This document shows positions 1 to 64,000 of a stretch of DNA of 64,000 nucleotides, one piece after another. The notes beneath the pieces are model-generated. The model was not told the DNA's origin. It worked only from the letters and a program-made list of their open reading frames with translations, and searched no databases. Position numbers and translations under genes: made by a program. Position 1 is the stretch's first letter, and every line of letters starts with the position of its first letter. This DNA comes from Thermoplasmatota archaeon (GTDB lineage: Archaea; Thermoplasmatota; Thermoplasmata; UBA10834), in contig JAHIRF010000006.1 in the NCBI GenBank assembly GCA_018818785.1, positions 124,001-188,000 of the forward strand, given 5' to 3'.

Positions 1-680
1 GAGAGCAGTTTCTTCAGATAGACCGAGGGGAGGTCATCACTCTTCCATACACATAGTCCCACCCTCACGCGATCCCCTGCGGGGATCGACCATGCAAAGA
101 ATCCTGGAGCGACCTTGTTCCCTATGTAGAGATTGACGAAATCAGGGTCGTGCTCCACCCCGATGAGGTCCACCTGGAATCCGGACAGCATGTGCTTCGG
201 CCCGCGAATCCCGGCGGCAGATCTCGCGATGGACCTGTATCCGTCGCAGCCGATCAGCACCGTCCCCTCGAATTCCTGTATGTTATTCTCGACGCGGGCT
301 TCGATACGGACATGCCCATCTACCGCTTTGACCGCCCTGACCTTCGCGCCGGTCAATGGTTTCGCACCAAGATCGACGGAATTGTGGAAGAGACATTCGT
401 CGAATCTGGCTCTGTCGACGACCAATGCTTTTGTATCCCTCGCATCCAGGGTAAGCGTGAATCCCGATGGAGAATGTATCTTGGCGCCCCGGATCTTGTT
501 GATCAGCGACCCTCTCGCGAATTCGGGCATCGCTCTAGGAGTTATCAATCCAGCGCACTGGATAGGAAGGCCGGGTGTTTCGTGTTCTTCGATTATCGTC
601 ACTTCATGATGGTCCGCAAGGCATCCCGCCGCGGTTGAACCCGTAGGGCCTGCACCGATGATCAACACTTCAGAGTGCAC
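1..680 (-). CDS. Geranylgeranyl reductase family FAD oxidoreductase (C-terminus cut by window edge)
   Basis: The reading frame runs off the left edge; about 226 N-terminal residues are present. It opens with a dinucleotide-binding Rossmann motif (IIGAGPTGSTAA, residues 7-18), has the GCDGYRS FAD motif of the PHBH-like fold near residue 140, and a GFFAWSIPAGDRVRVGL segment typical of geranylgeranyl reductases. Such enzymes saturate the isoprenoid chains of archaeal lipids, or related prenyl groups. The GTG start at 680 is chosen because an in-frame stop lies seven codons upstream and the Rossmann strand begins at once. The family is fairly certain; the exact substrate cannot be told from the fragment. 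Confidence 0.8.
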   Translation of the reverse strand, partial: MHSEVLIIGAGPTGSTAAGCLADHHEVTIIEEHETPGLPIQCAGLITPRAMPEFARGSLINKIRGAKIHSPSGFTLTLDARDTKALVVDRARFDECLFHNSVDLGAKPLTGAKVRAVKAVDGHVRIEARVENNIQEFEGTVLIGCDGYRSIARSAAGIRGPKHMLSGFQVDLIGVEHDPDFVNLYIGNKVAPGFFAWSIPAGDRVRVGLCVWKSDDLPSVYLKKLL

Positions 681-1133
681 GGGTTGCCTAGAGCCATCCT
701 ATGTATATCAGCATTTTCGACTCATATCAGGTTTTTCAGTCGCGCGGATCAATCCTCAAGCGGTTCAATATGATGATTGTGAAAAGGATCCGTTCGTACG
801 GGGAGCTGCTGGATAGTGGTCGCGACCTCATAGTAGTGTTTGAACCGGTGAGAACATTGATGGGAATGAGCACAGGCATGAACGAGGGGGTTGGTGCGGA
901 GGCCATCGAGTTCCTAGCGGCTCAAAGCCTGTCAGAATCGAAGGGCATCACAGGCGAGAGGGTGGCCAGAACAGCCATTCGCCCAATTCGCGGTAGACTT
1001 CTCGAAGTTCATACCGAAGCTCGTGTATCCGGGCCATGGATGGAAGTCTCAGATCGAGCCGTAGATAGAACCCATGAAAGGCTTCGACCGATCCAGCAGA
1101 TCACCATACATAGGATGAGCCGCGCGTGTCCGA
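681..1133. other. 450-bp stretch without a convincing gene
   Basis: No recognisable protein or RNA is seen here. On the plus strand one frame stays open from about 770 to 1165, running 31 bp into the 3' end of the transaldolase gene, with reasonable codons but no similarity I know and no clear ribosome site. On the minus strand only short frames of 20-30 codons occur. It may be a degraded gene or a long intergenic region. Confidence 0.4.
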
Positions 1134-1781
1134 TCACTTCTTCGGGACGGTCTCCCAATCCTTGAGGAACTTCCGGATGCCCTCGTCCGTCAGGTTGTGC
1201 TTGATCATCTTCTTCAGGACATCGTATGGGATTGTTGCTATGTCGCAACCCGCTAAGGCGGCTTCAGTCACATGGACCGGGTGGCGTATGCTGGCTGCGA
1301 TGACCTCGGTCTCGTAGTCGTAGATACTGAAGATATCGACTATGTCCCTGATCAGATCCATTCCAGTGTGGCTGATGTCGTCCAGGCGTCCAATGAACGG
1401 AGAGACATAGGTCGCACCCGCCTTCGAAGCGAGCAATGCCTGGTTGGTAGAGAATACCAATGTGACATTCGTCCGTATGCCTTCCTTTGAAAGCACCTTG
1501 ACGGCCTTGAGACCCTCGGCGGTCATCGGTATCTTCACCACGATGTTCTTGTGTATCTTCGAGAGCGCCCTTGCCTCGACGATCATGCCCTCTGCGTCCA
1601 TCGAAACCGCTTCTGCGCTTATCGGGCCGTCGACGATGGCGCATATGGCATTGACACGTTCCTTGAAGTCACAACCCTCCTTCGCGATCAGGGAAGGGTT
1701 GGTCGTCACTCCGTCCAGGATCCCCCAGCTGTTGACTTCCTTGATGTGTTCAAGGTTCGCCGTATCTATGAATATCTTCAT
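1134..1781 (-). CDS. talC: Transaldolase, short TalC/FSA type
   Basis: This 215-residue protein belongs to the small transaldolase / fructose-6-phosphate aldolase group of class I Schiff-base aldolases. It opens with [12 protein letters not shown] and has the [10 protein letters not shown] motif near residue 25. The Schiff-base lysine is most likely in VVKIPMT near residue 85, and [14 protein letters not shown] follows. It moves dihydroxyacetone units between sugar phosphates in the non-oxidative pentose phosphate pathway. ATG at 1781 is preferred over an upstream GTG because a GAGGTG ribosome site lies just before it. It sits directly behind the two transketolase genes, so one operon is likely. 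Transaldolase and F6P aldolase activity cannot be separated by eye. Confidence 0.92.
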
Positions 1782-1792
1782 TTTTGGACACC

Positions 1793-2737
1793 TCACTTCT
1801 TCCTCTTCAGAACATCATGAGCCGCCTCGACTATGTGCTCCACAGTCAGGCCGTACTTCTCCATCAGTTCGTTGCAGGAACCTGATTCCCCGAACGTGTC
1901 GGGTATGCCAACCCTCTTCATAGGCACATGGAAGTTCTCAACGAGGCACAACGCCACCGCGCTCCCCATGCCCATAATGACGGAATGTTCCTCAGCGGTC
2001 ACCACTCCGCCAGTCTCCCTCGCAGCCTTGACGATGGTCTTCTCATCGAGGGGTTTGATCGTGTGCAGGTTTATCACCCTGGCATCGACCCCGTGCTTGG
2101 CCAGCTCCTCGGCCGCCTCGAGACATCTCGACACCATGATCCCGCATCCTATGAGCGTGACATCCTCTCCGTCACGCATGACCGAAGCGTTCTTCATCTC
2201 GAAAGTGGCATTCTCGTCCGTGAGCGTTGGCACGTCGGCCCTGCCCATGCGGACATAGACCGGCCCTTTCGTCTTCGCGATGGCCTTGATGACCTTGTAA
2301 GTCTCCACCGAATCGACCGGAACGATGACAGTCATGTTCGGGAGCACTCTCATCAGGGCAATGTCCTCGATTATCTGATGGGATGCTCCGTCCCCGCCGA
2401 CTGTGATACCAGCGTGGGATGCGACGATCTTGATGTTCAGCTGAGGATACGCGATGGATTGCCTAATCTGGTCGTAGCATCGACCAGTGCCGAACACTGC
2501 GAATGTCGATGCGAACACGGTCTTTCCGGATGCGGCCAGACCGGCTGCGGTATCCATCATGTTCTGTTCGGCTATGCCCACATTGAAGAACCTCTCGGGG
2601 AATGTCGCTGCGAAATCGGATGTCCTCGTGGAGCTAGACAGGTCTGCATCCAGCACCACTATGTCGCTCCGCTCCTTGCCCAGCTCGACAAGCGCGCGAC
2701 CATACTGTTTCCTCTGGCTTTCCGTCTTCCAGGTCAT
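1793..2737 (-). CDS. Transketolase, C-terminal subunit
   Basis: This 314-residue protein is the pyrimidine-binding plus C-terminal half of transketolase, which is split into two genes here as in many archaea. Visible signs are the [10 protein letters not shown] segment near residue 30, the [12 protein letters not shown] motif near residue 50 with the conserved Glu that activates thiamine diphosphate, and a C-terminal regulatory domain with [10 protein letters not shown]. It works only as a complex with the N-terminal subunit just upstream; the two genes overlap by 4 bp (ATGA), suggesting coupled translation. It transfers two-carbon ketol units between sugar phosphates. The transaldolase gene follows at once. 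Confidence 0.94.
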
Positions 2738-3606
2738 TCGACCGCCCCCAGTTCCTTCATGGCCTGATTGAATTCCTTCTCGTCAGGGGCTTTGCCGTGG
2801 AAGTGGAGCGCACCCTCCATGAAGCTGACGCCCCGGCCCTTGATCGTGTGACAGATTATGACCGAAGGTTTCCCCTTGACGCTCTTCGCCTCGTTCGTCG
2901 CCTGTATGATCTCCTTCATGTTGTGACCGTTGATCTCGATCACATGCCAGCCGAAGGCCTTCCACTTGTCTGCGAGCGGCTCGATCGACATTATCTTCTC
3001 AGTGGGCCCGTCCAGTTGGAGCTTGTTTCGGTCGACATATGCGATCACGTTGTCAAGTTTGTAATGGGATGCTAGCATAGCAGCTTCCCAGTTCTCACCC
3101 ACATCCATCTCTCCGTCTCCCAGGACCACATATATCCTGTAGAGTTTGCGGTCCAGCTTCGCCGCGAGGGCCATGCCGTTCCCTGCCGCAAGACCGTGGC
3201 CGAGGGATCCCGTGGACATCTCGACACCCGGCGTCTTTCGCATGCAAGGATGGCCCTGCAACCTGCTCCCCATCTTCCTAAGCGTCAGGAGCTCGTCGAC
3301 CGGGAAATAACCTGCCTCGGCAAGAACCGCATATAGGGCTGGTGCCGAATGGCCCTTGCTGAGCACGAACCTGTCCCTATCCGGCCAATCAGGGTTCTTC
3401 GGGTCGTGCTTCATGATATGGAAATACAGCACGACCAGGATGTCCGTGACAGACAGGGATCCGCCAGGGTGCCCTGAACCCGCCTCGTATATCATACGTA
3501 TTGAATGCCATCTGACCTTCTTCGCAATCGATTCGAGTTCCGTGATGAATTCGCCGTCGTAAACTTCCACTCGAGTCTCCTCCTGGAGAGCTTCCGCCAG
3601 TCGCAT
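2734..3606 (-). CDS. Transketolase, N-terminal (thiamine diphosphate) subunit
   Basis: This 290-residue protein carries the thiamine-diphosphate/metal-binding half of transketolase. It has the SGHPGGSLS motif near residue 45, the His-rich KGHSAPALYAV segment, and the cofactor motif GDGEMDVGENWEA near residue 165 followed by the DRNKLQ end of the motif. It is the first gene of a three-gene set with the C-terminal subunit and transaldolase. The start is taken as the ATG at 3606; the first 15-20 residues are poorly conserved, so a later start cannot be excluded. Confidence 0.94.
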   Translation of the reverse strand: MRLAEALQEETRVEVYDGEFITELESIAKKVRWHSIRMIYEAGSGHPGGSLSVTDILVVLYFHIMKHDPKNPDWPDRDRFVLSKGHSAPALYAVLAEAGYFPVDELLTLRKMGSRLQGHPCMRKTPGVEMSTGSLGHGLAAGNGMALAAKLDRKLYRIYVVLGDGEMDVGENWEAAMLASHYKLDNVIAYVDRNKLQLDGPTEKIMSIEPLADKWKAFGWHVIEINGHNMKEIIQATNEAKSVKGKPSVIICHTIKGRGVSFMEGALHFHGKAPDEKEFNQAMKELGAVE

Positions 3607-3656
3607 GCGGGATATCAGTCGTCCTAGTTTAAACTATTCGGACGGAATAGCAATCA

Positions 3657-4280
3657 TCATGACAGGATTCTTACGCGCCGTCCTTCCAGTCTCAGCTTTC
3701 CCTGAGCGAACAACTGTATAGCTCTGGGCAACAGTCGATGCTCTTCCTTGAGCACTCGCTCCTGCAACATCTCGGGCGAATCATCCTCAAGGACAAGCAC
3801 CGCCTTCTGGAAGATGATGGGGCCACCGTCGACATCCTGACTGACGAAATGTATCGTGCATCCAGAGAGTTTGCATCCATAATCCAGCACGGCCTTGTGC
3901 ACGTTCAGTCCGTGCATGCCCATCCCTCCGAAGGAAGGCAGAAGCGCGGGATGGGTGTTCATCAGTCTGCCCGCGTATTTGTTGATCATGGTCGAGGTGA
4001 GCACTCGGAGATATCCGGCCAGGACCACTAGATCGACCTTGTTCCGATCGAGACACTCGATGATGTCAGTCTCGTGCTCCTCTCGCGACACCCCCTTACT
4101 TGGGAAGCAGAATGCATCGATCCTGTGCGTCCTCGCCCGTTCCAGGGCGGGAGCATCGGGCTTGTTGGATATGACAACGACGACATCACCGTCTATCTCG
4201 CCGTTCTCGCAAGAATCTATTATCTCTTGGAGGTTGGTGCCTCCACCCGACGCGAGCACACCAATCCTTAGCCTTCTCAT
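3657..4280 (-). CDS. purN: Phosphoribosylglycinamide formyltransferase
   Basis: PurN uses 10-formyl-tetrahydrofolate to formylate GAR in purine synthesis. The protein is about 207 residues, the usual size. It shows the GVLASGGGTNLQ phosphate loop at the N-terminus, the catalytic Asn-His pair in MNTHPALLPSFGG near residue 105, and the conserved Asp in GCTIHFVSQDVDGGPII near residue 140. ATG at 4280 is chosen because AGGTGG lies 7 nt upstream; an ATG six bases earlier is also possible but too close to that site. It lies alone between the transketolase operon and PCNA. Confidence 0.94.
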   Translation of the reverse strand: MRRLRIGVLASGGGTNLQEIIDSCENGEIDGDVVVVISNKPDAPALERARTHRIDAFCFPSKGVSREEHETDIIECLDRNKVDLVVLAGYLRVLTSTMINKYAGRLMNTHPALLPSFGGMGMHGLNVHKAVLDYGCKLSGCTIHFVSQDVDGGPIIFQKAVLVLEDDSPEMLQERVLKEEHRLLPRAIQLFAQGKLRLEGRRVRILS

Positions 4281-4368
4281 GAACATGCCACCTACAGGAT
4301 AAGACGCGGTAAGTTCATCATCAGACCCTCACGGACCATGCACAGATCAATTCCCGAACCAATATCCA

Positions 4369-5109
4369 TCAGTCACCGCTTTCAATCCTTGGGGCTAGCA
4401 GGTATCTGACCGCGCCCTTTCCCCCAGCGATAGTGAACTCCATCTTCACAGGGAAATCGTTGCCCAGGTGCAGCACCACATGGGTTCCCGAAGAGACCGC
4501 CTTCAGCATGTTGGAGAAATACTCCAATGGGAACAGGCTCCGAACGCTCGAAGGAGATTCCAAAGACACTAGATCCTTCTTCGATTTCCTGAAATGGACT
4601 TGGTCCATGTCGCCCTCGCAACTCATCTCGAACCCTTCGGGGTTGGCGATGAGAGCGATGTGGTCGGAGACCGTCTCGCTCGCACGTATTCCATGGATCA
4701 GATCCTCGCCTTTGATAGTTATTATGGCATCGAGCTTGAGGTTCGGCACCTTAGGGTCGCTCATGCCAGTCGTGTCGATGAGGCTCATGCGCCTCGTGAT
4801 GTCACCCACCACGATATTCAACCTGCGCTTGTCCTCGTCATGCTTCAAGTCCACAATGTCATCGGATTTCGCCAGCTTGAGAAACTGTGCTAGCTTGTCT
4901 ATGTCGATGCCGATCTCGGTCTCGTCTGCCTTGAACTCCTCAAAGGCGTCCTTCCCAAGCGAAAGATCGACCATCGCTATGTGGGCGGGATCGACTGCCC
5001 TGAGTGTCAGGCCGTCAGCGTTCACACTGAATTTAGCTTCATCCACGAGACTGGAAACGACATTTACGACTTCCTTCAAGACTTCAGCTCTGGCTTTCGC
5101 CTGGAACAT
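4369..5109 (-). CDS. pcn: DNA polymerase sliding clamp (PCNA)
   Basis: This 246-residue protein matches archaeal PCNA over its length. It has the N-terminal FQAKARAEVLKEVVNVVSSL helix region, the conserved LRAVDPAHIAMVDL strand near residue 35, a SLIDTTGMSDPKVPNL interdomain connector near residue 120, and the C-terminal LLAPRIE segment where clients bind. It forms a trimeric ring that tethers polymerase B/D, FEN1 and ligase to DNA. A purine-rich GGAAGGGGGG ribosome site precedes the ATG. The TFS gene lies upstream about 65 bp away on the same strand. Confidence 0.96.
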   Translation of the reverse strand: MFQAKARAEVLKEVVNVVSSLVDEAKFSVNADGLTLRAVDPAHIAMVDLSLGKDAFEEFKADETEIGIDIDKLAQFLKLAKSDDIVDLKHDEDKRRLNIVVGDITRRMSLIDTTGMSDPKVPNLKLDAIITIKGEDLIHGIRASETVSDHIALIANPEGFEMSCEGDMDQVHFRKSKKDLVSLESPSSVRSLFPLEYFSNMLKAVSSGTHVVLHLGNDFPVKMEFTIAGGKGAVRYLLAPRIESGD

Positions 5110-5174
5110 TGGCCCCCCTTCCGTATCTACCTGTAACCCGTCAGCGTTTTAAAAACCTTTTCGCGACATCCAGA

Positions 5175-5477
5175 CTAATACTCTCTCCAAGAGTGGGAGC
5201 ATTTCGTGCATCTGTATATCCTGGTCGCGGGTTCATCGGCTGCCCGGGTCTGCCTGAGCACCCAATAAGCGGTCCTGTTGCCGCATTCAGAGCACTCGAT
5301 ATCAGTTGTCGGAAGCGTCCCAGAGATCTCGCCAAGCACGGCCATCTCCCGGTCGCGGGATTTGTGAGTGATGACTTCCTGATCTTCGGTAGGGGTTATC
5401 TCGGCTCCGCATTTCCTACAGACCAACTTGCCGTCCTTGTTCGGAAACAGCAGAGCTTTGCAATTCTTGCAGAACAT
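5175..5477 (-). CDS. tfs: Transcription factor S (TFIIS-like cleavage factor)
   Basis: The protein is 100 residues with two zinc ribbons. The N-terminal one uses CKNC and CRKC (residues 3-25); the C-terminal one uses CSEC and CTKC. Its loop carries the RAADEP sequence whose Asp-Glu pair stimulates transcript cleavage by backtracked RNA polymerase. The C-terminus SHSWREY is typical of archaeal TFS. ATG 5477 has GGAG about 8 nt upstream; an adjacent in-frame TTG is less likely. The gene lies close to PCNA, and the two may share a transcript. Confidence 0.96.
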   Translation of the reverse strand: MFCKNCKALLFPNKDGKLVCRKCGAEITPTEDQEVITHKSRDREMAVLGEISGTLPTTDIECSECGNRTAYWVLRQTRAADEPATRIYRCTKCSHSWREY

Positions 5478-5584
5478 CAAATCCGCTCCAGCATCCCGAA
5501 GACACTTCCCATTATGGACGGCCGAAGCTGTGTTTGGATAAAAAAGTTGTCTTGAAACGGAACGCCTTGTGATTGGTAAATAGC

Positions 5585-6874
5585 TCAGATCGAGTCCCAG
5601 TGGTTAGAGGACGGTTTGTGTGCCTTTGGCTGCGGATGGGGAAGTTCAGGCACTTCTGAATCGTTCAATTCATGATGTCGAGATGGAGCGCGATTCGGTC
5701 TCTGGCGCATTGGAGGATAGGACTTTCTGCCCCACTCGGCATCAATGACCTTACGCGCCTTCTTTATCGACCGTGTGTCCCCAGGCACGAACCTCTGCGT
5801 GCTGCGTGGGGCTGGTCTTTGTGCAGGAACAGTCCGCTCGCCCTCGTCCTCCGGCATCCTTAGCCTTCGTGCAGATGAATAACTCTGATTCGCGCGCCTC
5901 TGGGCCCTCACCCATGGATCAGACTTTCGCTGATGCGGCTTCCTCTCAGCCCTGTGCTTCGTCCTCTTCGCCGTCGCGCGGCTGAATGTCGCTGGCTCAT
6001 CCTGATATACATGGCCGGGGAGCATGGGCGCCGCGGCAGCTCTTCCATGGTGGTCGACCTCGCCGTACCTCATCGGTACTGCGCCATCCCAGTGCGACGC
6101 ATGGGCTGCTGTGAGATGGCCCTGCTGCGCCATCTGATGATCTCGGGACCAAGGGAACATTGCGCTGAACATGTGCGCCAAGCTGTGGTTCGGCGTCGCA
6201 TAAGACGGGAGTTGCTGCTGTTGTTGAGCGTTGTCAGCAACCAAGACGGTGGTGTTGGACATCATCGAACCGGAGTTGAACTCGATCTCTCTCCGGTTCT
6301 GCTCCGCTAGTATTCCACCGACATATGCGAAGGCGACGGTCAGGATGTATGTGTTGATACCGTAAGCGCTGGCACCTGAGAGCGTATCTACGAAAGCCCC
6401 TATGTATTCAGATGAGAAGTGGACATATGGTGAGAAGAATGGGATGCTCTCGCTCAGAGATGCGCCTATCGCGGCCGGTGCGATCGCCACTCCGAAGAAG
6501 TGCGATGGAAAGAAGCCACTGTCGAAGCCAGTCATAACGACATAAAGACAGATGACAGGCATGATGGACGCAGCGACGCCCTTCCAAGGGCCGCCTGCCC
6601 TCCGGCCTCCGACATATCCGGCAATCATCTGGCCGAACATCGGGAGCCACCACAGGATGAGCGATAGTATCAGCACGTACTTCGATGCGCTCCAGAAGCT
6701 GTATACAACATTGCTGGACTTGAACCTCTTGCCTTCGTGGTCGTGATCGTAAGATGCGAGTTTGTATGGAACGCCTCCTGATTGAGGCGCGTTCTGCACA
6801 TCTTGAGCATCCTTTCTGCCGATCCCAAATACCATGCCCATCCCTTCGAGTCCGACATATGTCAGACGATTCAT
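5585..6874 (-). CDS. Multi-pass membrane protein with Gln run and long basic C-terminal tail
   Basis: Function unknown. The 429-residue protein has a short soluble N-terminus, then about four to five hydrophobic segments (residues 60-220, beginning with YVLILSLILWWLPMFGQMIAGYVGG), a five-glutamine run near residue 240, and a roughly 190-residue tail rich in Arg, His, Pro and Ser with no obvious fold. The first part resembles small archaeal four-helix membrane proteins of unknown role. The tail should be cytoplasmic and could bind nucleic acid or acidic partners; that is only inference. ATG 6874 is preferred over an upstream start because an AATAAATA TATA-like sequence lies 15-25 bp before it. 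Confidence 0.7.
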   Translation of the reverse strand: MNRLTYVGLEGMGMVFGIGRKDAQDVQNAPQSGGVPYKLASYDHDHEGKRFKSSNVVYSFWSASKYVLILSLILWWLPMFGQMIAGYVGGRRAGGPWKGVAASIMPVICLYVVMTGFDSGFFPSHFFGVAIAPAAIGASLSESIPFFSPYVHFSSEYIGAFVDTLSGASAYGINTYILTVAFAYVGGILAEQNRREIEFNSGSMMSNTTVLVADNAQQQQQLPSYATPNHSLAHMFSAMFPWSRDHQMAQQGHLTAAHASHWDGAVPMRYGEVDHHGRAAAAPMLPGHVYQDEPATFSRATAKRTKHRAERKPHQRKSDPWVRAQRRANQSYSSARRLRMPEDEGERTVPAQRPAPRSTQRFVPGDTRSIKKARKVIDAEWGRKSYPPMRQRPNRAPSRHHELNDSEVPELPHPQPKAHKPSSNHWDSI

Positions 6875-7172
6875 GATATGTATGTTATCGTATTTATTAC
6901 TTTTCGGTGACTGGTATCCGAGAACCGAGTGTCCGACACGAATGCCATCGGCATTCATGCGTAGACATTCCGCCATGGGATTTCATTGATTGAGAAGAGA
7001 CTTGAGACTGACGTCGCCAGCGTATGCGTGCGTGCGGTGACTCGACTAAAACCACATTCACTATCAATCCCGATAATAGAGATAGCCAACTTATATATGC
7101 ACGGATTCTTTTTCACTGATGAGGCGAACGGGCTAAGACTTGTTTGTCCACGATGTAAAGGCAGGTCATGAG

Positions 7173-7535
7173 ATGGCGAAAGTTCTTATTGTTGAGGACG
7201 CACCGTTCATCAGAGAGATGATACGCGATATTCTCGAATCTCACGACCATGAGATTGTGGGAGAAGCCGCAAATGGTCTTGAGGCCATTGAGAAATTCAA
7301 GGCTCTTAAGCCAGACGTCGTCCTGATGGACATATTGATGCCTGGCATGGATGGATTATCAGCGATCATGAAGATCATGGAACTCGATGCGAAGGCGAGG
7401 ATAATAGTCGTCAGCGCACTTGTCAAGGAAGCTTTGAGGAAGGAAGCCATGAGGGCCGGTGCGGTCGACTTCGTCGCGAAACCTTTCCAGGTAGAGCGAT
7501 TGCTCGAGGCCGTCCGTGCTGCAACCACGGCATGA
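7173..7535 (+). CDS. Stand-alone CheY-like receiver protein
   Basis: This 120-residue protein is a single response-regulator receiver domain with no output domain. It shows the acidic pocket in LIVEDAPF, the phospho-acceptor Asp in VVLMDILMPGMDG near residue 54, the conserved Ser/Thr strand IIVVSAL, and the switch Lys in FVAKPF near residue 105. It may pass a phosphoryl signal to a partner. ATG 7173 is chosen because AGGT lies 8 nt upstream and the domain starts at once. A TATA-like CTTATATATG at 7090-7099 suggests a leader of about 50 nt. It is followed by the DUF835 sensor gene on the same strand. Confidence 0.92.
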   Translation: MAKVLIVEDAPFIREMIRDILESHDHEIVGEAANGLEAIEKFKALKPDVVLMDILMPGMDGLSAIMKIMELDAKARIIVVSALVKEALRKEAMRAGAVDFVAKPFQVERLLEAVRAATTA

Positions 7536-7612
7536 TGTAGTTGTCCACTAGCAGCTGCTGGGACAGCCATGGGTTCGATGTCGCTTGAGGCGACAGCAAG
7601 AGGTATCCCCCG

Positions 7613-8953
7613 ATGGTAGATCTTATATGGATTGGCTCGGTCGGCGCAGGGGCGATATGCCTTGGTGCAGGAATGCTAGGGTGGATGAAGAACCCTCAGT
7701 CCAAGGCGGCTACCGTTTTCATGCTTGCAATGATCTTCGTTTTCGTATCGATGACGACGAGCTCGCTCTTCACCCTGATCGATAGCGACCGGAAGGATAC
7801 TGCGGATTCGATCGCTAAAACCTCATTGATTGCACTCCTGCTGGCACAGACGTTCCTCTGGGAGATAGGAATCGTTTTCCCTGTCGAAAGGACGATACGC
7901 ATCAAGCCACCCAACTTCGCAGGCGGGGTCATGATCGCGGGCGTAATCATCGCAATCGCCCTAGGCCTATTGGCGACAGTCGACTACAGCCATGGCGACA
8001 CAGTGATCTTGGATCCGACGGGTTTGAGGATAAAGGTGGCGTACACCGCAACAATGGTCATTCTCGCCACAGCTTTCGTCCTTCATTCCAGAGACAGGGA
8101 GAGCGAAGCGCAGCAGCAGTCGGGCATCAGATACCTGCTCGGACTCTGGATATTCGCGATCAGCGGAATCCCCTACGCAATAGATGTCCTCAGCAATTCG
8201 TCGATCGATTTCGTGCACAGCACACTCGCTCCAGTGACCCTGGTGGCCGGCACGGCCCTGTCGGGGCTGATCTTTGCATTCTCAATCGCCAGGGGACAGA
8301 TGGTGATGAGGACGGCTCCGGTCCAGGAAGCCATGTTATCGAGCTCCAAGGCATCATTCAAACTGCTCCACAGACATGTATACCTGATAGAAGAGGAGAA
8401 GCCCAACTTCACATTCAACATGTTCGCTGACATCCTTAAGCGCAGATGCTTCGACTGCGAGAATGATGACAGCTTCCCGTGCGAGAGCATAGAGTGCAGC
8501 ACGTGTAAACTACCTTGCCCATGCAGAGAATGTTCGAAGTACAGGAACAGGACGCAAGGGTTGATAATCACCAGGCAATTCCCAAACGATGTGCGGTCCG
8601 GACATTTCATACAGACGACGCCGATAATCTGGCTCTCGACGGTGGCTGGCAATGACAACATGGATCCAGCGAAGATGAGCCTGTTGACCGACCTCCTCAC
8701 AAACTTCATGGAGAAATCATCGAACGGGGTCGTCCTGATGGACGGGATTGAGTACCTCGTCACGAGCAATGATTTCGCGCGAATGTTGAAGGCAGTCGAC
8801 AGATGGACGGAGACCGCAATGACGAGCGAGTCCAGGCTATTGATCTCCGTGGATCCGAGGGCTTTCTCCGATAGGGAACTGGCACTGCTCGAAAAGAACA
8901 AAGTGGTCATCAAGCCGTCGGAGGATGACGGTCTGGACGCAGTAATGGACTGA
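7613..8953 (+). CDS. Seven-helix membrane sensor with C-terminal DUF835 domain
   Basis: The 446-residue protein has about seven hydrophobic segments in residues 1-225, then a soluble domain that I recognise as archaeal DUF835. The DUF835 part contains a Cys cluster around residues 280-310 (CFDC, CESIECSTC, CPCREC), then WLSTVAGNDNMDPAKM and the VVLMDGIEYLVTSNDF segment typical of the family. The paired cysteines could bind zinc or an Fe-S cluster. Its place just after a receiver-only gene suggests a membrane signalling unit, but no histidine kinase core is present. The ATG has AGAGGT about 8 nt upstream. Confidence 0.8.
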   Translation: MVDLIWIGSVGAGAICLGAGMLGWMKNPQSKAATVFMLAMIFVFVSMTTSSLFTLIDSDRKDTADSIAKTSLIALLLAQTFLWEIGIVFPVERTIRIKPPNFAGGVMIAGVIIAIALGLLATVDYSHGDTVILDPTGLRIKVAYTATMVILATAFVLHSRDRESEAQQQSGIRYLLGLWIFAISGIPYAIDVLSNSSIDFVHSTLAPVTLVAGTALSGLIFAFSIARGQMVMRTAPVQEAMLSSSKASFKLLHRHVYLIEEEKPNFTFNMFADILKRRCFDCENDDSFPCESIECSTCKLPCPCRECSKYRNRTQGLIITRQFPNDVRSGHFIQTTPIIWLSTVAGNDNMDPAKMSLLTDLLTNFMEKSSNGVVLMDGIEYLVTSNDFARMLKAVDRWTETAMTSESRLLISVDPRAFSDRELALLEKNKVVIKPSEDDGLDAVMD

Positions 8954-8967
8954 GGATTTTGAGATTG

Positions 8968-9080
8968 TGGTCCCGACTCCCGGATTTGAACCGGGGACCT
9001 GCTGATATCAGCGACTGAAATCGGTCGTACCGATATCCATACTACAGTCAGCCGCTCTAGCCAGTCTGAGCTAAGTCGGG
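8968..9080 (-). tRNA. tRNA-Tyr (GUA) with an intron of about 35 nt
   Basis: Read on the minus strand, the acceptor stem starts CCCGACT at 9080 and pairs with AGTCGGG at the 3' end. The TTCAAAT T-loop is present, and the CCA end is encoded at 8968-8970. The anticodon GTA (9045-9043) is followed after one base by an intron, about 9041-9007, that splits the loop at the usual 37/38 site. Intron bases CAGTC can pair with exon bases GACTG, as expected of a bulge-helix-bulge recognised by the splicing endonuclease. Removing the intron leaves a normal tRNA of 75 nt before CCA. Confidence 0.95.
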
Positions 9081-9124
9081 TTCTCGACGTCCAGAGGGAC
9101 GCGTTTGGGCACCTTATTATGAAC

Positions 9125-9138
9125 TCTATATAAAGTGT
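9125..9138 (-). promoter_or_regulatory. TATA box for tRNA-Tyr
   Basis: On the minus strand this reads CACTTTATATAGAG. It is centred about 50 bp before the mature 5' end at 9080, giving a leader of about 25 nt. Confidence 0.6.
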
Positions 9139-9209
9139 TTTTCAGAAGAATCATATTCCTAGCGATCATAAAATCGACCCGATTCTCGAGTCGTTACCAA
9201 AAGACTAAG

Positions 9210-9222
9210 TTTTATATATTTA
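9210..9222 (+). promoter_or_regulatory. TATA box for the ribbon-helix-helix gene
   Basis: GTTTTATATATTT lies about 93 bp before the start codon, so the transcript should carry a leader of about 65 nt. That leader includes an inverted repeat CGACGC (9244-9249) / GCGTCG (9275-9280). A second TATA-like CTTTATAAGG at 9226-9235 could be an alternative box. Confidence 0.55.
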
Positions 9223-9308
9223 CAACTTTATAAGGGATTTGTCCGACGCTTGTAAGGCATAAGAGGTACAGAAGGCGTCGCGAGGGAGACAATAGCGGGG
9301 CGATCAAC

Positions 9309-9545
9309 ATGGAGCCTGAAACTGAGAAGATCACCATCCGCATACCAGAGCGGCATCTACGTGCTCTCGACTTCCTCGTTGGGATAGACGATTTCCCCTC
9401 TAGGTCCGAGGCGATAAGGGTCGCCATCAGGGACCTGATATATGCCAGGATGGAGCTCGTGATGGACCGCATGAAGAAACTGGAACATGCGGAACAAACA
9501 CTCGCAGAAATGAGACAATTCGAGGAAAAGTATCTGAAGAAGTAG
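9309..9545 (+). CDS. Ribbon-helix-helix (CopG/NikR-type) DNA-binding protein
   Basis: This 78-residue protein has the ribbon-helix-helix pattern: a beta strand KITIRIPER, helix A ALDFLVGIDD, then the conserved turn PSRSEAIRVAIRDLI. A C-terminal helix or coiled coil of about 35 residues follows, with no metal-binding domain. Dimers of such proteins bind short palindromes through the paired strands. Target genes are not obvious; autoregulation through its own leader is possible. A T-rich stop signal follows. Confidence 0.88.
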   Translation: MEPETEKITIRIPERHLRALDFLVGIDDFPSRSEAIRVAIRDLIYARMELVMDRMKKLEHAEQTLAEMRQFEEKYLKK

Positions 9546-9574
9546 TCAGAAACGGGATGGGATGCACTCTAACT

Positions 9575-9622
9575 ACCCTTTTTCAGTGTCTCAGAATTAG
9601 GATTACCTCCCCCCTTTTTTTT
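9575..9622 (+). terminator. T-tract terminators after the ribbon-helix-helix gene
   Basis: Two pyrimidine tracts follow the stop codon. The first ends in five T near 9578-9582; the second is a run of C followed by eight T at 9615-9622. Poly-T without a strong hairpin is the usual archaeal stop signal. Confidence 0.6.
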
Positions 9623-9669
9623 CATTTTGCCATATAGCTGGCAAGCTGAACGAAATAGGCAGGATAGAA

Positions 9670-10428
9670 TCAGCCGATGTAGCCCAGATCTTCCTTTCGA
9701 GGCTCGGATGTCGGCTCAGCCTCGCGGAGCTTCGATGTGATCTGGTCTATCTGTTTTGCCCTGTCCTCAAGGGCAGAAAGATCGATCGTGAAACCCAATG
9801 TCTTCGATAGCACATCCAGGACTGCCTGGGCCGCCTTCGGATCCACGAAGTATCCTGATGTCTCCCCCATGAGGCACACGCATCTGATATCGTATAGAAG
9901 GCCCAACCCTAGCAGGAGGCCGCTGGCACCGACGATACCACTCCCCGGTTCACCCTTGGCGAATGTGACTCCGTTGCCCTTCATCTCCTCGACGAAAGCA
10001 TCGTCCGTGGCGGCTCCTAGGACGCGCGGTGTCTCGATCATCCGGCCCAGCCCGTACCCGCCGAGCGTGAATATCTTCTTGATCCCGAGCTCCTTCGATA
10101 GCTGCAAGACCTTATCGGAAAGCTCGTATTGGCCGTCAGGGGTGAGCCCTTGATAATCCCCGACCAGGATGACTATATCGTTGGGTGAATCCGGTCTCTT
10201 CACATAGAACATCTCGTTGTTCACGAGGCGGATGGTTCCGGAATCATTGATGAGAATCTGTGGCGGGAAATGCTTCGAGAATATCTCTAGGAACTTGGTA
10301 GCCTTCATCTGGTCGACAAGGTGCTCGGCCGCGAGTTTGCCTACGTTGCCCACTCCAGGTAGACCCTCGATCATGATCGGATCTTTGAGTTGAGGTTTCT
10401 CCTTCCAGACTATAACGATGTCGTCCAT
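9670..10428 (-). CDS. PAC2-family protein (proteasome assembly chaperone family)
   Basis: The 252-residue protein matches the archaeal PAC2 / DUF75 family. It has the PIMIEGLPGVGNVGKLAAEHLVDQ-type N-terminus (residues 18-40) and the ILVGDYQGLTPDGQYELSDKVL segment near residue 105. The FTLGGYGLGR motif is near residue 140 and GASGLLLGLGLL near residue 185. Eukaryotic relatives help assemble the 20S proteasome; the archaeal role is less certain. It is the last gene of the L44e-S27e-aIF2alpha-Nop10 operon, 3 bp after Nop10, which fits the usual archaeal gene order. Confidence 0.9.
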   Translation of the reverse strand: MDDIVIVWKEKPQLKDPIMIEGLPGVGNVGKLAAEHLVDQMKATKFLEIFSKHFPPQILINDSGTIRLVNNEMFYVKRPDSPNDIVILVGDYQGLTPDGQYELSDKVLQLSKELGIKKIFTLGGYGLGRMIETPRVLGAATDDAFVEEMKGNGVTFAKGEPGSGIVGASGLLLGLGLLYDIRCVCLMGETSGYFVDPKAAQAVLDVLSKTLGFTIDLSALEDRAKQIDQITSKLREAEPTSEPRKEDLGYIG

Positions 10429-10431
10429 CTA

Positions 10432-10599
10432 TTACACCCCCGACATCTCATTCTTGAGCCGCCGTCTATACTCACCATATCTATCCTCGGGTGAGTACTT
10501 GGCGGGCATGGACATGAATGTTGTCCCTCCGCACTTCGGGCATGTCGCGCGCAATGTGTACGACCTGCACGAAGGGCACTTCATCAGCAGGGTCTTCAC
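10432..10599 (-). CDS. nop10: H/ACA ribonucleoprotein subunit Nop10
   Basis: This is a 55-residue protein beginning MKTLLMKCPSCRSYTL. It has two CxxC knuckles (CPSC, CPKC) that bind zinc and the conserved KYSPEDRYGEYRRRLK linker. Nop10 binds Cbf5 in the pseudouridylation complex. The GTG at 10599 is chosen because it overlaps the aIF2-alpha stop and has GAGGAAG upstream; the internal ATG at 10584 would lose the conserved N-terminus. It lies between aIF2-alpha and PAC2 in the expected archaeal order. Confidence 0.94.
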   Translation of the reverse strand: MKTLLMKCPSCRSYTLRATCPKCGGTTFMSMPAKYSPEDRYGEYRRRLKNEMSGV

Positions 10600-11381
10600 A
10601 GCTCTTCCTTCCTCTTGAAAGATGCAGTCCCGCCAGATTTCTCAATCTCCGACGAGATGCTGTCGATCGAGTGCTTCAACGCACTCTCGGCCAATTTGTA
10701 ATCCTCAGCGGTGACGGTGACCTTGTACTTTGGAGCGCCCAGATATAGGATGTCGATCTCGGCGCCATCGAATTGCAGACCGGACATCAACGCAGTCCTG
10801 AGATGGTCGACCCCGTCGGGGGCTGGTGTTGATATCTCGAGAGTGCCGTCGATCGTGACCGAGGGCAGCTGTATGTTCTCATTCGAGATTTCGACGAGGG
10901 CAGTGATCCAGTCCTTGGCGATCCCGAGGTCCTCCAGCACAGAGGGATCTGCGGCGGTCGCCTCGAATGAACCGTACACGGTGCCGAACTCAGATATCAG
11001 AGTCTCACCCACCTCATCATAGGCCTCATCGATCGTCTTCCCGAGTTTTGCGCTGACGATCTCCAGGAGTTTCTCCGCCTTATTCTCGTTCTTGCGCTCC
11101 TGGATCTTCTCCCTGCGTTGGTGATCGTTGACTTGCTTGAGTGACAGGTCTATGTGTCCGCGTTCCTGATCCACACCGAGAACCTTGCACACGACCTTCT
11201 GGCCTTCTCTGACGTGGTCTCGGATGTATTTGACCCAGCCAGTGGCTACATCTCTGACGTGAATAAAACCCTCTTTGCCCTCGAACTCGTCGAGGGTGAC
11301 GAAAGCGCCGAAATTCTTGACGTTCTTCACGCTGCAGATGACTAGATCGCTCACTTCTGGAAATTCTACCTTTCGTGGCAT
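10596..11381 (-). CDS. Translation initiation factor aIF2, alpha subunit
   Basis: This 261-residue protein is the alpha subunit of the aIF2 heterotrimer that brings initiator tRNA to the ribosome. It has an N-terminal S1/OB domain (VICSVKNVKNFGAFVTLDEF, residues 15-35), a helical middle domain, and the C-terminal alpha-beta domain (KVTVTAEDYKLAE). The ATG at 11381 shares one base with the S27e stop (TAATG), showing tight coupling. Frame-open sequence further upstream only shadows S27e. Confidence 0.95.
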   Translation of the reverse strand: MPRKVEFPEVSDLVICSVKNVKNFGAFVTLDEFEGKEGFIHVRDVATGWVKYIRDHVREGQKVVCKVLGVDQERGHIDLSLKQVNDHQRREKIQERKNENKAEKLLEIVSAKLGKTIDEAYDEVGETLISEFGTVYGSFEATAADPSVLEDLGIAKDWITALVEISNENIQLPSVTIDGTLEISTPAPDGVDHLRTALMSGLQFDGAEIDILYLGAPKYKVTVTAEDYKLAESALKHSIDSISSEIEKSGGTASFKRKEEL

Positions 11382-11566
11382 TAATGGACCTCTCCGAGCA
11401 GCTGCCCCCTGATCAGGCCTTTCCCTCCGGTGGGCTTGATCAGCGTGGCACCGCACACATTGCACTTGACATGTGTCGCGGGCTTGTTGAAAGCGATTTG
11501 CTCGTTGCCGCAATCTTGGCACTTGACATTGATGAACTTGCTCGTTGGAGCTGGGATCTCGTTCAA
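11381..11566 (-). CDS. rps27e: Ribosomal protein S27e
   Basis: This is a 61-residue zinc-ribbon protein of the small subunit. It has [13 protein letters not shown] and [18 protein letters not shown], the four cysteines binding one zinc. It starts with TTG at 11566, supported by a strong AGGAGGT seven bases upstream that lies in the end of L44e. It precedes aIF2-alpha as in most euryarchaea. Confidence 0.96.
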
Positions 11567-11569
11567 GAA

Positions 11570-11851
11570 TCATACCTCCTTAAGCTCGAAGGTTTTCGCC
11601 CTGAAACATGGTCTCTGGTGAGCCTTCTTGCAGGTTTTGCACCTATACCTTAGCGCGACCTTCACCGTCGGCTTCTGGCGGTCCCCATACTTGGGCCTCG
11701 GGAAACCACCATAACCAGAGGTGGCCCGCCTGTATCTTCTCTGACCCCACTTGAGTTCGCTTCTGGGCCTAGTCTTGACCCTCTCGACTTCGTGCTCCGT
11801 ATGCTTCTTGCACTTCGGGCAATACTCTTTTCTAACCCTTGGCATCTTCAT
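11570..11851 (-). CDS. rpl44e: Ribosomal protein L44e
   Basis: This is a 93-residue basic large-subunit protein with two CxxC pairs, CPKC near residue 11 and CKTC near residue 72. It has the family's RRYRRATSGYGGFPRPKYGDRQKPT stretch in the middle, spanning residues 39-63. It is the first gene of the L44e-S27e-aIF2alpha-Nop10-PAC2 operon. The ATG at 11851 fits a TATA box near 11897-11906, giving a leader of roughly 24 nt. Confidence 0.96.
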   Translation of the reverse strand: MKMPRVRKEYCPKCKKHTEHEVERVKTRPRSELKWGQRRYRRATSGYGGFPRPKYGDRQKPTVKVALRYRCKTCKKAHQRPCFRAKTFELKEV

Positions 11852-12076
11852 GCTAATCAGCGACCCCTGGGGGCGTTGAACGAGTAAGCGGGAACCTATA
11901 TAAAAGCATTGTTGAGTTCAGCCGAGGATTACATCGGGCAGGCATCAGCATCGCGTAATGCCGCGCACGCGCGTACGCACTTCCAACGCGATCTAGTAAC
12001 CTATCGGATAGATATCGTCGCATTCTAATGAGAAATAATATATATTCGGTAATTAATAAATGGGCAGGCAGATAAT
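11852..12076. promoter_or_regulatory. Divergent promoter region between the L44e operon and an HTH gene
   Basis: On the minus strand CTTTTATAGG at about 11897-11906 is the TATA box of the L44e operon. On the plus strand AATAATATATATT near 12035-12047 sits about 35 bp before the HTH gene. Between them, 11962-11980 is a 19-base perfectly alternating pyrimidine-purine run (CGCGCACGCGCGTACGCAC). Confidence 0.55.
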
Positions 12077-12442
12077 ATGACGGAAAAGGGGCTAACAAAG
12101 AAGGACGAAGTGCTCGTCGAACTCCTTATGCGGACAGGTCTGTCTAAGAACATGGCCAAGACCCTGGTCTATCTCCGAAAGAAGGAAGAGACGACTTCCG
12201 TGGAGATAGAGAGTGCGACCAGTCTCAGACAGCCAGAGGTTTCGATCGCTATGCAGGAGCTGCGGAGGAGGAAGTGGGTCGCCAAGAGAGACATAAAGAA
12301 AGAAGGCAAGGGCAGACCCGTGCACTCCAACAAGCTTGCGATACCGTTCGAGAAGATCATCGAAATGATAGAGGCCGAGGAGAGAAAGAAGATCGAGATG
12401 ATCGATATCAACGTCAAGCAGCTGAAGGAACAGGCGAAGTAA
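12077..12442 (+). CDS. Winged-helix regulator, TrmB/MarR-like
   Basis: The 121-residue protein has a winged helix-turn-helix: LSKNMAKTLVYLRKKEETTSVEIE, then the recognition helix region ATSLRQPEVSIAMQELRRRKWV near residues 45-68. The wing GKGRPVHSNKLAI follows, then a charged helix of about 35 residues (EAEERKKIEMIDINVKQLKEQ) for dimerisation. No ligand domain is present. A TATA box ends about 30 bp upstream, so the transcript has almost no leader. The regulated genes are unknown. Confidence 0.82.
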   Translation: MTEKGLTKKDEVLVELLMRTGLSKNMAKTLVYLRKKEETTSVEIESATSLRQPEVSIAMQELRRRKWVAKRDIKKEGKGRPVHSNKLAIPFEKIIEMIEAEERKKIEMIDINVKQLKEQAK

Positions 12443-12456
12443 CCGTCCGATGATCC

Positions 12457-13140
12457 TCAGAGCATGCACTGTTTCTCTAGTATCCTTATCCCACTGGGGC
12501 TTCCGACTATGACCCTCGATGTGAGACCGATGAATAGTCCGCTCTCGACGACTCCAGGGATATGGTCTATCTTGATCTCCATCGCGGCGGGATCCGCTAT
12601 CTTCTGGAATCTGCAGTCAGCGATGTAGTTCCCGTTGTCTGTCACATACGGTGCATCCCCAATCATCCTCAGGACAGGCGAGCATCCCAGCGAGGCGAGC
12701 CTGAGCATGGTCGTCTTGTGTGAGAATTTCGCGATCTCCACCGGCAGTGGCGACTTCTGACCGATGAACTGCACGAGCTTCGACTCGTCAACCACGATGA
12801 GTTCCAGCTGAGTGGCTGCAGCGACGATCTTCTCGCGCAGCAGGGCGCCACCGAGGCCTTTCACGAGATTGAGTCTCGGACCGACCTCGTCCGCGCCATC
12901 TATTGTAATATCTACATGTGGGTGGTCGTCGAGCTCTCCGATCTTGATGCCGACCGCTCGACCGAGCAGATCGGATGCTCTGGATGTCGGTATCCCGATG
13001 ATGTCGATCCCCTCGCCCTTGACCTTCTCACCGATCAATTTGATCGCAATGCTGGCAGTGGACCCGCTTCCAAGACCCACGATCATCCCATCCTCGATGT
13101 ACTTCACTGCTTCCCTGGCAGCCATCTCCTTATGATCCAT
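12457..13140 (-). CDS. rpiA: Ribose 5-phosphate isomerase A
   Basis: The 227-residue enzyme interconverts ribose 5-phosphate and ribulose 5-phosphate. It has the GLGSGSTASIAIKLIGE phosphate loop near residue 22, DITIDGADEVGPRLNLVKGLGGALLREK near residues 77-104 with catalytic Asp and Lys, and the VDESKLV motif near residue 117. It lies 4 bp behind the creatininase-family gene on the same strand. With the transketolase and transaldolase genes it completes the non-oxidative pentose phosphate set seen in this window. Confidence 0.95.
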   Translation of the reverse strand: MDHKEMAAREAVKYIEDGMIVGLGSGSTASIAIKLIGEKVKGEGIDIIGIPTSRASDLLGRAVGIKIGELDDHPHVDITIDGADEVGPRLNLVKGLGGALLREKIVAAATQLELIVVDESKLVQFIGQKSPLPVEIAKFSHKTTMLRLASLGCSPVLRMIGDAPYVTDNGNYIADCRFQKIADPAAMEIKIDHIPGVVESGLFIGLTSRVIVGSPSGIRILEKQCML

Positions 13141-13144
13141 TGAA

Positions 13145-13930
13145 TCAGCCCCCTCTGCGCCCGCCTCGCTTCTTGCCGCGAGACATCATTCCGAAGTTCT
13201 TCCTGATGAGTGCACACAGCTCATCGACAACGAAATCATCAATCCGTCTGCCCCGGTCAGCATCCGCATTCCTTGGATCGCCCATCACGCCCGTCGGGAT
13301 ATAGCGTTCTGGGTCGTTCACGATCATGAACTTGGGAGGCCTCCCCTTTCCGACAGGCCTCTCCCTGCCAACGAGGTCTTTCCTCAGGTTGAGTATCCTG
13401 GAAGTCTCTATGAGTCCAGCATGACCGTCATCGCTGGGGAATTCCTTTCCTCTCAGCTCGTATGCTATATCGTAGTCGGAGAGCACCATCACCTTGAGTT
13501 CGGGATCGTTCTCAACCACTCTCTGGACGCCCAATCGAATCGCAGCCATGTGCCCAGAACCTGCATGTCCAGTAAGGACCAGTATCCTGTCTATGCCGTT
13601 CCTTGAGAGCTCAGACACGATGTCAATCGTCAGAGCATACACCGTCTCGAAGCTAAGTGAGATTGTTCCAGGGAAGTTCCTGGTCGACCTGCACTCACCA
13701 TAACGGATCGGAGGAAGAAGCAGTGCGTTGAATTCGTCAGCGATCCGGCCCGCGATCTCCTCTGCCTGCATCGAGTCCGTGCCCAGCGGAAGATGAGAGC
13801 CATGCTCCTCCATGGAGCCGATCGGCAGGATGGCGATCGCTCCATCCTTCGCAGCCTTTGCGAAGGTGGGGCTGGTGATCTCATGAGCATTAATCCGTCC
13901 TCTTCCTAGTGTCGCCGACGTGCTTCTCAC
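13145..13930 (-). CDS. Creatininase-family amidohydrolase
   Basis: This protein of up to 261 residues has the creatininase signature AILPIGSMEEHGSHLPLGTD (residues 33-52) with metal-binding Glu, His and Asp. It also has the RNFPGTISLSFET segment, LTGHAGSGH near residue 120, and DGHAGLIETS near residue 170. In archaea the family includes ArfB, which deformylates an early riboflavin/F420 intermediate, so that role is possible; creatinine hydrolysis itself is unlikely. The basic tail MSRGKKRGGRRGG is unusual. The GTG at 13930 is the upper limit for the start; it overlaps the zinc-ribbon gene by about 40 bp and the true start may be slightly downstream. Confidence 0.82.
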   Translation of the reverse strand: MRSTSATLGRGRINAHEITSPTFAKAAKDGAIAILPIGSMEEHGSHLPLGTDSMQAEEIAGRIADEFNALLLPPIRYGECRSTRNFPGTISLSFETVYALTIDIVSELSRNGIDRILVLTGHAGSGHMAAIRLGVQRVVENDPELKVMVLSDYDIAYELRGKEFPSDDGHAGLIETSRILNLRKDLVGRERPVGKGRPPKFMIVNDPERYIPTGVMGDPRNADADRGRRIDDFVVDELCALIRKNFGMMSRGKKRGGRRGG

Positions 13931-14102
13931 CCCCGGATGAAACCCTGTCCAAGTCGATGAATTCGGTGTCGCATACAGGGCAACATAGCGTGGTCGCGGG
14001 GCTCTTTCCGAATTTGGATTCGAGCTCCGTGCATATCCCCAGGAGCCGTTCCCTTGAGATCGTCCTATCGCACTTGGGACAGTAGTACACGTTCGAGTGC
14101 AT
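13890..14102 (-). CDS. Small zinc-ribbon protein
   Basis: The 70-residue protein MHSNVYYCPKCDRTISRE... carries two CxxC knuckles, CPKC (residues 8-11) and CPVC (about 48-51), the pattern of a single zinc ribbon. Its function is unknown. ATG 14102 places the first knuckle at the N-terminus; the longer open frame upstream has no support. Its end overlaps the start of the creatininase-family gene, so the two and rpiA probably form one transcript. Confidence 0.65.
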   Translation of the reverse strand: MHSNVYYCPKCDRTISRERLLGICTELESKFGKSPATTLCCPVCDTEFIDLDRVSSGGEKHVGDTRKRTD

Positions 14103-14148
14103 TGGCCTGCAGGTACATAAACGCAACCAGATTCCCGGAATGGCAGTC

Positions 14149-14158
14149 CTTATTAACC
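14149..14158 (+). promoter_or_regulatory. TATA box for the Dph6-like gene
   Basis: CTTATTAACC is centred about 28 bp before ATG 14182, predicting a leaderless transcript and supporting that start. Confidence 0.55.
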
Positions 14159-14181
14159 ATCTAGAAACATATGCGCACGCG

Positions 14182-14859
14182 ATGAACATGAGAGTCTCTG
14201 CATTGTTCTCGGGCGGAAAGGATTCGACCTACGCGATATACCTATCCCAGCAGCAAGGATGGGAGGTGGCCAGCCTCCTGACGGTCGTGCCCGAAAGAGA
14301 GGACTCGTACATGTTCCACTATCCGAACATCCGATGGACCGAGCTCCAGGCCGAGGCCATGGAGATACCGATCAAACACAGGACCAGCTCAGGAGAGAAG
14401 GAGAAAGAACTGGAGGACATCCAGACCCTGATGGCAGACGAGGATGTCGATGGATTTCTATCGGGTGCAATCGCATCGGACTATCAGTGGACCCGATTGA
14501 ATGGGATATGTCACGGACTCGGCAAACCCCTGTACTCCCCCCTATGGCGCAAGGACCAGGTGACCTTGCTGGAGGACATGGTCCATGCGGGGTTCGAGTT
14601 CATGGTGATAGGAGTGTACGCCCATGGCTTCGACGAGGAATGGCTCGGGAGGATGATAACTTCCGAGACGATCAAGGACCTTGAGGAGCTGAGGGAGAAG
14701 TTCAGAATAAGCGTCTCAGGGGAGGGAGGGGAGATCGAGACTTTCGTGACGAACGGTCCAAACTTCCGAAAGAGGATTCACATAGATGAGGCGGAGAGTA
14801 GCTGGTCCCAGCACTCCGGCACGTACAGGATAATCAAAGCATCACTCATGGATAAATGA
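14182..14859 (+). CDS. dph6: Diphthine--ammonia ligase (Dph6-type ATP pyrophosphatase)
   Basis: The 225-residue protein opens with MNMRVSALFSGGKDSTYA, the PP-loop of N-type ATP pyrophosphatases. It continues with EVASLLTVVPEREDSYMFH and SGAIASDYQWTRLNGIC near residue 110, which are Dph6 family hallmarks. A C-terminal EGGEIETFVTNGP segment follows. Dph6 amidates diphthine on elongation factor 2, the last step of diphthamide synthesis. Diphthine synthase and Dph2 are not in the window. The start at 14182 fits a TATA box 28 bp upstream. Confidence 0.92.
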   Translation: MNMRVSALFSGGKDSTYAIYLSQQQGWEVASLLTVVPEREDSYMFHYPNIRWTELQAEAMEIPIKHRTSSGEKEKELEDIQTLMADEDVDGFLSGAIASDYQWTRLNGICHGLGKPLYSPLWRKDQVTLLEDMVHAGFEFMVIGVYAHGFDEEWLGRMITSETIKDLEELREKFRISVSGEGGEIETFVTNGPNFRKRIHIDEAESSWSQHSGTYRIIKASLMDK

Positions 14860-14886
14860 AGAAGGGAAATGGTTTCGCAGGGGGTT

Positions 14887-16194
14887 TCAGAAGTTGGTGC
14901 ACTTTGGCGGCTTCGATTTCGGCTTCTTCCCGTACCCCTTCCTGCGCTCTTCCCGTATATTCCCTTCAGGTATGAGGCACATCTTTCTCCCAGACAGGAC
15001 TGAAGCAACACCGTCTTTGGATTCGAGGTGTTCGTATGTCTCGCATAGCTTGCAGTTCGGTGGGCATCGGCTTATCCTGTCTCCCTCGACCTCCGGGAAC
15101 TGGAATATGCCGCCCTCGTAGTTCCTGAGGATCACGCGCTTGTCTGATTGCGATATCAGGTAGGTCGGACCGACAGGTATCTTCCCACCGCCGGTCGGCG
15201 CATCTATCACGAACTGAGGGACCGCGTAACCCGACGTGTGACCTCTCAGATTCTCTATAATCTCGATCCCTTTGGATATGGCCGTCCGGAAGTGCTCTAG
15301 ACCCTTGGCTATGTCACATTGGTAGATGTAATAGGGCCTGCACCTGATGTATGTCAGGTCCTGGCAGAGCTTCTTCATTATGGTCGGACAGTCGTTGACC
15401 GTCTTGAGCAACACCGTCTGGTTGCCTACGGGTATGCCCGCATCGGCGAGCATCTCCACCGCGCGCGTCGATTCCGGCGTTATCTCGTTCGGATGGTTGA
15501 AATGGGTATTGAGCCAGATAGGATGATACTTCCTGAGCATCTTCACGAGCGACGGGGTTATCCTATACGGCAGAACCACCGGGGTCCTCGAGCCTATCCT
15601 GATTATCTGTACGTGCTTGATCTTCCTGATCTCCCGGATCACTTTCTCCAGGAGGGTGTCAGAGATCAGCAGCGCGTCCCCTCCGGAGAGAAGCACATCC
15701 CGCACCTGCGGGGTGTCCCTGATGTAATCGATGCCAGCCTTGATCTCCTCCCAGCTGCGGGCGTGATCGGTCATGCCGACGATTCTCCTCCTGCAGCAAT
15801 GCCTGCAGTACATGCTGCACTGGTCCGTGAGCAGCAGGAGCACGCGATCAGGGTATCTGTGAGTCAGCCCTTCGTGAGGCGCATCGGTCGTCTCCCCGAC
15901 GGTATCCTCCAGATCGTCTTTGCCGACGTGAAGCTCCGCAGATGTGGGAACCGACTGTCGTCTTATCGGGTCCATCGGGTCGTCCGGGTCCATCAGAGAA
16001 GCGTAGTATGGAGTGATTGCCATCCGGAGATATTTCATTGAGTTACGAATCTCCTCCTTCTCCTCGGGCGTTAGATTGATGACCTTGGCCAGTGTGTCGA
16101 CATCCGTTATACGGTTCCTCACCTGCCACTTCCAATCGGTCCACTGCTTCGGGCTTACATCCTTCCATAGTGGGATATCCTTCCATTTTCTCAT
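14887..16194 (-). CDS. ablA: Lysine 2,3-aminomutase (radical SAM)
   Basis: The 435-residue protein has the radical SAM motif CSMYCRHC near residue 127, GGDAL near residue 172, and the PLP-binding region. The acidic residues that set lysine specificity in known aminomutases are kept: the Asp in IYQCDIAKGLEHFRT near 294 and in VIDAPTGGGK near 332. Glutamate 2,3-aminomutases differ at these sites, so lysine is the better guess. A C-terminal zinc cluster CPPNCKLC follows. In archaea beta-lysine is usually acetylated by AblB to make an osmolyte; no ablB is next to it here. The tail is Lys-rich and ends KCTNF. Confidence 0.93.
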   Translation of the reverse strand: MRKWKDIPLWKDVSPKQWTDWKWQVRNRITDVDTLAKVINLTPEEKEEIRNSMKYLRMAITPYYASLMDPDDPMDPIRRQSVPTSAELHVGKDDLEDTVGETTDAPHEGLTHRYPDRVLLLLTDQCSMYCRHCCRRRIVGMTDHARSWEEIKAGIDYIRDTPQVRDVLLSGGDALLISDTLLEKVIREIRKIKHVQIIRIGSRTPVVLPYRITPSLVKMLRKYHPIWLNTHFNHPNEITPESTRAVEMLADAGIPVGNQTVLLKTVNDCPTIMKKLCQDLTYIRCRPYYIYQCDIAKGLEHFRTAISKGIEIIENLRGHTSGYAVPQFVIDAPTGGGKIPVGPTYLISQSDKRVILRNYEGGIFQFPEVEGDRISRCPPNCKLCETYEHLESKDGVASVLSGRKMCLIPEGNIREERRKGYGKKPKSKPPKCTNF

Positions 16195-16475
16195 TGCCAG
16201 AGGCCTCCTAAGACCAGTCTTCCAAAAAGGGTATTACGTCCCCCTATTTAGAGTAAGTGCAATTTATCGTGAGAAGACAAATAGAAGTTGGTTCAATCAA
16301 CGATAGCGTATGAGTTGTACTACACAAACAAACATCAGCCAGGTGGTCCGAATTGAGCCGAGCATCTGTCCGCTCACTTAATATCGGTCGACCGCTATGA
16401 CGGCGTCTGGTAGGTGTGGACTCTGGTGAGACCTCCTCGGGTAGAGGATACAAGGAAAGGCCCGAGAAGGAGATA

Positions 16476-18341
16476 ATGGAACACGAGATCAGCGATGATC
16501 TCGCGAAGAAGATACTCGAGATATCCATGGCGGTCCTTCATCACAGGGACGAAATGGAGATACTTGTGATCATAGGCAAGGCAGCGACGGAGCTGTTCCC
16601 GATCAAGAAGCTGGTCATCTACAGAACCGACCCGCACACTGGCGCATGGATGGTGCGACATCTGGTTGGATACGATGAGGACCAGGCGAGGCAGATCAAG
16701 GAAGTCACATATACAGCTGAGAGCTGGAAAGATACGCTGAAGATATCCGACAAGATAGGCGCGCTCACATACTTCGCACCTGGGGAGTACGTGCTCATAG
16801 AGGATTTCGACAGCTCGTTCTATGATGGTGTTCCGAGGAATCTCCCTCCGAGGAAGGACCCAGACGAGTGGCATCCGATGGATTTCACCGATACAATCCT
16901 TTTCGACAAGGACGGGAAGCAGCAGGGATGCATAGAGATAATGGAGACCACGAATCATCGAAAACCATCCAGGAATGTCATCGCTCAGCTCGAGATCCTG
17001 GCCTCGGTGGCATCGATCGCCATAGAATTGTCCCACATGTGGGTCTCTCAGGAATCGACGCTCGATGCCAGCGCGAAACGCGCGCGGGTCTTCTCAGGCT
17101 TGCTCAATCTCGCCACAAGGATCGTCGTGGCAATGGACAGGTCAGAGATGCTCGTGGCGGCCCGGGACTTCCTCTCATCACACCTGAAATTCATGAATTG
17201 TCAGGTCGCGTTGCGGGACGAACGGGAGGGGGTGTTCAGGTTCGTCAATGGCGATTCATCAGAAGATGCCGGAACCATTTTAGCGAAGACGGTCCACATC
17301 GATTGCGACCCAGCGTACCGGTTCACTGAGGATCTGTTCTGGACACCTACAATGCAGTTCACCGAGCACCGGCTCTCGCAGATGCCGATCAGGCCCATCG
17401 ATTCCAGGATGATAATGACCATCCAGGAATCTTCTCGTGCGACTGGCAAGGAAGGCGATTCCAGGTACGATCTCTTCGTGATCCCTCTTAGAGACCATAG
17501 CAACCACGTCGTTGCGGTGATATATGCGATGGATCGGCCTGATGACGGAATGTTCGAGAAGGACCTGCTCGAGATGATGAGCGTATATGGATCGATCGTC
17601 TCGCTCGCGTTCCGCAACAACGACCTGATAGAGGAGATAGTCTCGAGCAACCAGGATATCGAGATGCTAAACAGACTGTTGTTCCACGACATAAGCAGCT
17701 ACAACACGGGCATCGGCGTCCTGATCGACCTGGCTACCCGGAAGGATGTGCAGGACGAGGAGAGGAACCTGGCTCTCGATAAGGCCAAGAAACAGATAAT
17801 GCTCAGCAATGATCTCATCTCAAGGATCAAGCAGCTGGTCTTCGTCAAGGAGAAGGGGACGGAGAAGATGCTCACGATCGATCTCGTCCCGATACTGCAC
17901 GGACTAGCGAAGGATTTCAAGGAATCGAGCACGGAGAAGACGGTGTCCATAGACATAGACGCGCCGGACAACAGGTGCTTGATAAGAGGCAACGACCTCT
18001 TGCACGACCTGTTCCAGAACTTGCTGAACAATTCGATCAAGTATGACCCTAGAGAACATGTGAAGATAGACATCTCGATCATGAGGCATGAGGAGGAGGG
18101 CCGTAATTGGTGTGTGATATCGATAGCGGACCACGGTGTCGGCGTGCCAGACGACAAGAAGTTGGCCATATTCGGCAAATTCGCACCAAGGGTATCAGGC
18201 GGCAAGGGCATAGGACTCGGACTATCGATAGTCAAATCCATCACAGAGCAGTTCGGCGGGCGCATCTGGGTCGAGGACAGGGAGAAGGGGAACCCGAGGG
18301 CAGGTGCCATATTCAATGTCATGCTGCCAGTGGTCGACTGA
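16476..18341 (+). CDS. GAF-domain sensor histidine kinase
   Basis: The protein is about 621 residues with no membrane segment, so it is a cytosolic sensor. Two GAF-like domains cover roughly residues 10-190 and 205-375. A HisKA segment with the phospho-acceptor His in LLFHDISSYNTG lies near residue 410, and an HATPase domain shows NLLNNSIKYDP (N box), ADHGVGVPDD (G1) and GGKGIGLGLSIVKSI (G2). It resembles the DUF835/GAF kinases common in Thermoplasmatota and methanogens. Partners may be the receiver-only proteins at 7.2 kb or 46.5 kb. The start could be GTG 16416; ATG 16476 is chosen for its upstream GGAG and because the domain begins there. Confidence 0.88.
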   Translation: MEHEISDDLAKKILEISMAVLHHRDEMEILVIIGKAATELFPIKKLVIYRTDPHTGAWMVRHLVGYDEDQARQIKEVTYTAESWKDTLKISDKIGALTYFAPGEYVLIEDFDSSFYDGVPRNLPPRKDPDEWHPMDFTDTILFDKDGKQQGCIEIMETTNHRKPSRNVIAQLEILASVASIAIELSHMWVSQESTLDASAKRARVFSGLLNLATRIVVAMDRSEMLVAARDFLSSHLKFMNCQVALRDEREGVFRFVNGDSSEDAGTILAKTVHIDCDPAYRFTEDLFWTPTMQFTEHRLSQMPIRPIDSRMIMTIQESSRATGKEGDSRYDLFVIPLRDHSNHVVAVIYAMDRPDDGMFEKDLLEMMSVYGSIVSLAFRNNDLIEEIVSSNQDIEMLNRLLFHDISSYNTGIGVLIDLATRKDVQDEERNLALDKAKKQIMLSNDLISRIKQLVFVKEKGTEKMLTIDLVPILHGLAKDFKESSTEKTVSIDIDAPDNRCLIRGNDLLHDLFQNLLNNSIKYDPREHVKIDISIMRHEEEGRNWCVISIADHGVGVPDDKKLAIFGKFAPRVSGGKGIGLGLSIVKSITEQFGGRIWVEDREKGNPRAGAIFNVMLPVVD

Positions 18342-18384
18342 AACGCAACCACAGTACGCAGGACCTATGGATTGATTGAGAAAG

Positions 18385-18461
18385 TGGTGGGGTAGGTCGG
18401 ATTTGAACCGACGACCTCATGCTCCCAAAGCACGAATCATACCAAGCTAAACCACTACCCC
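18385..18461 (-). tRNA. tRNA-Pro (UGG)
   Basis: On the minus strand the acceptor GGGGTAG (from 18461) pairs with CTACCCC. The anticodon stem CGTGC/GCATG encloses TTTGGGA with anticodon TGG, and the TTCAAAT T-loop is present. CCA is encoded at 18387-18385. There is no intron. Confidence 0.96.
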
Positions 18462-18515
18462 GTGTGTGGCGGCATGGCCGTTACCCGATTATGGCAGACC
18501 TGGATAAAAGGATTC

Positions 18516-19076
18516 TCATGGCCGGCCTATTAGTTTCGGCAACTCCTCGATGAACTTGGCCATCGCCCTGCCTCTATGGGAAATGGTATTCTTCTCCGCG
18601 ACATCTATCTCCGCGTATGTCCTGGTATCGCCTTCATGGATGAATATGGGGTCGTACCCGAAACCGCCAGTCCCGACCATCTTCTCGGATATCGATCCGG
18701 TGGCTACGCCTTTTGTTATCAACGGCTCTCCACCAGGCTCCATGTATCCGATACAGCACTCGAACCTCGCAGTCCTGTCGCTCACTTCTCTCATGAGGTT
18801 CAAGATGCCCTTGCAGCCAACAGTCTTGAAAACATAAGACGAATACACTCCGGGGAAGCCTCGGAGGGCATCTACGAACAGGCCGGAGTCGTCTATCATC
18901 ACGGGTCGGTCGAACTTGGATATCAGCCACTGTAGACCAGGGATTATGGTTATCTCCAGTGATTCGGCCTGGATCTCAGGATACGGGGTTTTGAGGTGGT
19001 CCAACTCGTAGCCGTGAGATGCCATCTGAGCGGATATCTCCTTGAACTTGCCATTGTTGCTGGTTGCGAACGCTAT
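18516..19076 (-). CDS. XTP/dITP pyrophosphatase (HAM1/RdgB) without an ordinary start codon
   Basis: The enzyme hydrolyses non-canonical XTP and dITP to cleanse nucleotide pools. The conserved N-terminal motif FATSNNGKFKE, then EIQAESLE, VMIDDSGLFVDAL, GFGYDPIF and SHRGRAMAKF are all readable in one frame. That frame extends upstream of the first ATG (19025), and without the extension the SNNGK motif would be lost. No ATG, GTG or TTG exists in frame between this motif and the preceding in-frame stop. The first plausible initiation codon is ATA at 19076, overlapping the Bud32 stop (ATAG); about 186 residues result. Alternatively a -1 slip on AAAA at the end of Bud32 would fuse the two products. 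A sequencing error is also possible. Confidence 0.88.
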   Translation of the reverse strand: MAFATSNNGKFKEISAQMASHGYELDHLKTPYPEIQAESLEITIIPGLQWLISKFDRPVMIDDSGLFVDALRGFPGVYSSYVFKTVGCKGILNLMREVSDRTARFECCIGYMEPGGEPLITKGVATGSISEKMVGTGGFGYDPIFIHEGDTRTYAEIDVAEKNTISHRGRAMAKFIEELPKLIGRP

Positions 19077-19696
19077 TCTTTTCGTGTGTACCGCCCCCGC
19101 CTCTCTATCTCCTTCACCTTTTTGAGGACTTCGTCCCCGCGCTCATAATGGTGGACATAAGACGCCTTGACCACGTCGAATAGCTCGGCTCGCGAGTGAT
19201 GTGCTGAATGGAATGCTTCCTCGAGGAGGTGCATGTCCACGCCCTTGTCCTCAATCTCCGAGGTCTTGGAACCGAGTGAGAAATCGATCATGACAATCCT
19301 ATCCCCTTCGAGAAGCATGTTGCTGGTCGTCAGGTCACCGTGTACGACATCATGTGCATGAAGCATGGCCGATATCTCGCCGATCTTCTCGCATATCTCA
19401 CGAGCACGGGGATATGGCAGATCCTGAAGGGCGTCCTTGACCCTGACACCTTTGATCTCCTCCATGATTATCCTATTACCAGCCAGGTCTATCGAGTATA
19501 TGATCGGGACCGCTATGCCGCCCTTCCTGGCCTCAAGCATGAGACGGGCCTCGTTCTTGATCCGTGAGGTCTGCAGGTTCTTGTCGATCACTGGGTGTCT
19601 GTATCCCTTGACCACTCTCTGCTTGATGACGACTTCGCGATCCATCCAAGTATCGGAGTCTAGACGCGCTTCCGCACCGACCCTGTGAACTGACAC
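19073..19696 (-). CDS. bud32: KEOPS complex kinase/ATPase Bud32
   Basis: This small protein kinase-like ATPase of the KEOPS complex helps make the t6A tRNA modification. Visible motifs are the VVIKQRVVKGYRHP Lys segment near residue 28, IIMEEIKGVRVKDAL, the catalytic VVHGDLTTSNMLLE and the metal-binding MIDFSLG. In many archaea it is fused to Kae1; here it stands alone and Kae1 is not in the window. GTG at 19696 is preferred over ATG 19714 because it lies 27 bp from a TATA box and gives a family-like start MSVHRVGAEARL. It leads directly into the XTP pyrophosphatase. Confidence 0.93.
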   Translation of the reverse strand: MSVHRVGAEARLDSDTWMDREVVIKQRVVKGYRHPVIDKNLQTSRIKNEARLMLEARKGGIAVPIIYSIDLAGNRIIMEEIKGVRVKDALQDLPYPRAREICEKIGEISAMLHAHDVVHGDLTTSNMLLEGDRIVMIDFSLGSKTSEIEDKGVDMHLLEEAFHSAHHSRAELFDVVKASYVHHYERGDEVLKKVKEIERRGRYTRKE

Positions 19697-19718
19697 ACTA
19701 ACTTGCAGAGCCATTCGT

Positions 19719-19728
19719 CATTATAAGA
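19719..19728. promoter_or_regulatory. TATA-like box shared by divergent bud32 and radB
   Basis: CATTATAAGA reads as a TATA box in both directions. It lies 27 bp before the bud32 GTG at 19696 (leaderless) and 88 bp before the radB start. Confidence 0.45.
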
Positions 19729-19811
19729 CTGTCTGAGCGTCGACGGGAGCGGTCTGCAAGGAGGTCAATTGCACGCGCAACCATTATCACCGACCAGCCC
19801 GATGGCGGAGC

Positions 19812-20477
19812 GTGTCACACTTGGCCATCGGATCCATTGGATTGGACGGACTCCTGGAAGGGGGTCTGGAAGGAGCAGCGATAACGCTGCTCTTCGGCGA
19901 AGCGGGCACAGGCAAGACCAACATATGCCTCCAGGTTGCGAGGAACGTCGCCTTGCAGGGGAAGAAGGTCATATTCATAGACACGGAAGGTGTCTCGATC
20001 GAACGGTTGAAGCAGATAGCAGATGACAGGTTCGATGATGTGATGAAGAATATACTGTTCTTCGAGCCGCACTCCTTCGAAGAACAGGAGAGGGTTGTTG
20101 ATAAGGCGGTCAAACTGGCCGATAGCTCCCTGGAGGTCGGAGTCATCATACTGGACTCGGCCACGATACATTATAGACTCACCAGGAACGACGAGGAGAA
20201 GGGCACGAGGAAGTCGCTCAGCCCACAACTGGCGAAGCTCCTGTCGGTGTCCAGGACCAAGGGCATGCCCATACTTCTGACATCCCAAGTGTACACGGAT
20301 ATCGAGAAGGGGACCTTCGAACCGTTGGGAGGGCACGTACTGCTCCACAACGCCAAGGCGATAATCAGGCTCGACAAGATCGGCTCCAGCAACAGGAGGG
20401 CAGTGATCATCAAGCACCGCCACCTCGAAGAAGGTCGCAGAGCGGACTTCAAGCTCACCAGGAACGGGGTCGCCTAG
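19812..20477 (+). CDS. radB: DNA repair and recombination protein RadB
   Basis: RadB is a RadA/Rad51 paralogue of euryarchaea with ATPase core only. The 221-residue protein shows the Walker A loop FGEAGTGKTNIC near residue 30, a VIILDSATIHYRL Walker B region near residue 110, and the ITSQ-like ILLTSQVYTD near residue 155. It lacks the N-terminal helix-hairpin-helix domain of RadA. The start may be GTG 19812 or the TTG nine bases later, which has better spacing to GGAG. Its 3' end overlaps the convergent prenyl synthase gene by 4 bp. Confidence 0.93.
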   Translation: MSHLAIGSIGLDGLLEGGLEGAAITLLFGEAGTGKTNICLQVARNVALQGKKVIFIDTEGVSIERLKQIADDRFDDVMKNILFFEPHSFEEQERVVDKAVKLADSSLEVGVIILDSATIHYRLTRNDEEKGTRKSLSPQLAKLLSVSRTKGMPILLTSQVYTDIEKGTFEPLGGHVLLHNAKAIIRLDKIGSSNRRAVIIKHRHLEEGRRADFKLTRNGVA

Positions 20478-21457
20478 GTCTTCCTCAGGACCATGTAATC
20501 CGCGAACGTCTTCAACGCATTCTTGTGATCTGAATCCTTCAGCACGCTCAACTGGTCCTTCGCCTTCGCAACGAACTCGTTCGCGATCCTGCTGGCGTGG
20601 TCTATCGCGCCGATCCCTTCCAATATTTCCTTGGCCCGCACAAGCTCCGATTCTGTGGCGTCCTTCTTCCCTAGGACCGCGAGGAACTCGTCCCTCTGAG
20701 AACCTTTGAGGTTCTCGAGCGCATGAACCGCGATCAGGGTCTTCTTGCCGTTCCGGATATCATTCAGCACCGGCTTGCCGAATGCTTCCTGCGTGGATGT
20801 CAGATCAAGCACATCGTCCATGATCTGGAAGCCCAGACCGATCAATCTACCGTACTCGAACAAGGCCTCCTGGTGAGCCTCTGTGCCACCACCGGCGATC
20901 GCTCCGCCCTGAGCGGCCGCAGAATACAGGACAGCCGTCTTCCTCTCGATCATCTTCAAGTACTCATCCGATGAAACTGAATCCATGTTCTCGAAGTCCA
21001 TGTCCATCTGCTGGCCTTCGGCCAGCAACCTCACCGCTCTGGCGAGTATCTCCACGAGCATGATGGCACGTGCATCCTCGATGTCTGATTCTAGAGCGAT
21101 CTCGAATGCACGAGCGAACATCGCGTCGCCTGCCAAGATCGCCTCGGGTATGCCGAACGCGGAATGGACCGTCTTGATACCCCTGCGAGTATCGTCCTCG
21201 TCCATCACGTCGTCATGTACCAACGTGAAATTGTGCACCATCTCGAGGGCGACTCCGAACGGGAGCGCGGCATCGGCCTTCCCACCGACCGCCTCGGATA
21301 CCATCGTTGCCAACAGGGGGCGCAGCCGCTTCCCGCCGGCCGAAGGATAGTGGGACATCGCGGCCTTCAGCCTCTGGTCCTCCATGACGTTCAGCGAATC
21401 CATCAATCGCTCATTGATCCTCTTTATGCGGTCCTTGTAATCGTCAGGGAAAATCAT
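20474..21457 (-). CDS. idsA: Geranylgeranyl/farnesyl diphosphate synthase
   Basis: This 327-residue all-helical trans-prenyltransferase has both aspartate-rich motifs: LVHDDVMDEDDTRRG near residue 80 and GFQIMDDVLDL near residue 210. The GGKRLRPLL substrate-binding segment is near residue 41. It condenses IPP with allylic diphosphates to make the C20 (or C15) chain for archaeal ether lipids. The residues before the first Asp motif are not bulky enough for me to set chain length. It is the third gene of an IPK-Fni-synthase operon, 6 bp behind fni. Confidence 0.94.
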   Translation of the reverse strand: MIFPDDYKDRIKRINERLMDSLNVMEDQRLKAAMSHYPSAGGKRLRPLLATMVSEAVGGKADAALPFGVALEMVHNFTLVHDDVMDEDDTRRGIKTVHSAFGIPEAILAGDAMFARAFEIALESDIEDARAIMLVEILARAVRLLAEGQQMDMDFENMDSVSSDEYLKMIERKTAVLYSAAAQGGAIAGGGTEAHQEALFEYGRLIGLGFQIMDDVLDLTSTQEAFGKPVLNDIRNGKKTLIAVHALENLKGSQRDEFLAVLGKKDATESELVRAKEILEGIGAIDHASRIANEFVAKAKDQLSVLKDSDHKNALKTFADYMVLRKT

Positions 21458-21463
21458 CGCAAA

Positions 21464-22549
21464 TCACTCCGTGACCTCGTTCAGCCATTCTCGGGATCTG
21501 CCAGTGAGCAGGGCGTGCGTCGCGCTCAGCTGTTCGATATTCTCTGCACCAACCAGGAACATCGCGGTCTTGAGCTCCTGTATCATCGTGCCCATCTCGA
21601 GCATCAACGAATCCTTGCCTTCGAGCGCAGCAGGGAGCAGGCGGCCGGCCAGACCTGCAGCACTCGAGCCGATTGCGATAGCCCGCGCAACATCAAGGCC
21701 AGATCTCACACCCCCCGTAGCGATCAGTGGCACACCCACGGTCGAGAGTTGAATCGACACAGGCGTAGGAATCCCCCAATCCCAGAACGTCTCGCCCAGG
21801 TTGATGCGAGTGGCGTCGCCCGCGGATTTCGCGCGGAAGTACTCGACGGCAGAGAAGCTCGTTCCACCCATTCCACCAACATCGATCCCTTTCACTCCGA
21901 CCTGCTTCAGCTTCAGTGCGGTGCTGCGAGATATCCCGGCACCGGTCTCCTTGGCAAGGACCGGAAGGGATGATGAGAACTCGGATATCGCCTCGAGGCA
22001 GCCACGAGCCTGGGTGTCTCCTTCGGGCTGGACGACCTCCTGCAGGTAGTTGAGATGAATCGCAAGGATATGAGCATCGACCATCCCCATGGCGGCCCGG
22101 CCGGCGTCCACATCAAGCGGGACCTTCGATCCCTGCCCGACGAGTTGCGGGGCACCTAGGTTCCCGATCCTCAGGGGTACTTCGAACTCTCTGATGACAG
22201 AATACGTCCGTACGAGTTCTGGATTCTCGAGGGCGGCCCTCTGACTCCCCACCCCTAGACCGATGCCGAAATGCTCTGCCACCTCCGCGAGCGTACGGTT
22301 TATCTCCTCGGCCTTGCCGTAACCTCCCGTCATGGCAGATATTATGATGGGCGCATCCAGCTTGCGGCCGAAAAGAACAGTCGATGTATCAATATCAGCC
22401 AGGTCGACCTCAGGCAATGCGTTGTGGATCAGACGAACATCGTCCCAGTAGGAGTATCCTGCCATGAGCTCCTCCCTTGCGCAGATCTCTATGTGATCGC
22501 TCTTCCTGCGCTCTATCAACCTGTCCGTCTTCGCACCTTCACATTTCAT
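21464..22549 (-). CDS. fni: Isopentenyl-diphosphate delta-isomerase, type 2
   Basis: This 361-residue FMN-dependent TIM-barrel enzyme interconverts IPP and DMAPP. It begins MKCEGAKTDRLIERRKSDHIEICA. It has IIISAMTGG near residue 67, IGLGVGSQRAAL, a HLNYLQEVVQPEGD metal-binding segment with the catalytic Gln, KETGAGISR, and the GVRSGLDVARAIAIGSSAAGLA phosphate-binding loop. ATG 22549 overlaps the stop of the kinase gene (ATGA), so translation is coupled. Sequence upstream in this frame is only a shadow of the kinase gene. Confidence 0.96.
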   Translation of the reverse strand: MKCEGAKTDRLIERRKSDHIEICAREELMAGYSYWDDVRLIHNALPEVDLADIDTSTVLFGRKLDAPIIISAMTGGYGKAEEINRTLAEVAEHFGIGLGVGSQRAALENPELVRTYSVIREFEVPLRIGNLGAPQLVGQGSKVPLDVDAGRAAMGMVDAHILAIHLNYLQEVVQPEGDTQARGCLEAISEFSSSLPVLAKETGAGISRSTALKLKQVGVKGIDVGGMGGTSFSAVEYFRAKSAGDATRINLGETFWDWGIPTPVSIQLSTVGVPLIATGGVRSGLDVARAIAIGSSAAGLAGRLLPAALEGKDSLMLEMGTMIQELKTAMFLVGAENIEQLSATHALLTGRSREWLNEVTE

Positions 22550-23337
22550 GCAGACACCTGCCGCGGAACGACCGTGGTCGACTTCACCTGCGTTCCTTTG
22601 ATGGCCGATTCCAACCTGCCACGCACATTGCCGTTCACTATGATACACTTTTCGCAGTGCTCGGAGATGGCCAGCATCATCTCTATCTTACCCTTCATGC
22701 TGCCGGTGACATCGGCGTTCACCGACTTCTCCTTGAAGGAGGTCATTGTGATCGAGGAATCGATCTCATCCAACAGCTTGGCGCTCTTGTCCAGCTTTGG
22801 GTCCTTGTCGAACACGCCGTCGACGTCGGCACAGAACACGACCAACCGTGGTTTGAACGCCTTCGCCAATTCGGCCATCATCAGATCACCTGAGCATATG
22901 GAGAAACCCATTGCCATGTCTGGAACCACATCGCCGAAGCTCACTGGTACGAGGCCCATGTCGAGGAGAGATGAGAAAGGAGTGTCCGAGAAGGTTTTCA
23001 CGCAGCCGTTCTCGAAGGTTGACGAAGAAGCTGGAGGTACTGATACAGCATTCAACCCGGCATCTATCAACGATTCCAGCACTCTCAGGTTCAGCTCGCG
23101 AACATCCCTCTGGACGGTGGCAACATGCTCGACCTGAGAATCATACTTCAAACCCTTGTGCAAAGCATACTTCTTCGCGACGATGTGACCGAATGAACCT
23201 GCGCCATGGACTACCAGAATACCCTCAGAGGCACCAGACCGCATCTCTCTGGCGAGGCGGTCACAGGCGCTCCTGCGGAAGGTTCGCAGTCGGGATTTGT
23301 CGGTTATCACGCTGCCTCCGAGCTTGACCAATATCAT
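22546..23337 (-). CDS. ipk: Isopentenyl phosphate kinase
   Basis: The 263-residue amino-acid-kinase-fold enzyme phosphorylates isopentenyl phosphate to IPP in the archaeal form of the mevalonate pathway. It begins MILVKLGGSVITDKS. It has the HGAGSFGH motif with catalytic His near residue 50, the GDVVPD loop, CSGDLMMAELAKAF, and DVDGVFDKDPKL. ATG 23337 is chosen because GGAG lies 9 nt upstream and the first strand begins there. A TATA-like box near 23398-23407 precedes it. It leads the operon with fni and the prenyl synthase. Confidence 0.95.
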   Translation of the reverse strand: MILVKLGGSVITDKSRLRTFRRSACDRLAREMRSGASEGILVVHGAGSFGHIVAKKYALHKGLKYDSQVEHVATVQRDVRELNLRVLESLIDAGLNAVSVPPASSSTFENGCVKTFSDTPFSSLLDMGLVPVSFGDVVPDMAMGFSICSGDLMMAELAKAFKPRLVVFCADVDGVFDKDPKLDKSAKLLDEIDSSITMTSFKEKSVNADVTGSMKGKIEMMLAISEHCEKCIIVNGNVRGRLESAIKGTQVKSTTVVPRQVSA

Positions 23338-23472
23338 AGGGATACGCTCCAATCGCATGATACGTCGCACATCATCGAACCGATTGCAGTGGTCGATGAT
23401 AAAACCGTCGTAAGATAAGGTTGACACTAGCCCCATCCAGAGCCATCCGGGCTATCCTTAGAACAACGTGAC

Positions 23473-23745
23473 CTACTTGGACATGTAGATCTCGATAGAG
23501 GAGACATTCGCAGTTCCACCGTGTTCGCCAGGCAAGGATTCAGTCTCGATCTTGACATCCTTGTAGCCCAGGTCCTTGACGAACCTGTTCCTCACGATCT
23601 CTGCGACGTCCACTGCCCTGCTGATCGCGCGACCTCTAGCCTTAATGCAGACATCGGAGCAACCTCCGTTTATCTGCGACACGACAGCGAGGACATAGTT
23701 CATCGTTGCCTTCTTTCCTATGTATATTACGTTCTCCTCGGCCAT
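23473..23745 (-). CDS. alba: DNA/RNA-binding protein Alba
   Basis: This 90-residue protein starts [20 protein letters not shown]. It continues with the conserved [22 protein letters not shown] (nucleic-acid-binding Lys/Arg loop region, residues 35-56) and ends in an IEIYMSK strand. Alba dimers coat DNA and RNA and act in chromatin and RNA metabolism. A GGAGG ribosome site lies 6 nt before the ATG, and TTATATATAG (23791-23800) is a good TATA box, so strong expression is likely. Confidence 0.96.
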
Positions 23746-23869
23746 CTCTTTCCTCCAGAGCCCAGCCCAAAGGCACTAGCCTCCTGGATGCTATATATAA
23801 TGTTCTGTCAGGTGAACAAAACGCTTTAAGGAAAGGTCGATCGGCCCCCATGTTCTGGCCCATCGCAAT

Positions 23870-24040
23870 ATGTCGAAATCAACCATCTCGATAGGGGTTT
23901 TCAAGACACCGAAAGAGAAGATTCTATCGGTCGCGATACAAGCGAGTGAGGGTCCCATAGAGAGCGACTTCGCAGTCCGTCATAGGAAGCGCAGCATCAG
24001 CGTTCGAAGCGACCACGACGACCTACCAAGATTGAAATAA
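23870..24040 (+). CDS. Possible 56-residue hypothetical protein
   Basis: An ATG frame of 56 codons reads MSKSTISIGVFKTPKEKI and onward and ends ...DDLPRLK. Its codons look like those of neighbouring genes and it fills an otherwise empty gap between Alba and LarE. It has no clear ribosome site, and I recognise no family. It might be a truncated or degraded gene. The rest of the gap (23746-23869) holds the Alba promoter. Confidence 0.35.
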   Translation: MSKSTISIGVFKTPKEKILSVAIQASEGPIESDFAVRHRKRSISVRSDHDDLPRLK

Positions 24041-24064
24041 CCGCCAGGTATTGACAAGAATCAG

Positions 24065-24877
24065 ATGCCTTCGTGCACGAATAGGTTGGACAGGTTGCGG
24101 GAGACTGTAAGGTCCTACGGCTCAGTGATAGTCGCATTCTCAGGCGGCACAGATTCGGCCTTGGTCGCGAAGATCGCTCACGATGAGCTGGGGAAGAAGG
24201 CGATCGCAGTCACGGTTGATTCCATATTGCTTCCCAGGCATGAGCTCGAGGCAGCCAGGAGAATCGCTAAGACCATCGGCATCGAGCACATAACAGTGAT
24301 CCGCGACCCGTTATCCGAACCATCATTCATTCGGAACTCGCCGGATAGATGCTATCAATGCAGGCTTGCAGACTTCGCGCTCGTCTCGGAGGTAGCCAAG
24401 CAACATGGTCTCAGCGAAGTGATAGATGGCGCAAACGCCGACGATGTCCACGATTACAGACCGGGATTGAAAGCGAAGAACGAACTCGGCATCAAGAGCC
24501 CGCTCATGGACACCCGCATCAATAAGGAGGAGGTCAGAAGGATATCTGAGGAACTCGGCTTGGAGACTCATGCCAAACGTGCGAATCCATGCCTGGCTAC
24601 GAGGATCCCATATGGCGAGGAGATCACGGCGGAGAAGCTTGCGAGGATCGAAAAGGCCGAAGCGTTTCTGATCGGCAAAGGATTCGAACAGGTCCGCGTG
24701 AGAAGCCATGGAGATGTGGCAAGGATCGAAGTCGACCAGACCGACATCGGGAGACTCGTATCCATTCAATTGACCGCGGAAGTGACGGCAATGTTCAAGT
24801 CCCTTGGGTTCGTGTACGTCACGCTCGATATGGAAGGATATAGGATGGGCAGTCTGAACGAGGTGCTTGACAGATGA
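24065..24877 (+). CDS. larE: ATP-dependent sacrificial sulfur transferase LarE
   Basis: LarE gives the sulfur atoms of the nickel-pincer nucleotide cofactor. The 270-residue protein has the PP-loop VAFSGGTDSALVAKIA near residue 24, a DRCYQCR motif near residue 96, DGANADDVHDYRPG near residue 123, and ANPCLATRIPYGEEIT near residue 178. The Cys in the last motif matches the sacrificial cysteine of known LarE. larB follows with a 4-bp overlap, confirming the assignment; larC is not in the window. A lactate racemase or another pincer enzyme is also not seen here. Confidence 0.92.
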   Translation: MPSCTNRLDRLRETVRSYGSVIVAFSGGTDSALVAKIAHDELGKKAIAVTVDSILLPRHELEAARRIAKTIGIEHITVIRDPLSEPSFIRNSPDRCYQCRLADFALVSEVAKQHGLSEVIDGANADDVHDYRPGLKAKNELGIKSPLMDTRINKEEVRRISEELGLETHAKRANPCLATRIPYGEEITAEKLARIEKAEAFLIGKGFEQVRVRSHGDVARIEVDQTDIGRLVSIQLTAEVTAMFKSLGFVYVTLDMEGYRMGSLNEVLDR

Positions 24878-25632
24878 ACAGGGAGAGTCTGGAAAAAGTC
24901 CTCAGATCACTCAGAGAAGGAGATCTGACGGTCGCTGAGACGCTCGAACAACTGAAGCGGCTGCCCTACGAAGACATCACCTTCGCCAAGCTGGACCATC
25001 ATAGGGAGCTCAGGAAGGGGATCCCCGAGGCGATATATTCACCTGGGAAGACCCAGGAACAGCTGGTGGAGATCGCCAGACGAACCCTGGCGAGGAAAGG
25101 AGAGGCCGTGTTCACCAGAATGACTGATGAGAGCTATCTCAACCTTCGAGGGGCATTCGGAGATGAAGTAGCATGGTACCCGGAGGCAAGAATCGTCACG
25201 GTCGGGACCGAGGAGAGGAGCATCAAGGGAAGGGTGCTCGTCGTGACCGCGGGGACATCTGACATTCCGGTGGCCGAGGAGGCCGCCGTCACATGCAAAT
25301 TACTGGGATGCGATGTTGAGAGGCTGTTCGATGTAGGTGTCGCCGGCGTCCACCGATTGACATCGAACCTCGGTCAGTTCGAGTCCGCAGATGTCATCAT
25401 CGTAATCGCTGGAATGGAAGGTGCTCTACCGAGCGTCGTCGCGGGGTTCACAGACAAGCCGGTGATCGCAGTTCCCACAAGTGTGGGCTATGGCGCCGGA
25501 TTCGGTGGAATGGCCGCGCTCCTGGGCATGCTATCAAGCTGCTCGAGCGGCATAGGCGTGGTCAATATCGACAACGGTTTTGGAGCAGGGGCTCTCGCTG
25601 CGATCATAGTGAATAACAAGGCCCGCAAGTGA
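24874..25632 (+). CDS. larB: Pyridinium-3,5-biscarboxylic acid mononucleotide synthase LarB
   Basis: LarB carboxylates nicotinic acid adenine dinucleotide in the first step of nickel-pincer cofactor synthesis. The 252-residue protein has an N-terminal helical part (residues 1-60) and a PurE/AIR-carboxylase-like domain: VLVVTAGTSDIPVAEEA near residue 120, DVGVAGVHRL, VIAGMEGALPSVVAGF and VPTSVGYGAGFGGMAALLGML. The start overlaps larE (ATGA). Together they suggest that this archaeon makes or salvages the nickel-pincer nucleotide. Confidence 0.93.
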   Translation: MNRESLEKVLRSLREGDLTVAETLEQLKRLPYEDITFAKLDHHRELRKGIPEAIYSPGKTQEQLVEIARRTLARKGEAVFTRMTDESYLNLRGAFGDEVAWYPEARIVTVGTEERSIKGRVLVVTAGTSDIPVAEEAAVTCKLLGCDVERLFDVGVAGVHRLTSNLGQFESADVIIVIAGMEGALPSVVAGFTDKPVIAVPTSVGYGAGFGGMAALLGMLSSCSSGIGVVNIDNGFGAGALAAIIVNNKARK

Positions 25633-25638
25633 AGAGAT

Positions 25639-26514
25639 TCACTTGACCCTGAACCCGCATTTCCTGCAGAATTTATCATCGCTAGATGCTTCCCTCCCAC
25701 AGGATTGACACACTCGCACCTTCTCCCGGCGGGTACCACACTTGCCGCAGAATCCATCTTCGGTCGACAGAACGAAACCGCAGGAGGAACAGAGCTCACT
25801 TCCACGATCCGTCTCGACCATCGGGGAGTCAGATGCGACGTGCTTGAGTTGGATCGTATCCGCTTCGGCCGAGAGTGCCTTCTTCGCCCGGACTGAGAGT
25901 GACAGGGCCTTTGTGTAGTTGCCCGAGTCGAACTCTCGGATCGATTCTGAGAGCAACTTCGATGCGGCGGACACATCGTCCCCAGCCGCGGATGCATTCT
26001 CGATCTCGCCGCGTGCAGTGTTTATCTCGAATTTTGCGGCCAGATAGCTTGGACCGCTCTGAACCTCGAGCTTTGTGCCGGCGTATTCGCGCTCGGAGAG
26101 CTTTCGGACAGGAGCCTTGACTATCCGTTCAGCGACTTCCTCCAAGTGGTCCTTCTCAGTCTGGTGGTAATCACTCTCCGGGAGGGATGGCCGTTTCGTC
26201 CTGACTTTCGTCAGTTCCTCCCTGGCATCCTCGCATAATGAGATCACCTGGTCGTAATTGCCTCGATCCAGTTCGCGTCGCGCTCTCTCCACCAAGCCTC
26301 GTGATTCGGAGACATCCGACCCCTGCCTTTCGACAACGCCGATGACCGAACGACAGGTGTGGATGGCGTTGAAGGCCTCGTCCTTTTTGAGGCTGATGGA
26401 ACGGACCTCCTTCGACTTCTTCTTCATCACGCGAAATTCAAAATAGAGAACGAATACCATCAGGACTGCGAGAATCGCAATATAGATCAGCTTCTCTTCT
26501 TCCGAAAGGGCCAT
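25639..26514 (-). CDS. Membrane-anchored helical protein with two C-terminal zinc ribbons
   Basis: Function unknown. The 291-residue protein has one N-terminal transmembrane helix (residues 9-28, IYIAILAVLMVFVLYFEF), a helical TPR-like or coiled-coil middle (residues 40-215), and two zinc ribbons at the end: CSSCGFVLSTEDGFCGKCG and CQSCGREASSDDKFCRKCG. The helix pattern EFDSGNYTKALSLSVRAKKAL recurs with RELDRGNYDQVISLCEDAREEL, so the middle is a repeat of about 100 residues. The ribbons should face the cytosol. It is convergent with larB. Confidence 0.75.
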   Translation of the reverse strand: MALSEEEKLIYIAILAVLMVFVLYFEFRVMKKKSKEVRSISLKKDEAFNAIHTCRSVIGVVERQGSDVSESRGLVERARRELDRGNYDQVISLCEDAREELTKVRTKRPSLPESDYHQTEKDHLEEVAERIVKAPVRKLSEREYAGTKLEVQSGPSYLAAKFEINTARGEIENASAAGDDVSAASKLLSESIREFDSGNYTKALSLSVRAKKALSAEADTIQLKHVASDSPMVETDRGSELCSSCGFVLSTEDGFCGKCGTRREKVRVCQSCGREASSDDKFCRKCGFRVK

Positions 26515-26629
26515 ATGGGTATCCGGCTCCGGTAAGACAAGTCATATGTATTCTTATAAAAGCTTGGTCACTAGTAGCCATAAAACAACAAAATGCAAAG
26601 GAAGAGTGGCTGACGGCGTTCCACAGACA

Positions 26630-26695
26630 TAACGGGTTCAAACGATGCGGATCACACTGTACCCGAAGGTACAGAGCTAGCGCATCTAGCCGTTA
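26630..26695 (-). ncRNA. Candidate structured RNA downstream of 5S rRNA
   Basis: Three nested perfect stems fold this segment into one long hairpin: 26630-26635 with 26690-26695 (6 bp), 26644-26649 with 26681-26686 (6 bp), and 26657-26663 with 26668-26674 (7 bp). On the minus strand the tip is C(UUCG)G, an unusually stable tetraloop, which favours the same direction as 5S. A T-rich stretch follows on that strand (TTTTGTTGTTTTA, about 26581-26593). It may be a separate small RNA, a 3' trailer element guiding 5S processing, or a terminator structure. I recognise no family. Confidence 0.5.
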
Positions 26696-26700
26696 CATCC

Positions 26701-26832
26701 GAGAGGCCGCTAGGACCTTAGGCTTCCCGAGGGCTCGCGCACCTCAGTACCACAGAGAACGTAGGCGGGCTTAACTTCTGGGTTCGGGATGGGACCAGGT
26801 GTGACCCCGCCACTATGGCCGTCAAACCTCTC
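26701..26832 (-). rRNA. rrf: 5S ribosomal RNA (ends approximate)
   Basis: The minus strand carries the conserved 5S core: CCATAGTGGCGGGG, CCCATCCCGAACCC, GAAGTTAAGCCCGCC, the GGTACTGAGGTGCGCGAG segment and TCGGGAAGCC. Ends are set by the outer pairing GAGAGG (26832-26827) with CCTCTC (26706-26701) and by a TATA box 26 bp upstream. The first helix is not canonical in sequence, so the mature ends may differ by several bases. No 16S or 23S gene is near; unlinked rRNA genes are typical of Thermoplasma relatives. Confidence 0.92.
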
Positions 26833-26853
26833 TGAGCCGTCTAAATACGATAT

Positions 26854-26863
26854 CATATATAAG
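26854..26863 (-). promoter_or_regulatory. TATA box for 5S rRNA
   Basis: On the minus strand this reads CTTATATATG, centred 26 bp before the predicted 5' end at 26832. It shows that 5S is transcribed on its own. Confidence 0.7.
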
Positions 26864-26974
26864 CATTGCCTGAGCTGTCGAGAATTCGGCATCATCATCC
26901 TCGGCCGGCCATACCAGATTCGGGATAGAAGAAGATGTATTCATTACGGTTGTGGTCACTGTCCGGCTCGGACC

Positions 26975-27712
26975 ATGAGGAAGATAACCGCGGTGACGTT
27001 CGACCTCTGGGATACGCTCATCCAGGAACATCCTGGCAGCTCTGACCGGGTAACCAGGACTAGAATAGATAAGATCGCTAGCGCCCTGGAGGATGCCAGG
27101 CGCCCGCACCGTATCGATGAGATCGAAGAAGCCTACAGGAAGGTCGGGACTTTCCTCGAACTGACTTGGGCCAAGGCAAGGGACATGCCGGTCAGAGACC
27201 ATGTGCTGTTCATGCTGAGCTGCGTCGAGTGCAGATTGCCCAGCAAACTGACTGCGGATCAGTTCGAAGACATCCTGCAGATATATTCAGACAGCATACT
27301 CGACCATCCGCCCATGCTTCTACCAAAGGCAATGGAGACCCTACAGAAGGTCTATGAAGAGGGCTATCGGATCGGACTCATATCCAACACCGGAAAGACT
27401 CCCGGCAAAACCCTAAGGAAGCTAATGGATGGCTGGAAGATACTCCAGTATTTCGAAGTGACAACATTTTCGAACGAGATCATGGTCCGCAAACCAGCGG
27501 AGGCGGCTTTCAGAGTGACTCTCGAACGACTCAAGGTGCTGCCCAAGAGCACCGTGCACATAGGAGACAATGCAGAGCATGATGTCGCGGCGGCGAAGAG
27601 ACTCGGGATGCATGCGATACATGTCGTGAGAGGTGGAGGCGAACCGTCGAAGGTCGCAGATGGTTTCGTCAGCTCATTAGATGAGGTCGTCGGAATCATA
27701 GATTCACTGTAA
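26975..27712 (+). CDS. HAD-superfamily hydrolase
   Basis: The 245-residue protein has all four HAD motifs: the nucleophile Asp in TFDLWDTL (residues 8-15), ISNTGKT (motif II), the Lys in MVRKPAEAAF (motif III), and HIGDNAEHDVAAAKRLGM (motif IV). A helical cap lies between motifs I and II, so it is a subclass I phosphatase. The first motif has Trp where many have Gly. The substrate is unknown. ATG 26975 is chosen because the longer upstream frame runs into the 5S gene. Confidence 0.88.
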   Translation: MRKITAVTFDLWDTLIQEHPGSSDRVTRTRIDKIASALEDARRPHRIDEIEEAYRKVGTFLELTWAKARDMPVRDHVLFMLSCVECRLPSKLTADQFEDILQIYSDSILDHPPMLLPKAMETLQKVYEEGYRIGLISNTGKTPGKTLRKLMDGWKILQYFEVTTFSNEIMVRKPAEAAFRVTLERLKVLPKSTVHIGDNAEHDVAAAKRLGMHAIHVVRGGGEPSKVADGFVSSLDEVVGIIDSL

Positions 27713-27748
27713 GAGTCTTTATTTCATGGAACGCTTTAGCTTGACCTC

Positions 27749-28468
27749 ATGGCGGACCCGTTCGGAGAGGCATATAGAGGTTATCTGTCAGGGAACCACG
27801 AGCCCATGGTGATCGAGCGTGAAGATGGTTACGTGGATACCGACAATCTGGAATCGTACTTCGCCTCATACAGCGATTTCCCCGCTTGTCAGAAGAAAGC
27901 GCTTGAGAAGGCGAAGGGGAGGGTGCTCGATATCGGCATGGGGGTTGGCAGGGTGGCCTTGCATCTCCAGAAGAAGGGGTTCGATGTTGTAGGTGTCGAT
28001 ATCTCCGATCTCGCCATCTCCATCGCGAGGGAGAGAGGCGTCAAATTCGCGCTCAAGATGTCCGCCTGTGACCTCGATTTTCCAGACAACCGTTTCGATA
28101 CTGTCATGGCGTTGGGCAACAACTTCGGGTTGTGCGGGTCGCCGGATATGGTCGCGGCGATGCTCGTCCGGCTGAGGAGGATAATCAGCGATGACGGGAT
28201 AATCATAGCGGAATCCCTCGACCCATTGAACACGACCTTGCCCGAACACTTGAGCTATCATGAGGAGAACAGATCCAGAGGAAATCCTCCAGGACAGACG
28301 AGGATAAGATTCAGGTACGGTAAATCGGTGGGGGCGTGGTACGACCTGCTCCTGACCACTCCCGCAGAGATGAAGGCCATATCGGCACGTGCGGGATGGA
28401 CCGTGAGCGAGATGTTCTATTACCCAGAGAGCGGGCCGATGTACACCGTGGTCCTGTCCAAGAGTTAA
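27749..28468 (+). CDS. SAM-dependent methyltransferase (class I)
   Basis: The 239-residue protein has the Rossmann SAM-binding motif VLDIGMGVGRVALHL near residue 60, an acidic residue ending strand 2 (VVGVDISDLAI), and FDTVMALGNNFGLCG as motif IV. These are typical of small class I methyltransferases (Methyltransf_25/11 type). The substrate cannot be told. It follows the HAD gene by 36 bp and its end overlaps the convergent DUF92 gene by 4 bp. Confidence 0.85.
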   Translation: MADPFGEAYRGYLSGNHEPMVIEREDGYVDTDNLESYFASYSDFPACQKKALEKAKGRVLDIGMGVGRVALHLQKKGFDVVGVDISDLAISIARERGVKFALKMSACDLDFPDNRFDTVMALGNNFGLCGSPDMVAAMLVRLRRIISDDGIIIAESLDPLNTTLPEHLSYHEENRSRGNPPGQTRIRFRYGKSVGAWYDLLLTTPAEMKAISARAGWTVSEMFYYPESGPMYTVVLSKS

Positions 28469-29214
28469 CCAGATGCCAAGGCCAGGGCCAGTGCGATGAG
28501 CGTGCCGATCGCTATCGATGTGAAATTATTCCCTAGCTTCCCTATCCGGCCTCTCGTCTCCCATGTGGCGCCGATCACACTGTCGATCTGGCATCCAAGG
28601 AATCCGCATAGCATCGGTATGAAAAGCGTCGGAGGGCCGGCCAGAAGATCTTGATTTATGGCAGCGAAGACGACATATGCGACGACGGATGTGTATGCTG
28701 CAGCGACGAACGCCATGAGTTGGCCGGTCAATGACACGCCCCCGTCCACCCCACGTTTTGTCCGCTTCATTGTCGTTATCATATAGACTCTTGGATCGAT
28801 GATGCCGATCTCACTCGCCGCAGTATCCGAGGCGGCCACTGCAATTGACGATACGAAGAGGTAACTCGCCATGTCCTTGGGGAACCAGTTAGCTGATGGA
28901 TCGCCTCCACTTGCGGATTCAGACACGAAGCTCGCAAACGATATGATCGTAGGTATTGCACCGTTCGCAGCTATGTTCCTCCAATTCCTCTCACCCTTGG
29001 ATCCTTCTTGGAAGCCTTCGGATTTCTTCCACTCGAACCTGTACTTCGTCGCCCCGAAGCTCGTCATGAGAAACACTATGAGCAGTACGAGCCACAACAC
29101 GTTGCCGCACAATCCTATGACCATCCCCACCAGGAATGCAGACAGGGAGCCAGACAGATCGAATATCCTCTTCTTGTACGACACTACCGCCAGGAACGTA
29201 CAGAATACCGTCAC
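28465..29214 (-). CDS. DUF92 family integral membrane protein
   Basis: The 249-residue protein has about six hydrophobic segments. It carries the family signatures SGSLSAFLVGMVIGLCGN, GATKYRF, the SIAVAASDTAASEIG loop and RGVDGGVSLTGQLM. DUF92/TMEM19 relatives include plant phytyl-phosphate kinase, so a polyprenyl-phosphate kinase role in lipid or quinone recycling is conceivable. The start is uncertain: GTG 29214 lacks a ribosome site, and the open frame continues upstream without another ordinary start codon. Confidence 0.82.
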   Translation of the reverse strand: MTVFCTFLAVVSYKKRIFDLSGSLSAFLVGMVIGLCGNVLWLVLLIVFLMTSFGATKYRFEWKKSEGFQEGSKGERNWRNIAANGAIPTIISFASFVSESASGGDPSANWFPKDMASYLFVSSIAVAASDTAASEIGIIDPRVYMITTMKRTKRGVDGGVSLTGQLMAFVAAAYTSVVAYVVFAAINQDLLAGPPTLFIPMLCGFLGCQIDSVIGATWETRGRIGKLGNNFTSIAIGTLIALALALASG

Positions 29215-29261
29215 ACCGATTATGGATGGCAGGTCTGGAAGAGGAAGGGCCAGGGTATCAC

Positions 29262-32200
29262 CTATGTCTCCTTCTTTCTATTCAGCAGGGACGGCAGCAG
29301 TATAGATGGCAGGGTCGGGGCTTTCGAATAAAGTCGACTGACCATGTCGGTTACTCCCCGCACCTGGTCGAAGTCACCGTCCCAGTCCACGAGCGTCGTG
29401 GAGAACTCGTCCTCGATGCTATCGAGGACATCCTTCATCTTCTTGGCAACCTTCTTGGAGGCCTTGCCGTGCAGGACAACGGCTAGGAACAGATGATCGC
29501 CCTTCTCGATCAAGACAGACTTGTCTCCGAAATCGAGTTTTCTGAGGGTGAATGAGGTCTCGTCCTTGAAGGAGTCCTTGATGAAGTCCTGGATCGCCAC
29601 GAACATGCTGCTCAACACTTGATCGTCCATTCCGGGCTTGAGCCGTCGAGTGCTGTGCGCAAGCATTCTGCCATCATTGTATATCACGAATGTCTCGTCC
29701 ACCGCGATCTTCGACTCGCGGAGGAAGTACACCCCCGTACCAACCATAGCGATCATCGCGGCTACGAGCAGATAAGGCCATGCGGCATCGATGAAGTGAA
29801 GCTTCACATCGAAGTAGTTTGATTCGGTCGTTATCTCATTCCCTGCCAGGTCGGCCACATGAACGTAGAACTCGACAGTCCCGGCTCTCTTCGGCATCTC
29901 CACGAGGGCATAGAACCGGCCATCCGTCCCTTGTCGCATCAGCAACGATGATGCGGAATCGTCGCCTGGATATTTTATGAACAACACGACGGAGTCAGGG
30001 TCGATGTTGTCGTCGGTGACCTGTATCGATATGTTGACTTTGTCACCACCGTACGCAGATATCCCGGACCATAGGACCTCGACGGTGGGGGATGTGTCGT
30101 CGATCCTGATCTCGATATCATCCTTCACTGCGATATTGCCATCCTTGTCCTCTGCGCGCACACTCAGGGAATACGCGCCGTCAGTCCAATCGCTCGTGTC
30201 TATCGAGTACAGCGTAGCGAAATCCATGTACGGCTGAGAATCGACGGAATACTGCACGGATACCAATGGCAGTGAATCATCATCCAGGATGAACCGTATC
30301 GGTGATCCTGAGCGGATCACATTGTCATCGATTGGATTGATGAGCTCAATGGATGGCTGTATGAGAAGGAGCGTCTTGGAGACGATGAGCGTGTTCCCAT
30401 CGTCATCGGATAAGGTGAGGTTCACGACATAGTCATGGATAGGATCGTATTCGTGGGTGATCGCTTCAGATGGTGGACCTGGCAGTATCTCCTTCGAACC
30501 GTCCCCGAACTCCCATGTCGTGAGAGATATGTCAGGGAACCTTGTTGCGATGGCTGATGCGTCGAACGTTAGCTCGTTGGTTCGGTTCAAATCTTCTCGC
30601 AGGACATCCACATCGGACTCGAATGACGCAGACAACCCAGCATCGATGACCTCGATATCCGTCTCCGCAATCACATATGAACCGTCTGCGTCCGTTACAT
30701 TCACCTTGGCGGTGTAGTTCCCAATCCAGCTGTAACTGTAAGTCGTCTCGTTCGAATCGGTCGAGGCATCCTTGATGAACTGGGCACCCAGCGATACGAA
30801 GTCCCATTGGAATCCAGTGATTTCATCATGGCTCTGCACCTGGGCAGACAACGTGATCATCTGGAACTCAAGATATGAAGACGACAAGGGTCTGGCGATC
30901 AGAGTAACGAGTGGCGGTATCTCGGCTACCTCGAAATCGAGAACGAACGTATCCGAATCACCATCAGTCTCAGCGACCTGCAGCTGCATCGAATAGGAGC
31001 CGTTACCCAGCACGAATTCTATGTATCCCATATCGCTCGCATTCAAGCTCCAAGTCTGATAGGTACTGTCTGGATATGTGAGAGTCCAACTCCATGTCGA
31101 TATTCCATCGTAGGTGTAGGTCTCATCTATTGTTGTGAACGGAATGCCTTCCTCAGGATCGGCATTCGAAAACCGGAATGAGGCCGTCGGACCGATGTCG
31201 AGTATCTCGATATTGATGTAGGAGATGTTGTAATCGCCATCGATGTCCGTGACCTTCACCGCGACCACATATGTCTGCGATATCCCTGAAGCTCCGAAGA
31301 CATGATTGGTCGTGTTCGAAGTCCCCGTCGTCTCCGAGGCCTCGAATGGCTCGCCGGTGTATGAGAAGTTCCATTCGTAACTGGCTATCGGATCGATAGG
31401 TCCGCCGTACCATGAATCAATGATGACAGTGAATGTGACCGGATCACCTTCATCGGCTATTCCCAATGCGATTATCTGCATCTCAGGATCTGCGGCCTGA
31501 ACTGCGAACGTGTGTGATACTGACGCATCGGAACCGTCCGAATCCAGGGCAGTCAGTTGCACTGTGTGAATACCGTCATCGAACGATGTCGATATGGTGT
31601 GCTCCAAGCCCGTCGAGAACAGTGCTCCATCCACGGACCAATTGAGCAAGACGACTTCATCGTATGATTCCGTCGCATCCTCAAACACGACCATCTGGCC
31701 TTCGACCGGATTCAACGGAGACCATGTGAATTCGACATCAGGAACACTGTCGGTCACGTGTATGTAAGTGCTATCCGAATCAGTGAGCCCCCACGGATCC
31801 CTGGCGCTCACATTCACAGTGAAGTTGCCAAGGGACATGTATCGGTGGAGCGGTGCAGAATCCCTCGACCAATCCAATTCGCTACCGTCCCCGAACTCCC
31901 ATCTATATTCCATGTATGGTAGTTCGGAGGAACCGGTTGTGCATGAACCGTTGAATTGATGCCAATCCCCTTGCTCTGTAGTGTACGGTCCTCCAGCATA
32001 CACCGTTGGAGCAAAGTTGTTTTGCACCCAGACCGAGATGCTGTGAGAAACAGAATCGACCACGAGGAGATCGCCTCTGTGATCGTCATTACCATCACCG
32101 AGTCCTGCCCACACAGGATATGCGCCAGTCACGAAGACCATAGAAGGCGATGACGGCAAGGAACTCCCGCTCTGTTTGTAGAGGAATACAAGATCCGCCG

Positions 32201-34337
32201 AGTCGAATATGGCGAGAACGTCCGCATGACCATCATCCGTGACATCAGTCACAGAAACAAATGAGGGTACCTCAGGCAAGTCCAGAGTTGTAAATGGATG
32301 AGGCGCTGTGATGAAATCATCCTGTCGGAACAGATACATCTTCGGGTCCGATGGGCGCATTGCGACGAGGTCGTCGCGTCCATCCCCAGTGATATCCCCA
32401 GACCATAGACACGTCAAATCAGGATCTGTATCCATGGTCAATGTCCGGTCTGCAGGAAGGCTGAACTCCGAATCGGCTTCGGGTTGAAGCAGGATATCGA
32501 TTGCTCGGTCGGCTCGAGGATACGCAATGTCATCGAGGCCGTCAGAGTCGAAGTCCCCAACAACAATTGATGCTATGGATTCGCCTGGAGTTGGGCACAG
32601 GATTCTCGCTTCCTCAAAATTGGCACCAGCGCCAGTGCTCATGAATATACAAAGAGAACCGTTCAATGTACTAGCTATGACATCTGGAAAGCCATCATTG
32701 TTCATGTCACCAATAGCTATGTCTGTGACATTCGATTCGCAATCGAGCTGCACGACTGTGAAGAAATCAGGCGAAGAGGTTTGGCCGAATAATACGCGCA
32801 CATAATCATGACTCCTGTTCGATGTGATGGTATCATCGAATCCATCATCATTGAGGTCTTCTATGGCAATCTCGTCGGCAGAATAGGTCAGAGGCCAAAC
32901 ATTCGGTGGCCCTCCTGCGCTTAGGTAATAGCAGATCTCGTTCAGTGCAGGGTATGCCAAGACGATGTCCTCGTGATCATCACCGTTTATGTCACCTGTA
33001 GCAAGCGAAGCTGCCTCATAGTTCACATCGGTCCAAATCGTCGCGTTGCCATTCGAATAGGTGAATGACTTAGTTGAGTAAATGGCAATTGACGAACCCG
33101 AGGAATCGTATCCTTTGCCAGCAATAGCAATGTCCTGAGAATAATCAACAAAGCATGCATTCCGTGGACCACGAGAGACAGGAATGATGAAATCGTTTAT
33201 CGAATCCCAAATTGGCGAAGTATCTCCCTGGAAGTAACCTAGGGCAATGGACTCTTCCATTGAAAGGAGAAGAATATCGTCCTTCGAATCATAATTCAGA
33301 TCGGCTATGAGAATTGCACTGGGATCATCATCCAGAGAAATCAAATAATTTTCAGAGACCGATAATTGACTGGAACCTTGCAGAAAAATCTTCAGAGTTG
33401 ATGGGTTGATCGGCGATGGATTAATCGTCGATACGACAAGGTCAACCTTTGAATCACTATCCAATCTTCCGGATGCGAGGTCAGAAGGATTCTCATCCAC
33501 AGATAGTATCAGATCAGAAGACATCGCATCAAAAAAAGGAGCATAATATATTCTGACATTGCAGTCGTAATAGTTCGCAACTGCAATATCGGGAGAACCA
33601 TCGGTGTTGAAATCACCCACGACAACAGAATTTGTTCCATTTCCAGATAGAAACGTCACGTAATCAGAGTAAAAAGGGCCAAGTCTAATCTCGATTCGCC
33701 CAGGGTTTGTGGTTGGGTTCGAACCCTGACAGGCAATGGCTATGTCTGGATACGTATCGCCATTGAGATCGGATATCGCAAAATCAACGGCATTCGTAGG
33801 TGGCGTTCTGTTAATTATTCTATCGAAGGAATAATCGGTGGTGCGATTGTATATTGCAATATAATCACTGTCCAGAATATTCAACTTCTCTTCAAGGATA
33901 ATGATTTGTTCATCTCCGGTTCCAAACACGTCCGCAACGGAAATTCTCAGAGGACTTCGAGTCAGCGAGATATTATAGGAGGGGTAGCTCGGCAATGAGC
34001 CATCTGCGCCGCGATAAAAAACTGACACACTCTTCGTTTCATAAACAGCAACCAATAGATCGTCCATTCCATCGAGATTAATATCAGAACTGATGATATC
34101 TGTTGAACCACCTGGCACCAGAAGTGCTCTAGAAACCAACGGATACTCAGGGATAGTTGAAGAGGTATTCACAGGTTGAGCAAACGATATACTACTCCAT
34201 GGAAGGGATGACTTGGAAGAAGCATCCACCAAAGGAGTCATACCCTTCTCGGATCCGGTGGAAATCATAAGATGAGTAGGCACAATTAGAGATGCTACAA
34301 TGACGGCCAGCAGGCATGTTGCCATCAAACGTCGCAA
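29262..34337 (-). CDS. Giant surface protein: FG-GAP repeats, PKD domains, one membrane helix, cytoplasmic domain
   Basis: This protein is about 1690 residues long. A signal peptide (MRRLMATCLLAVIVASLIVP) is followed by roughly 700 residues of FG-GAP/VCBS-like blades with repeated Ca-binding loops such as DLNGDTYPDIA, DFNTDGSPDIA and DMNNDGFPDV. These should form one or two beta-propellers. Next come five or more PKD/Ig-like domains (WEFGDGS motifs), a single membrane helix (PYLLVAAMIAMVGTGVYFL), and a cytoplasmic domain of about 148 residues starting DETFVIYNDGRMLAH. The last part suggests signal passage or anchoring rather than a plain adhesin. TTG 34337 gives a proper Arg-Arg signal start; ATG 34325 is the alternative. 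The 5' half is clearly AT-richer than its surroundings. Confidence 0.85.
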   Translation of the reverse strand: MRRLMATCLLAVIVASLIVPTHLMISTGSEKGMTPLVDASSKSSLPWSSISFAQPVNTSSTIPEYPLVSRALLVPGGSTDIISSDINLDGMDDLLVAVYETKSVSVFYRGADGSLPSYPSYNISLTRSPLRISVADVFGTGDEQIIILEEKLNILDSDYIAIYNRTTDYSFDRIINRTPPTNAVDFAISDLNGDTYPDIAIACQGSNPTTNPGRIEIRLGPFYSDYVTFLSGNGTNSVVVGDFNTDGSPDIAVANYYDCNVRIYYAPFFDAMSSDLILSVDENPSDLASGRLDSDSKVDLVVSTINPSPINPSTLKIFLQGSSQLSVSENYLISLDDDPSAILIADLNYDSKDDILLLSMEESIALGYFQGDTSPIWDSINDFIIPVSRGPRNACFVDYSQDIAIAGKGYDSSGSSIAIYSTKSFTYSNGNATIWTDVNYEAASLATGDINGDDHEDIVLAYPALNEICYYLSAGGPPNVWPLTYSADEIAIEDLNDDGFDDTITSNRSHDYVRVLFGQTSSPDFFTVVQLDCESNVTDIAIGDMNNDGFPDVIASTLNGSLCIFMSTGAGANFEEARILCPTPGESIASIVVGDFDSDGLDDIAYPRADRAIDILLQPEADSEFSLPADRTLTMDTDPDLTCLWSGDITGDGRDDLVAMRPSDPKMYLFRQDDFITAPHPFTTLDLPEVPSFVSVTDVTDDGHADVLAIFDSADLVFLYKQSGSSLPSSPSMVFVTGAYPVWAGLGDGNDDHRGDLLVVDSVSHSISVWVQNNFAPTVYAGGPYTTEQGDWHQFNGSCTTGSSELPYMEYRWEFGDGSELDWSRDSAPLHRYMSLGNFTVNVSARDPWGLTDSDSTYIHVTDSVPDVEFTWSPLNPVEGQMVVFEDATESYDEVVLLNWSVDGALFSTGLEHTISTSFDDGIHTVQLTALDSDGSDASVSHTFAVQAADPEMQIIALGIADEGDPVTFTVIIDSWYGGPIDPIASYEWNFSYTGEPFEASETTGTSNTTNHVFGASGISQTYVVAVKVTDIDGDYNISYINIEILDIGPTASFRFSNADPEEGIPFTTIDETYTYDGISTWSWTLTYPDSTYQTWSLNASDMGYIEFVLGNGSYSMQLQVAETDGDSDTFVLDFEVAEIPPLVTLIARPLSSSYLEFQMITLSAQVQSHDEITGFQWDFVSLGAQFIKDASTDSNETTYSYSWIGNYTAKVNVTDADGSYVIAETDIEVIDAGLSASFESDVDVLREDLNRTNELTFDASAIATRFPDISLTTWEFGDGSKEILPGPPSEAITHEYDPIHDYVVNLTLSDDDGNTLIVSKTLLLIQPSIELINPIDDNVIRSGSPIRFILDDDSLPLVSVQYSVDSQPYMDFATLYSIDTSDWTDGAYSLSVRAEDKDGNIAVKDDIEIRIDDTSPTVEVLWSGISAYGGDKVNISIQVTDDNIDPDSVVLFIKYPGDDSASSLLMRQGTDGRFYALVEMPKRAGTVEFYVHVADLAGNEITTESNYFDVKLHFIDAAWPYLLVAAMIAMVGTGVYFLRESKIAVDETFVIYNDGRMLAHSTRRLKPGMDDQVLSSMFVAIQDFIKDSFKDETSFTLRKLDFGDKSVLIEKGDHLFLAVVLHGKASKKVAKKMKDVLDSIEDEFSTTLVDWDGDFDQVRGVTDMVSRLYSKAPTLPSILLPSLLNRKKET

Positions 34338-34432
34338 GTGATACCCGTCCCTTCGGATGACAGTAGCATTGCTTTTATATGACCTTTTCGGAAAAATATT
34401 GCAGCCAGAGTGCCAGAGAAATCGTCCAAGCA

Positions 34433-34441
34433 TTAAATATG
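34433..34441 (+). promoter_or_regulatory. TATA box for the site-2 protease gene
   Basis: ATTAAATAT is centred 26 bp before ATG 34463. This predicts a leaderless transcript and argues against the longer frame that starts at 34379. A divergent TATA (34371-34383) serves the giant surface protein. Confidence 0.55.
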
Positions 34442-34462
34442 GGATACGAACAATACGACCCG

Positions 34463-35653
34463 ATGAATTCCTCGCTAACGATCGGACGGATCATGGGTAT
34501 ACCCATAAAGCTCCATCTGACATTCCTAGTCATACTCGCAGTATTCTTAGTTGCATTCTCCATGAACGACAGTGAGATATTGGGATTCACCCTTGGATTC
34601 GGCGCTCTGGATACCGATTGGGGTACCAGGTATGCTTTCGGTGCCACGGCCGCGATCATATTCTTCATTACAGTACTCATCCACGAGCTAGCCCATTCGT
34701 ACATGGCGATAAGATATGGTGTTAGAATCAGAAGCATAACCCTGATGATCTTCGGCGGAGTCGCGACGATGGAAGAGATACCGAAGAAGCCCGGTCAGGA
34801 GTTGAAGATGGCCTTTGCCGGACCGCTATCCAGTCTCGCAATAGGCTTGGGTGCCTACGGACTGATGCTACTGCTCACACCGATCGACTCCAATTCAATA
34901 CTCCTCGAAGGCATGTTGATACTCATTGGCCTGATGGCATTCTACAACATCTTCCTCGCAGCGTTCAATCTGCTGCCGGCTTTCCCGATGGATGGCGGAA
35001 GGATCCTGAGATCCGCCCTCGCTACCAGGATGTCCCACCTTGAAGCGACCAAGAAGGCATCCGCTGTCGGCAGATTCTCCGCGATAGCTATGGGTATGTT
35101 CGCGATATGGCAGTTCAATATCTTCCTGATAATGATCGCAGTCTTCATCTACTTCGCAGCAAGGGATGAAGAACAGGCGACGCTCGTCAACGACAGTCTA
35201 GAAGGCGTGAATGTAGTGAGCCTGATGTCCACGGATGTCAAGGTCGTGCACCCCGACACTTCTGTACAGCAGCTTCTAGATCTGATGTACTACACCCGTC
35301 ACAAGGGATTCCCGGTCGTCGATAGAGGATTGGTCGGAATGGTCACCCTCGAAGATACGAAGAGGATCTCGATGGAGATGTTTCGATTCGCCAGGGTCAG
35401 GGATGTGATGACCTCACCGGCCACGACTGTCATGCCGAGCACAGCCGCCGTTGACGCATTGAAGCTGATGGGGGACAAGAGGGTCAGCCGATTGGCGGTC
35501 GTGAACGAGTCAGGAAGCCTGGTCGGCATCATAACCAGGAAGGACTTCCTGAGAGTGGTGGACATCGTTGCTATTAGGAAACAGCGGGCAAACTGGGGAG
35601 CGCCTCCAGGTCAGGTGCCACCGCCCCCTATCCCGCCAACTGCTTCCTCTTGA
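34463..35653 (+). CDS. Site-2 protease family (M50) metalloprotease with CBS pair
   Basis: This membrane protease of 396 residues cuts substrates within the bilayer. The zinc motif HELAHSYMA (His-Glu-x-x-His) lies in helix 3 near residue 75, and the third ligand is in LLPAFPMDGGRILRSAL near residue 175. Six hydrophobic segments cover residues 15-240. The C-terminal 150 residues form two CBS motifs (MSTDVKVVHPDTSVQQLLDLM and DVMTSPATTVMPSTAAVDALKLM), which usually sense adenosine nucleotides. The tail PPGQVPPPPIPPTASS is Pro-rich. Its 3' end overlaps the convergent ABC permease gene by 26 bp. Confidence 0.93.
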   Translation: MNSSLTIGRIMGIPIKLHLTFLVILAVFLVAFSMNDSEILGFTLGFGALDTDWGTRYAFGATAAIIFFITVLIHELAHSYMAIRYGVRIRSITLMIFGGVATMEEIPKKPGQELKMAFAGPLSSLAIGLGAYGLMLLLTPIDSNSILLEGMLILIGLMAFYNIFLAAFNLLPAFPMDGGRILRSALATRMSHLEATKKASAVGRFSAIAMGMFAIWQFNIFLIMIAVFIYFAARDEEQATLVNDSLEGVNVVSLMSTDVKVVHPDTSVQQLLDLMYYTRHKGFPVVDRGLVGMVTLEDTKRISMEMFRFARVRDVMTSPATTVMPSTAAVDALKLMGDKRVSRLAVVNESGSLVGIITRKDFLRVVDIVAIRKQRANWGAPPGQVPPPPIPPTASS

Positions 35654-36476
35654 ACAGCACCATGCTGAACGCCAGAGCCACGACGGCATAGACGAACATG
35701 ACGAGTGCTGCGATGCCAGGATCAGGATAGAATACGCTGAACGTTAAGCCTTGTCCCTGTCCCATATCCATTGAAGTGCTGTTGTCCACGGGGTATGGAT
35801 CCATCAGGATGTACGTTATCACGCCTGCCGCGTATGTCAGTGAACCATCGATCTCCACATCCGCCACCATTGAGACCGCATCCACTATAGGAAGGATCAT
35901 GAACAACAGGAAGAAGGTCAGCACGATCGCACCTGTCGATCCCTTCAGGATCGTCCCGATCAGATAGGCGATTGCCATCGCAGCCAACAGGTATTCTATG
36001 CAGAACGCGAAAGATAGCCCGAAATCAGCGTCGATGCCTCCAGTGGAGACCAATGAGAGTATCGCGGTCAGTGCATAGAACAGACCAATGACGATCGCAC
36101 CGGCGGTCATGCTGGCCAGGAACTTGCCCAAGAAGAGAGTCGATCTCTTGATAGGATTGGGAAGAATGAGATATCCGGTTCTGTTCTGGAATTCGCTGAC
36201 TATCGAATCAGCGCCGAAGAATGTGGCGCAGATAATGACCAGTATGCTGGCGAAACCCATGAAAGTCGTCGCGAAATCCTCGGATGAGGTATCCTCATAT
36301 GAATCCCCGAAGGCGAACGGCAGAAGATATAGAAGCGATACCACCAGCGCTACGATTGCCAGCGATGCGACCAATCGCTTTGACCTCAGATACTTCAGTA
36401 GCTCGTATCTCCAGACCACTGGTATCTGCTCGGAGTCGGATGGCATCGTGTGTGTCACTTTGAGTTCTTCGGTCAT
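35628..36476 (-). CDS. ABC-2 type transporter permease
   Basis: This protein of about 282 residues has six hydrophobic segments and the pattern of ABC-2 permeases: a cytosolic amphipathic start (VVWRYELLKYLRSKR) before helix 1, and SIVSEFQNRTGYLILPNPIKRSTLFLGKFLA before helix 3. It pairs with the ATPase gene just upstream. ATG 36476 has GAGGTG at good distance; two earlier starts within nine bases are possible. The substrate is unknown. Confidence 0.88.
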   Translation of the reverse strand: MTEELKVTHTMPSDSEQIPVVWRYELLKYLRSKRLVASLAIVALVVSLLYLLPFAFGDSYEDTSSEDFATTFMGFASILVIICATFFGADSIVSEFQNRTGYLILPNPIKRSTLFLGKFLASMTAGAIVIGLFYALTAILSLVSTGGIDADFGLSFAFCIEYLLAAMAIAYLIGTILKGSTGAIVLTFFLLFMILPIVDAVSMVADVEIDGSLTYAAGVITYILMDPYPVDNSTSMDMGQGQGLTFSVFYPDPGIAALVMFVYAVVALAFSMVLFKRKQLAG

Positions 36477-36481
36477 CATGA

Positions 36482-37408
36482 TCACCTCGACTCCTTGACA
36501 AGATCCATATACATCATCTCGAGCGGCAGACCCACTGGACTGAACCCGGTCACGCGTATTCCGAGTGACTGTATCTCGGCAAGGAGTTCTGCCCTGCTCT
36601 CCATCGAGCCCTCATAGGTCATGACCAGAGTGGAATGGTTTACCCGGTCGATTCCTCTCATGTTGGGGATCGATTGCATCTTGGCGACCTTCGCATCTTC
36701 GATCGGGCCAAAGCTGGTGATCTCGATCTTCGAGACCTTGCTCAGATTCTTGAGATTATCGATCGAGTCATGGACCAGTAGTTTCCCATGGTCAATCAGG
36801 GCGGCCCTGTCACAGGTGTCCTGGACCTCTCCGAGGAGATGTGAGCTCATGAATATCGTGTAATTCTGTTTCTTGAGCGAGCGTATTATCTCACGAACCT
36901 CGACCATACCACGGGGATCGAGTCCGCTCGTCGGCTCGTCCAGTATGAGTATGTCTGGTTCGTGAAGAAGAGCCTGCCCGATAGCTAGCCGCTGTTTCAT
37001 GCCCTTTGAGAATTTCCCGATGCGAGTCGAGCGCCATTCGGCCAGCTTGACCATATCGAGGATATCATTGGTACGTGTCTTGATGTCATTCGGCTTCATG
37101 CCTCTGATGCGGCCAAGGTAGGCTAGCGTCTCCACAGGGTTCAGATAGGGATAGAATTCGGGTGTTTCCACCACCGCTCCGACGTGTGCCAAAGCGTTCT
37201 TCGGATGGCTGATCACATCTATACCGTTCAGGAGCGCGCGACCGGTCGTCGCAGAGATCATGTTAGTCAGTATCTTTATCGCAGTTGTCTTTCCAGCACC
37301 GTTCGGTCCAAGGAATCCTACGGTGGTTCCCTTCTCGACCGTCAGGCTCAGGTCGCTCACTGCCTTAATAGGCCCGAAAGATTTCGAGAGGTTCTGTAAC
37401 TCAATCAC
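36482..37408 (-). CDS. ABC transporter ATP-binding protein
   Basis: The 308-residue ATPase has Walker A GPNGAGKTTAIK near residue 35, the Q-loop in VVETPEFYPYL, the signature FSKGMKQRLAIGQALL (non-standard SKGMK), and Walker B ILILDEPTSGLD with the H-loop FMSSHLL. A C-terminal domain of about 90 residues follows, as in DRA/NatA-type exporters. GTG 37408 has AGGTGG 5 nt upstream. It forms a two-gene exporter with the permease. Confidence 0.93.
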   Translation of the reverse strand: MIELQNLSKSFGPIKAVSDLSLTVEKGTTVGFLGPNGAGKTTAIKILTNMISATTGRALLNGIDVISHPKNALAHVGAVVETPEFYPYLNPVETLAYLGRIRGMKPNDIKTRTNDILDMVKLAEWRSTRIGKFSKGMKQRLAIGQALLHEPDILILDEPTSGLDPRGMVEVREIIRSLKKQNYTIFMSSHLLGEVQDTCDRAALIDHGKLLVHDSIDNLKNLSKVSKIEITSFGPIEDAKVAKMQSIPNMRGIDRVNHSTLVMTYEGSMESRAELLAEIQSLGIRVTGFSPVGLPLEMMYMDLVKESR

Positions 37409-37496
37409 TCATACCACCTTCGCGATTTCATCACAGGAATCGTGATATAATATTAAAGTGAAGCTGCGGACATCCGTATGAAAGCGTCCCCGAACG

Positions 37497-37793
37497 TCAC
37501 AATTCTATGACTCCGTACAGATTGCGCGCCTGAGTCTCCGCATCATCCCTGTTCTTAATGGGATGCATCAGAAGCCTGCCGTGAGGGTATACCGTGGTCT
37601 CCAAACCATTCTTCCTCACCGTCAGCATCACACCTGCATTGGAGACTATCTCATATCCAGCTCGGGACAGTCTCATCTCGCAATCATTGAGATCAAGGTC
37701 CAGTTTCATCTTCGGAACTGCCTCATAGGCATCGAACTTGCATGGCTTGACGGCCAGGAACTCCAGCGGTTCACCCCTTTGCCAGCAGAGCAT
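37497..37793 (-). CDS. Conserved-looking small hypothetical protein
   Basis: The product is about 98 residues. Its core LDLNDCEMRLSRAGYEIV...VYPHGRLLMHPIKNRDDAE looks like a compact alpha-beta domain, and ETTVYPHGRLLMHP recalls the strand of TBP-like folds. I do not recognise a family. The ATG at 37793 lies within the end of the preceding kinase gene. A CTG at 37766 has GGGGTG six bases before it and would give a more compact start, so initiation is uncertain. Confidence 0.6.
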   Translation of the reverse strand: MLCWQRGEPLEFLAVKPCKFDAYEAVPKMKLDLDLNDCEMRLSRAGYEIVSNAGVMLTVRKNGLETTVYPHGRLLMHPIKNRDDAETQARNLYGVIEL

Positions 37794-38313
37794 CCATGAG
37801 TTTGTCCACTTGCACTTTGAGATCCTCACGGGTCGACTCGTTGATGACCATGTGGTCAGCTAGTGCGATCGCGTCCCCTAATCCCCATTCGAGCTCTCGG
37901 CGATCCCGTATATCGAACTCAGACAGCTTCGTTGGAGAATCCGAACGGGCCCGAGCCTTCAGTCTCTCGAAACGAGTCTTGGGAGAAGTGTGTATGGCGA
38001 CAGTCATGAGATTCGCGCCGAATGCGGTCTTGAATGCCTTGATCTCATCCGGTCCTCTGGTCCCATCGATGACCACAAGGTCGCCACCTACCAGCGGGAT
38101 GACCCTCTTAGCCCATATGTCCATTCCGAACTTCTTCCGCTCCTCGTTGGCGAGTCCTCCGAGGTTCTTGTCGGAATGGTCCAGGCCGAACTCCTTTGCC
38201 TTCTCCCGTACGACATCGCCCATCCGTATGACCTTCGCGCCTCGGTCCGCACAGCACTTCAGGAATTCTTCTTTGCCGGAGCCGGGCATGCCGGTTGTGA
38301 CTAGTATCTTCAA
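37771..38313 (-). CDS. UPF0200 / dephospho-CoA-kinase-like P-loop protein
   Basis: The 180-residue P-loop NTPase starts KILVTTGMPGSGKEEFLKCCADRG. It has IRMGDVVREKAKEFGL and VIDGTRGPDEIKAFK, as in archaeal UPF0200 proteins (COG0237-like). These are predicted nucleotide or cofactor kinases of uncertain substrate. A lid-like RRELEWGLGDAIALADHMVIN segment lies near residue 140. The next small gene on this strand overlaps its end. Confidence 0.85.
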   Translation of the reverse strand: MKILVTTGMPGSGKEEFLKCCADRGAKVIRMGDVVREKAKEFGLDHSDKNLGGLANEERKKFGMDIWAKRVIPLVGGDLVVIDGTRGPDEIKAFKTAFGANLMTVAIHTSPKTRFERLKARARSDSPTKLSEFDIRDRRELEWGLGDAIALADHMVINESTREDLKVQVDKLMDALLAKG

Positions 38314-38373
38314 TACTACACCCTACATCATAGATGCACGAACATTGGAAAAACCTTTTGAAAGGCCTCGGAA

Positions 38374-39564
38374 TCAAAGAAGCTTTCCGATGGCGGATTC
38401 GATAGATAGCGAAGCGGAGGATATGTCGAAGCCGACTTTGCCCCAGTACCTGGGGCACAGACCGAGAGAGATGCATCTCGAATAAGACTTGGAATCAGAC
38501 ACCGCTCCAGTGAACGACCCTTGAAGTCTCGATCGGTCCATAGCCCCGAACAGAGACGATTTTGAAATCAGCTCTGCCAAATCCATTCCGATCGCATCTT
38601 TTCCGAGAGCAGACAGTACTGAGATGGGGTCAACCCCGGCTTTCGAACAGGCCATCATGATCCTCGTCGCATCCACGGAATCTATGCCTGCATCGAAGGC
38701 TGCCTTCAGTGAGGGGATGTCATAGTGAAGGTAGCCCGGCTCGGAGACTCCCATCGACATCTTCCCAGGGTCCTCGTTCACCTTGGCATACGATCTGCAA
38801 GGATGTGGGCATCCGAAGCATCCGATGACTCTGTGCCGTATCTCCTTGAAGTGGTCGGCATCCGCACCTCCGAAATAAGACGCGAGTCCCTCGGACGCGC
38901 CTAGCTTCATGATATGGTCCTTCTGCAGATTCACTGAGGAAGCGAAATGCGCTTCGGGATCGGCGACTTCCAATTCGCCCATCCCTCTGAAAGCAACCGC
39001 GCACAATCGCCTCTTCCCGAAGGCGGATGCGAGACCCACCTCATCCTCGCCCAACCAATGATTGGTGACGAGCCGGGATGAGATGTGCTTGCCATCTCCA
39101 AATGGTCCTGATGCGATCACCTGTATGCGACGGTCGCCCTGGTCGACCCTTATCCTGTCCGTCCTGGCCCATGAATCCATCTCGAGCATCTCAGGGAGTG
39201 GGACGAACTCGGCGATGCCGTCCCTGACCCACAGATACCCAGCTTCTGGGGATTCACCTTTGATCACTATGAAATCGAACCCTGAAAGCTTCAACTCTAC
39301 GCCAGCCATGCCCATGATCGGCGAGACCATCCCCTCTCCGTCTTCATCCGGGGAGAAGATCATGCCCGCACAAGCAGCGGGCACGAGGCTCCCGGTCAAC
39401 AGACCTGAACCGAGGACCAACGCTCCGCCATTCTCGGCGGACAGGGATGAGGATAGCTCGAGTGATGACATCTCGCCCGACAACGCGTCCTCGGTCAATT
39501 CCCGCTCACGGAGATCCCCTGTCGAGAGGTCGATTATCGCGGCCCGGCCATTTCGGAGGTACAT
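38374..39564 (-). CDS. Compact aldehyde:ferredoxin oxidoreductase-like protein
   Basis: The 396-residue protein is a short member of the AOR family, whose usual length is about 600. The N-terminal half matches the pterin-binding domain (AAIIDLSTGDL; LVLGSGLLTGSLVPAACAGMIFSP; FDFIVIKGES; ASGPFGDGKHISSR). The Fe-S ligands are present as C249, C252 and C256 (GCFGCPHPCRSY) and C370 (LGLCPRYWG). About 190 residues of the helical C-terminal domains seem missing. ATG 39564 follows the ferredoxin stop by one base, so the two are a unit. Substrate and metal (W or Mo) are unknown. Confidence 0.82.
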   Translation of the reverse strand: MYLRNGRAAIIDLSTGDLRERELTEDALSGEMSSLELSSSLSAENGGALVLGSGLLTGSLVPAACAGMIFSPDEDGEGMVSPIMGMAGVELKLSGFDFIVIKGESPEAGYLWVRDGIAEFVPLPEMLEMDSWARTDRIRVDQGDRRIQVIASGPFGDGKHISSRLVTNHWLGEDEVGLASAFGKRRLCAVAFRGMGELEVADPEAHFASSVNLQKDHIMKLGASEGLASYFGGADADHFKEIRHRVIGCFGCPHPCRSYAKVNEDPGKMSMGVSEPGYLHYDIPSLKAAFDAGIDSVDATRIMMACSKAGVDPISVLSALGKDAIGMDLAELISKSSLFGAMDRSRLQGSFTGAVSDSKSYSRCISLGLCPRYWGKVGFDISSASLSIESAIGKLL

Positions 39565-39565
39565 C

Positions 39566-39898
39566 TCAGTCCACCACCGTGATGCAGCCAGTAGGGCACA
39601 TCTTTGCGCACTTAGGCTCGCCCCCGCACAGGTCACAAGGTTCGCGCAATAGTATCGGCTTCGCCCCGGGACCATCTGAGCCAGGATGTTGTTCGCCTGG
39701 AGAGCTTCCCTCAGGTCGAGCGACCACCAATCCGTCATCCTTGGTCTTGAGCACCAAGCCGAAGTAGTTGACCTTGTCCTCGATGTGTAGGATGATGCTC
39801 GAACTCATCGCCGTCAGAACGGAATCGCGGTTCAAGCTACACACTGATTCGCACAGACCGCAACCTACGCACCTGAGTGACTCGAGATTAAGCCTCAA
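39566..39898 (-). CDS. Ferredoxin-like electron-transfer partner of the AOR-like protein
   Basis: This 110-residue iron-sulfur protein has an N-terminal CVGCGLCESVC motif (residues 10-20) and a C-terminal CDLCGGEPKCAKMCPTGC motif (residues 88-105), separated by about 65 residues without cysteines. Small ferredoxins of this kind sit beside AOR-family genes and carry their electrons. It begins with TTG at 39898, 20 bp after pyrI, placing the pair in the pyrB-pyrI transcript. Confidence 0.85.
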   Translation of the reverse strand: MRLNLESLRCVGCGLCESVCSLNRDSVLTAMSSSIILHIEDKVNYFGLVLKTKDDGLVVARPEGSSPGEQHPGSDGPGAKPILLREPCDLCGGEPKCAKMCPTGCITVVD

Positions 39899-39918
39899 GG
39901 GTGCACCGCCCTAATTCA

Positions 39919-40374
39919 TCATATCAGGTTCTCAGATATCTCCGTGGTGATCCTGTCGCAGTATACGCACTTCAGGGTCAGGGGTTTCTTCGATTCGACG
40001 ACGAACTCCGGTTCCACGGGCTCGCTCTTGTTCGTTATGCAGCCCGGGTTCGAACATTTCATTATGCCCAGGACAGATTTCGGCACCTCGACCACGAACT
40101 TCTCAGCCACGTTATAATCACGGATTATGTTGATGGTCGCATCGGGAGATATGAGTGCCACCTTGTCGAGTTCCTTGGGATCCAACTCCCTGTCCTCGAT
40201 CTTGACGATATCCTTCCAACCGCCTTTCTTGCTAGGCACGTGCATGAGGACACTGACGGTCGAGCTCACATCCTCCTTGACGCCGATGATCCGCAAGACC
40301 TTCAGAGCCATCCCGACTTGGATGTGGTCTATGACCGTGCCGTTCCTTATCGGTGTGACCTTGAACTCCTTCAT
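39919..40374 (-). CDS. pyrI: Aspartate carbamoyltransferase regulatory chain
   Basis: The 151-residue protein has the N-terminal allosteric nucleotide-binding domain (VTPIRNGTVIDHI; LKVLRIIGV) and the C-terminal zinc domain with CSNPGCITN and CVYC ligands. It binds CTP/ATP and links PyrB trimers. It overlaps pyrB by 4 bp. Confidence 0.96.
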   Translation of the reverse strand: MKEFKVTPIRNGTVIDHIQVGMALKVLRIIGVKEDVSSTVSVLMHVPSKKGGWKDIVKIEDRELDPKELDKVALISPDATINIIRDYNVAEKFVVEVPKSVLGIMKCSNPGCITNKSEPVEPEFVVESKKPLTLKCVYCDRITTEISENLI

Positions 40375-41306
40375 TCGACCGCCCCCAACACCATTGAGAG
40401 GAGTGCCATCCTCACGGGCACCCCGTTGAAAGCCTGCTCGAAGTACTTGGCATGTTCCGTCTTGTCCACCTCGGGCGATATCTCGGTCACCCTCGGGAGA
40501 GGGTGCATGATGACCATGCCCTTCTTGACATCCTTGAGCATCGGCAGGTCGATCCTGAAGGCGCCCGCGACCTTCTGATACTCAGCGGGGTCAGGGAACC
40601 TCTCCTTCTGGATCCTCGTGACATAGAGCACGTCCGCATCCTTGATGACATCCTCCAGGTTGCTGCTGATCTTAGGTTTGGTCCCAAGCGATTGGATGTG
40701 TTTGAGGTGTTCCTTGGGCATCTGCAGGGATGGCGGCGCGACGAAGGTCAGTTCTGCGCCGAACATCGCGAGGGCCTCGGATAGCGAATGCACTGTCCTT
40801 CCATACTTCAGGTCCCCGACGATCACCACATGGTTCCCGTCGATCTTGCCTTTCGATTTGCGTATGGTGAATAGGTCTAGCATGGTCTGTGTAGGGTGCT
40901 GACCAGCGCCATCTCCCGCATTGAGTATCGGCTTGTCAGCGAAATGCGCGGACATCCTGGCGGCACCCTCCTGCGGATGTCTCAGCACGATCACATCGCA
41001 ATACGCATCGACCATTCTGATCGTATCCGCGAGCGTCTCCCCTTTGGCGACAGATGATCCCTTCGGCTCGTCGAATCCCAGAGTCGAGCCGCCCAACCGA
41101 GTCATTGCCGCGTCGAAAGACAGCCGGGTCCGGGTCGACGGTTCGTAGAACAGCGACCCAAGAATCTTGCCGTCCAAGAGTTTGCTTTTCTCCTCCCCCT
41201 TCGCGATCGGGAGCATCTTCTCGGCAACATCGAGAACATGCTCGATCTGATCCCTCGAAAAATCACGGATGGACACAATGTCCATTCCCTTGAAGCCGTC
41301 TGACAT
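40371..41306 (-). CDS. pyrB: Aspartate carbamoyltransferase catalytic chain
   Basis: The 311-residue enzyme makes carbamoyl-aspartate, the first committed step of pyrimidine synthesis. It has the carbamoyl phosphate motif FYEPSTRTRLSFDAAM near residue 54, the Lys loop GSSVAKGETL, the VLRHPQEGA and NAGDGAGQHPTQ motifs, and MHPLPR near residue 268. ATG 41306 is chosen because a TATA box lies 27 bp upstream, predicting a leaderless mRNA. The operon continues with pyrI, the ferredoxin and the AOR-like gene. Confidence 0.96.
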   Translation of the reverse strand: MSDGFKGMDIVSIRDFSRDQIEHVLDVAEKMLPIAKGEEKSKLLDGKILGSLFYEPSTRTRLSFDAAMTRLGGSTLGFDEPKGSSVAKGETLADTIRMVDAYCDVIVLRHPQEGAARMSAHFADKPILNAGDGAGQHPTQTMLDLFTIRKSKGKIDGNHVVIVGDLKYGRTVHSLSEALAMFGAELTFVAPPSLQMPKEHLKHIQSLGTKPKISSNLEDVIKDADVLYVTRIQKERFPDPAEYQKVAGAFRIDLPMLKDVKKGMVIMHPLPRVTEISPEVDKTEHAKYFEQAFNGVPVRMALLSMVLGAVE

Positions 41307-41328
41307 CAAGCACCAAATCGGCTATCGG

Positions 41329-41337
41329 CATATAAGG
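41329..41337 (-). promoter_or_regulatory. TATA box for the pyrB operon
   Basis: On the minus strand this reads CCTTATATG, centred 27 bp before ATG 41306. Confidence 0.6.
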
Positions 41338-41372
41338 TTTTCACAGGCGGGTCAGTCAGGCATGAGTTTCAG

Positions 41373-41732
41373 TCATACAAGATCGAAATCCTCAATCGCT
41401 GATTTCATATTATCGAACCAGTCGTCGGCGCACCTGTGCAACCTCTTCTTCAACTGATCTGTCTGCACTGCAGTGTATACATGAAAGTATCCGCCCCGTT
41501 CAATGGTCTTCGTCTCGCGGAATGCCAGGCCAGATGACACGAGTTTCTGCAGGGCCCGATATACGGTGCTCCGATCCTTCTTCACGGAAGGAGCGAGGTC
41601 GTCAGCTTTGAGAGGACCCTGTTTGACGAGCTTCTTGTATATGAGGAGCTCGAAGTCGGATAAGCCATAGACACATTTTACGATGTCCCTGCATGTGGCC
41701 TGTCCCGACAGGATCTTCTGTGGTTCTACCAT
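41373..41732 (-). CDS. TrmB-like winged-helix regulator
   Basis: The 119-residue protein has a winged helix: LSDFELLIYKKLVKQGPLKADDLA, then the recognition helix region KKDRSTVYRALQKLVSSGLAF (residues 50-70). A wing ERGGYFHVYTAV and a C-terminal helix follow. There are five Cys in total, two of them near the N-terminus (ATCRDIVKCVYG). It is divergent from the sulfur-relay operon and is a natural candidate to control it. ATG 41732 is preferred over 41750 because the TATA box lies over the upstream start. Confidence 0.82.
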   Translation of the reverse strand: MVEPQKILSGQATCRDIVKCVYGLSDFELLIYKKLVKQGPLKADDLAPSVKKDRSTVYRALQKLVSSGLAFRETKTIERGGYFHVYTAVQTDQLKKRLHRCADDWFDNMKSAIEDFDLV

Positions 41733-41749
41733 GTTGCACGCTATTGCCA

Positions 41750-41759
41750 TTTTTATACT
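41750..41759 (-). promoter_or_regulatory. TATA box for the TrmB-like gene
   Basis: On the minus strand this reads AGTATAAAAA, about 23-25 bp before ATG 41732. It would be inside the coding region's edge if ATG 41750 were used. Confidence 0.55.
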
Positions 41760-41876
41760 TAACCGTTGTGACGCATTAGTTCGCCAGTGCAGCGATCAAT
41801 CAACGTGAGAATGTTTATTAGGCAACACCGCTATTGAGTTTTGCACGGTAGTGACAATACCGCAGGAGTGGATGTT

Positions 41877-42104
41877 GTGGAGAAGGACGCGACCCTGGAC
41901 GCAAAGGGGCTGATGTGCCCGATGCCAATAGTGCAACTCGCAAGGAAGATCAAGGAAATGAAATCCGGCCAGATACTCGAACTGCTGGCCGACGACATCG
42001 GGGCGAAAGAGGACGTGCCAGCCTGGTGCAGCCGGACCGGGAATCAACTTGTCGGGCAGGAAGAGGACGGCAAGACATTCAGCTTTTATATAAAGATCAA
42101 GTGA
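41877..42104 (+). CDS. tusA: TusA/SirA-family sulfur carrier
   Basis: The 75-residue protein has the TusA signature GLMCPMPIVQLARKIKEM; the Cys carries persulfide. A second Cys sits in VPAWCSRTGN, as in YedF-like relatives. It likely accepts sulfur and hands it to DsrE-type partners encoded downstream. GTG 41877 is chosen because AGGAG lies 8 nt upstream; the TTG at 41841 has none. Confidence 0.9.
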   Translation: MEKDATLDAKGLMCPMPIVQLARKIKEMKSGQILELLADDIGAKEDVPAWCSRTGNQLVGQEEDGKTFSFYIKIK

Positions 42105-42135
42105 GAACGATTGATATAAAGAAGGAGAGATAATA

Positions 42136-42540
42136 ATGACCGACAAATTCTGCATGGTTGTGAGTGAAGGAAGCTTCGACAAAGCGATGATGCCGCTTAT
42201 CATGGGAACGACTGGAGCGAGCATGGGAATGGAAGTGCATGTGTTCTACACATTCTTCGGGCTCAAACTGCTCAAGAAAGGAATGAAGCCGAAGTTGCCA
42301 GGGATGATGAGGTTCTTCACCGGCATGATGGAGAAGAAGATGAGTAAGTTCAAGATACCTGGCTACCAGGAGATGATGGAGCAGGCGAAGGATCTGGGAG
42401 TCCACTTCTACGCTTGCAGCACATCGATGAGCCTCATGGGAATGAAAGAAGCCGATCTCATGGAAGGGACGAAGGTATTGGGCGCGTCTGCGTTCCTGAA
42501 CCTAGCAGCCGATTCGAAGATGACCCTGTTCATAGGTTGA
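42136..42540 (+). CDS. DsrE2-type (COG2210) sulfur-relay protein
   Basis: This 134-residue protein of the DsrE/DsrF fold has a Met-rich middle (PGMMRFFTGMMEKKM) and the family motif VHFYACSTSMSLMGM near residue 93, whose Cys is the likely sulfur-binding site. Such proteins accompany TusA in sulfur-metabolising prokaryotes and may be membrane-associated. The start has a good AGGAGAG ribosome site. Confidence 0.88.
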   Translation: MTDKFCMVVSEGSFDKAMMPLIMGTTGASMGMEVHVFYTFFGLKLLKKGMKPKLPGMMRFFTGMMEKKMSKFKIPGYQEMMEQAKDLGVHFYACSTSMSLMGMKEADLMEGTKVLGASAFLNLAADSKMTLFIG

Positions 42541-42551
42541 GGTGATCGTCT

Positions 42552-42851
42552 TTGAAGACTGCGTTCATACTTATCAAATCGCCGAGCGAGCAGGATCCCA
42601 CCCACATGATGGAGCGTCTGGGATCCAAGGAGGATTCCAGCGTCATCCTCTTCGAGGATGCCGTATACCATTCAGTCACTCCAGCGCATAGCGTGAGGCT
42701 GGATAGCGTCGCGACGGAGGTGCTCATAGCGAAGGACGACCTAGAAGCCAGAGGTTTCACCACGGCGGACATCAAGGTCGGAAAGGCGGTAGGCTACGAC
42801 GAGATAGTCGATTGCATAATGGAGCGGACCGAGCGGACCGTAAATGTGTGA
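42552..42851 (+). CDS. DsrH/TusB-like protein
   Basis: The 99-residue protein is a small alpha-beta domain of the DsrH/TusB type: FILIKSPSEQDPT, then VILFEDAVYHSV and LIAKDDLEARGF. The family's usual active Cys is absent; the only Cys is near the C-terminus (IVDCIMERT). It starts with TTG behind GAGGTG and follows the previous gene by 11 bp. Confidence 0.78.
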   Translation: MKTAFILIKSPSEQDPTHMMERLGSKEDSSVILFEDAVYHSVTPAHSVRLDSVATEVLIAKDDLEARGFTTADIKVGKAVGYDEIVDCIMERTERTVNV

Positions 42852-42860
42852 GGTGACACG

Positions 42861-43220
42861 ATGACCAAGACTCTAACGATAATATGGAGGACAGGGTCGA
42901 TGATGGCGATGGATGCCAACATCGCAGTCAAGCTTGCCGGAGCTGCGAGAGCGAAAGGATACAAGGTCAACATGTTCGGCTATGGTGAAGGCGTCACCGC
43001 TGTCAAGAAGGGACAGAACCCGAAGAGGTTCCCCAGCGTCGGTAACGACCTCGAAGCCGCAGGAAAGAACGGGGTCACGCAGGCGATCTGCGAGACCTGT
43101 TTCGCTGCCAGGGGGTTCGAGAGGGGAGAAGAGATACCCAGTGCCAAGGTTGGCAGTCTGACGAACGATCTATTCAAGTTCCTGTCCGAGTCCGACAGAC
43201 TTGTGACCATTGCGAGGTGA
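42861..43220 (+). CDS. DsrE/TusD-like protein
   Basis: The 119-residue DsrE-fold protein has a long loop GYGEGVTAVKKGQNP and a CETCFAARGF motif near residue 79 where TusD/DsrE carry the catalytic Cys. It probably forms a hexamer with the DsrF-like and DsrH-like neighbours, by analogy with TusBCD. It is spaced 9 bp from the gene before and 6 bp from the one after. Confidence 0.85.
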   Translation: MTKTLTIIWRTGSMMAMDANIAVKLAGAARAKGYKVNMFGYGEGVTAVKKGQNPKRFPSVGNDLEAAGKNGVTQAICETCFAARGFERGEEIPSAKVGSLTNDLFKFLSESDRLVTIAR

Positions 43221-43226
43221 TCTTGT

Positions 43227-43583
43227 ATGGCAGAATCAACACTTGTTCTTGTGACGAGGGCCCCATATGGTCTTGAGGATGCATTCGCGGGGCTTAGAAT
43301 GGCGCTCGCGATGAGCGTGAATGGCATGACGACCTCGGTGGTCCTGATCGAGGACGGAGTCTACAACGGACTGGGGAGTCAGAAACCGGAGGCTGTGCGG
43401 ATGCCTTCGAACGCGGAGGCGACGAAGGAACTGTATGACTTCGATGTCCCCGTCTATGTCGTTAAGGAGGATCTCGCATCCAGAGGAATCGAGGAATCCA
43501 GACTCTTCGAAGGTCTCAAAGTAATACCAGCGTCCGAGGTCAAGAAGCTGGTGTCTGAACACGAGCTGGTCACGACATTCTGA
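43227..43583 (+). CDS. DsrF/TusC-like protein
   Basis: The 118-residue DsrE-fold protein has LVLVTRAPYGLEDAFAGLRMALAMSVNG and VVLIEDGVYNGLGSQ, with YVVKEDLASRGIEESRLFEGLKVI in the second half. It has no cysteine at all, as in structural TusC subunits. It is the last gene of the relay operon. Confidence 0.85.
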   Translation: MAESTLVLVTRAPYGLEDAFAGLRMALAMSVNGMTTSVVLIEDGVYNGLGSQKPEAVRMPSNAEATKELYDFDVPVYVVKEDLASRGIEESRLFEGLKVIPASEVKKLVSEHELVTTF

Positions 43584-43616
43584 CCGAATGGGCCGGGACC
43601 GAAACTCCAATCAATT

Positions 43617-43626
43617 CATTTTATTA
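43617..43626 (+). promoter_or_regulatory. TATA box for arcS
   Basis: CATTTTATTA is centred 26 bp before GTG 43648, so arcS is probably leaderless and transcribed apart from the sulfur-relay operon. Confidence 0.55.
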
Positions 43627-43647
43627 CCCAATCATCCATGACTTGCC

Positions 43648-45363
43648 GTGAGATTCGATTTACTCGGCAGAGACGGTTTGGCCAGAAGAGGCGTTATCGA
43701 GATAGACGAGCAGGAGTACCCCACTCCGACTCTGGCAACAATTGGCACGGAGAAGCTCAGGGTCGAGTGCAAAGGGCCGAGGCTCACATATGAGAATATC
43801 TCGGAGCCTGGAGGGCTCCGTGTATCCGGCTCGTCGTTCTTCGACACGGACTCTCATGAAGAAGGTGCCATAAGGGTCGGGTTCAGAGGATCGCCTTACT
43901 CGGATGCACGAACAGACAAATCGGGCTTCGTGTTCCTGGACAACATATCCAGCATCATGTTGGATTCATCAAGATTCGTGGAGCAGATCGTGAAGGTGAA
44001 GTCAAGCAACTCCCTCCTCAAACCACTGCTATGCTCCGTCGCCGGCTTCCCGCACAGATTGGCCTTCCTCGCATATTGTGGCGTAGATGTCATCGACACG
44101 ATCCCACTTGTGATGGCTGCCAGGAACGGGCAGTATCTTACCAATCATGGTATCATCGATGCGTCCAGCATAAAGGAGATGCCGTGTTCCTGCGAAGCTT
44201 GTGAATCGGACAGGAGGGACCTCGACCATCTCCTCAGGCACAATCAATCCGCAGCCGAGAGTGAGATGCGACTGGTGAGGCACGCGATAGACCATGGGAA
44301 GCTCAGAGAACTTGTGGAATCGCGCGTTAGATGCGATCCCTGGCTGGTGCAGAACCTCAGGTTGATGGACATTACCGCGTATCAACTGCAGGAGATGCAT
44401 GCACCGATCAAGGGGGCGCCTTTCCATGCGGGTTCGAAGGAGTCCCTCAACAGACCGGACATCACGAGATGGAAGATGAGGATCCAGGAGAGATATCACC
44501 GTCCAGAAGGTACGAGGATATTGGTGCTCATACCATGCTCCGCGAGAAAACCATACTCGCTTTCGAAATCACACAAGAGGTTCCGCGAAGCAATACTGAC
44601 AAGCGGAAAGGCACCCATCGTGCACGAGGTGATCGTGACCTCGCCGCTGGGCATCGTACCCCGGGAGCTTGAACTGTTTTACCCCGCAAAGGATTATGAC
44701 ATCCCGGTCACGGGTCATTGGGACAGAGACGAGAAGCACATGGTCCAGGAGCTGGTGTCATGGCTCGTATCCAGCGAGAAGTACGATCTGGTGATATCCC
44801 ACTTGGGCGATGAGCAGGAGCCTGTCAATTCGAGCATCTCTGATTTCGTCGACACTTCGGGAGGTGATCCTGGATCGAGGGATTCGTTGAATCGTCTGCA
44901 GGAGGTCCTTAGGGATTTCGATGTGGATGACCGCGGACCTGTGCGTCGATCGAGGAACCTTGAGGAGCTCCGGTCGATCTGCAGATTCCAGTTCGGTCCA
45001 GCGGGAAACGCGCTATGCGATGGCGCGGCGATCATGGGAAGATGGCCCAATGTCAGGATGGTGCGAGACGGTCAGCAGATAGGCATGCTGACTGCTGAGC
45101 GAGGGATGATCTCGCTCACGCTCGAGGGTGGAAAGGTACTCGCGGATGCTGGCTCGTACCGTGTTGAGATCGACGATTTCAAACCCAAGGGCAACCTGTT
45201 CGCCGTCGGCGTGAAGAAGGCGGATGGAGAAATCAGGATCGGTGACGATGTCGCCATTGTGCACGGCAAGGAGGTCAGGGCTGTCGGCGTGGCGAGAATG
45301 AGCCCCGTCGAAATGGAACTGGCGCAGAGGGGAGAGGCGGTCCATATCAGGCACGCGGCATGA
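43648..45363 (+). CDS. arcS: Archaeosine synthase ArcS (tRNA-guanine transglycosylase-like, PUA)
   Basis: ArcS converts preQ0 at position 15 of tRNA to the archaeosine precursor. The 571-residue protein has a degenerate TGT-like N-terminal half with CSCEAC near residue 180. The core motif LIPCSARKPYSLSKSHKRFR lies near residue 300, the REL..YP.KDYDIPVTG region follows, and a C-terminal PUA domain (about 480-565) binds tRNA. The true transglycosylase catalytic residues are not evident in the first half, as usual for ArcS. The leaderless GTG start is supported by a TATA box 26 bp upstream. Confidence 0.93.
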   Translation: MRFDLLGRDGLARRGVIEIDEQEYPTPTLATIGTEKLRVECKGPRLTYENISEPGGLRVSGSSFFDTDSHEEGAIRVGFRGSPYSDARTDKSGFVFLDNISSIMLDSSRFVEQIVKVKSSNSLLKPLLCSVAGFPHRLAFLAYCGVDVIDTIPLVMAARNGQYLTNHGIIDASSIKEMPCSCEACESDRRDLDHLLRHNQSAAESEMRLVRHAIDHGKLRELVESRVRCDPWLVQNLRLMDITAYQLQEMHAPIKGAPFHAGSKESLNRPDITRWKMRIQERYHRPEGTRILVLIPCSARKPYSLSKSHKRFREAILTSGKAPIVHEVIVTSPLGIVPRELELFYPAKDYDIPVTGHWDRDEKHMVQELVSWLVSSEKYDLVISHLGDEQEPVNSSISDFVDTSGGDPGSRDSLNRLQEVLRDFDVDDRGPVRRSRNLEELRSICRFQFGPAGNALCDGAAIMGRWPNVRMVRDGQQIGMLTAERGMISLTLEGGKVLADAGSYRVEIDDFKPKGNLFAVGVKKADGEIRIGDDVAIVHGKEVRAVGVARMSPVEMELAQRGEAVHIRHAA

Positions 45364-45459
45364 AGAACTCTTTCGCGTGGCCAGACTATTTTCGTGGACC
45401 TCCCGATACTAGCTTATTAACCCCGATTTCCCGTAGAGGTTGATAGCAGGGTGAAAAGA

Positions 45460-45555
45460 ATGATTGATGCGGACCATTACAGCTGGGAAGAAGTCTATGA
45501 TCTCTTCGGGTGCGAGCCGGAACTCGAGCAAGCTGTTGAAGTTGCTGACTATTAA
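45460..45555 (+). CDS. Acidic 31-residue micro-protein
   Basis: The frame MIDADHYSWEEVYDLFGCEP... ends ...VEVADY. The ATG has AGGGTG six bases upstream, a TATA-like CTTATTAA lies about 40 bp before it, and a perfect 11-bp hairpin plus T-run follows 11 bp after the stop. So it has its own promoter, ribosome site and terminator. It is strongly acidic with one Cys and several aromatic residues. I do not recognise it. A GTG nine bases earlier could add three residues. Confidence 0.55.
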   Translation: MIDADHYSWEEVYDLFGCEPELEQAVEVADY

Positions 45556-45565
45556 CGTCATCCCG

Positions 45566-45610
45566 GATAGGTAGGACGCTCCATCCTACCTATCAACTCC
45601 CTCTTTTTTT
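45566..45610 (+). terminator. Strong hairpin and T-run terminator
   Basis: GATAGGTAGGA (45566-45576) pairs perfectly with TCCTACCTATC (45584-45594) around a 7-nt loop. A pyrimidine stretch ending in seven T (45604-45610) follows. It looks like a bacterial-style intrinsic terminator, unusual in this window. Confidence 0.75.
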
Positions 45611-45688
45611 ATATCATCCCATTTCTCTGGCAGGCGCAAGCCTTTTCTCGCCGATGCGCGATATTCCGCCTGGCGCCGGTGAAACAAA

Positions 45689-45991
45689 ATGATAATCGAA
45701 CCTTGCTGTCCTGGAAGGACCGTGACCAAAAAGATCATGGTAGGCGGACGGGAAGTGGGCATATCAGGATTGGATAGCATCTTCGAGAAAGCGTTCGAGA
45801 TGGATGATGCACCCGATGAATTGCTCAAAGAGATATTACTCGCGGAATTGAAAGAGCATAATTACGTCCCTGATCCTGCAGAGAAAGACTATTCGGAAGG
45901 GTTATGGAAAGCATTCTCTGAAGAGAAGGATAGAAGGCAGGGCAAGGATTCATCTCACAAGGCATGCTGCTCATGCAAGCGCGGCTGCTGA
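45689..45991 (+). CDS. Cys-rich hypothetical protein paired with a ferredoxin
   Basis: The 100-residue protein has Cys-Cys near the N-terminus (IEPCCPGRTVTKK), the sequence VGGREVGISGLDSIFEKAF, a helical part with LLAELKEHNYVPDPAEKDYSEGLWKAF, and a Cys-rich tail HKACCSCKRGC. The central part resembles a small conserved archaeal family that I cannot name. The two Cys clusters could bind a metal or Fe-S centre. It precedes a ferredoxin gene by 16 bp. Confidence 0.75.
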   Translation: MIIEPCCPGRTVTKKIMVGGREVGISGLDSIFEKAFEMDDAPDELLKEILLAELKEHNYVPDPAEKDYSEGLWKAFSEEKDRRQGKDSSHKACCSCKRGC

Positions 45992-46007
45992 TTCATGGGG
46001 TATCAGA

Positions 46008-46286
46008 ATGGAAACTGAATATCATGGCATACCGAGGGAAGAGATCCAATGGTTCCCGAGGATAGACCGTAAGAAGTGCACCAAATGTGGTGTGTGCGTC
46101 AGCTTCTGCCACCAGGGCGTGTACGAGATGACGGATGAAGGAGTCGTTATCGCGAATCCATATTCGTGCGTCGTGGCGTGCACTGGATGCAAGGACAAGT
46201 GCGAATCAGAAGCGATCTCGTTCCCGACGATGAGGGAACTGGCCGACGAGCTGCATTCTCTGAAGAGGAAACATTCGAAGAGCTGA
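46008..46286 (+). CDS. Two-cluster ferredoxin
   Basis: The 92-residue protein has a classic CTKCGVCVSFC motif (about residues 24-34) and a second, altered set CVVACTGCKDKC (about 54-65). This suggests two [4Fe-4S] clusters. The ending SFPTMRELADELHSLKRKH is a charged helix. It is probably co-transcribed with the Cys-rich gene just upstream and may carry its electrons. Confidence 0.88.
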   Translation: METEYHGIPREEIQWFPRIDRKKCTKCGVCVSFCHQGVYEMTDEGVVIANPYSCVVACTGCKDKCESEAISFPTMRELADELHSLKRKHSKS

Positions 46287-46493
46287 GTTGGGAGCTGGCT
46301 AAGAAGGAGAGTTGCCGATCCTACGATGAGATATGGGGATCGATTCGCCTGAACAAGCACCAACCGCAAAAACCTTAATAGAGACGATGGGGATAGGGTC
46401 GCATCGGGATAGCTGGGATGCACATGTGGAATCACTGTGAGACAGTGGACCACATATTAGCGCAGTACCTGTGCCTGATCAGGGTAGTGTGCC

Positions 46494-46952
46494 ATGAGAG
46501 ATAGTCAACCTGGTCTGAGGGCACTGGCAGCAATGTCAGGAGGCTACACGACCGTGAAAAAGAACGGGCGAGCCGGAGGGCTGTCCGCGCGAGTTTTCGT
46601 TGTAGACGACGAAGATTTCATCCGAGATCTGTACAAGGACATGTTCGAATCTAGAGGACACACCGTGTTCTCCGCCAGAGACGGGGACGAAGCGGTCAGA
46701 CTCTTCCGCGACATGCCCTACAAACCCGATGCGATCATAATGGACCATCGGATGCCCAACAAGGATGGGATCCAGACGACCAAGGAGATCCGGGAGATGG
46801 ATGCGTCGATACCGATCATATTCTCGAGTGCCGACGAATCCATCAGGGAAGAGGCGCTCGATGCGGGTGCGGTCTCGTTCTGGGCGAAGCCGTTCCCTGT
46901 CGGGATGTTGATCGATGCAACGATGGACATCGTGAAGGCTCGTAAGGGTTAG
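46494..46952 (+). CDS. Receiver-domain response regulator
   Basis: The 152-residue protein has a 30-residue unstructured N-terminus and then a full receiver domain: FVVDDEDF acidic pocket, phospho-Asp in AIIMDHRMPNKDG near residue 84, the IIFSSADES Ser/Thr strand and the FWAKPFPVG Lys. It has no output domain. The N-terminus could start later at the ATG at 46533, but AGGGT before 46494 supports the longer form. No kinase is next to it; the GAF kinase at 16.5 kb is a possible partner. Confidence 0.9.
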   Translation: MRDSQPGLRALAAMSGGYTTVKKNGRAGGLSARVFVVDDEDFIRDLYKDMFESRGHTVFSARDGDEAVRLFRDMPYKPDAIIMDHRMPNKDGIQTTKEIREMDASIPIIFSSADESIREEALDAGAVSFWAKPFPVGMLIDATMDIVKARKG

Positions 46953-46968
46953 CGGGTACCATCGGAAC

Positions 46969-48006
46969 TCAAGCGATCCGGTACCTCAGGAGCGCGGCGA
47001 TACCGCCGAGTGAATCGAGACGTCGTCCGGCCTCATGGAGAGAGCTTATAATCATGAATTCGCCCCTGGCAGCCTCCACGGATTTGATCAGCGCATCTGT
47101 GCCCTCGACACGCACCTTCGTATCGAGGATCAACAGGACCCTTATCGCCCCCGCATTCATAGCGTTCTTGACAGATTCAGGTCCGTAGGCATACATGCCT
47201 TCGCGACCGATCTCAGAAAAAAGTTCTTCGACCAGCATGATCTCTTTGGTCACTCTCGACTCGTCCAGCAGCTTGCCACCAATCCCCTTCTTCATGAGTT
47301 CGTGGATGCCAGTCATGCCGCATTGTCCGGTCGAATGAACGGACATGGATTTCGCGACTTCGGGCAACTTCACCCGGATACGCTTTGCCAATGCCTCCTT
47401 TGCGAAACCGGGACCGAGCACCACCAACGGCTCGTCCTTCATAATAGAGGATAACTTCGCTACGATCTCATCGAAGAAGTCCTTCTCGTCGCTCTTGGTT
47501 TCGTACATCTTTCCACCAGGGTTCCTCGTAATCGTGGCTAATTCCTTGATCCCATATTCCCTGGCGGCTGCGATGAGGGCTTCAGTGTCCTCGATCGCGA
47601 CGAATACGATCTTCGGCTTCTCAGCCGACGCTATCGCGCGCTTTATACGGTCGAAATGATGGATCTTCCATTCGGTCTTGATTATTGTGATATCGTCGCC
47701 TGGAGCGATCATCAGAGTGTGATGCTCCCCCAAGTCCTGAGGACCGGATTCAATCACGCCCAATATCCTGAGGCGATCATCGGATTCATGGAACTCCACT
47801 TTCTCGGTCCGTATCCCGAGCCACATACGAACCTTCTCCATCCTTTCGGCCCGAAGCTTGTCTGTCTTCTCCTCTTTCCGTCTATAGGCTAATGAGAAGA
47901 TCATATCACCTAAATCGACCAGATTGGACAGGTGCCAGAGGTCGTCGATGTTCTCTGGGAGGAGCTTTATCTCGTTCGTATTGGAGTCCTGATGCAGTAT
48001 TCTCAT
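46969..48006 (-). CDS. pelA: Pelota (Dom34), ribosome rescue factor
   Basis: The 345-residue protein starts MRILHQDSNTNEIKLLPENIDDLWHL. It has an SM-like N-terminal domain, a middle eRF1-like domain (KIVFVAIEDTEALIAAARE), and a C-terminal domain with YGPESVKNAMNAGAIRVLLILD. It recognises stalled ribosomes and works with aEF1A and ABCE1; the latter is also in this window. ATG 48006 fits the family start; the open frame beyond it is not conserved. Confidence 0.95.
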   Translation of the reverse strand: MRILHQDSNTNEIKLLPENIDDLWHLSNLVDLGDMIFSLAYRRKEEKTDKLRAERMEKVRMWLGIRTEKVEFHESDDRLRILGVIESGPQDLGEHHTLMIAPGDDITIIKTEWKIHHFDRIKRAIASAEKPKIVFVAIEDTEALIAAAREYGIKELATITRNPGGKMYETKSDEKDFFDEIVAKLSSIMKDEPLVVLGPGFAKEALAKRIRVKLPEVAKSMSVHSTGQCGMTGIHELMKKGIGGKLLDESRVTKEIMLVEELFSEIGREGMYAYGPESVKNAMNAGAIRVLLILDTKVRVEGTDALIKSVEAARGEFMIISSLHEAGRRLDSLGGIAALLRYRIA

Positions 48007-48152
48007 CTGATTCGTCGCAGGATAACACTGAGCGGATATCAAATCATCGCGCCCGAGCAGCGATAATCTACCCAATGACGGAAGACGCCACTAAACTTTA
48101 TATCCTTTCCAGATAATGCTGACCATAGCTGTCAGAGGGGGCGACGGAGAAT

Positions 48153-48512
48153 ATGACTGAGTATCTCGCGATTGATAAGATACTAGATGAGGTACGATCA
48201 ATTTCATCGGTCTACGAGGCGACTGTGGTCTCAAGGAGTGGTATGCATATCGCAGGAGACTCCCCGAAAGGCGTACACCTGGAGACCTTTGTCGCCATGT
48301 CAGCAATCCTGTTGGGAGCCGCGGAAACCGCCACGGCAGAACTCAAGGATAAACTGCAACACGTCTGCGTTGAGCTGACTAGAGGGAAGATGATCCTGCT
48401 CAGTGCTGGAAACCGCGCCCTCCTCGTCGTGACCGCATCCAACGAGATACCGACCAGCGATCTCGCGACGACGGTCCAGGAATACGCTGACAGAATCGCA
48501 GAGAACATCTGA
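48153..48512 (+). CDS. Roadblock/LC7 domain protein
   Basis: The 119-residue protein is a single Roadblock domain: LDEVRSISSVYEATVVSRSGMHIAGDSP, then AMSAILLGAAETATAEL, and VELTRGKMILLSAGNRALLVVTASNEI. Such domains dimerise and regulate small GTPases or sensors in archaea. A TATA box near 48096-48105 precedes it. No GTPase (MglA-like) lies next to it here. Confidence 0.9.
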   Translation: MTEYLAIDKILDEVRSISSVYEATVVSRSGMHIAGDSPKGVHLETFVAMSAILLGAAETATAELKDKLQHVCVELTRGKMILLSAGNRALLVVTASNEIPTSDLATTVQEYADRIAENI

Positions 48513-48513
48513 G

Positions 48514-49176
48514 CTACTGTCTTTTCAATCCGCCGCGGAGCCATTCCACCAGAGTCTCAGCTGCGTAGACCATGCCTTCGACAGCCGTCCGACTGCGACC
48601 GTCTACACGTGTGGCGGCTGAAGAGATCGCACTGAGGACATCATCCTCGGTGGAGACATTCTCGATGATGGTGTATGAACGACCGATCTCCGAAATCTTA
48701 TGGGCGTCCGAGCCGCCGATCTTGGCCACCTTCATCGCTTCAGCGACCTTTCTCGCGGCCATGTTGTTCCATCGGGAATTGCCACCGTTCAGGACCTCGA
48801 TCCCTTTGAACTTGTTCTTCGATGCAGCGTCTAGACCAATTCCGGACGGGAACCTCTTAGGATGCGCTGCGACCGGTACGCCCCCGGCGGCCACTATCTT
48901 CTCGATGGTCTCTTCGATCGATAGCCTCTTTGGTATCGACTCGCGCACGCCATATGCGAGGATATGACCATCGATCGTGGAGACCTCCACGCCTCGTACC
49001 ACTATGAGCCCGTGATGTTTGCCCATCGATGATGCTCTGAACGACCCTTCGACCGCATTGTGATCTGTTATGGCGCATCCATCGAGACCGACATTCTTGC
49101 AGGCAGCCAATATTTCATCCGGGCTAGCGCTGGCGTCTCTCGAATAGCTGGAATGGATATGCAGATCGAGCTTCAT
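48514..49176 (-). CDS. PHP-domain metal-dependent phosphoesterase
   Basis: The 220-residue protein has the PHP motifs: LDLHIHSSYSRD (residues 3-14), GCAITDHNAVEG, GVEVSTIDGHILAY, VPVAAHPKRF and IGGSDAHKISEIG. Together these provide a trinuclear metal site. Relatives hydrolyse nucleotides or small phosphoesters; the substrate is unknown. It overlaps the end of metG by 4 bp, so the two are co-transcribed. Confidence 0.92.
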   Translation of the reverse strand: MKLDLHIHSSYSRDASASPDEILAACKNVGLDGCAITDHNAVEGSFRASSMGKHHGLIVVRGVEVSTIDGHILAYGVRESIPKRLSIEETIEKIVAAGGVPVAAHPKRFPSGIGLDAASKNKFKGIEVLNGGNSRWNNMAARKVAEAMKVAKIGGSDAHKISEIGRSYTIIENVSTEDDVLSAISSAATRVDGRSRTAVEGMVYAAETLVEWLRGGLKRQ

Positions 49177-51380
49177 CGGATCTTGGCACCGGCCTGTATC
49201 TCTCTGTCGAAGACGATTTTAACACCGTCGGATGAAGTCATCACGACGGACTTGTCAGCATTCATGAGCACCGCATAGGTCATCCCTGGCTTGCCATCCA
49301 CCATAGTGCAAGCTACCATCCGACCACCCACATCGACTGTGGCTGGTTGCACCGCGGACAGCGTCCCGGATCTCAGATCGAGTTTCTGGAACTCTTTGAA
49401 ACTGATCGATCTTGAGCCTGCTTCCAGTCCGCTCGTGACCTGAGTCCCGGCAGGCAGATCCCTTTCCGGGGTGAGGAGTGCAAGCTTGCCATCGCCCTCG
49501 GCAGCCAGCAACATTCCTTCAGACTTCACGCCTCTCAGGGTGGCCGGCTCCAGGTTGGTCAGCACGACCAGGGTCTTGGCGCAGAGTTCCTCTGCGGAGT
49601 AGAACTCCTTCAGACCGCTGACTATTGTTATCGGACGGCCGATATCGACAGACATGACATACAGCTTGTCGGCGTTCGGATGCGGTCTGACCTCCATGAC
49701 CTTGCCGATCCTCAAATCCAATGCGGAGTACTTCTGAAAATCGCCGGCGGAGGTTGCCTCGATCTTCGCGAATTGAGGAACAGGCTTCTCCATCTTCCGA
49801 CCTGCGACCAGGCCATCTTCGATCCCCTTCCAACCGACTTCCTCGATGGTCGAGTCCATGCATAACTGCTTCCAGATGGATTCCGAGGAGAATGGCATGA
49901 ACGGGGACGCCATGACTGAGAGAGCCTTTGCTATCTGCATACTGACATTGAGCACCGTACCGCATCTCGCCTTGTCCTTGCCGATGAGCGACCACGGTGC
50001 AACCTGATCGAAGTACTGGTTGCCGAACTGAGCCAGGTCCATGATTGCCTTGAGCGCCACCCTGAACTCACATGATGAATATGCCTTGGAGACAAATACG
50101 GAGGTCTCGGCTATCCGAGCAATCGCATTCCGATCGCGATCGTCCAGTTCGCCCAATGCTGGCATCTCACCAAAGTTCTTATGCGTGAACGAGAGCGCTC
50201 TGTGAAGGAAATTGCCATATGTCGCAACGAGCTCGTTGTTGACCCTCTGGGACATATCCTCCCATGAGAATTCCGAGTCCTTGGTCTCCGGCATGTTCGC
50301 GGAGAGATAATACCTGATTATATCCGGCTTGAACATATGAAGCATTTCAGGGATTGCTATGCTGATCCCCATGCTCTTGGAGAACTTCTGTCCCTCGAGG
50401 TTCATGTATTGATTGGCAGGGACATCATACGGAAGGTCGAGGCCACCGTGACCGATCAGCATGGCAGGCCATATTATTGTGTGGAAGATGATGTTGTCCT
50501 TCCCTAGGAAGTAATAGCTCCTGCAATCGCCGTCGGTCCAGAACTTCTTCCAGTCGTCTGGCCGGCCCTCGAGCATGGCCCATTCCTTCGAGGCGGAGAG
50601 ATAACCGATGACGGCTTCGAACCAGACATATATCCGCTTGTCATCGAACCCGCCCACTGGCACTGGCACGCCCCAGGATATGTCACGGGTTATGGGACGG
50701 TCCATCAGGCTGTCCTTCAACACATTGATGGTGAACGCACGGACATGTGGTCTCCAATGAGAGCTGCGCTCCGCATATTCCATGAGATCATCTGTGAAAT
50801 GAGAGAGTTTCAGGAAGAAGTGCTCGGTCTCCCTGAGCTGGGGCACTCCCCCGCATAATTGACATCTCGCATCGATCAACTGATCCGCGTTCATATCCAT
50901 GCCACACGAATCGCACTGGTCCCCTCGCGCGCGCTCGTATTTGCAGTGAGGGCACGTTCCCTCGACATATCTGTCTGGCAGGAATCTGCGACAGCTTGGA
51001 CAGTAGAACTGATGAGTGGTCTTCTTCTCGAGATGCCCCTTCTCCAGCAGCTTCACGAAGAACTCTTTTGCGACCTCCTCGTGATTGTGGGTGTGAGTAT
51101 TTGTGAACAGATCGAATTCCATCCCAAGGTCGGAGATCGCCTTTGCGTTGATCTCATGGTACCTGTTTGCAATGACTTCAGGGGATACCTTCTCCTTATC
51201 GGCGCTCACGGTTATCGGAGCACCGTGCATGTCGGAACCTGACACCATTATCGTCTCGTTCCCGATAAGGCGGTTGAAGCGAGCGAATATATCTGCTGGC
51301 AGGAGCGAGCCGGCCACGTGGCCCACATGGATCGCTCCGTTCGCATAAGGCCATGCTACACAGACTAGCACACGTGACAT
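49173..51380 (-). CDS. metG: Methionyl-tRNA synthetase with two tRNA-binding-type domains
   Basis: The 735-residue enzyme has the class I signatures HVGH (residues 18-21) and KFSKSMG near residue 337. A double zinc knuckle insertion is present (CPSC, CPHC, CDSC, CQLC between residues 127 and 180). A C-terminal EMAP/Trbp111-type tRNA-binding domain (LDLRIGKVMEVRPHPNADKLY, about 545-640) follows. After it, about 85 residues begin FKEFQKLDLRSGTLSAV, which repeats the start of that domain and looks like a second, shorter copy. MetRS charges both initiator and elongator tRNA-Met. Confidence 0.95.
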   Translation of the reverse strand: MSRVLVCVAWPYANGAIHVGHVAGSLLPADIFARFNRLIGNETIMVSGSDMHGAPITVSADKEKVSPEVIANRYHEINAKAISDLGMEFDLFTNTHTHNHEEVAKEFFVKLLEKGHLEKKTTHQFYCPSCRRFLPDRYVEGTCPHCKYERARGDQCDSCGMDMNADQLIDARCQLCGGVPQLRETEHFFLKLSHFTDDLMEYAERSSHWRPHVRAFTINVLKDSLMDRPITRDISWGVPVPVGGFDDKRIYVWFEAVIGYLSASKEWAMLEGRPDDWKKFWTDGDCRSYYFLGKDNIIFHTIIWPAMLIGHGGLDLPYDVPANQYMNLEGQKFSKSMGISIAIPEMLHMFKPDIIRYYLSANMPETKDSEFSWEDMSQRVNNELVATYGNFLHRALSFTHKNFGEMPALGELDDRDRNAIARIAETSVFVSKAYSSCEFRVALKAIMDLAQFGNQYFDQVAPWSLIGKDKARCGTVLNVSMQIAKALSVMASPFMPFSSESIWKQLCMDSTIEEVGWKGIEDGLVAGRKMEKPVPQFAKIEATSAGDFQKYSALDLRIGKVMEVRPHPNADKLYVMSVDIGRPITIVSGLKEFYSAEELCAKTLVVLTNLEPATLRGVKSEGMLLAAEGDGKLALLTPERDLPAGTQVTSGLEAGSRSISFKEFQKLDLRSGTLSAVQPATVDVGGRMVACTMVDGKPGMTYAVLMNADKSVVMTSSDGVKIVFDREIQAGAKIR

Positions 51381-51484
51381 CTAGACCAACTGCCCATCAT
51401 CGGAGGCTTCACACTTAAATGTAGCGCGGTCTGGAGAACTCGTTTCATTGGCCAGAAACCGGAACTGCGTGGAAATGAATATAC

Positions 51485-53005
51485 ATGAGAAGGGAGATTA
51501 ATGGCATCATGGCCGTTCTTGAACTCGGCCGGCTGAGAGGAGATCTAGAGGCGTTTCAGGGCGAGCTGATGCAGGAGTTCTACAGCAACTACGCGGGCAT
51601 CAAGGACGATCTGATCACTGCACCAATCTATGAAAGGTATTCGCACCTGTTCTCTGTGGAAGCCATAGAGGTCGCGAGGCAATCATTGGAGACAGTCAAG
51701 CCGGATGAAGATTTCAGATGGACGAGATACCTCAGGACATTCTCCACCCTGGGCCATGTGGAGAACGCGATAAAGGACCATACTGACAAGGCCAACACCT
51801 GGGAGACGAGAGCCGAGATAGTCTTCGATGGAGAGAATATACCCTACAGAATGGTGCCTGTGAGGCTGAGGAACGAGCCTGACACTGAACGGAGGCACCG
51901 ACTGTACGAGGCGAAACTTGCCGAGACGGAAAGACTCAATGAGATCCTGCTCCCGCGTATGCAGAGCGCTCATGACAAGAGCACCGAGCTCGGGTTCAAG
52001 AATTATCGCGATATGTGCACTTCCCTGAAGGGTGTCAATTACCGAAAGCTCGCAGAGGTGATGGAGGACTTCCTCAAGAGGACGGAGAAGGTATATGTCG
52101 ATAATATGAACGGATTGCTCCAGGATAAGCTGCACTCATCCCTTTCGGAAGTCTGGAGCTGTGATATCCCGATAGCGTTCAAGGGCGAGGAGCATGATGA
52201 ATACTTCCGAAAGGACAGGTTGATAGAATCATTCTCAGAGACATTGCGAGGGATGGGAATAGACACACGTGGTTACGAGAACATACATATAGACGCGGAG
52301 GAGCGTGAGAAGAAGACTCCGAGGGCGTTCTGTGCGCCTGTCAGGGTACCGGACGATGTGAGGCTCGTCATACTGCCGATGGGAGGATGGAAGGATTATG
52401 AAGCATTCTTCCATGAAGGCGGGCATGCCTGGCATTTCGGAACCACGGATAAGAACCACCCAGCCGAATACAAGTATCTCGGCGACAATTCTGTGACAGA
52501 GACTTTCGCATTCCTTTTCAACTATCTTCCAACGGACGGCCGGTGGCTGAAACGATACTTGGGAATGGAGGACTCTAAAGAGTTCGAGCGATTCGCAGTT
52601 CTGAACAAGCTCATGTTCCTACGAAGATATGCATCGAAACTGATCTATGAGATGAAGCTCCACGAGAACAGGGTAGGAACGGAGCTTGCAGAGGTTTACA
52701 TGACCACCCTTCAGAAGGGATTGAAGTTCAAACACTCTGAGAAGAATTTCCTTGAGGATGTGGACGATGCATTCTACTGTGCAGAGTACCTGCGCGCGTG
52801 GATATTCGAGGGACAGCTCAGATCTGCTCTCGAGGAGAAGTTCGGGGAGAACTGGTTCGAGAACCAGAAGACTGGAGAGTTCATCACAGAGCTATGGTCG
52901 TACGGTCAGAAATTCTCAGCGGATGAACTCGTCCAGACGATAGGTTACGTGGAACTCGATATCGACCCGGTCGTCGAGGAGATCGAGATGGTCTTAGGCA
53001 AGTAA
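51485..53005 (+). CDS. M3-family oligopeptidase
   Basis: The 506-residue zinc peptidase has the M3 motif FHEGGHAWHFG near residue 312, with the third ligand in NSVTETFAFLFNYL about 25 residues later. It lacks a signal peptide, so it should act on peptides in the cytosol. It is shorter than PepF/OpdA (about 600 residues). The start may be ATG 51485 or ATG 51509. It lies between metG (divergent) and ABCE1. Confidence 0.9.
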   Translation: MRREINGIMAVLELGRLRGDLEAFQGELMQEFYSNYAGIKDDLITAPIYERYSHLFSVEAIEVARQSLETVKPDEDFRWTRYLRTFSTLGHVENAIKDHTDKANTWETRAEIVFDGENIPYRMVPVRLRNEPDTERRHRLYEAKLAETERLNEILLPRMQSAHDKSTELGFKNYRDMCTSLKGVNYRKLAEVMEDFLKRTEKVYVDNMNGLLQDKLHSSLSEVWSCDIPIAFKGEEHDEYFRKDRLIESFSETLRGMGIDTRGYENIHIDAEEREKKTPRAFCAPVRVPDDVRLVILPMGGWKDYEAFFHEGGHAWHFGTTDKNHPAEYKYLGDNSVTETFAFLFNYLPTDGRWLKRYLGMEDSKEFERFAVLNKLMFLRRYASKLIYEMKLHENRVGTELAEVYMTTLQKGLKFKHSEKNFLEDVDDAFYCAEYLRAWIFEGQLRSALEEKFGENWFENQKTGEFITELWSYGQKFSADELVQTIGYVELDIDPVVEEIEMVLGK

Positions 53006-53010
53006 CCGCT

Positions 53011-53022
53011 GATATATTTTTA
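53011..53022 (+). promoter_or_regulatory. TATA box for abce1
   Basis: GATATATTTTTA is centred about 32 bp before ATG 53049, giving a leader of only a few bases. Confidence 0.6.
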
Positions 53023-53048
53023 AATGGACCCCGCCTTAACCCAAGTCG

Positions 53049-54815
53049 ATGAGGATAGCCATAATACTCAAGGACCGATGCCAGCCAAAGAAATGCGGCC
53101 TTGAGTGCATAAACTATTGCCCGCCCGTGCGAACGGGGGTAGAGGCCATAGCGATAGGAGAATCTGGCAAGCCGTACATCGCTGAGAACCTATGCGTCGG
53201 GTGTGGAATATGCGTGCACAAGTGTCCTCTAGAAGCCGTCAAGATCATCGGCCTACCGCATGAGTTGGAGGGAGAACTGGTTCATCAGTACGACAAGAAC
53301 TCGTTCAGGCTCTATCGACTCCCGATACCCAGGGAAGGACAGGTGATCGGCCTGCTCGGACCTAACGGGATAGGCAAGACCACAGCCATATCGATCCTTT
53401 CCGGCCAGGTCGTCCCGAACCTCGGTGATTATGAAGGAGGAGGAGACTGGAGCAAGGTCTTGGAGAAGTATGCAGGGACCGATCTGAACAATTACTTCAG
53501 AGGCCTCGCAGACGGGAAGACGAGGACCGCGCTCAAACCGCAATATGTGGATAAGCTGCCTGCGATCCACAAAGGATCCGTGAGCGATCTGCTATCCAAA
53601 GTGGATGAGTCGAATAGACTCGATGAGGTCGCAGACCAACTATCCATATCGGGAGTACTCGACAGGGATATCTCGAAACTATCAGGCGGAGAGCTCCAGA
53701 GAGTGGCGATCGCCGCCACGTTGCTGAAGGATGCGGATGTGTACTTCTTCGACGAGCCTTCGTCATATCTGGACATCTATCAGCGGCTGAAGATCGCAAA
53801 GGTCATACAACAACTGAGTGAGACGAAACAGGTCATGGTCATCGAACATGACCTGGCGATTATCGATTTCCTAGCAGATCTTGTTCACATAATGTACGGT
53901 TCCGAGGGAGCATATGGAGTGATGGCTCACCCGAGAGCGGTCAGGACATCCATAAACGTCTACCTCGAAGGATACCTGAGAGAGGAGAACATACGATTCA
54001 GGGAGACCGAGATAAAGTTCGAGCGTAGGCCGCCCAGGAACGATTGGCAGACCGAGAGCCTTGTCGAATTCACAAACATAACGAAGCGGATCAAAGACTT
54101 CAGACTGAAAGTATCAGGCGGGACGATAAGGAAAGGCGAAGTGGTCGGAGCCGTCGGACCGAATGCAACCGGGAAGACCACATTCGTGAAGATATTGGCT
54201 GGAGAGATCGAACCGACATCTGGCGAAGTCATGGGAGAGGTCACCGTGAGTTACAAGCCCCAGTACATAAAGCCGGAATTCGAGGGGACGGTGAGACACA
54301 TGCTCATGACGAACATTGGGAAGGATTTCGATTCAGGGTTCTTCCAGGCGGAAGTGGCGCATCCCCTCACGCTCAAATACCTTCTTGACAAGGAGGTGGG
54401 AACGCTGTCCGGCGGTGAACTGCAGAGGGTGGCCATCGCAGAATGCCTGGGCAAACAGGCGGACATTTATCTGATCGATGAACCGTCTGCATACCTCGAT
54501 TCGGCCCAGAGGATGACGACCTCCAAGACCATACGGAGGGTCATAGAGAAGATGAGTAAATCCGCCGTGGTCGTCGACCATGATGTCTATATGATCGACC
54601 TGATCTCGGACTCGCTAATGGTGTTCACCGGAGAACCTTCCGTGAAGGGCGTCGCCGAAGGGCCATTCGCGATGAGGGAGGGCATGAATCGATTCCTCAA
54701 GGATGTGGACATCACTTTCAGACGTGACCAGGATTCCTCAAGGCCTAGGATAAACAAGAAGGATTCGAGGCTCGATAGGGAGCAGAAATCCAAGGGCGAA
54801 TACTACTACGGCTGA
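53049..54815 (+). CDS. abce1: Ribosome recycling ATPase ABCE1 (Rli1)
   Basis: The 588-residue protein has the N-terminal Fe-S domain with CQPKKCGLECINYCPP and CVGCGICVHKCPLEAVKI. Two ABC domains follow: Walker A GPNGIGKTTA and GPNATGKTTF, signatures LSGGELQRVAIA in both halves, and Walker B FFDEPSSYLD and LIDEPSAYLD. It splits ribosomes after termination or rescue with aRF1 or Pelota. The second Walker A has Ala in place of Gly-Ser. The 3' end overlaps the convergent dedA by 10 bp. Confidence 0.97.
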   Translation: MRIAIILKDRCQPKKCGLECINYCPPVRTGVEAIAIGESGKPYIAENLCVGCGICVHKCPLEAVKIIGLPHELEGELVHQYDKNSFRLYRLPIPREGQVIGLLGPNGIGKTTAISILSGQVVPNLGDYEGGGDWSKVLEKYAGTDLNNYFRGLADGKTRTALKPQYVDKLPAIHKGSVSDLLSKVDESNRLDEVADQLSISGVLDRDISKLSGGELQRVAIAATLLKDADVYFFDEPSSYLDIYQRLKIAKVIQQLSETKQVMVIEHDLAIIDFLADLVHIMYGSEGAYGVMAHPRAVRTSINVYLEGYLREENIRFRETEIKFERRPPRNDWQTESLVEFTNITKRIKDFRLKVSGGTIRKGEVVGAVGPNATGKTTFVKILAGEIEPTSGEVMGEVTVSYKPQYIKPEFEGTVRHMLMTNIGKDFDSGFFQAEVAHPLTLKYLLDKEVGTLSGGELQRVAIAECLGKQADIYLIDEPSAYLDSAQRMTTSKTIRRVIEKMSKSAVVVDHDVYMIDLISDSLMVFTGEPSVKGVAEGPFAMREGMNRFLKDVDITFRRDQDSSRPRINKKDSRLDREQKSKGEYYYG

Positions 54816-55456
54816 GGTTCGGGTACTCTCTTCTGCTTCCTGAACCGGTATACGTACCATATCACCAGGACGATCAGACCGCTCACGATGAGATAATCCA
54901 TTCCTCTGAACCAGCCTCCGATATCTTCCCAACTTGGACCAAGGACATATCCGACGTATGCAAGCATCGCGGTCCATGGTAGCGATCCGACGAAGCTGTA
55001 GAACACGAATTTCTTGAAATTCATCCTGGCGATCCCTGCAGGCAACGATATGAATGTGCGGATTATCGGCAGAAGTCTCGCGATGAATGTCGCTGCATCG
55101 CCATATTTCTCGAACCATCTGTCCGCCATGTCAAGATGCTTTTCGCGGATCAGGACGTATTTTCCGTATCGCAGTATGAACGGTCGTCCCGCGTACATGC
55201 CGAGATAATACGCAACGATGGAGCCCAATGTACAGCCGATCGCGCCTGCGAGACTCACGCCTATGAGTGTCATCGCGTTCCCGTCGAATCCGGGTTGCTC
55301 GGCCTGGTACACCAGATAGCCGGCGAAAGGCATCACGATCTCACTCGGGATCGGCATGCATGCGCTCTCGAGGGCCATCAGGAATATGATTCCAGGGTAG
55401 CCGAGCGTGGATATCATATCCAATATGAGACTAGTGCCCCATTCGATGATGCTCAT
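54806..55456 (-). CDS. DedA/SNARE-associated family membrane protein
   Basis: The 216-residue protein has about five hydrophobic segments and the DedA motifs: FLMALESACMPIPSEIVMPFAGYL near residue 26, GSIVAYYLGMYAGRPFI, and FIARLLPIIRTFISLPAGIARM near residue 130. DedA proteins are thought to be lipid scramblases or proton-dependent transporters. ATG 55456 is preferred over the adjacent TTG. Confidence 0.9.
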   Translation of the reverse strand: MSIIEWGTSLILDMISTLGYPGIIFLMALESACMPIPSEIVMPFAGYLVYQAEQPGFDGNAMTLIGVSLAGAIGCTLGSIVAYYLGMYAGRPFILRYGKYVLIREKHLDMADRWFEKYGDAATFIARLLPIIRTFISLPAGIARMNFKKFVFYSFVGSLPWTAMLAYVGYVLGPSWEDIGGWFRGMDYLIVSGLIVLVIWYVYRFRKQKRVPEPQP

Positions 55457-55552
55457 CAACCTCGATAAGGCCAGGAATGATAAAAAGGATTAGGTGCGGC
55501 ATCGTCCGGAGCGACAAGCATATTTGTAGTCCATGCGTTCTTCGACCGTACC

Positions 55553-56443
55553 ATGAGGCCAGCAGACATACTGGGCAGCTACAGCGCCATGATGGGGCTC
55601 GGCCTCCTATTCGGATTGCTGCTAGGAGGTTTCCCTTGGCTCACCAAGGAGATCTCCATGGCATCTCTGGCGATCCTGATGACCCTCTCCCTATCCAGAG
55701 TACGGCTAGGGGAAACGAAGAGCAAGGAGCATGGCAAGGATGCGATCGTAGCACTCATTCTCAATTATGGCATGCTCACCGGTGTCATTCTGATCCTCGG
55801 CCGTATGTTCCCTGAGGATCTGTGGTGGGGATGGGTGCTTATGGCAGCCGCCCCCTCTGCGATATCCATCGTGCCTTTCACCACGATCTTCGGAGGCAAG
55901 ACATCGAAGGCCCTGTTCTCGACTGCTGTGAACTATCTGAGCGCTCTTGCCCTCATGCCGTTGATCTCGCTGGCACTCATAGGTTCTGCAGTGTCGGTCA
56001 ACGACCTCATAGTGTCATTACTATTCCTGATCGTTCTCCCCATGGTGGCATCCAGGTTCGTCATGCGGATCAGCATTGGCAAGTCCGTGACGACTCAGGC
56101 CATGAACATCCTCTTCGCCATCCTGATCTTCGCCGTCGCAGGAGCAAACAGGAATGCATTCGTAAGCGAGCCCTGGATAGTCATCGCCGTGGCCGCCGTC
56201 TCTATCATCAGAACATTCGGTACAGGATTGGGCATTGAATTCTCATTGAGGAAGCTCGGCGTTCCCAAAGAGACCCGAGTCACCCAGGTACTGTTTTCGA
56301 GCTACAAGAACCTGGGATTGACCGCGACCCTGGCGATCGCGCTGTTTGATCCGATAGTCGCTGTGCCAGCGACCATATGCATCGTATTCGAGGTCGTCTG
56401 GGTCATCTTCCTGCAGAGGTTCTACGAACGCGTCAAGGAGTGA
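55553..56443 (+). CDS. Bile acid:sodium symporter-type (BASS/SBF) transporter
   Basis: The 296-residue membrane protein has nine to ten hydrophobic segments. Family-like sequences are MAAAPSAISIVPFTTIFGGKTSKALFST (residues 97-124), which covers the crossover region, and VLFSSYKNLGLTATLAIALF near residue 250. BASS proteins import organic anions with sodium; the substrate is unknown. Its end overlaps the convergent membrane protein gene by 11 bp. Confidence 0.85.
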   Translation: MRPADILGSYSAMMGLGLLFGLLLGGFPWLTKEISMASLAILMTLSLSRVRLGETKSKEHGKDAIVALILNYGMLTGVILILGRMFPEDLWWGWVLMAAAPSAISIVPFTTIFGGKTSKALFSTAVNYLSALALMPLISLALIGSAVSVNDLIVSLLFLIVLPMVASRFVMRISIGKSVTTQAMNILFAILIFAVAGANRNAFVSEPWIVIAVAAVSIIRTFGTGLGIEFSLRKLGVPKETRVTQVLFSSYKNLGLTATLAIALFDPIVAVPATICIVFEVVWVIFLQRFYERVKE

Positions 56444-56939
56444 CGGAACCATTACGTGCGATGCTGGTTCTGACACTCATCCACAGATGCGACAGATAAC
56501 GGGACCAAGTCTTCTCACCCGATGAAACGATCCAACGGTGGTATCCTATCGCAAACGAACCGACCACGGTCCCTATCAGGATCGCAGATTCGATGGGCGT
56601 GGAGTACTCGATGAATTCGTTTTGCAGCCAATCCATGAACACATGGATTCCCCAGAAGATTAGAGGCAGCATCAGCCTCCAACCAATAGAAAGGTATCCA
56701 ACGATGAAGCCGCCGACGGGTTCATGGAGAAGTGATCTCCAAGGCAGACCGGATGCATCATCCCATGTCGGCCGCAGGATTGCTGACCATCCGTTGTCGC
56801 TCACGTATCTTGGAAGTGCGAACACGTGATCGATATCGATCACGACCCCGAAAGTCAGGGCTACGAACCACTCGTTCCGGTTGAGATGCAACAGCAGACC
56901 GATGAAGACACATACAGTAAGGTGGGTCGGCGTCAACAT
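56433..56939 (-). CDS. DUF457-like membrane protein (YdjM-type putative hydrolase)
   Basis: The 168-residue protein begins MLTPTHLTVCVFIGLLLHL. It has DIDHVFALPRY near residue 36, LLHEPVGGFIVGYL, and IFWGIHVFMDWLQNEF with a late His-x5-Asp pair. This recurring His/Asp pattern between four membrane helices is that of DUF457 predicted metal-dependent hydrolases. Activity is not known. It has a GAGGAAGAG ribosome site. Confidence 0.75.
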   Translation of the reverse strand: MLTPTHLTVCVFIGLLLHLNRNEWFVALTFGVVIDIDHVFALPRYVSDNGWSAILRPTWDDASGLPWRSLLHEPVGGFIVGYLSIGWRLMLPLIFWGIHVFMDWLQNEFIEYSTPIESAILIGTVVGSFAIGYHRWIVSSGEKTWSRYLSHLWMSVRTSIARNGSVTP

Positions 56940-57028
56940 CTTCTGCTCTTCCTCGGGATTCCGTGTCAGGTGTCCCTGGATAGTAACGGCAGTGTGGATA
57001 TGTCTCAGTTTCGGAGCTTTTACCGGCG

Positions 57029-57091
57029 TTATTAAACGGGTGAGTGCAGAGGGGCGGAATTATTAAGCGAATCAGAAATCTTATTAAAACG
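57029..57091 (+). promoter_or_regulatory. Three phased TTATTAA boxes before the ECF metal transporter
   Basis: TTATTAAACG (57029-57038), TTATTAAGCG (57060-57069) and TTATTAAAAC (57081-57090) share TTATTAA and start 31 and 21 bp apart, close to three and two DNA turns. The last box is about 32 bp before GTG 57117 and can serve as its TATA. The others may be extra promoters or binding sites for a regulator. Confidence 0.5.
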
Positions 57092-57116
57092 ACCTGCCGT
57101 GTCACGCCTGGTCTCT

Positions 57117-57821
57117 GTGGCACACATACACCTTGAGGACGGCGCATTCTCACCGGAATGGGTGATCATATGGTCCGTAGTAGCTGGAGCTATGGTGGCT
57201 CTTGCACTCCTGGTCCTTCGCAAGGGCAAGGTCACTCCCAGAAAACTAGCAATCGCCGCCATGTGCACGTCTGTCGGATTTGCAGCGTTTCAGGTAAGCA
57301 TCCCGATATTCGGAGGGATACATCTCAATCTGACGCCGTTGATAGGTATACTGGCCGGACCGGCTCTCGGCAGTCTGAGCGTACTCATCATCAACATATT
57401 CAGTGCCTCGATCGGACACGGAGGCTGGGGGATGGTGGGAGCAAACACCATCGTGAACATGACGGAAGTCTTGGTCGCGTACTACTTCTACCGTCTCGTC
57501 CGGTCCAAGCTCGACTTCAACAGATTCTTTTCGGGTCTCGGAGCGGCGATCTTCGCACTCTCCGTCAGTGCATTGGTCATCATCGGAATCGTCGCGGTCT
57601 CGGGACTTCAGGACTCCGAGCAGACAAAGGAAGAGGTCCTCGGGAATATGCTTCTCATCGCAGCCGCCAATATTGTGGCTGGCGTAATCGAAGGTGTCAT
57701 AACCGGCTACGTTGTTTCGTTCATATCCAAGATCCGACCGGATCTGCTCTCAGATGCGGAGGGGAATGGCAGACAGGACCCAGATACTGCATCGGAAGAC
57801 ATAGACGCAGCGTCCGATTGA
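57117..57821 (+). CDS. cbiM: ECF transporter substrate-binding component, CbiM/NikM-like
   Basis: The 234-residue protein has about seven hydrophobic segments and the CbiM pattern: N-terminal MAHIHLEDGAFSPEW, PRKLAIAAMCTSVGFAAFQVSIP, the metal-site loop FGGIHLNLTPLIGILAGPALG near residue 72, and GHGGWGMVGANTIVNM. CbiM/NikM bind Co or Ni with the free amine and a His at position 2. Here, removal of Met before Ala would leave Ala-His, restoring that arrangement. GTG 57117 is chosen for this and for the TATA spacing; GTG 57099 is the alternative. Confidence 0.88.
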   Translation: MAHIHLEDGAFSPEWVIIWSVVAGAMVALALLVLRKGKVTPRKLAIAAMCTSVGFAAFQVSIPIFGGIHLNLTPLIGILAGPALGSLSVLIINIFSASIGHGGWGMVGANTIVNMTEVLVAYYFYRLVRSKLDFNRFFSGLGAAIFALSVSALVIIGIVAVSGLQDSEQTKEEVLGNMLLIAAANIVAGVIEGVITGYVVSFISKIRPDLLSDAEGNGRQDPDTASEDIDAASD

Positions 57822-57841
57822 AGGCACCCGGAGATGAATGG

Positions 57842-58669
57842 ATGTCTAGAAGATCGTATTCGAAGCACATCCCGGATTTCAGGCTCGTCACTCATTTTGG
57901 AGAGAGTGGCAACAGCATGATCCACTCGATGAGCCTTTGGACGAAAGCAGGGTTGCTCGCAATCGTCGTGTGTCTCGCTACAGTTTTGATCGACCCGATA
58001 CTGATATCGATCCTATACATCACCTGTCTAGCATTCTACCTCGCCGCCAAGCTCCCATTCAAGGTTCTCCTCGGATGGTACACGCTCCCCGCGATGTTCG
58101 TTTTTACTCTCGCGATAATGTTCATATTCACAGAGCCCGGGGACGAGGTGATCGGGGTTGACCTATTCGGTTCTCACATACAAGTGACGGACAATGGCAT
58201 CGTTCTGATGTACAAGTTGCTCATCAGGGCACTTGCAGTGGTCACGTTCTCTTTGGCGCTGTTCATGAGTTCTCGATACAGCCACATAGCATACCTGGCC
58301 CGCCGGATGATGCCCAGGACCCTGGCGACGGTCTTCCTTCTTTCCTACAGATTCCTGTTCGTCACATCCGATGAGGTCACCGATGTGATAGATGCGATAC
58401 ACTCGAGGAACGGCGGGTTGATCCGAGGGGTCTCGAGACAGACGAGGTTGTTCGCAGGGATATTCGGGCTCGCGTTCATCCACGCATTCGAGCGGGCGGA
58501 GAGGATAGCCAAAGCGATGGAATCGAGAGGGTTCACAGGAGACATGCCAGTAATGGAACACGCACCCAGACCTTCGGTCGCGGGAGTATCGGTCGTGACA
58601 GTAGGAGTTGTCGTCCTAGCAATCTCCGTCTACATCAGGTATTTCGATTCGAGCATGATATGGTGGTGA
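57842..58669 (+). CDS. cbiQ: ECF transporter transmembrane component (CbiQ/EcfT)
   Basis: The 275-residue protein has five to six hydrophobic segments and the EcfT coupling helices with the Ala-Arg-Gly type motifs, seen here as RAERIAKAMESRGFTG near residue 235 and VIDAIHSRNG near residue 180. ATG 57842 has GGAG 9 nt upstream. It links the CbiM-like subunit to the ATPase encoded next. Confidence 0.9.
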   Translation: MSRRSYSKHIPDFRLVTHFGESGNSMIHSMSLWTKAGLLAIVVCLATVLIDPILISILYITCLAFYLAAKLPFKVLLGWYTLPAMFVFTLAIMFIFTEPGDEVIGVDLFGSHIQVTDNGIVLMYKLLIRALAVVTFSLALFMSSRYSHIAYLARRMMPRTLATVFLLSYRFLFVTSDEVTDVIDAIHSRNGGLIRGVSRQTRLFAGIFGLAFIHAFERAERIAKAMESRGFTGDMPVMEHAPRPSVAGVSVVTVGVVVLAISVYIRYFDSSMIWW

Positions 58670-58673
58670 GTAG

Positions 58674-59534
58674 ATGACTCAGGATACAAATTGTCCGATG
58701 TGTGATGAAGCGAGGGATTCGATTGTTCACGTAGATTGCGTCACACATCGATACGCAGATGGCACCGAAGGCATCCATGGGATGTGCTTCAGAGTATATC
58801 CAAAAGAGATTGTCGCACTGTGTGGACCGAACGGGGCGGGCAAATCGACACTCATAGAACATCTCAATGGGCTCATGATACCAAATGTAGGCAGAGTCAG
58901 CATATTCGGGAAAGAGATAGATCGGAAGAACCTCGTAGATATCAGGAGATTGGTGGGGTTGGTGTTCCAGAACGCAGACGCGCAGTTGTTCTCACCGACA
59001 GTCATCGAAGATGTCATGTTCGGACCACTCAACCAAGGCATGTCTCCGGAGGAATCCATGAAGATGGCAAAATGGGCCTTGGACGTCGTGGGAATGAAGG
59101 AGACGGATAAGGTCCCGCACTACCTGAGCGGAGGTCAGAAACGATTGGTGGCTATCGCCGGCATTCTTGCCATGCAGCCCAAGATACTCGTTGCCGACGA
59201 ACCCACGGGAGACCTTGACCCATCCAACGCCAAGAGGATCGAGGAGATATTGAGATCTCTGCGCGATGAGCATGGGATCAGCGTTGTAGTTGCCCTCCAT
59301 GACATAGACATGGCCGCTCGTCTGGCGGATAGGATATGCATAGTCAAGGACGGAGGTATCCTGGCTGAAGGGAAGCCCAGGGACATATTATACGACGAGA
59401 AGCTGCTCGAATCGGCAGGTCTGGTACTCCCGACGGTCGCGAGGATATTCAAGAGTCTGGGATTTGACAGCGGCGTCGATGAAAGACCACTCTCGATCGA
59501 TGAGCTGATCACAATACTCTCGAAGAACCGATGA
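58674..59534 (+). CDS. cbiO: ECF transporter ATPase (CbiO/EcfA)
   Basis: The 286-residue ATPase has Walker A GPNGAGKSTLIEHLNG near residue 50, Q-loop VFQNADAQLFSPTV typical of ECF ATPases, signature LSGGQKRLVAIAGIL and Walker B ILVADEPTGDLD. The extra N-terminus NCPMCDEARD has a CxxC that is not usual in the family and might sense metal. A single ATPase serves both sites, as in Ni/Co transporters. It follows cbiQ by 4 bp. Confidence 0.94.
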   Translation: MTQDTNCPMCDEARDSIVHVDCVTHRYADGTEGIHGMCFRVYPKEIVALCGPNGAGKSTLIEHLNGLMIPNVGRVSIFGKEIDRKNLVDIRRLVGLVFQNADAQLFSPTVIEDVMFGPLNQGMSPEESMKMAKWALDVVGMKETDKVPHYLSGGQKRLVAIAGILAMQPKILVADEPTGDLDPSNAKRIEEILRSLRDEHGISVVVALHDIDMAARLADRICIVKDGGILAEGKPRDILYDEKLLESAGLVLPTVARIFKSLGFDSGVDERPLSIDELITILSKNR

Positions 59535-59607
59535 TTCTCGAACCGACCTTGAATAAGAGATATATCGAAAAGGTTTGAAGGAAGTGGTTTTGCTCTTCAG
59601 AGCGGGT

Positions 59608-62600
59608 CTATAGCTCGTCGTCCGGTGGCGGGAGATCGTCATCATCGAACTCATCGGCGATCTCGTTTTCGGTGGGTGGTGATGCCTTTCCTTTTCCGCC
59701 CTTGCCCCGACTCATCAGAGCCGCGGCGACACCTATCACCACTGCAGCGGCCATCACTGCGAACGCCCACCAGTAGTCCGCGATGAAGGACATCGCGCTC
59801 GATTCGACTACAATCTCGACAGTGTCGGTGTCGGACAGGCCCTGAGCATCCGTGACCGTCAGGGTGATATTATATGTCCCTGCGATCTCGAACACGAATT
59901 CCTGCTCGACACCAGTCAGTATGACCGGGTCACCATCGTAATCGAAAGTCCATGTGTATGTGACGATCGCGTTGTCGTCAGTGGACCCCGATGCGTCGAG
60001 AGTCACGGTGGCGTCGACCTTGACTTTCTGATCCTCACCTGCATCAGCCACAGGCGGATCGTTCGCTATGGACACAAGAACCACGACAATGTCCGTATCG
60101 CTGAATCCTGCAGCATCGGTCACCGTCAGCGTGATGGTGAATTCACCCTCGTCTTCAAAGGTGTAGTCAACTGTCTCGCCTGTGAGTTCCTGAGCTGTTC
60201 CATCAGTGAACGTCCAAACATACTCCACTATGCCGACATTGTCGCTGGAATCAGATCCATCGAGGGTCACCGTATCGCCAGCTTCAACTCCCGTCGGGTC
60301 AGGGCCTGCATCAGCCACCGGGGGTTCATCATCGACCACTGTGATGACCACGATATCAGTGTCTTCCAGACCGGCTGCATCGGTGACCGTGAGGGTCACG
60401 GTGAATTCACCGGGTGCGGTGAACTCGTAATTCACTGTCTCACCCATCAGCTCGACCGAACCGTCGTCATCGAAGGTCCACACATACGAGACTATGGTGT
60501 CGGAATTGTCCGAAGAGTCTGAGCCATCCAACGTCACTTCAGTTCCGAATGATATTGTCTCATCTGACCCCGCATCAGCGACAGGGAGAGTCACATCCTC
60601 CACTGTGACAACGACGGTGTCTGGTTCTGATGCCTGCCCGATCGAATCAGTCACGATTAGCTCGACCGAATAAGCCCCAGGGTCGACGAATGTATAATTC
60701 GGCGACACACCATACATCGTGATATCGAGGGACAGGATGGTCCAGGTGTAGTTCTCAATGACGATCACGTCATCGGATGAGCCACTGCCGTTGAATATCG
60801 CGGGTTCGTCCTCATCCACCGTGAAATCAACACCGGCATTAGCGACTGGTATGGCATCGGGCGTAACAGTGATCACGAAGGTGTCGACATCCTCATGTCC
60901 TGCGCCATCAGTCACTGTCAGAGTCACGGTGTAATCGCCTATCGTATCGAATTCGTAGTCGACCGATATACCGGTCAGAGTCTGTGGAGACCCGACCGGG
61001 TCTTCGAACTCCCAGACATAGCTGACGATTCCGACATTGTCCGAGGACGCGGAGGCATTCAAGGACACGATTGTGTCGACGACTGCGGTGATATCGCCGT
61101 CTGAGCCCGCGACAGGCGGATCGTTGTCAACGGATGCAGTGGAGATATTATACCAGTAACGCTCGCCCCAGTCATTCGCCATGAACAGCATCGAGTAGCT
61201 CGTGCTCGGGACGAGGTAATCGTAGCGGAACTCTAAGCCGTCCACCGACCACTCGCCAACCAATGGGCCCGACACAACATCTATGGATGACATGTCCCAA
61301 TCCATGCAGAGAATGGTTGCCTGAGGGCTGAAAGTGCCTTCTACATCACCCACTTCAGTGCTGGACCAGTTGCCGAACACAAACATGACATAGTCGCCGC
61401 TCACGATATCGAACATGGCATAGCCGGACTGCGTGGAAACGGTCGAGTTGCTATAGAAGCCGTATATGGACTGGTAGTCGTCTCCATAATAATTCATCAG
61501 GGAAGAAGCAGAGTATAGGTCGTCATTCCCTGTTCCACTCAGCCAACCAGCATCGGCACTGGCGTTCCAGGACAAATCCACTGCATACTGGTCACCTGCG
61601 ACCGTGTATGGCAGAGTCGAGTAGGTGTTCAACGGGTCGTTAGACATACCCCACATACTCAACAGAGTGTAGTTCGTCCCTGTATCGTACATGCTGTAGT
61701 TCATGAAGAGCAGGAGCTGCATGGTCCTCAGATTGTAATCCTGAATATCATAGTGCAACAACTCAGGGTTGAACCAAGTCACATTCTCTGTTGGACTCTG
61801 AGTCGAGCTCCCATTCGGAGAATAATCGTCGGCATCAAGCAGGATGTTGAGTTCCAGGTCCAATGTGCCAGTCGCGTCCATGGTGTCAAAATATGGCGCG
61901 TGATCGCGGCCATGGGCGTATATGGACATCTCCAGTGGAGCCGTGTACATCTCGTAGTATCCGGTGCTGTTCGTCGTCGCGCGGTTATTGTAAAAGCTAT
62001 CGGGTAGGTAGACAACAACTTCCGCATTCGATATGCCGTTATTGGATACACTGTCGTTCACCCAGCCGTGCAACAACACTGTCGACGGTATGTCCCATGG
62101 GAGCAGCTCGACATCGTGCACCGTCATTACATCCGAGAGGACCTCCACCGTGCTCTCGTTTGCCATATAGTCGTTGGCTCCAATCTGGACATAGTAGGTG
62201 CCGGAGACCAGAGACACATTGTAATAACCTGTGGAATTAGTATTGGACCAATCCTCGTAGTTGTCCGACCGCACGTAGATATAAGCGTCCGCGATGGGGT
62301 CGCCTGAGATCATATCGGTCACATTGCCAGTCAACCATGCATCAACTGGGTAGAGTTCGAAATCATGCCATAGCTCGTCCCCGAAGCTCACATCGATGAC
62401 CTCATAGCCCCTGGAATAGCCTTGGACCTCGGTGAATAGTTGAAGGTAAGTTCCTTCGAATGCACGGAGTTCGTAGAATCCAGTCTCGTTGCTCATCGTA
62501 CTGGATACGAAATGATCACCGTCGTAGAGTATCACACTGCTGAATGGCAGGGGATCGGTGGTGATGGCATCTGTGATATTGCCCCTAATGGTAGCAACTG

Positions 62601-63561
62601 TCGGCGTGAGCTCGACCGACATATCGAGATCAGCTCCTGCATCTACCAAGGTTCCCCATCCCATATAGGACGCGTATCCATATTTCTGGAACTGGATATC
62701 CATCGATCCGCTCGAAACGTTGATATCGAAGTATCCAGAAGCATCTGTAACTGTGTAGTTGAAGTAATCCTCATCCGCCATTTCATCGTAGATGTCCACA
62801 GAGATCATCACACCAGGAATGGGTGAGCTCGTGGTCGAGTCGGTGACGTACCCGTATAGGTGGGCATCATCATCGAATACCGGTGCTGTAACGGTGATGT
62901 TCAGCCAATACGACACTCCGTCCACGAGTGGATCAGTCGTATCGTTGCCGATCATTCCAATGCTGCCCTCGAGATCCATCAGGTAGACACCGCCGCCGGT
63001 CGTGCTCGGGATCACATGGACTTCGAAGTATCCGGCACCATCGACCGTTGTCATGTTACCGTAGTACGGCATGTTGTCTGACCCAGATGGATCGCTGGAG
63101 AAGGCGAAGATATTGCCATCAGTCACCGGGTCGTCCGCTTCGTCCAGGACAAAACCCTTGATCAGAACGGATGTCGCGATGGGCGATATGGCCTCGAGCG
63201 TGAAATCCCTCTGAACCGTCTCACCGGATTGAACCGATGTCTGGCTCATTGCGAAGTAATAATCCTCATGAGCGACGAAGACGACATAGTCATATCCACC
63301 CGTCAGGTTGATGTTATAGTATCCTGAGGAGTCGGTGAAGCTGTAGTTCACCTGTATTCCGTCTCCCATCATCAGCATGATTTTGACATAGGCGTCTTCG
63401 ACAGGTGTGATCCCGTCAGATGTGACCAATCCTTCGACGGTCGCGTCATCCGGAAGCTCAACGGCTTGACTGTCAGACGGCAAGACCGCCATTCCTGCAA
63501 CAAATGATGCGCACAATAACCACGCCAAGCCCAAACTCACGAGTCTATCTGTTCTCTTCAT
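59608..63561 (-). CDS. Large surface protein with carboxypeptidase-regulatory-like and PKD repeats
   Basis: This protein is about 1317 residues long. A signal peptide (MKRTDRLVSLGLAWLLCASF) is followed by six or so carboxypeptidase-regulatory-like beta domains (VEGLVTSDGITPVEDAYVKI; LYGYVTDSTTSSPIPG; WLTGNVTDMISGDPIADAYI). A middle region of unclear fold follows (about 590-840), then five PKD domains (VLDASGSTDDNAIVTYTWTF type), one membrane helix near residue 1265 and an acidic tail EFDDDDLPPPDDEL. It is probably a cell-envelope or adhesion protein held by its C-terminus. ATG 63561 has AAGGAG 9 nt upstream. No catalytic motif is seen. Confidence 0.85.
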   Translation of the reverse strand: MKRTDRLVSLGLAWLLCASFVAGMAVLPSDSQAVELPDDATVEGLVTSDGITPVEDAYVKIMLMMGDGIQVNYSFTDSSGYYNINLTGGYDYVVFVAHEDYYFAMSQTSVQSGETVQRDFTLEAISPIATSVLIKGFVLDEADDPVTDGNIFAFSSDPSGSDNMPYYGNMTTVDGAGYFEVHVIPSTTGGGVYLMDLEGSIGMIGNDTTDPLVDGVSYWLNITVTAPVFDDDAHLYGYVTDSTTSSPIPGVMISVDIYDEMADEDYFNYTVTDASGYFDINVSSGSMDIQFQKYGYASYMGWGTLVDAGADLDMSVELTPTVATIRGNITDAITTDPLPFSSVILYDGDHFVSSTMSNETGFYELRAFEGTYLQLFTEVQGYSRGYEVIDVSFGDELWHDFELYPVDAWLTGNVTDMISGDPIADAYIYVRSDNYEDWSNTNSTGYYNVSLVSGTYYVQIGANDYMANESTVEVLSDVMTVHDVELLPWDIPSTVLLHGWVNDSVSNNGISNAEVVVYLPDSFYNNRATTNSTGYYEMYTAPLEMSIYAHGRDHAPYFDTMDATGTLDLELNILLDADDYSPNGSSTQSPTENVTWFNPELLHYDIQDYNLRTMQLLLFMNYSMYDTGTNYTLLSMWGMSNDPLNTYSTLPYTVAGDQYAVDLSWNASADAGWLSGTGNDDLYSASSLMNYYGDDYQSIYGFYSNSTVSTQSGYAMFDIVSGDYVMFVFGNWSSTEVGDVEGTFSPQATILCMDWDMSSIDVVSGPLVGEWSVDGLEFRYDYLVPSTSYSMLFMANDWGERYWYNISTASVDNDPPVAGSDGDITAVVDTIVSLNASASSDNVGIVSYVWEFEDPVGSPQTLTGISVDYEFDTIGDYTVTLTVTDGAGHEDVDTFVITVTPDAIPVANAGVDFTVDEDEPAIFNGSGSSDDVIVIENYTWTILSLDITMYGVSPNYTFVDPGAYSVELIVTDSIGQASEPDTVVVTVEDVTLPVADAGSDETISFGTEVTLDGSDSSDNSDTIVSYVWTFDDDGSVELMGETVNYEFTAPGEFTVTLTVTDAAGLEDTDIVVITVVDDEPPVADAGPDPTGVEAGDTVTLDGSDSSDNVGIVEYVWTFTDGTAQELTGETVDYTFEDEGEFTITLTVTDAAGFSDTDIVVVLVSIANDPPVADAGEDQKVKVDATVTLDASGSTDDNAIVTYTWTFDYDGDPVILTGVEQEFVFEIAGTYNITLTVTDAQGLSDTDTVEIVVESSAMSFIADYWWAFAVMAAAVVIGVAAALMSRGKGGKGKASPPTENEIADEFDDDDLPPPDDEL
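59852..61120 (-). repeat. Five PKD-coding repeats of about 265 bp
   Basis: Near-identical blocks related to GTCACCGTCAGGGTGAT recur at about 59852, 60119, 60383, 60648 and 60911, spaced 263-267 bp. Each encodes the TVTDAAG..D strand of one PKD domain of roughly 88 residues. The first three copies on the plus coordinates are most alike, suggesting recent duplication. Confidence 0.75.
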
Positions 63562-63801
63562 ATCAAGAATCTCCTTTACAGCAAATAGCACTAACACTCT
63601 CACGCTCAACTGGGGGGGAAGAGCGTATTTCGACGAATTAGTAGGTGGTTAATCCATATAAATAGAATTTGCAGACAGTATATGATGTTGCATCCATGGC
63701 CAGCGGTCACCGCGACTGCGTCATGTTCGGGAGCACATTGATTTTCAATAGGCGTCAATCTTGTTGTGAGAATCGACCTTGATCAGGGGACAGGCTTCGT
63801 A

Positions 63802-64000
63802 ATGGCAACTTCGAGGAGCATAATTTGGAGAGATTGGTCAAAGGATAGCTTCCAAGCAGCCAAGGAATCAGAGAAGCTCATACTGCTGGATCTCACGGCA
63901 TCATGGTGTCATTGGTGCCATGTCATGGACGAAACCACCTATTCCGACCCTGACATCATCCTGAGGATACAGGAGAATTTCATCCCTGTCAGAGTCGATA
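63802..64000 (+). CDS. DUF255 thioredoxin-domain protein (N-terminal fragment)
   Basis: The first 66 residues are present before the window ends. The sequence has IIWRDWSKDSFQAAKESEKLILLDLTASWCHWCHVMDETTY over residues 7-47. The CHWCHVM motif is the thioredoxin-like active site of the DUF255/YyaL (SSP411) family, whose full members are about 600-700 residues with a glycosidase-like C-terminal half. Function is unknown. Confidence 0.88.
   Translation, partial: MATSRSIIWRDWSKDSFQAAKESEKLILLDLTASWCHWCHVMDETTYSDPDIILRIQENFIPVRVD

Follow-up and report, generated by a model that had tools for sequence, protein, structure and literature searches.

An XTP pyrophosphatase gene without a canonical start codon points to ACG initiation in a family of Thermoplasmata-class archaea

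Where does translation of a gene begin when its frame offers no recognizable start codon ahead of its conserved N-terminus? The question is raised by a gene for XTP/dITP pyrophosphatase (XTPase) that follows, and overlaps, the gene for the KEOPS kinase/ATPase Bud32 in the window, the whole 64,000-nucleotide stretch of DNA considered here.

The junction between bud32 and the XTPase gene

The identities of the two proteins are firm. The XTPase exceeds the cut-offs of NF011396 (3.7e-64, 215.7 bits; cut-off 203), TIGR00042 (8.8e-53, 178.4 bits; 145.35) and Pfam PF01725 (1.5e-49, 168.9 bits; 22.5). The RdgB/HAM1 profile match includes the N-terminal T-S-N-x-G-K motif, with the alignment beginning at residue 3-4, and the alignment to PH1917 from the PDB begins at PH1917 residue 2.

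The XTPase frame, which lies on the minus strand, contains no ATG, GTG or TTG between the upstream in-frame TGA and its first ATG (19025-19023), and the FATSNNGKFKE motif of the enzyme lies upstream of that ATG. The original prediction had described exactly this and had placed an ATA (19076-19074) across the Bud32 TAG stop; the frame and the coordinates were both confirmed. It was also right that something unusual is needed at this start, although the likeliest start codon, an ACG, was overlooked. Read from the stop, the frame is TGA GCG CGG GGA CGA AGT CCT CAA AAA GGT GAA GGA GAT AGA GAG GCG GGG GCG GTA CAC ACG AAA AGA ATA GCG TTC GCA ACC AGC AAC AAT GGC AAG TTC AAG GAG. The candidate ACG lies in this frame four codons upstream of a GCG codon, 20 codons after the TGA and 20 codons before the first ATG, and would give a protein that reads M-K-R-I-AFATSNN. 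The N-terminal peptides expected from an ACG-started XTPase are MKRIAFATSNNGK or KRIAFATSNNGK.

The bud32 frame ends TAC ACA CGA AAA GAA TAG, with the stop at 19075-19073 and a C-terminus of ...RGRYTRKE*, and overlaps the XTPase gene by 13 nt. Within this end of bud32 lies a run of five G residues, the proposed Shine-Dalgarno sequence, whose predicted pairing with the 3' end of the 16S rRNA, ...GGATCACCTCC, includes one G-U. Elsewhere in the window, ARAGORN places at 8968-9052(-) a tRNA whose anticodon it could not resolve; this tRNA may contain an intron or be a doubtful call.

Table 1. Positions of the features at the XTPase locus (window coordinates) and of the other genes discussed (genome and contig coordinates)
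Feature	Position	Strand	Remark
XTP/dITP pyrophosphatase (RdgB/HAM1)	18516..19085	-	189 aa if ACG-started; profile matches
Candidate XTPase start codon ACG	19083..19085	-	ACG/GCG at site in 18/18 family copies; class relatives ATG, TTG, GTG or CTG
GGGGG, proposed Shine-Dalgarno	19094..19098	-	8 nt before ACG, inside bud32 end; in every coupled genome
Bud32 (KEOPS kinase/ATPase)	19073..19714	-	TIGR03724 3.6e-65, 219.1 bits (cut-off 125)
ATA overlapping Bud32 TAG	19074..19076	-	GTA in G007, ATG in moved G011 copy; judged internal Ile codon
AAAA, originally predicted -1 slip site	19079..19082	-	CAAA, GAAA, AAAG in relatives
tRNA-Pro (TGG)	18385..18461	-	Downstream neighbor of XTPase; ARAGORN
MCM helicase	G000 C12:60096-62309	-	ACG-or-ATG/GTG start in family
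~115-aa protein	G005 C1:392560-393000	-	Conserved, no Pfam family
Response regulator	G000 C11:30772-31167	-	Only plausible start ATA or ATC
Initiator tRNA	G000 C3:18252-18327	-	A1-U72, CAU, A29-U41

Conservation of the proposed start site and relocated copies of the gene

The junction was compared across 19 genomes of the family. XTPase was found in 18 of these, and the start region was covered in 17, giving 18 copies. The start column holds ACG in 15 copies and GCG in three (G006, G015 and one of two G018 contigs), with ATG, GTG or TTG in none. The G018 metagenome bin probably mixes two strains, since it contains both a GCG and an ACG form of the junction. All 15 family genomes that retain the gene pair have the start-less junction, which is more than chance would give. 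In these coupled copies no canonical codon occurs from the stop to the motif, with one exception 103 codons upstream, inside bud32 (G008).

A one-base sequencing error had been offered as the plain alternative, and most of the family genomes are indeed metagenome assemblies. However, the same junction recurs in 15 independent genomes whose XTPase proteins are only 65-76% identical, so a shared recent error does not account for it, and three of these genomes (G005, G007 and G016) are single-contig assemblies, which excludes the sequencing error. The substitutions are of the coding type and the family profile is intact; an assembly artifact or a pseudogene can thus be given a negligible chance.

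In class relatives that share the gene order, the homologous site is occupied by ATG, TTG, GTG or CTG, mostly in an NTGA overlap with the Bud32 stop. Within the family, the Bud32 ending RGRYTRKE* is identical in the 15 coupled genomes. One caution applies to the start column itself: Bud32 needs the CG of NCG for an arginine codon (CGN), so that the constancy of NCG where the two genes are coupled does not count as separate evidence for an ACG start.

Two genomes, G011 and G013, in which the XTPase gene lies about 5 kb from bud32, separate the two constraints. The moved copies retain ACG behind new Shine-Dalgarno sequences, GGAGG-7 nt-ACG in one and GGGGTG-7 nt-ACG in the other. Their leaders, AAGGAGGCCTCTCG-ACG and GCGGGGTGTCAGTCC-ACG, each have their own putative TATA-like box and Shine-Dalgarno sequence, and the 30 nt upstream of the gene are only 27% identical, against 74% for the genes. 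In G011 an in-frame ATG does occur, but it falls after the TATA-like box and ahead of the point where the transcript should begin, and so probably does not serve as a start.

The uncoupled bud32 genes have changed in a complementary way. They read CGC GGA CGC TAC ATG CGC or CGC GGC AGA TAC ATG CGC, with GGGGG replaced by GCGGACG or GCGGCAG and the ACR codon lost as well, whereas the coupled genomes all retain the bud32 GGG and AC[AG] codons. In the codon usage, GGG makes up 20% of glycine codons and ACA plus ACG 50% of threonine codons. That bud32 loses GGGGG and ACR exactly where the XTPase gene has moved argues that these bases serve the XTPase in the coupled genomes. The RKE extension of Bud32 is kept in G011 and G013 too, with threonine changed to methionine (RYMRKE*), and this three-residue tail may matter for Bud32 itself.

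The moved copies also bear on the two mechanisms proposed originally. The first was a start at AUA, reached by termination-reinitiation of the Bud32 ribosome at UAG. This is possible: the AUA lies directly at the Bud32 stop codon, ATA occurs in 16 of the 18 XTPase copies, and a response regulator of the same family seems to use AUA or AUC. Its presence is, however, to be expected, since the TA is set by the TAG stop and ATA accounts for 36% of isoleucine codons. The triplet is GTA in G007 and ATG in the moved G011 copy; the Shine-Dalgarno spacing in the window would be 17 nt, against 8 nt for the ACG; and the moved copies have no upstream gene for reinitiation, with their Shine-Dalgarno sequences 16 nt from ATA/ATG and 7 nt from ACG. 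A start at AUA would also drop residues before the first beta strand that are found in all relatives. Overall, we consider an AUA start unlikely.

The second was a -1 slip at CGA-AAA, yielding a Bud32-XTPase fusion. The two frames do overlap in the right phase, and besides A-AAA a second possible site, G-GGG (Bud32 codons AGG GGG), is kept in all coupled genomes. The A-AAA run, in contrast, varies (CGC AAA, CGG AAA and CGA AAG occur). In G011 and G013 the XTPase gene stands without bud32 upstream, so the downstream gene does not depend on the upstream frame, and GGGGG disappears from bud32 once the XTPase gene leaves and reappears as a Shine-Dalgarno sequence before it. Nor would a frameshift serve the start-less MCM helicase and other genes described below, which lack an in-frame upstream partner; six of the MCM copies have a stop just before the start. 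Frameshifting at the end of bud32 is therefore highly improbable.

Other genes with apparent non-canonical starts and the initiator tRNA

Non-canonical starts in other genes were called from a directed scan combined with family checks. The survey covered 459 orthologue pairs (1.57 Mb of G000 versus 0.64 Mb of G005), and three candidates were then checked family-wide. A codon-blind scan that relied on the conservation boundary and the Shine-Dalgarno sequence was abandoned for its poor precision, as its calls frequently missed by one codon.

For the MCM helicase, the proposed start codon is ACG in nine, ATG in five and GTG in three of 17 copies, always after a G-rich Shine-Dalgarno sequence; GGGGGG precedes the ACG by 5-6 nt. 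Six of the ACG copies have an in-frame stop directly before the ACG and do not meet an ATG, GTG or TTG until 10-75 codons later, beyond the conserved N-terminus. G015 has the same preceding stop, followed by ATG. If ACG-started, the helicase is expected to yield the N-terminal peptide MPKEYTPEDL or PKEYTPEDL. A similar exchange is seen in the conserved protein of ~115 aa, which has ACG in seven and ATG in six genomes; two of the ACG copies also have a GTG three codons upstream. The response regulator has ATA in ten and ATC in nine of 19 genomes, after GGAGG. The stretch that follows lacks a canonical codon over as many as 44 codons, and several genomes have a stop 7-10 codons upstream; in three of them the first canonical codon is at +44 and the stop at -10. 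Just after the proposed starts of these genes, codon differences fall mainly at third positions.

Several other start-less candidates from the scan were rejected on finding an adjacent ATG or TTG, as was HdrA (G000 C11:73996), which has an upstream ATG. CTG seems to be the start of two or three more genes, two of them after GGAGGT (G000 C12:189051-189695(+) and C4:117310-117966(-)). A PP-loop protein of G000 (C12:147374) has a candidate ACG start.

Reassignment of ACG to methionine was rejected, as ACG makes up 31% of threonine codons and encodes threonine inside the same genes. C-to-U RNA editing would convert ACG to AUG and GCG to GUG and so give back the XTPase start as well as a Bud32 UGA stop, in the manner of chloroplast ACG starts. 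It accounts for ACG together with GCG, and for the swapping of ACG, ATG and GTG in MCM, but leaves the AUA/AUC starts unexplained. The retained RKE codons, by which Bud32 extends past its lost stop to the new one, suggest, moreover, that the unedited frame is translated, and we know of no C-to-U editing of mRNA in archaea. Editing thus seems as remote a prospect as frameshifting.

A candidate cause was found in the initiator tRNA (A1-U72, CAU). Its anticodon stem, UCAGG/CCUGA, has A-U at pair 29-41, with the other two G-C pairs kept. This A29-U41 pair is present in all 19 initiator tRNAs read from the order (17 family and two sister-family genomes), while all 11 outgroup genomes read, from eight other families, have G29-C41 and keep three G-C pairs. 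Among 389 sampled genomes of the phylum, the exact A29-U41 variant occurs in two, both of the same family as G000. The pairs G29-C41, G30-C40 and G31-C39 are listed as initiator tRNA features in all domains (PMC6412873, PMC7949028), and in E. coli 16S rRNA G1338 docks on the initiator pair 29-41 and A1339 on 30-40 (PMC11497404). Loss of aIF1 was rejected as a cause, as SUI1 is present and ordinary. In the 16S rRNA of G000 (near 11247-11560(-)), the equivalent of A1340 of the archaeal model and E. coli is a U, beside the bases that grip the P-site tRNA (numbering by our own count). The correlation makes the initiator tRNA a good and plausible suspect for the relaxed starts. Against it, the sister family shares A29-U41, yet TTG is the start of the only XTPase that could be read there.

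Proposed origin of the ACG start and relation to known systems

Taken together, the comparisons favor, with a probability of roughly three in four, translation of the XTPase from ACG, or from GCG in three relatives, at a site set by a Shine-Dalgarno sequence, in a lineage with relaxed start-codon discrimination, plausibly through the A29-U41 tRNA. The ancestor probably had the NTGA overlap that outgroups still have, with the Bud32 TGA stop lying over the NTG start. A single T-to-C transition, NTGA to NCGA, would have removed the Bud32 stop and the XTPase start together. Bud32 would then have run three codons on (RKE) to TAG, with XTPase initiation staying put: the GGGGG 8 nt upstream would place the ribosome at ACG, where it would start with methionine. 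Loss of the NTG start may have been tolerated because discrimination in this lineage is relaxed, which would also give ACG in MCM and the ~115-aa protein and AUA/AUC in the response regulator, with A29-U41 in place of G-C as the plausible cause. The GCG of three genomes sits less easily with this proposal, since GCG performs poorly as a start in all known systems.

A broader possibility, which we hold tentatively and judge somewhat more doubtful than probable, is that this whole order of Thermoplasmata-class archaea has relaxed start decoding through a natural A29-U41 initiator tRNA, with ACG, AUA and AUC as ordinary starts, essential genes included, and with gene callers truncating or missing genes. 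Since the t6A37 modification of the initiator tRNA is made by the complex to which Bud32 belongs, one may speculate that start choice responds to KEOPS activity.

Among known systems, the closest are bacterial near-cognate starts. The AUU of infC and pcnB and the rare CUG starts depend on a Shine-Dalgarno sequence, lie one base off AUG and are conserved among relatives, and the proposed archaeal ACG start resembles them in all three respects. However, the bacterial codons mismatch at position 1 or 3, whereas the archaeal ACG mismatches at position 2, occurs in several unrelated genes and swaps with ATG and GTG among orthologues. Chloroplast, viral and eukaryotic ACG starts share the start triplet proposed for the family XTPase. 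Chloroplast ACG is usually edited to AUG and the eukaryotic cases depend on scanning; unlike these, the proposed ACG starts of the family are archaeal, led by a Shine-Dalgarno sequence and accompanied by AUA/AUC.

To our knowledge, ACG serves only as an internal threonine codon in nearly all life, and we know of no standard gene caller, nor NCBI table 11, that takes it as a start in archaea. Our literature search found no report of ACG starts in archaea. Archaeal ACG starts would be a new form of non-AUG initiation, one well supported by the comparison of related genes. If conserved genes of the lineage, MCM and XTPase among them, do start at ACG, the annotation of N-termini in these genomes is systematically wrong. 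A large study of prokaryotic start switches, which covered 36 genome groups and 61,358 ancestral AUG starts, reported changes only to GUG, UUG, CUG and AUU (PMC5622118).

Termination-reinitiation coupling of overlapping genes is known in archaea (PMC10666635). In the outgroups the Bud32-XTPase junction carries NTGA, like ATGA (-4 nt) coupled pairs, whereas in the family it is NCGA with an overlap of 13 nt.

The proposed role of the tRNA has its counterpart in the E. coli 3GC variants. A change of one anticodon-stem pair in the initiator (variant M1, C30-G40) lowers discrimination against CUG in vitro (PMC11497404), and the 3GC pairs set initiator selectivity in the archaeal pre-initiation complex (PMC6237735). 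Compared with these variants, A29-U41 is natural, fixed in an archaeal order and coincident with ACG, AUA and AUC starts. If the relation holds, nature itself would offer a test of how the anticodon stem of the initiator tRNA governs start choice, a link that so far comes from laboratory mutants.
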